From a bacterium (GTDB taxonomy: Bacteria > SZUA-182 > DTGQ01), in contig JAILZY010000098.1 in the NCBI GenBank assembly GCA_023512255.1, positions 1 through 12,384 on the forward strand: DNA of 12,384 nt, read 5' to 3'. Shown here piece after piece: positions 1-12,384 of this stretch; position 1 is the first letter of the stretch, and each line of letters begins with the position of its first letter. The notes below the pieces were generated by a model. It searched no databases. It was given only the letters and a program-made list of their open reading frames with translations, and was not told where the DNA came from. The translations under genes were made by a program, and so were the position numbers.

Positions 1-1506
1 AACTTTCTTCTCTCTTTATTTTCTCTCCTCCCCTTTATATTTTCAACATTATTTTTTCAACATGGGGAACATCTGACCTTCTGTAATCTCTTTGGCTTAA
101 AAAGAGAGGATGTTGAGGGCAAAAGCTGCCATGAGGCCTTACATCCTAACCTGTGTAAAGCCTTTGCCTGCCCAGTGTCGCTTATGTACAGTGGTGAGGA
201 ACGCTTTGAGCGTGATGTGGAGATAGAGCGCGCTGGGGGAAAGAAGTTATCCTGTATCCTGACAGCAACCCCTTTCCGCAGCCCTGATGGTGATGTGGTC
301 GGGTTTATGGAAAATTTCAAAGACATCACTGAACACAAAAAAGCTGAGACAGAGCTTCAAAGGGCTCAAAAACTTGAGTCGATCGGAGTGCTGGCTGGAG
401 GCATTGCTCATGACTTTAATAATCTTCTGACCGCCATTATCGGCAATATTTCTCTGCTCAATCTGCACCTTGAGGCAGAGACTACCCTTTCTAAGATCTT
501 GAAAGAGACTGAAAAAGCCGCTTATCAGGCAAAGCGTTTGACCAGCCAACTACTTACCTTCTCCAAGGGTGGGTTGCCGGTCAAGAAAGCTGCCTCAATT
601 GCCGAATTGTTAACCAATACGGCGGCTTTTGCCTTAAGCGGCTCTAAGGCCAGGTGTGAGCTCCTGTTACCAGATGATCTGTGGTGGGCTGAAATTGATG
701 AGGGGCAGATGAGCCAGGCTATCAATAATCTGCTGATCAATTCCATCCAGGCTATGCCTGAAGGCGGAGTCATTACCATCAGGGCCGAAAATGAGCTTCT
801 TGAGGGGAGCGAGGGGCTGCCGCTGAAGCAAGGAGCATATGTAAAGATCTCAATCAAAGATCAGGGAAGCGGCATCCCAGAAAAATATCTCTCCCAGGTG
901 TTTGATCCTTATTTCACCACCAAGGAACAGGGAAGCGGTCTTGGGCTTTCGATCACCTACGCCATTATCAAGGGGCATGGAGGGCATATTACCGTAGAAT
1001 CTCAGCCCGGGGCCGGAGCGACCTTCCACATTTACCTTCCTGCTTCAGAGCAGGGGATTGTGCTGTCGCGGCAAGAGACACAAAAAGAGCTCCACACCGG
1101 CAGAGGAAGAATCCTCTTTATGGATGATCAGGCAAGTCTTAGAAGCCTGGTAAGCGATATGCTGCATGATCTTGGATATGAGGTCGAGCTGGCCAAAGAG
1201 GGTGATGAGGCTATCGAGCTCTATGAGAGGGCCAAGGAATCGCACCGACCCTTTGACGCCGTTATCCTGGATTTAACTATTCCCGGCGGTATGGGAGGCG
1301 AAGAAGCGATCAAGAGACTTCATCAGCTTGACCCTGGGGTTAAGGCTATTGTCTCTAGCGGCTATTCTCAGGATCCGGTTATGGCTGAATACCGCCAGCA
1401 CGGATTTTGTGAAGTGGTAGCCAAACCGTATGGAATTCGTGAGCTGAGCGAGGTACTGCATAAAGTGATTGATGGGGACAGCGCGGGAAGAGGAGCTGAA
1501 ACCTAG
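1..1506 (+). CDS. Hybrid sensor histidine kinase (PAS-HisKA-HATPase-receiver), 5' incomplete
   Basis: Autophosphorylating sensor kinase with an attached receiver, probably cytoplasmic in this part. The frame is open to the window edge with no ATG, GTG or TTG before the GTG at 175, which lies inside the PAS domain, so the true start is upstream or the 5' end is damaged. PAS runs from about nt 80 to 340 (EGKSC, C..CP, ending DITEHKKAE). The H-box LAGGIAHDFNNLL has its phospho-His at residue 79 counted from 175. An N-box (INNLLINSIQAM), G1 (DQGSGIP), F-box (FDPYFTTK) and G2 (GSGLGLS) follow. The receiver (about nt 1105-1480) has MDD, phospho-acceptor Asp in LDLTIPGG (codon 1270-1272), SSG and a KPY lysine. 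No DNA-binding output domain is present. No partner gene lies adjacent. Family assignment is secure; the sensed signal is unknown. Confidence 0.93.
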   Translation, partial: NFLLSLFSLLPFIFSTLFFQHGEHLTFCNLFGLKREDVEGKSCHEALHPNLCKAFACPVSLMYSGEERFERDVEIERAGGKKLSCILTATPFRSPDGDVVGFMENFKDITEHKKAETELQRAQKLESIGVLAGGIAHDFNNLLTAIIGNISLLNLHLEAETTLSKILKETEKAAYQAKRLTSQLLTFSKGGLPVKKAASIAELLTNTAAFALSGSKARCELLLPDDLWWAEIDEGQMSQAINNLLINSIQAMPEGGVITIRAENELLEGSEGLPLKQGAYVKISIKDQGSGIPEKYLSQVFDPYFTTKEQGSGLGLSITYAIIKGHGGHITVESQPGAGATFHIYLPASEQGIVLSRQETQKELHTGRGRILFMDDQASLRSLVSDMLHDLGYEVELAKEGDEAIELYERAKESHRPFDAVILDLTIPGGMGGEEAIKRLHQLDPGVKAIVSSGYSQDPVMAEYRQHGFCEVVAKPYGIRELSEVLHKVIDGDSAGRGAET

Positions 1507-1618
1507 CCACTGTCTGCCCCTGAACCAGCAAGGGAGGGAAATGAGGGGGAAGGCAGATGTTCCCCAGGTAAAAAACAATCGCTCTTATATATCAGACACC
1601 ATAAACCCTATATCAGAA

Positions 1619-1652
1619 CAACCATAAACTCTCTACAACCATAAACTCTCTA
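1619..1652. repeat. 17-bp perfect tandem duplication
   Basis: CAACCATAAACTCTCTA occurs twice back to back (1619-1635 and 1636-1652). A degenerate further copy (CACCATAAACCCTATATCAG) precedes it at about 1597. No known function; it looks like a slippage-type duplication. Confidence 0.85.
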
Positions 1653-1812
1653 AGGGGCTTAACTCTTATTAGGGTTATGTCTCTCAATGGTAGCTAATAA
1701 ATAAGAGCGAAAACAATAGTTGAAAGGGGCGATAAAAGCGAAAAAAGCCTCTTTTTCACCCCACAAAGTGGTAAATGAGAAACTCCCCTCTATGGTAATC
1801 CGACCAAGATCA

Positions 1813-1848
1813 TACTAGGATTGGATATAGTACTAGGATTAGATATTA
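1813..1848. repeat. 18-bp imperfect tandem duplication
   Basis: TACTAGGATTGGATATAG (1813-1830) is followed directly by TACTAGGATTAGATATTA (1831-1848), 15 of 18 identical. It lies about 65 bp upstream of the Slp -10 element, so a regulator-binding role is possible but unproven. Confidence 0.75.
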
Positions 1849-1911
1849 ATGGATATAAATGGGAAGCATCTGAGGGGAAGGTCTGCAATATGCCTCAAAG
1901 GGGTTAAAAGG

Positions 1912-1937
1912 TGTTATAATTGAGAATAAGGAGGTGA
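1912..1937 (+). promoter_or_regulatory. Extended -10 promoter and strong Shine-Dalgarno for the Slp gene
   Basis: TGT followed by a perfect TATAAT (1912-1920) is an extended -10; the -35 region is poor, as is common with extended -10 promoters. AAGGAGGTGA at 1928-1937 is a full anti-16S match, 7 nt before the ATG at 1945. The start site would fall near 1927, inside or just before the Shine-Dalgarno, so the 5' UTR would be very short. Confidence 0.6.
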
Positions 1938-1944
1938 GGTTACG

Positions 1945-2418
1945 ATGAAAAAACAAAGCAGGCTTCTCCTCTTATTCCTGGCCGCAGTAGCTCTCCTGAT
2001 AGCTGGCTGTGCCCATGTCATTTCGAGTGAATCCCGCAGGCTGGCTGCTAAGAATATCCCTTTTCAGTGGATTGCTCAGAATCCAGACCGATACAAGGGA
2101 ATCATGGTCATCTGGGGAGGGCAGATTATTGAGACGCGGAATCTGCCGGAAGGCACCCTGATAGTTGTCTTGCAAAGACCTCTTGGTCGCTTTGAGCAGC
2201 CGATCGAAGACAGCAGGCCACAAGGCAGGTTTTTGGTCCTATATCAGGGATTTTTGGATCCGGCTGTTTATGAAAAAGGGGAAATGATTACCGTGGCTGG
2301 AATTATCGAGGGAGAGAAGGTAATGCCCCTTGGCGAAATTGAATATCGTTATCCATACTTAAATGCACGGGAAATACATTTGTGGATGCCGGATGAAATG
2401 AGTCAATATTACTACTGA
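1945..2418 (+). CDS. slp: Slp-family outer membrane lipoprotein
   Basis: Predicted lipoprotein of 157 aa. Residues 1-22 form a lipoprotein signal: Lys-Lys start, hydrophobic core and lipobox I-A-G-C with the acylated Cys22. The mature part carries the Slp family pattern: the stretch GGQIIETRN..EGTLIVVLQRPLGR, then GRFLVLYQGFLDPAVYEKG, ITVAGIIEGEK, GEIEYRYPYL and the HLW near the end. Length fits the family (about 150-190 aa). In E. coli Slp is a carbon-starvation and acid-responsive outer-membrane lipoprotein of unknown molecular role, so only location is inferred here. The ATG is fixed by a perfect Shine-Dalgarno 7 nt upstream. It appears to be a single-gene unit, with a long stem-loop about 100 bp after the stop. 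Confidence 0.9.
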   Translation: MKKQSRLLLLFLAAVALLIAGCAHVISSESRRLAAKNIPFQWIAQNPDRYKGIMVIWGGQIIETRNLPEGTLIVVLQRPLGRFEQPIEDSRPQGRFLVLYQGFLDPAVYEKGEMITVAGIIEGEKVMPLGEIEYRYPYLNAREIHLWMPDEMSQYYY

Positions 2419-2516
2419 AAGATTGTACCAAGCAAGCCGCCTGACAGCCATAATTCCTGATGGTCATAACTTCTTGTGGTGCCAGTTAAAGAGCCATCTG
2501 TTAGGGAGAAGGCCTT

Positions 2517-2592
2517 AAAAACCCTAAATCCGAGTAAAACTTGAAAATACAAAAGATTATCCTGGTTAATCGATCTCGGGTTTGGGGTTTTT
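2517..2592 (+). terminator. Long stem-loop, probable terminator of the Slp gene
   Basis: The 18-nt arm at 2517-2534 (AAAAACCCTAAATCCGAG) pairs along its whole length with 2575-2592, the two differences being G-U wobbles in plus-strand RNA. The right arm runs into TTTTTT-AATTTT. The 40-nt loop carries a small nested stem (GATTA at 2554 region with TAATC). The loop is large for an intrinsic terminator, so an attenuator in front of the aminotransferase or a processing structure is an alternative. Confidence 0.55.
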
Positions 2593-2601
2593 TAATTTTG
2601 C

Positions 2602-2664
2602 TTGATCGCGGTCTTCTCTTTATGCTATTCTTTATGAAATAATGTTCTGCACTTGAGAAGGGAG
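2602..2664 (+). promoter_or_regulatory. Weak promoter and ribosome site for the aminotransferase
   Basis: TTGATC (2602-2607) and TATTCT (2626-2631) with an 18-nt spacer are a tolerable -35/-10 pair directly after the upstream stem-loop. AAGGGAG at 2658-2664 is the Shine-Dalgarno. It sits 5 nt from the TTG at 2670 and 11 nt from the ATG at 2676. Confidence 0.35.
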
Positions 2665-2669
2665 ATTAG

Positions 2670-3980
2670 TTGAAGATGCGCACGAATATTGTTCATATTG
2701 GTGCTGGAGAGCTTAGCTACGAGATACGGGGAATTGTAACCATCGCTCAGAAGCTGCAGCGGCTCGGAATCAAGGTCATCTGGGAAAATATAGGTGATCC
2801 AGTAGCCAAGGGAGAAACCATTCCTGACTGGATCAAAGCCATTGTCCATGAGATTGTCGAGCAGGATTGCTCGTATGCCTACTGTCCTACTAAAGGACTT
2901 GAGCAGACGAGAGAGTATATAGCGGCCTTAAATAACAGTCAGGGCGGAGCCCAGATCAGCGCCGACAATGTCCTTTTTTTCAATGGCACTGGAGATGCTA
3001 TCACCAAGATTTATAGCCTACTGAGACGGGAGGCGCGGGTCATCGGCCCTTCGCCCACCTACTCTACTCACTCTTCGGCTGAGGCTTCCCATGCAGGAAT
3101 GCCCCCTATCACCTACCGGCTCGATCCTGAAAATAGCTGGTATCCTGATATCGAGGACCTGCGGAATAAGATTAAGTACAACAGCGCCATCGCTGGCATG
3201 TTAATCATTAACCCGGATAATCCCACCGGTGCGGTGTATCCCAGAGAAATTCTTGAGGAAATGATCGGGCTGGCTAAAAAATATGACCTCTTCGTCATCT
3301 GTGATGAGATTTACCAAAATATCGTCTACAATAATACGGTAAACGTTCCTCTCTCCCAGGTGATTGGCGATGTCTGCGGCATATCCCTGAAGGGAATATC
3401 TAAGGAAATTCCCTGGCCTGGGGCCCGCTGTGGTTGGATAGAGGTTTACAACGCGGGGAAAGATCCCTGCTTTGACCGATACATCGAAAGCATTCTCAAT
3501 GCTAAAATGGTCGAGGTCTGCTCAACAACTCTGCCTCAGAAAGCTATCCCCAAGATTATGCAACATCCTAACTACCAAAGCTATCTGAGGGAAAAGAATT
3601 CCTTCTATGAGCGAGCCTCAAGCCTGGCTTATGAAATCCTCTCTCCTCTGAAAGATATTATCATTGTCAATAAAACCAACGGCGCTTTTTACATGAGCGT
3701 CGTTTTCCGTGAAGGCAAGCTAAAACCTAACCAGCGGCTTCCAATCGCCAACTCAATGGTTGAGGAATTTGTGGAAGGTCTGGTGCATAATGTGCCGCTC
3801 GATAAACGCTTTGCTTATTTCCTGTTGGCCTCAACGGGGATCTGCGTGGTTCCGCTTTCTTCCTTTTGTACCGATCTATTCGGCTTTCGGGTAACTCTTC
3901 TGGAAAAAGATCCTACTATCTTTCGCACTACCTTTGAAACCATTAGAGATAATATAGAGCGGTATGTTCAGTCGGCATGA
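2670..3980 (+). CDS. Pyridoxal-phosphate aminotransferase, class I/II
   Basis: Cytosolic fold-type I PLP enzyme of 436 aa that moves an amino group between an amino acid and a 2-oxo acid; the substrate cannot be read from sequence. Diagnostic motifs are NPDNPTG (residues 181-187), CDEIYQN with the pyridine-binding Asp212, the Schiff-base lysine in GISKEIPWPGARCGW (Lys245) and the arginine a few residues later. The C-terminal part (STGICVVPLSSF, GFRVTLLE) resembles alanine or valine-pyruvate type transaminases, which is only a hint. Start: TTG at 2670 with AAGGGAG 5 nt upstream; ATG at 2676 would shorten it by two residues. It stands alone, ending in a clear terminator 27 bp after the stop. 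Confidence 0.93.
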   Translation: MKMRTNIVHIGAGELSYEIRGIVTIAQKLQRLGIKVIWENIGDPVAKGETIPDWIKAIVHEIVEQDCSYAYCPTKGLEQTREYIAALNNSQGGAQISADNVLFFNGTGDAITKIYSLLRREARVIGPSPTYSTHSSAEASHAGMPPITYRLDPENSWYPDIEDLRNKIKYNSAIAGMLIINPDNPTGAVYPREILEEMIGLAKKYDLFVICDEIYQNIVYNNTVNVPLSQVIGDVCGISLKGISKEIPWPGARCGWIEVYNAGKDPCFDRYIESILNAKMVEVCSTTLPQKAIPKIMQHPNYQSYLREKNSFYERASSLAYEILSPLKDIIIVNKTNGAFYMSVVFREGKLKPNQRLPIANSMVEEFVEGLVHNVPLDKRFAYFLLASTGICVVPLSSFCTDLFGFRVTLLEKDPTIFRTTFETIRDNIERYVQSA

Positions 3981-4007
3981 TTTTGGCAGGTCATGATTTA
4001 GGCAAAA

Positions 4008-4037
4008 CAATAATCTGGAAAGATTATTGATTTTTTT
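4008..4037 (+). terminator. Intrinsic terminator of the aminotransferase gene
   Basis: CAATAATCT, loop GGAA, AGATTATTG gives a perfect 9-bp stem, followed at once by A and seven T. The stem is AT-rich but the form is canonical. Confidence 0.8.
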
Positions 4038-4065
4038 CTCTTTCTTCCAGTAAGGTTTTTTTCAA

Positions 4066-4099
4066 GATTGTACCGATTTTCATTTACACGGGTACAATC
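4066..4099 (+). promoter_or_regulatory. Perfect 9-bp inverted repeat, candidate operator
   Basis: GATTGTACC (4066-4074) and GGTACAATC (4091-4099) are exact inverse copies 16 nt apart. The right arm contains TACAAT, a good -10, and the left arm TTGTAC, a poor -35, 19 nt apart, so the palindrome may cover a promoter for the small ORF at 4155. A single further GATTGTACC is at 2421-2429, just after the Slp stop. A hairpin is the alternative reading. Confidence 0.4.
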
Positions 4100-4154
4100 A
4101 TCAATGGGAAGGTACCTATCTTCTGGCTACTTAAAGCAAGCAGGAGGAATGTGT

Positions 4155-4343
4155 ATGCGTTACCTTTGGGGAAACCTTATTGAAAAAATAAGCTTAAAAA
4201 CTGACCGATTAAAAATTATCGACCGCTCCACTTTCCATCTCCTTCGTTTGGAAAAAATTCCTCATGACAAGAAGATGTTTAGGGCGATTATGAATAAAAA
4301 CCGATACGATGTGGAAACCTATTCACTCCCCAATGGATGGTAA
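4155..4343 (+). CDS. Small basic hypothetical protein, 62 aa
   Basis: Not recognised. The ORF has a full AGGAGG Shine-Dalgarno at 4142-4147, 7 nt before the ATG at 4155; the ATG at 4149 would be too close. The product is soluble-looking, rich in Lys and Arg (motifs IEKISLKTDRLKIIDR and LEKIPHDKKMF), with no signal peptide, membrane segment, cysteine motif or repeat. A candidate operator/promoter lies 55 bp upstream. Small size and basic charge would suit a nucleic-acid-binding or toxin-antitoxin-type protein, but nothing shows this. It could still be a chance ORF; the ribosome site is the main support. Confidence 0.4.
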   Translation: MRYLWGNLIEKISLKTDRLKIIDRSTFHLLRLEKIPHDKKMFRAIMNKNRYDVETYSLPNGW

Positions 4344-4366
4344 ACCGTGTAGCGTAGGGTGGCCTA

Positions 4367-4392
4367 GCTCGATTACTTCGCTCGATTACTTC
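4367..4392. repeat. 13-bp perfect tandem duplication
   Basis: GCTCGATTACTTC occurs twice in a row (4367-4379, 4380-4392), and a decayed relative (ATAGATTGCTTC) follows at 4393-4404. It lies downstream of the 62-aa ORF, in sequence with no supported gene. Confidence 0.8.
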
Positions 4393-4471
4393 ATAGATTG
4401 CTTCAATCAAAAAAGAGAGGGAGAGGCAAAGTCTATCGATCGAGAAAGTCTATTATTGATCTCAATCAAGG

Positions 4472-4495
4472 CTTATGCCTTGACTTATGCCTTGA
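4472..4495. repeat. 12-bp tandem duplication with hairpin
   Basis: CTTATGCCTTGA is repeated directly (4472-4483, 4484-4495). Together with the preceding TCAAGGC it also forms a 7-bp hairpin (TCAAGGC, TTAT, GCCTTGA). Confidence 0.75.
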
Positions 4496-4663
4496 GAGGT
4501 AAGGCGGGTTTTATTATCCCCTGCTGTTTAAAAATAGGACAAGGTATCAGCTTAAAATTTATACAAAAGCTGTCTATTATCCCTTGCTCTCTCTTTGACT
4601 CTGCCTTTAATTTTAAAAATCACCTATACCCTCTTTCCTGATATTGTGCCCATCTTAGCCAGA
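4496..4663. other. Intergenic, nothing supported
   Basis: Open frames cross this stretch but have no ribosome site or family features. ATTATCCC(C/T)TGCT occurs twice, near 4513 and 4575. I see no gene. Confidence 0.4.
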
Positions 4664-4834
4664 TTTCCTGACTACCATGTGTCAAACCACCTCTTCCTTA
4701 GAGGTGGAATATTTCTTGAAATACTAACTCGTAAGATATTGCAAGTTAAGCTTGCGGTCAACAGACTGGCCATAGAATCTATGGGCCGCAGAAATTTTTA
4801 AAAAACAGCGCGCCCCGGGGTAGTCAGGAAAGGG
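4664..4834 (+). ncRNA. Candidate structured RNA: run of hairpins closed by a 13-bp stem
   Basis: TTTCCTGACTACC (4664-4676) pairs perfectly with GGTAGTCAGGAAA (4819-4831), enclosing about 140 nt. Inside are CCACCTCT/AGAGGTGG (4687-4707), TATTT/AAATA (4710-4723), GCAAG/CTTGC (4741-4755), and GGCCATAG with CTATGGGCC (4768-4787, one bulge). The density of local pairing is unusual for the window. It matches no riboswitch or ribozyme I know. The strand is assumed from the downstream small ORF; the pairing itself is strand-neutral. Confidence 0.35.
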
Positions 4835-4853
4835 CATTTAGGGAGAAAAACCG

Positions 4854-4958
4854 ATGTTTAGCGATACTACCCTTGGTATACTGGTGGCTCTATTTTCCGT
4901 AAGTATTTATACTGGTGTGCTACTGGCTGGCTATTTCGCTCGTAGTCTTAAAAATTAA
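4854..4958 (+). CDS. Small single-span membrane protein, 34 aa
   Basis: Not assigned to a family. The ATG has a GGGAG ribosome site (4841-4845) 8 nt upstream. The 34 residues begin MFSDTTLG, then a hydrophobic span (about residues 8-28, LGILVALFSVSIYTGVLLAG) and a basic end, ARSLKN. That pattern fits a single transmembrane helix with N-out, C-in topology. Length and form resemble small accessory subunits of membrane transporters or oxidases, but no such partner is adjacent. It lies wholly within the 19-bp inverted repeats, downstream of the hairpin cluster. A second Shine-Dalgarno follows directly after its stop. Confidence 0.5.
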   Translation: MFSDTTLGILVALFSVSIYTGVLLAGYFARSLKN

Positions 4959-4980
4959 GAAGGAGGGCTCTTAAGATTAG

Positions 4981-5055
4981 TTGATCAAACGATTTCCCTT
5001 ATGGTGGGTAATTTTTATGAACCTTGTCATAATTCTTATGAATAGTAGATCATGA
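4981..5055 (+). CDS. Possible 24-aa membrane peptide
   Basis: Weakly supported. A strong AGGAGG at 4961-4966 follows the 34-aa ORF, and the only start in range is the TTG at 4981, 14 nt away, which is long. The product (MIKRFPLWWVIFMNLVIILM and a short polar end) is basic at the N-terminus and hydrophobic after. It may instead be the stub of a longer downstream gene that has been lost, with the Shine-Dalgarno left behind. Confidence 0.25.
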   Translation: MIKRFPLWWVIFMNLVIILMNSRS

Positions 5056-5108
5056 ATAAATTGAAGAAGAAGCCCCTTTCCTGACTACCCCGCAAAGAGT
5101 TGGTAAAA

Positions 5109-5885
5109 TTAGCTGTCTTGAAACCGCTCAGGATGTATAGCCCGGCAACATTTGCACTTAAACCGAAAATCGAGGCCATGCTCAACAATTAGATTCCGAT
5201 CAAAGATAAAATCCCGCATCGAGCAATCACGGATAATCTGCCCGCCGACCATGATTATTACCCGCTGGCAGATCTGAAAGAGAATGGGAAGATCATGGCT
5301 AATAATGATCTTGGTGCAAGAGAGCGAATTGATCAAGTCAATGAGCACCTTTTCATTCTGTGGATCAAGATTGGCTGTCGGCTCATCCATAATCGTAACC
5401 TTTGGCTGCATGGCTAAGGTGGCGGCAATGGCTACCCGTTTTTTCTCGCCTCCGCTGAGGTGGTGGCTAGGTTTTTGAAGAAGGTGAGCAATGTTCATAG
5501 TCTGGGCTGCCTGGGCTACCCGCACCTTTATCTCATCCTTTGGCAGTTTCATATTGATCAGCCCAAACTCAAGTTCTTCCCTGACTGTAGGACAAAAGAG
5601 CTGATCGCTAGGGTCTTGAAACACTAGCCCGACAAGGTCTCGGATGCGAGGCAAGGTGCTTTGGGAAACCTCAATCCCGTCAATGTGGATCGAGCCAGCC
5701 TGGGGAAGTAGAATGCCGATTAGGTGCTTGGCTAGGGTCGATTTTCCTGCCCCATTGGGACCAACAATAGCTACGGATTCTCTCTCCTTGATGGTAAGGG
5801 TAATGCCATCCAGGGCTTTTTTTTGCTTTCGGCTGTAGGTAAAGGCTAGATCCTGGATCTTAATCAACGGCTTTTGCGTATCCAT
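5109..5885 (-). CDS. nikO: ECF nickel/cobalt transporter ATPase, second copy
   Basis: Cytoplasmic ATP-hydrolysing subunit of the energy-coupling module, 258 aa. It has Walker A GPNGAGKST (42-50), a Q-loop in VFQDPSDQLF, signature LSGGEKKR, Walker B VTIMDEPTANLDP and switch-His ISHD, all intact. The domain order and the QDPxxQLF motif are typical of CbiO/EcfA. It ends in a short tail, GLDFRFKCKCC, with Cys244, 246 and 247. It starts 8 nt after the stop of the other ATPase gene, with a modest ribosome site. Two different ATPases in one locus suggest a heterodimer like EcfA/EcfA'. Nickel rather than cobalt is inferred from the NikK/NikL-like neighbours. Confidence 0.93.
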   Translation of the reverse strand: MDTQKPLIKIQDLAFTYSRKQKKALDGITLTIKERESVAIVGPNGAGKSTLAKHLIGILLPQAGSIHIDGIEVSQSTLPRIRDLVGLVFQDPSDQLFCPTVREELEFGLINMKLPKDEIKVRVAQAAQTMNIAHLLQKPSHHLSGGEKKRVAIAATLAMQPKVTIMDEPTANLDPQNEKVLIDLINSLSCTKIIISHDLPILFQICQRVIIMVGGQIIRDCSMRDFIFDRNLIVEHGLDFRFKCKCCRAIHPERFQDS

Positions 5886-5893
5886 AGGCTTCT

Positions 5894-6715
5894 CTACGGA
5901 GGGCTTGGCTCAAAGCTCTCGGATATTTCCTGCTCCTCGGTAAGGTAGCGATGATGCTTAGGATCCTGATGACAGCAATCGCATCGGAAGGTAAAATCTA
6001 GCCCATTAGTTCGAAGCAGATTGACATCGGAAATAAACTCCTGCATAGAGAGAATCTGATCTATCTTCCCCTCTCTCATGATGACTACCTTCTGACAGGT
6101 CTGATAAAGGATCGGCAGATCGTGGCTAACCAGAATCATGGTCGTGGGAAGGTCGCGCAGGAGGCCAGTCATTATGGCTTCATTTTTCGGATCAAGGTTG
6201 CTAGTTGGCTCATCAAAGATCATGATCTTGGGCCGCATGGATAGCACTGTGGCCATAGCCGCCCTCTTTCGCTGGCCAAAGCTGAGGTCGTGAGGGGGGC
6301 GGTGCATAAATTCAAGAAGCCCCATCTTTTCCAGCGCCTCATGCACTCTTTGCTCTATAAGCCCAGGTTCCATGTCTAGGTTAATCGGGCCAAAGGCCAC
6401 ATCGTCGTAAAGGGTGGAGCAAAAGAGCTGGCTGTCTGGGTCTTGAAAGACCATACCTACTCGTGAGCGGATTTCCCTTAAATTTTCCTCAACCACCGGC
6501 AAACCATCGACTATAATCTCTCCTTCTTCTGGTCGGTAAAGACCATTGATATGCTTAATCAGCGTTGATTTCCCTGACCCGTTCTTTCCTACCAGAGCAA
6601 TCGACTCACCCTCAAAGACCGTAAGGTTTACCCCCCGTAAGGCCACTGTTCCGTCAGGATAGGTATAGTGGAGATTCCTTATGGTAATTATCGGTGTTTT
6701 CTTTTCCAAAATCAA
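5894..6715 (-). CDS. nikO: ECF nickel/cobalt transporter ATPase, first copy
   Basis: Partner ATPase of 273 aa. It has Walker A GKNGSGKST (43-51), VFQDPDSQLF, signature LSFGQRKR (LSFGQ is a common variant in this family), Walker B IMIFDEPTSNLDP and VSHD. The C-terminal extension holds GLDFTFRCDCCHQ (Cys245, 247, 248) with a nearby HH, then an acidic end. The same CxCC element is in the second ATPase although the tails otherwise differ. The start is taken as TTG at 6715-6713, overlapping the nikQ stop by 4 nt (translational coupling) with AGAGGA just upstream; a second TTG two codons on is possible. The product would bind the cytoplasmic coupling helices of NikQ. Confidence 0.93.
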   Translation of the reverse strand: MILEKKTPIITIRNLHYTYPDGTVALRGVNLTVFEGESIALVGKNGSGKSTLIKHINGLYRPEEGEIIVDGLPVVEENLREIRSRVGMVFQDPDSQLFCSTLYDDVAFGPINLDMEPGLIEQRVHEALEKMGLLEFMHRPPHDLSFGQRKRAAMATVLSMRPKIMIFDEPTSNLDPKNEAIMTGLLRDLPTTMILVSHDLPILYQTCQKVVIMREGKIDQILSMQEFISDVNLLRTNGLDFTFRCDCCHQDPKHHRYLTEEQEISESFEPSPP

Positions 6716-7497
6716 AATCCTCTGAAAAATCTGTCAAAGTAAATAATACCCAAAACCGCGGCAAAAATCAAAGCACTCTTGATCCAATCCCCAGGCTTTG
6801 TCCGGTAGTTGACCTGGATTTTTAGCCGGCCCGTGTATCCTCTGGCCAGCATAGCCTGGTAGACCTCCTCAGCCAGCTCAAAGCTTCGCACCAGTAGTGT
6901 ACCAATAAAATTACCATAGGTTTTCAGGGTATGGAAATTGGTCGATGGGGTAAATTTGCGAACCTTCATGGCCAAAGACATACGCTTGAGCTCAGCCAGA
7001 AAAACAAACACATAGCGATAGGAAAAGAGAATCATCTGAATAATGCTGTTTGGGACCTTAAGATGCTCCAAGGCCTTGATCGAGGTGTCGAACCGGCTGG
7101 TGCCAAACATCGGGACCACTAGAAGAACTATGGCTACAGCCTTACAATATACCCTGGTGGCCAGATAGAGCCCTCGGACATTGATTTCAAGGAATTTGAG
7201 ATGGGAGAAAAAATAGATAGTATCCCCCGGCTTAGCCTTGATCGTCAAGGGCATAATCAGGAAAAACGGGCCGATAAAGGTGGTTACTGCGGCCAGGCGC
7301 TTCAGTGAGAAAGAGAGAGGGATTTTGGTCAGCCACAACAAAAGAAAAGAGAACAGAAGACAGCCTAGAATGGTCGGCAGTCGCTGGGCCGAAGAAATGG
7401 AAAAGGCAAGGATCAACAAGGTCAGGATCCTCAGACGGGGGTCCCAAGAGTGAATTGGGGATTTGAGCTCCCAGTAGCGATCTATATCTGGCCTCAT
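6712..7497 (-). CDS. nikQ: ECF transporter T component (CbiQ/NikQ)
   Basis: Integral membrane coupling protein, 261 aa, linking the ATPases to the substrate-binding subunit. Several hydrophobic spans are visible: about 26-60 in two segments, 70-90, 110-130, and one near the C-terminus (SALIFAAVLGIIYF). The CbiQ family's C-terminal coupling motif is clear as AMLARGYTG, and a weaker counterpart (AMKVRKF) precedes it by about 50 residues. ALEHLKVP and ILFSYRYVFVF are family-typical. The ATG at 7497 is the only start in range. AGGAGG at 7517-7512 is 14 nt away, longer than ideal. The 251-bp AT-rich gap upstream may hold its own promoter, but I could not pick one. Confidence 0.92.
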   Translation of the reverse strand: MRPDIDRYWELKSPIHSWDPRLRILTLLILAFSISSAQRLPTILGCLLFSFLLLWLTKIPLSFSLKRLAAVTTFIGPFFLIMPLTIKAKPGDTIYFFSHLKFLEINVRGLYLATRVYCKAVAIVLLVVPMFGTSRFDTSIKALEHLKVPNSIIQMILFSYRYVFVFLAELKRMSLAMKVRKFTPSTNFHTLKTYGNFIGTLLVRSFELAEEVYQAMLARGYTGRLKIQVNYRTKPGDWIKSALIFAAVLGIIYFDRFFRGF

Positions 7498-7748
7498 GAC
7501 GTGATCTGCTGCCTCCTAAATGGCCTTTATTTTCCTCAACATGCGTGGTTACTCAACATGCGTGGGACTTATTTTCTACTCAGGCCCATCTTCTAACTCA
7601 CAAGATATTGTTAGCTCACAATAGACTTTATCGTAAATATAAGCAATTGAAAATAAACAAAACAAGTTTTAAACAAGATTCAAGCTAACTCTTTATATAT
7701 AAAAAATCTATAAATAACAATAAGTTATAAAATAATTTCCAATTAACT
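7498..7748. repeat. AT-rich intergenic gap with 14-bp direct repeat
   Basis: CTCAACATGCGTGG occurs at 7535-7548 and 7552-7565. The rest is strongly AT-rich, with A/T runs near 7660-7740. No gene or clear terminator is seen. This splits the transporter locus between the small His-tail gene and nikQ. Confidence 0.6.
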
Positions 7749-7955
7749 CTAATGGTCATGGTCCTGGTGGTGGAAAATTTCAACAATTCCCCAACCGATC
7801 AGAGCGATTCCAAGGAGGATGAAGATAAGGTATGAGGTCGGAAGCTCAATCCTGGTTATCTCGATAGCCTGGCTGCTTTTTTGAGCAGCATAGACTACCT
7901 GTGCTCCTCCTGGCAAATCAAGAACTGAGAGAAACAATAGAATCAAGGCGATCAT
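7749..7955 (-). CDS. Small two-helix membrane protein with His-rich tail, likely transporter accessory
   Basis: 68 aa. Residues 1-24 are a signal peptide or first helix, with possible cleavage after VYAA. A polar linker follows, then a second hydrophobic span at about 42-61 (YLIFILLGIALIGWGIVEIF) and a final HHQDHDH. The two-helix size and position after nikM recall CbiN/NikN, the small subunit that pairs with CbiM/NikM, but CbiN motifs are absent, so it is an analogue or a divergent relative. With the first segment cleaved the tail would be cytoplasmic. It overlaps the nikM 3' end by 38 nt with no good ribosome site of its own (AGGAG is about 15 nt away), so it is probably translated by coupling. 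The His/Asp tail suggests metal binding. Confidence 0.7.
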   Translation of the reverse strand: MIALILLFLSVLDLPGGAQVVYAAQKSSQAIEITRIELPTSYLIFILLGIALIGWGIVEIFHHQDHDH

Positions 7956-8565
7956 TTTTCAATTTAACTCCTATAAGATCTGGTTTTACCTTCAAGAGAA
8001 AGGCTACGGAAGATGCGGTTACCACAGCCTCAATGATAATCACTGGCACATGGGCAGCTAGCGCCACTTTAGCTACCCCAAAAAAATTTTCACCCGCAGT
8101 CACCAGGAGCACCGCTAGGATTATTCCGGCCAAAAGTGTTCCCAGAGCTCCACAGATAGCTCCGGTGGCGATGATCAGCTTGCGGCTGTTTGAGCCTCTG
8201 ACCTGATGGAAGATGAGGCCAGCGGTCAAGGCTGGAATGCCCATCATCAGGGTATTGACGCCAATGGTCGTCAGCCCACCGTGCTGAAACAAGAGTGCTT
8301 GCAGAATGAGGCCAAGCATAACTGACGGAAAAGCCATAGCCCCAAGGGTTACTCCCACAAGAGCGGGCAGAATCAGGTGGACACTGGTCGGGCCAAGAGG
8401 CACATTGATGAGTGAGGCTACGAAAAACACCGAGGTTATGACTGCAATTTTGGGCAGATCCTGAGAGCGCATCTTTTGCTTGATGCACACAGCCGCAACT
8501 CCAACAGTGGCTATGTAGCCTCCGATACAGACCGGATTAGATAATACCCCATCAGAAATATGCAT
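7918..8565 (-). CDS. nikM: Nickel/cobalt ECF substrate-binding membrane subunit (CbiM/NikM)
   Basis: S-component of 215 aa with about six or seven hydrophobic spans. The hallmark N-terminus MHISDGVL is present. In crystal structures of the family the metal is held by the Met1 amine, His2 and a later His, which here is His63 in GPTSVHLILPALVG. Other family stretches are FQHGGLTTIGVNTLMMGIPAL and the helix near LAAHVPVIIIEA. The ATG is fixed by the MH start and by AAGGAG 6 nt upstream; N-terminal position matters for function. cbiM is the alternative name. Nickel is favoured because of the NikK/NikL-like genes and the absence of cobalamin genes or a B12 box nearby. Confidence 0.94.
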   Translation of the reverse strand: MHISDGVLSNPVCIGGYIATVGVAAVCIKQKMRSQDLPKIAVITSVFFVASLINVPLGPTSVHLILPALVGVTLGAMAFPSVMLGLILQALLFQHGGLTTIGVNTLMMGIPALTAGLIFHQVRGSNSRKLIIATGAICGALGTLLAGIILAVLLVTAGENFFGVAKVALAAHVPVIIIEAVVTASSVAFLLKVKPDLIGVKLKNDRLDSIVSLSS

Positions 8566-8572
8566 AAATCAC

Positions 8573-8655
8573 TCCTTGGTATCAATCCTTGGTATCTATT
8601 CAGCGGCCGCAAAGAAAGAGGGCCAAGGACCAAAAAAGTGTCATTTGTTGCGGCC
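8573..8655 (-). promoter_or_regulatory. nikM leader: duplicated ribosome-site region and 8-bp stem
   Basis: On the minus strand GATACCAAGGA occurs twice, 13 bp apart (+ coordinates 8573-8583, 8586-8596). The copy nearer nikM carries the Shine-Dalgarno, the other is a decoy. Upstream, GGCCGCAA and TTGCGGCC (8605-8612, 8648-8655) can pair around a 35-nt loop that also contains GGTCC-TTGGCC. No cobalamin-riboswitch B12 box or NikR palindrome was found. Confidence 0.4.
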
Positions 8656-8709
8656 AGTGAATTAAAAGTTAATAAGTTTATATTATGTTATTGATGAGGT
8701 GTGGAAGAC

Positions 8710-9462
8710 TTATTCCTTCTTTTTGGTAAAGTACAGGATTAGGCCAACAATTCCGAAGATATAGCCGATTCCACCAAAAATCTGGGTAGGAGATACCCTC
8801 TCCTCCTGAGCCTTGGCCAGCTCCCTCATGATCGGAGCAAGCTTTTGGTCCAAAGACTGATCAATGATTTTTCGGATTTCCTGAACATCCACTTGACTGG
8901 AGACTGAAGAAGGCAAAGGATGCTCTTCGCGGCTGACTTCCCCTGAGGCAGTAGCAGCCGCCTGGTTGCTCTCATCCTGCTGCTGCGGCTGCTGGGCAGC
9001 GGCCTTGGGCACCTCCTGGCTTCCATCCTGTTTAGATGCCGCCCCTCCTGCATCTTTTGCTCCCTCAGCTGTGGCGGCTCCCACCGTAGTCGGCAGCTCT
9101 TCGGCTGACATGAGGTAACTATTCTTGTGCCCCATAGTCGCGATCAGAACAATCTTCAAATTATCCCTTTTGGGAGGAACAAAGCTGAATTTCCCCTCCC
9201 GATCAGTAGTGCCAGTGAGGAGTTTGTTCCCCTGACTGTCGTAGACCTCGATCGTCCCTCCCTCGACCTTGCGGCCGTCGGGGAAATAGCTTTCTGTAAT
9301 AATTTGGTTTCCTTCCACATAAGCAAAGATATTCACCTTATGGGCAAAAGAGACTGAGCTAGCAGCTAGCAGGATGATGAGGGCGAAGGCTAAAATTCCC
9401 AAAAACCTTACACCTTGAGCAGTGAAAAATTTATTCACTTGAGCAGTGAGAAATTTATTCAT
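8710..9462 (-). CDS. nikL: NikL-like extracytoplasmic protein, C-terminal membrane anchor
   Basis: 250 aa from ATG at 9462, chosen because AAGGAG (9476-9471) is 8 nt upstream. Order: a signal peptide of 40 residues, cleavage predicted after SFA so that the mature chain begins His41-Lys-Val; a beta-rich carboxypeptidase-regulatory-like domain (about 42-110, FPDGRKVEGGTIEVYDSQG then TTDREGKFSFVPP); a low-complexity Ala/Gln/Glu linker (about 125-190); a short helix with charged repeats; a C-terminal transmembrane span (IFGGIGYIFGIVGLILYF) ending KKKE. The bulk would sit outside, tethered. NikK/NikL-type proteins are reported as extra components of nickel ECF loci. The signal peptide holds an in-frame 8-residue duplication (NKF-TAQ twice). 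Confidence 0.75.
   Translation of the reverse strand: MNKFLTAQVNKFFTAQGVRFLGILAFALIILLAASSVSFAHKVNIFAYVEGNQIITESYFPDGRKVEGGTIEVYDSQGNKLLTGTTDREGKFSFVPPKRDNLKIVLIATMGHKNSYLMSAEELPTTVGAATAEGAKDAGGAASKQDGSQEVPKAAAQQPQQQDESNQAAATASGEVSREEHPLPSSVSSQVDVQEIRKIIDQSLDQKLAPIMRELAKAQEERVSPTQIFGGIGYIFGIVGLILYFTKKKE
9414..9461. repeat. 24-bp tandem duplication inside the nikL signal peptide
   Basis: Two adjacent 24-bp units, 9414-9437 and 9438-9461, differ at one base. They encode NKFLTAQV and NKFFTAQG at the start of NikL. The length is a multiple of three, so the frame is kept. Confidence 0.9.
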
Positions 9463-9495
9463 AAGACCGTCTCCTTCCAAAGATACAACTTAAGT

Positions 9496-9532
9496 AGGTG
9501 GTGGGGCATGAACAAGCTACCCCCCACCACCT
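9496..9532 (-). other. GC-rich hairpin between nikK and nikL
   Basis: AGGTGGTGGGG (9496-9506) and CCCCACCACCT (9522-9532) make a perfect 11-bp stem. On the minus strand it has no U-run after it, so it is not a good terminator for nikK; mRNA processing or differential stability is more likely. On the plus strand it is followed by TTTT, but there is no plus gene to end. Confidence 0.55.
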
Positions 9533-9614
9533 TTTGCTTAGGAATAAACTCTCTCCATATAGAAAGCATAGAGAGACCCGGAGAGACTCGCCGAAGCTAT
9601 TTAAGAGCGGGCCG

Positions 9615-10427
9615 CTATTTTATGGCTGCGGCCTTTACCCAGTAAACAGCCCCGATTTCAACTGATTTTGGTTTGCCGTCTGGTCCTTTGATCTTTTCCG
9701 CCCCCTCGTTAAGAGCCGCAAATCCCCACCAGCCAGCCTTGGGCATGGCGTAGCTGAAGACACCATTTTTGTCCGTCTTAACTACCTGGGTTACGTAAGG
9801 ATCAGAAGGAGTCGGCAGCATCCCCCCTTCCGCGGCCTCGTTTAGATATTCAACCTCCACATCACAGTTTGGGACTGGCTTGCCGTTAACTAGCACGATG
9901 CCGCTAAATATATTTCCAGCCCACAATCCATAGGGTCTGGTCAAAGGAACGATCTCTGTCTTTAAGCCTACCGGCTTATCCCATCCCTCCTCTAGTCCCA
10001 GAGCATCAACACATACCTTGGTGTAGTGGATGATAAAGCAGTCTTCAGCCGGCTCCCAATACGGGGCAGGTTCAACGTAGAAGGTATAATCACCAGGCCG
10101 CTTAATTGTATAATCGGCTTTCCAGAAGGTAAACTCCTGTTGCTGATCGGTCCATTTCCCTTTGGCAGGTTTCAGGCTGCCGAGAAGATCGCTTTTCTGA
10201 CCGCCGACCACCACCCCAAATTGCTTAGGCTTAGCCATTTCCATATAATGCCCTTCGTGAGGATGAATAAATTTCACTTCAATCTGAATTGTCTTATTAT
10301 CCTCCTGAGTGATGATATCATCCGAAGGTTTTACTACCCCAAAATGGGCAAAGGCAAAACCGGCTGCCAATAATACACTCATTAGTACTACACCGATACC
10401 TAAGCTCAGCTTTTTCCCTGCATTCAT
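9615..10427 (-). CDS. nikK: NikK-like DUF4198 periplasmic protein
   Basis: 270 aa from ATG at 10427, chosen because GGAG is 6 nt upstream; ATG at 10430 or a GTG at 10442 are alternatives. A signal peptide (about 1-27, ending AFA) leaves a mature chain starting His28-Phe-Gly. The rest matches the DUF4198 pattern: [13 protein letters not shown], the [12 protein letters not shown] segment rich in His/Met/Glu, a beta-domain ([18 protein letters not shown]), then a second beta-domain with [21 protein letters not shown] and [24 protein letters not shown]. Two Cys (DCFI and KVCVDA) could form a disulfide. In nickel ECF loci this family is thought to bind or hand over metal outside the membrane; direct evidence is scarce. 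Confidence 0.82.
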
Positions 10428-10448
10428 CATAATCTCCCCCACTTTCCA

Positions 10449-10491
10449 TATACGATATAAGATAAGATTACATTATACGATAAGGTTACAT
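10449..10491 (-). promoter_or_regulatory. nikK promoter region with 18-bp tandem repeats
   Basis: On the minus strand ATGTAACCTTATCGTATA and ATGTAATCTTATCTTATA lie back to back (10491-10474, 10473-10456), 15 of 18 alike, with a partial third (TCGTATA). A perfect TATAAT at 10477-10472 spans their junction and is the likely -10. The -35 region is poor, falling in the neighbouring repeat set. This suggests an activator- or repressor-controlled promoter. Confidence 0.5.
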
Positions 10492-10495
10492 TTTT

Positions 10496-10540
10496 ACGCT
10501 TATTATGTAGACGCTTATTATGTGGACGCTTCTTTTAGAC
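10496..10540 (-). repeat. 15-bp direct repeats at the nikK -35 region
   Basis: Read on the plus strand, ACGCTTATTATGTAG (10496-10510) and ACGCTTATTATGTGG (10511-10525) are followed by a partial ACGCTTCTTTTAG. Head-to-tail units on one face next to a TATAAT with no -35 look like binding sites for a regulator. A NikR-type palindrome (GTATGA-N16-TCATAC) is not present. Confidence 0.55.
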
Positions 10541-10616
10541 ATTTACCTCGCTCACCTCAAGAGAGACAAAGCCTGATCGATTTTTTTTTCATAATCACCC
10601 CCTTTCTCCTCCCTCC

Positions 10617-10668
10617 AAAAAAAAACCACGAAGATCCCATTCTTCCTTTTTGTAGGACCTTCGTGGTT
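10617..10668 (-). terminator. Orphan minus-strand intrinsic terminator
   Basis: AACCACGAAGATCC (10624-10637) and GGACCTTCGTGGTT (10655-10668) pair over 14 nt. In minus-strand RNA the single difference is a G-U wobble, and the stem is followed by a run of U (A-run at 10617-10625 on the plus strand). In the plus direction there is an A-C mismatch and a poorer U-tract. No minus-strand gene lies to its right within the window; the next gene there runs the other way. Confidence 0.75.
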
Positions 10669-10732
10669 CCTATTTTTATTCGGACAAAAACGAATATTCT
10701 TCCGCTTTTCAATAAAAGCAGATATCCTCTTG

Positions 10733-10796
10733 CTAGAGATAGAGGGGGTATCCACATCGTGCTAAGATGCTCTCTGTTGATACCTTTTCTCTCTAG
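10733..10796 (-). ncRNA. Candidate structured leader or small RNA upstream of the terminator
   Basis: A three-tier hairpin: CTAGAGA/TCTCTAG (10733-10739, 10790-10796), GGTATC/GATACC (10747-10752, 10779-10784) and CATC/GATG at the tip. It sits 65 bp before the orphan terminator in the minus direction, so both could belong to one RNA. It fits no riboswitch consensus I can recall. Confidence 0.35.
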
Positions 10797-10804
10797 TAGG
10801 CACA

Positions 10805-10943
10805 CCCTCATCGCTCGCAGGCGGGCCAGCCATACGCTGCGCCTGCCGCCTGCGCGCCAAGGCTTCCCTCTCACTCGCAGGGTGGAGAATTGAGTGGTTA
10901 CCTAGTATTGTTCATGTTTTAGGCTTCCCTCATCGCTCGCAGG
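10805..10943. repeat. Three GC-rich repeats about 60 bp apart
   Basis: CCCTCATCGCTCGCAGG at 10805-10821 and again at 10927-10943, with a variant CCCTCTCACTCGCAGG at 10866-10881. The last two share a GGCTTC lead. Between the first two lies a very GC-rich stretch with inverted GCAGGCG/CGCCTGC. It resembles REP-type intergenic repeats rather than a gene. Confidence 0.65.
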
Positions 10944-10970
10944 GGGGGTGTTGCTCTTCTTGCCTGAGCT

Positions 10971-11234
10971 GGCAGTAAAATCACGCCTCCCTACTGCCCT
11001 CTCCCCTCACCCTACCAGGGAGAGGTACTATCGCGACCATCCTGTCTTTACCGAAACGATCCCCTCTACTCTGAGAGAAAGGTAATCAAAGCCAGCTTCT
11101 TGCCGGCATTTTTACTATCTTCCAAGCCGATATTTTGTATTGTTAACCGCGTTTTGTGATTTTGTCAAGAAAATTTTTTTCCATTTGGAGTCTTCAATAA
11201 GGATGGGGAAATCTGAGGGGAATTATTTTTCCTC
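10971..11234. repeat. Intergenic hairpins, no gene
   Basis: GGCAGTA/TACTGCC (10971-10977, 10992-10998) and, overlapping it, CCTCTCCC/GGGAGAGG (10998-11005, 11018-11025, loop 12) form alternative stems; the second resembles the common CTCTCCC...GGGAGAG intergenic repeat of many genomes. From 11030 to 11234 I see no gene or clear signal. Confidence 0.45.
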
Positions 11235-11263
11235 TTGACTACCACTCATAAGAGTGGTATTTT
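11235..11263 (+). promoter_or_regulatory. Promoter with palindromic operator filling its spacer
   Basis: TTGACT (11235-11240) and TATTTT (11258-11263) are 17 nt apart. The interval is occupied by TACCACTCATAAGAGTGGTA (11240-11259), a perfect 7-bp inverted repeat with a 6-nt centre. A dimeric repressor there would block RNA polymerase; autoregulation by the downstream LexA-like protein is the obvious inference. The -10 ends only 6 nt before the ATG at 11270. Confidence 0.65.
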
Positions 11264-11269
11264 AAGGAT

Positions 11270-11893
11270 ATGAAAGATTTGACCCCTATCCAAAAATATC
11301 TTTTAGAGATTATTCAAAAACGGAGTGATGAAGGGAAACCGGCTCCAACCTATCGAGAGCTGTGCCGCCAGTTTGGCTGGACCTCCACGGCCACAGCCAG
11401 AGATCATCTCAAGGCCCTTGAAAGAAAGGGCTATATTCATCTGTCAGGAGGACGCGCCCGTTCCCTTGAAATCGTCCACCCACCCGCGACTGCCAGGCTC
11501 CTGCTCGAATTCTCACCCACATCAATTTCTTCTAGCGCTGCTCATCCTTCAAATGGTCCAGGCAGCGGTGGGTTTAATATTATCAAAAATAACCAGAAAT
11601 GTTATGCGGTTCGGGTCTCTGACTCATACGTAGGAGAATTTGGTCTTGGCCGAGGGGATCTTGCGGTTATCAACACGGAAAGGGATTTCAGGGAAGGTGA
11701 TATTATCCTAATTGAATTTGACGCAGAGCAAATCTTTCGTCAAGTTCGGATGCGGCGACGAGGAGAGGTTGCACTTTATGATTTTCTTACTCACAAGACC
11801 GAAAGCTTCTCAGCCAGTCAGGAAAACACCATTGTTGGCGTTGTGATCGGGTTTATTCGGTATCTGGAGATCGGATCTTTCTTCAGCAAGTAA
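11270..11893 (+). CDS. LexA-like transcriptional repressor with a degenerate protease domain
   Basis: 207 aa. Residues 1-68 align with the LexA winged helix from Met1 (LTPIQKYLLEIIQKR, PTYRELCRQFGW, ATARDHLKALERKGYI). Residues about 109-203 match the S24 peptidase fold (YAVRVS, GLGRGDLAVI, EGDIILIEF, TIVGVVIGFIRYL). Ungapped against E. coli LexA RVSGMSMKDIGIMDGDL, the catalytic Ser column is Tyr120, with Ser119 one place off. The catalytic Lys region IFRQVRMRRRG has no Lys, and no Ala-Gly cleavage site is seen in the linker. It should bind DNA as a dimer but probably cannot self-cleave. The only ribosome site, AAGGA (11264-11268), is 1 nt from the ATG, so translation may be leaderless. It may share a transcript with the fmdB-type gene 55 nt downstream. 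Confidence 0.85.
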   Translation: MKDLTPIQKYLLEIIQKRSDEGKPAPTYRELCRQFGWTSTATARDHLKALERKGYIHLSGGRARSLEIVHPPATARLLLEFSPTSISSSAAHPSNGPGSGGFNIIKNNQKCYAVRVSDSYVGEFGLGRGDLAVINTERDFREGDIILIEFDAEQIFRQVRMRRRGEVALYDFLTHKTESFSASQENTIVGVVIGFIRYLEIGSFFSK

Positions 11894-11948
11894 GATTAAA
11901 TCGCTTAAGGTAAACGAGATAGAAGAAACGTTATTCAAGGAGGATGAA

Positions 11949-12242
11949 ATGCCAGTATACGAATACCAATGCAAAGATTGTGGTCATATCTTCGAAGCTG
12001 AACAGCGGATCGTGGATCCGCCCATTGAGTCCTGTGGTGAATGTGGTGGAGTTGCCGAGCGGCTTATTTCCCGATGCTCCTTTGTCCTGAAGGGAGATGG
12101 CTGGTATGTGTCTGAATATCCTTCATCCGAAAGGAAAAAGGGGATGGAGCAGGAGAAAAAATCGAACGGTACCTCAGAGAGCAAGGCTGAGCGGAAAACC
12201 GAAAAAGCCTCTTCCTGCTGCCCGGCTCAAGCCGCAGCCTGA
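11949..12242 (+). CDS. FmdB-family zinc-ribbon protein
   Basis: 97 aa. The N-terminal MPVYEYQCKDCGHIFE and two CxxC pairs (Cys8/Cys11 and Cys29/Cys32) define the FmdB-type zinc ribbon, followed by the usual LISRCSFVLKGDGWYVSEYPS segment (GxGWY motif) and a disordered Lys/Glu/Ser tail ending in SSCCPAQAAA. Members are called putative regulators after FmdB of formamidase clusters, but the role is unproven in most bacteria. AAGGAGG at 11937-11943 is 5 nt from the ATG. It follows the LexA-like gene by 55 nt with no terminator between, so cotranscription is likely. Confidence 0.93.
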   Translation: MPVYEYQCKDCGHIFEAEQRIVDPPIESCGECGGVAERLISRCSFVLKGDGWYVSEYPSSERKKGMEQEKKSNGTSESKAERKTEKASSCCPAQAAA

Positions 12243-12274
12243 AAAAGATGGGCCTTGAGAGGCTCTAAGTTGTG

Positions 12275-12330
12275 GGAGTGAAAAAGTCGAAAAATTTCTT
12301 TTTTGACCTATGCTTTTGCACTTTTTCTCC
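12275..12330 (+). terminator. Nested AT-rich hairpin after the FmdB-type gene
   Basis: GGAG-(TG)-AAAAAGT near 12275-12287 can pair with ACTTTTTCTCC (12320-12330), and inside it GTC-AAAAA pairs with TTTTT-GAC (12286-12307) with one bulge. T-runs are internal rather than trailing, so termination is uncertain. Nothing else is supported to the window end; the ATG at 12378 has no proper ribosome spacing. Confidence 0.35.
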
Positions 12331-12384
12331 AAGGCCTTGATTTTACTGGATTTGCTATTAGAGGTAACTTTCTAAGGATGTCAA

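What the first reader, a model, noticed from the sequence alone, without database searches (positions are those of the whole stretch)
4664..5092. Three-copy repeat with mutually exclusive pairing around tiny membrane ORFs
GGTAGTCAGGAAA at 4819-4831 is complementary to an upstream copy (4664-4676) and to a downstream copy (5077-5089, part of a 19-bp perfect arm). One RNA cannot form both stems at once, so this is the layout of a conformational switch: the upstream stem would leave the 34-aa ORF accessible, the downstream stem would enclose it. With uniform base use a chance 19-bp inverted match in 12 kb is expected far less than once.
Basis: partly seen in the sequence, partly recalled or inferred. 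Interest (0 to 1): 0.6.

Follow-up and report, generated by a model that had tools for sequence, protein, structure and literature searches.

The report
Tiny membrane-protein mRNA with end-to-end stem
A genus-specific gene for a 34-residue membrane peptide is flanked by a perfect 19-base inverted repeat whose pairing is kept in the only known sister species, which suggests its messenger RNA is closed end to end by a stem, as in some bacterial toxin messages, but no toxin activity or switching has been shown.

Summary
The repeat is real. A perfect 19-bp inverted repeat (4816-4834 / 5074-5092) flanks a 34-aa ORF (4854-4958), and a 13-nt copy of the right-arm sequence lies at 4664-4676. The 13-mer has three exact copies in the 3.83-Mb genome, all here. 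Simulated windows never gave a 19-bp match.

One homologous locus was found, in the same genus (G001) and in synteny. There the ORF is under strong purifying selection (dN 0.14, dS 1.29) and 19 contiguous pairs survive: one G-C to A-U double change, one G-C to G-U change, and a one-pair shift. So the long 5'UTR-3'UTR stem is supported, on + strand RNA. The support is modest: two sequences, chance about 0.02 for the pairs kept and about 0.1 for the double change.

The switch is not supported. The third copy has no convincing, covarying counterpart in G001. A perfectly conserved 21-nt block (4705-4725) suggests transcription starts downstream of it. Predicted access to the ribosome-binding site is nearly the same in both folds (0.53 against 0.49).

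Best reading: the mRNA of a tiny single-span membrane protein held closed by a 5'-3' long-distance stem. It resembles type I toxin mRNAs (hok, aapA; tisB/zorO), but membership is unproven.

The parts
4816..4834 (+). Left arm of the 19-bp inverted repeat, in the 5' leader of the 34-aa ORF, ending 5 nt before the SD
   Evidence: G001 counterpart L011:6421-6439 with one change (G4828 to A)
5074..5092 (+). Right arm, perfectly complementary to the left arm, between the 34-aa ORF and the cbiO stop codon
   Evidence: G001 counterpart L011:6666-6684 keeps pairing
4664..4676 (+). Third copy (TTTCCTGACTACC), 13 nt complementary to the left arm; not convincingly conserved in G001
4854..4958 (+). 34-aa ORF, MFSDTTLGILVALFSVSIYTGVLLAGYFARSLKN; single hydrophobic span; 74% identical to the 35-aa ORF of G001; dN 0.14, dS 1.29
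4840..4845 (+). SD-like AGGGAG, 8 nt before the ATG; the leader from the left arm to the ATG is conserved in G001
4705..4725 (+). TGGAATATTTCTTGAAATACT, identical in G001; contains the palindrome TATTTC-TT-GAAATA; probable promoter/operator region (inferred)
4984..5043 (+). Conserved 3' UTR blocks (TGATCAAACG, GGTAA-TTTTATGA, ATAATTCTTATGAAT) between the ORF and the right arm

Best explanation
The locus is a small gene, found so far in one genus of a poorly sampled bacterial phylum. It encodes a 34-35-residue single-span membrane protein (selection on the protein: shown). Its + strand mRNA carries a 19-bp duplex between the 5' leader just upstream of the SD and the 3' UTR (pairing conserved in two species: shown; formation in RNA: inferred). 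The most likely mode of action is that the full-length mRNA is locked end to end by this stem, which occupies the leader where a ribosome would stand by or bind and hinders 3' attack; translation rises when the 3' arm is missing, that is during transcription, after 3' processing, or in truncated transcripts, as in hok and aapA toxin mRNAs (inferred). The protein is most likely a regulated, potentially growth-inhibiting membrane peptide (inferred from size, hydrophobicity and mRNA layout only). The upstream third copy is probably a local remnant or a dispensable competitor, not a conserved switch arm.
For: 19-bp perfect repeat, 0 expected by chance. Arms and pairing kept in syntenic G001, with the probability of keeping as many pairs under independent change about 0.02. 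In G001 the repeat is the longest inverted repeat of the 1.4-kb region: 23 nt, 91%. Both changed pairs are G-C to G-U or A-U as read on the + strand; on the - strand one would be an A-C mismatch. ORF dN/dS about 0.11 and hydropathy up to 2.2. The locus folds better than shuffles: z -4.1 in the window, -2.0 in G001. Stem probability about 1.0 in full-length transcripts of both species. Literature: aapA3 and hok full-length mRNAs are inert through long-distance pairing relieved by 3' processing (PMC6733600; PMC4147584).
Against: Only two sequences exist and there is one true double change (P about 0.1). No transcript data. The stem does not cover the SD or start codon and hardly changes their predicted access, unlike aapA, where an anti-SD is in the stem. 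No terminator was found just after the right arm on the + strand. No antitoxin RNA gene was identified, and there is no family match in NCBIfam, Pfam, PHROGs or Rfam. Toxicity is untested.
Confidence: 0.45

Rival explanations
1. Trans-acting version: a separate + strand small RNA starts just before the right arm and uses its 19 nt to pair with the 5' leader of the membrane-peptide mRNA, as IstR-1/tisB or OrzO/zorO do; the copy at 4664-4676 would be a second such RNA.
For: 18-21 nt of complementarity to the toxin 5' UTR is the hallmark of these loci (PMC3919570, PMC4147584). A weak promoter-like match at 5024-5053 ends just before the right arm. A terminator-like hairpin follows the upstream copy at 4687-4707.
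Against: Promoter-like matches are near chance level and none is found in G001. Known loci of this type have a divergent antitoxin, which would give direct rather than inverted repeats. No terminator closely follows the right arm. The upstream copy is not conserved.
Confidence: 0.2
2. The arms are DNA sites, for example a pair of inverted binding sites of a regulator or nucleoid protein around the small gene.
For: The arm sequence itself is conserved in both species, and the same G-C to A-T change in both arms would also fit a shift in a protein's preferred site.
Against: No further good copies in the genome. Sites 240 bp apart in a leader and a 3' UTR are unusual. The changes tolerated are those that keep + strand RNA pairing, including a G-U pair.
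Confidence: 0.15
3. Full conformational switch: copy 1 and copy 3 compete for copy 2 and set expression of the ORF.
For: In the window, transcripts lacking the right arm pair copy 1 with copy 2 (probability about 1), and complete ones do not.
Against: Copy 1 is not conserved as a covarying partner in G001. Left-arm pairing with shuffled upstream sequence is common. RBS access does not change. The probable promoter block lies downstream of copy 1.
Confidence: 0.1
4. Relic of a mobile element (MITE-like): terminal inverted repeats around a captured small ORF.
For: Short element with perfect terminal repeats, not found at the corresponding places in family members G002 and G003.
Against: Single copy in each genome, same position in two species about 30% diverged, no clear target duplication, inner ORF under purifying selection, and no match in plasmids or viral contigs.
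Confidence: 0.08

Closest known systems
hok/sok and aapA/IsoA type I toxin mRNAs (5'-3' long-distance interaction, metastable folds)
   Same: Tiny hydrophobic single-span ORF; leader and 3' UTR complementary; a stable end-to-end stem predicted to be replaced by local pairing when the 3' end is missing.
   Different: The stem lies upstream of the SD and does not contain an anti-SD; no antisense RNA found; no sequence relation; toxicity unknown.
tisB/istR-1, zorO/orzO, shoB/ohsC type I loci
   Same: 18-21 nt of perfect complementarity to the 5' UTR of an mRNA for a peptide of about 30 aa.
   Different: There the complementary sequence lies in a divergent sRNA gene; here it lies downstream on the same strand, giving an inverted repeat.

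Membership tests
Type I toxin-antitoxin, hok/aapA style | Small (under 60 aa) hydrophobic membrane peptide | tested here: met
   34 aa, one hydrophobic span, conserved with dN/dS about 0.11
Type I toxin-antitoxin, hok/aapA style | 5'-3' long-distance pairing in the toxin mRNA | tested here: inconclusive
   19 pairs conserved in both species; formation and the transcript itself are predicted only
Type I toxin-antitoxin, hok/aapA style | The long-distance fold sequesters the SD or start | tested here: not met
   Mean unpaired probability of the RBS 0.53 with and 0.49 without the right arm
Type I toxin-antitoxin, any | Antisense RNA that represses the toxin | tested here: inconclusive
   Only weak promoter-like matches, not conserved; no Rfam match
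Type I toxin-antitoxin, any | Peptide inhibits growth when overproduced | not testable with these tools
   Needs an experiment
Known toxin or small-protein families (NCBIfam, Pfam, PHROGs) | Profile match of the 34-aa protein | tested here: not met
   0 families
MITE / insertion-sequence relic | Multiple copies with the same terminal repeats | tested here: not met
   Single copy

The most novel reading that the evidence does not exclude
A new family of type I toxin-like genes in a poorly sampled phylum, in which a single inverted repeat provides the silencing 'antitoxin' sequence in cis, in the mRNA's own 3' UTR, so that full-length message is silent and 3'-truncated message is active without a separate antisense gene.
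Probability: 0.12. Interest if true: 0.65.

Novelty: new variant of a known kind. Interest (0 to 1): 0.38.

Why it matters
If the stem controls a membrane peptide, this would add a self-silencing small-protein mRNA from a poorly sampled lineage to a class known mainly from E. coli and Helicobacter, with a layout (stem upstream of the SD, no separate antitoxin gene found) that separates the role of end-to-end pairing from SD masking. If it does not, the site is still a well-defined conserved small protein without a family.

Tried and rejected
Chance repeat: rejected. Dispersed repeat or transposon ends: rejected, single locus. Known RNA family: none. tRNA: none. Relatives of the 34-aa protein outside the genus: the best hits in 386 genomes are at noise level. 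Weak hits in six relatives at about 46-48% fall inside open frames of 583-600 codons; the one read (L015) is a V-type ATPase subunit A-like protein. The best outside hit (L046) and two others looked at gave no similar small membrane ORF. Viral contigs and plasmids: nothing. The one genome-contig scan, with the C-terminus of CbiO, returned only a contig of the same length as the family member G002's, which lacks the element. Terminator of the cbi operon on the - strand: the loop is far too long and one pair would be A-C in G001. The 21-nt block as a regulon motif: no other good copy in either genome.

Full report
Observation. The arms 4816-4834 and 5074-5092 are perfectly complementary over 19 bases with 239 bases between them. 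In 200 first-order Markov versions of the window, 16-mer inverted matches averaged 0.005 and 19-mers 0. The 13-mer GGTAGTCAGGAAA has exactly three copies in the 3.83-Mb genome, all within 430 bases here, and one-mismatch copies elsewhere are no more frequent than for the reversed control. The repeat is therefore neither chance nor part of a dispersed family.

Context. The window is a whole 12.4-kb contig. On the + strand lie a histidine kinase, an Slp-like lipoprotein, an aminotransferase (2670-3980), a conserved 62-aa ORF (4155-4343) and the 34-aa ORF (4854-4958). On the - strand, converging, is a cobalt/nickel-type ECF transporter operon whose last gene, cbiO, ends at 5109. The right arm lies between the 34-aa ORF and the cbiO stop.

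Homologues. Of the 9 genomes of the phylum that are held, only the same-genus genome G001 has the locus. It is in the same place, between the 62-aa gene and the cbiO end. G002, with an intact cbiO end, has unrelated genes there. The G003 contig stops about 220 bases beyond cbiO without it, and its copy of the 62-aa gene, still behind the aminotransferase, is not followed by a similar ORF inside such a repeat. No convincing homologue was found in 386 genomes, viral contigs or plasmids. The evidence for conservation is thus a two-species comparison.

The protein. The two ORFs are 74% identical. dN is 0.14 and dS 1.29, so the protein is real and constrained. It has one hydrophobic span (19-residue mean up to 2.2), a short polar N-terminus and a weakly basic C-terminus. 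No family model matches it.

The stem. In G001 the left arm has one change and the right arm four (4816-4835 and 5073-5092 compared), yet there are still 19 contiguous pairs: the outermost C-G is lost, an inner C-G is gained, one G-C has become A-U and one has become G-U. With the same number of changes placed independently, as many pairs survive in about 2% of trials and a two-sided compensatory change occurs in about 10%. This is support, not proof. The direction of the changes (G-U allowed) favours pairing in the + strand RNA. Full-length transcripts form the stem with probability about 1.0 in both species, and the region folds more stably than shuffles (z -4.1 and -2.0).

The switch. In the window, transcripts that end before the right arm pair the left arm with copy 1 with probability about 1, so mutually exclusive pairing is physically sensible if copy 1 is transcribed. 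In G001 the best upstream partner is a different 12-bp match with two G-U pairs; pairing at that level is matched by 58 of 120 shuffles, and the duplex energy by 56 of 500. It does not follow the left-arm change. A 21-nt block, TGGAATATTTCTTGAAATACT at 4705-4725, is the longest perfectly conserved stretch between the 62-aa gene and the leader. It has no other good copy in either genome and probably marks the promoter or operator, which would place copy 1 outside the mRNA (inference). Predicted access of the SD/start region is 0.53 with the right arm and 0.49 without it, so the claim that one fold exposes and the other closes the ORF is not borne out.

Mechanism. The most economical reading is an mRNA closed end to end by a leader-3' UTR stem around a tiny membrane protein. 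Two known kinds work in related ways. In hok and aapA mRNAs, long-distance pairing keeps the full-length message inert until 3' processing (PMC6733600; PMC4147584). In tisB/istR-1 and zorO/orzO, 18-21 nt of a separate RNA pair with the leader (PMC3919570; PMC4147584). The present locus shares size, hydrophobicity and complementarity with both. It fails the SD-masking test of the first kind and has no identified separate antitoxin gene as in the second, so it is not filed as a member of either. Toxicity is a hypothesis.

Verdict.

Noticed in passing
window 4155-4343 (+): A second small ORF (62 aa, basic, SD AGGAGG) conserved in G001 (70% identity, dN/dS about 0.15) and more weakly in G003 (45%), where it also follows the aminotransferase; no family match.
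   Followed up: partly
window 4705-4725: 21-nt block with a TATTTC-TT-GAAATA palindrome, identical in G001 with no other good copy in either genome; it has the GG-N10-G spacing of a sigma-54 site but GA in place of the -12 GC.
   Followed up: partly
window 5894-6715 and 5109-5885 (-): Two consecutive CbiO-like ATPases of the ECF operon, both with a cysteine-rich C-terminal tail (FRFKCKCCRAIHPERF / FTFRCDCCHQ), a possible metal-binding extension.
   Followed up: no
L011:5420-5698: G001 has an extra 92-aa ORF between the aminotransferase and the 62-aa ORF that the window lacks.
   Followed up: no
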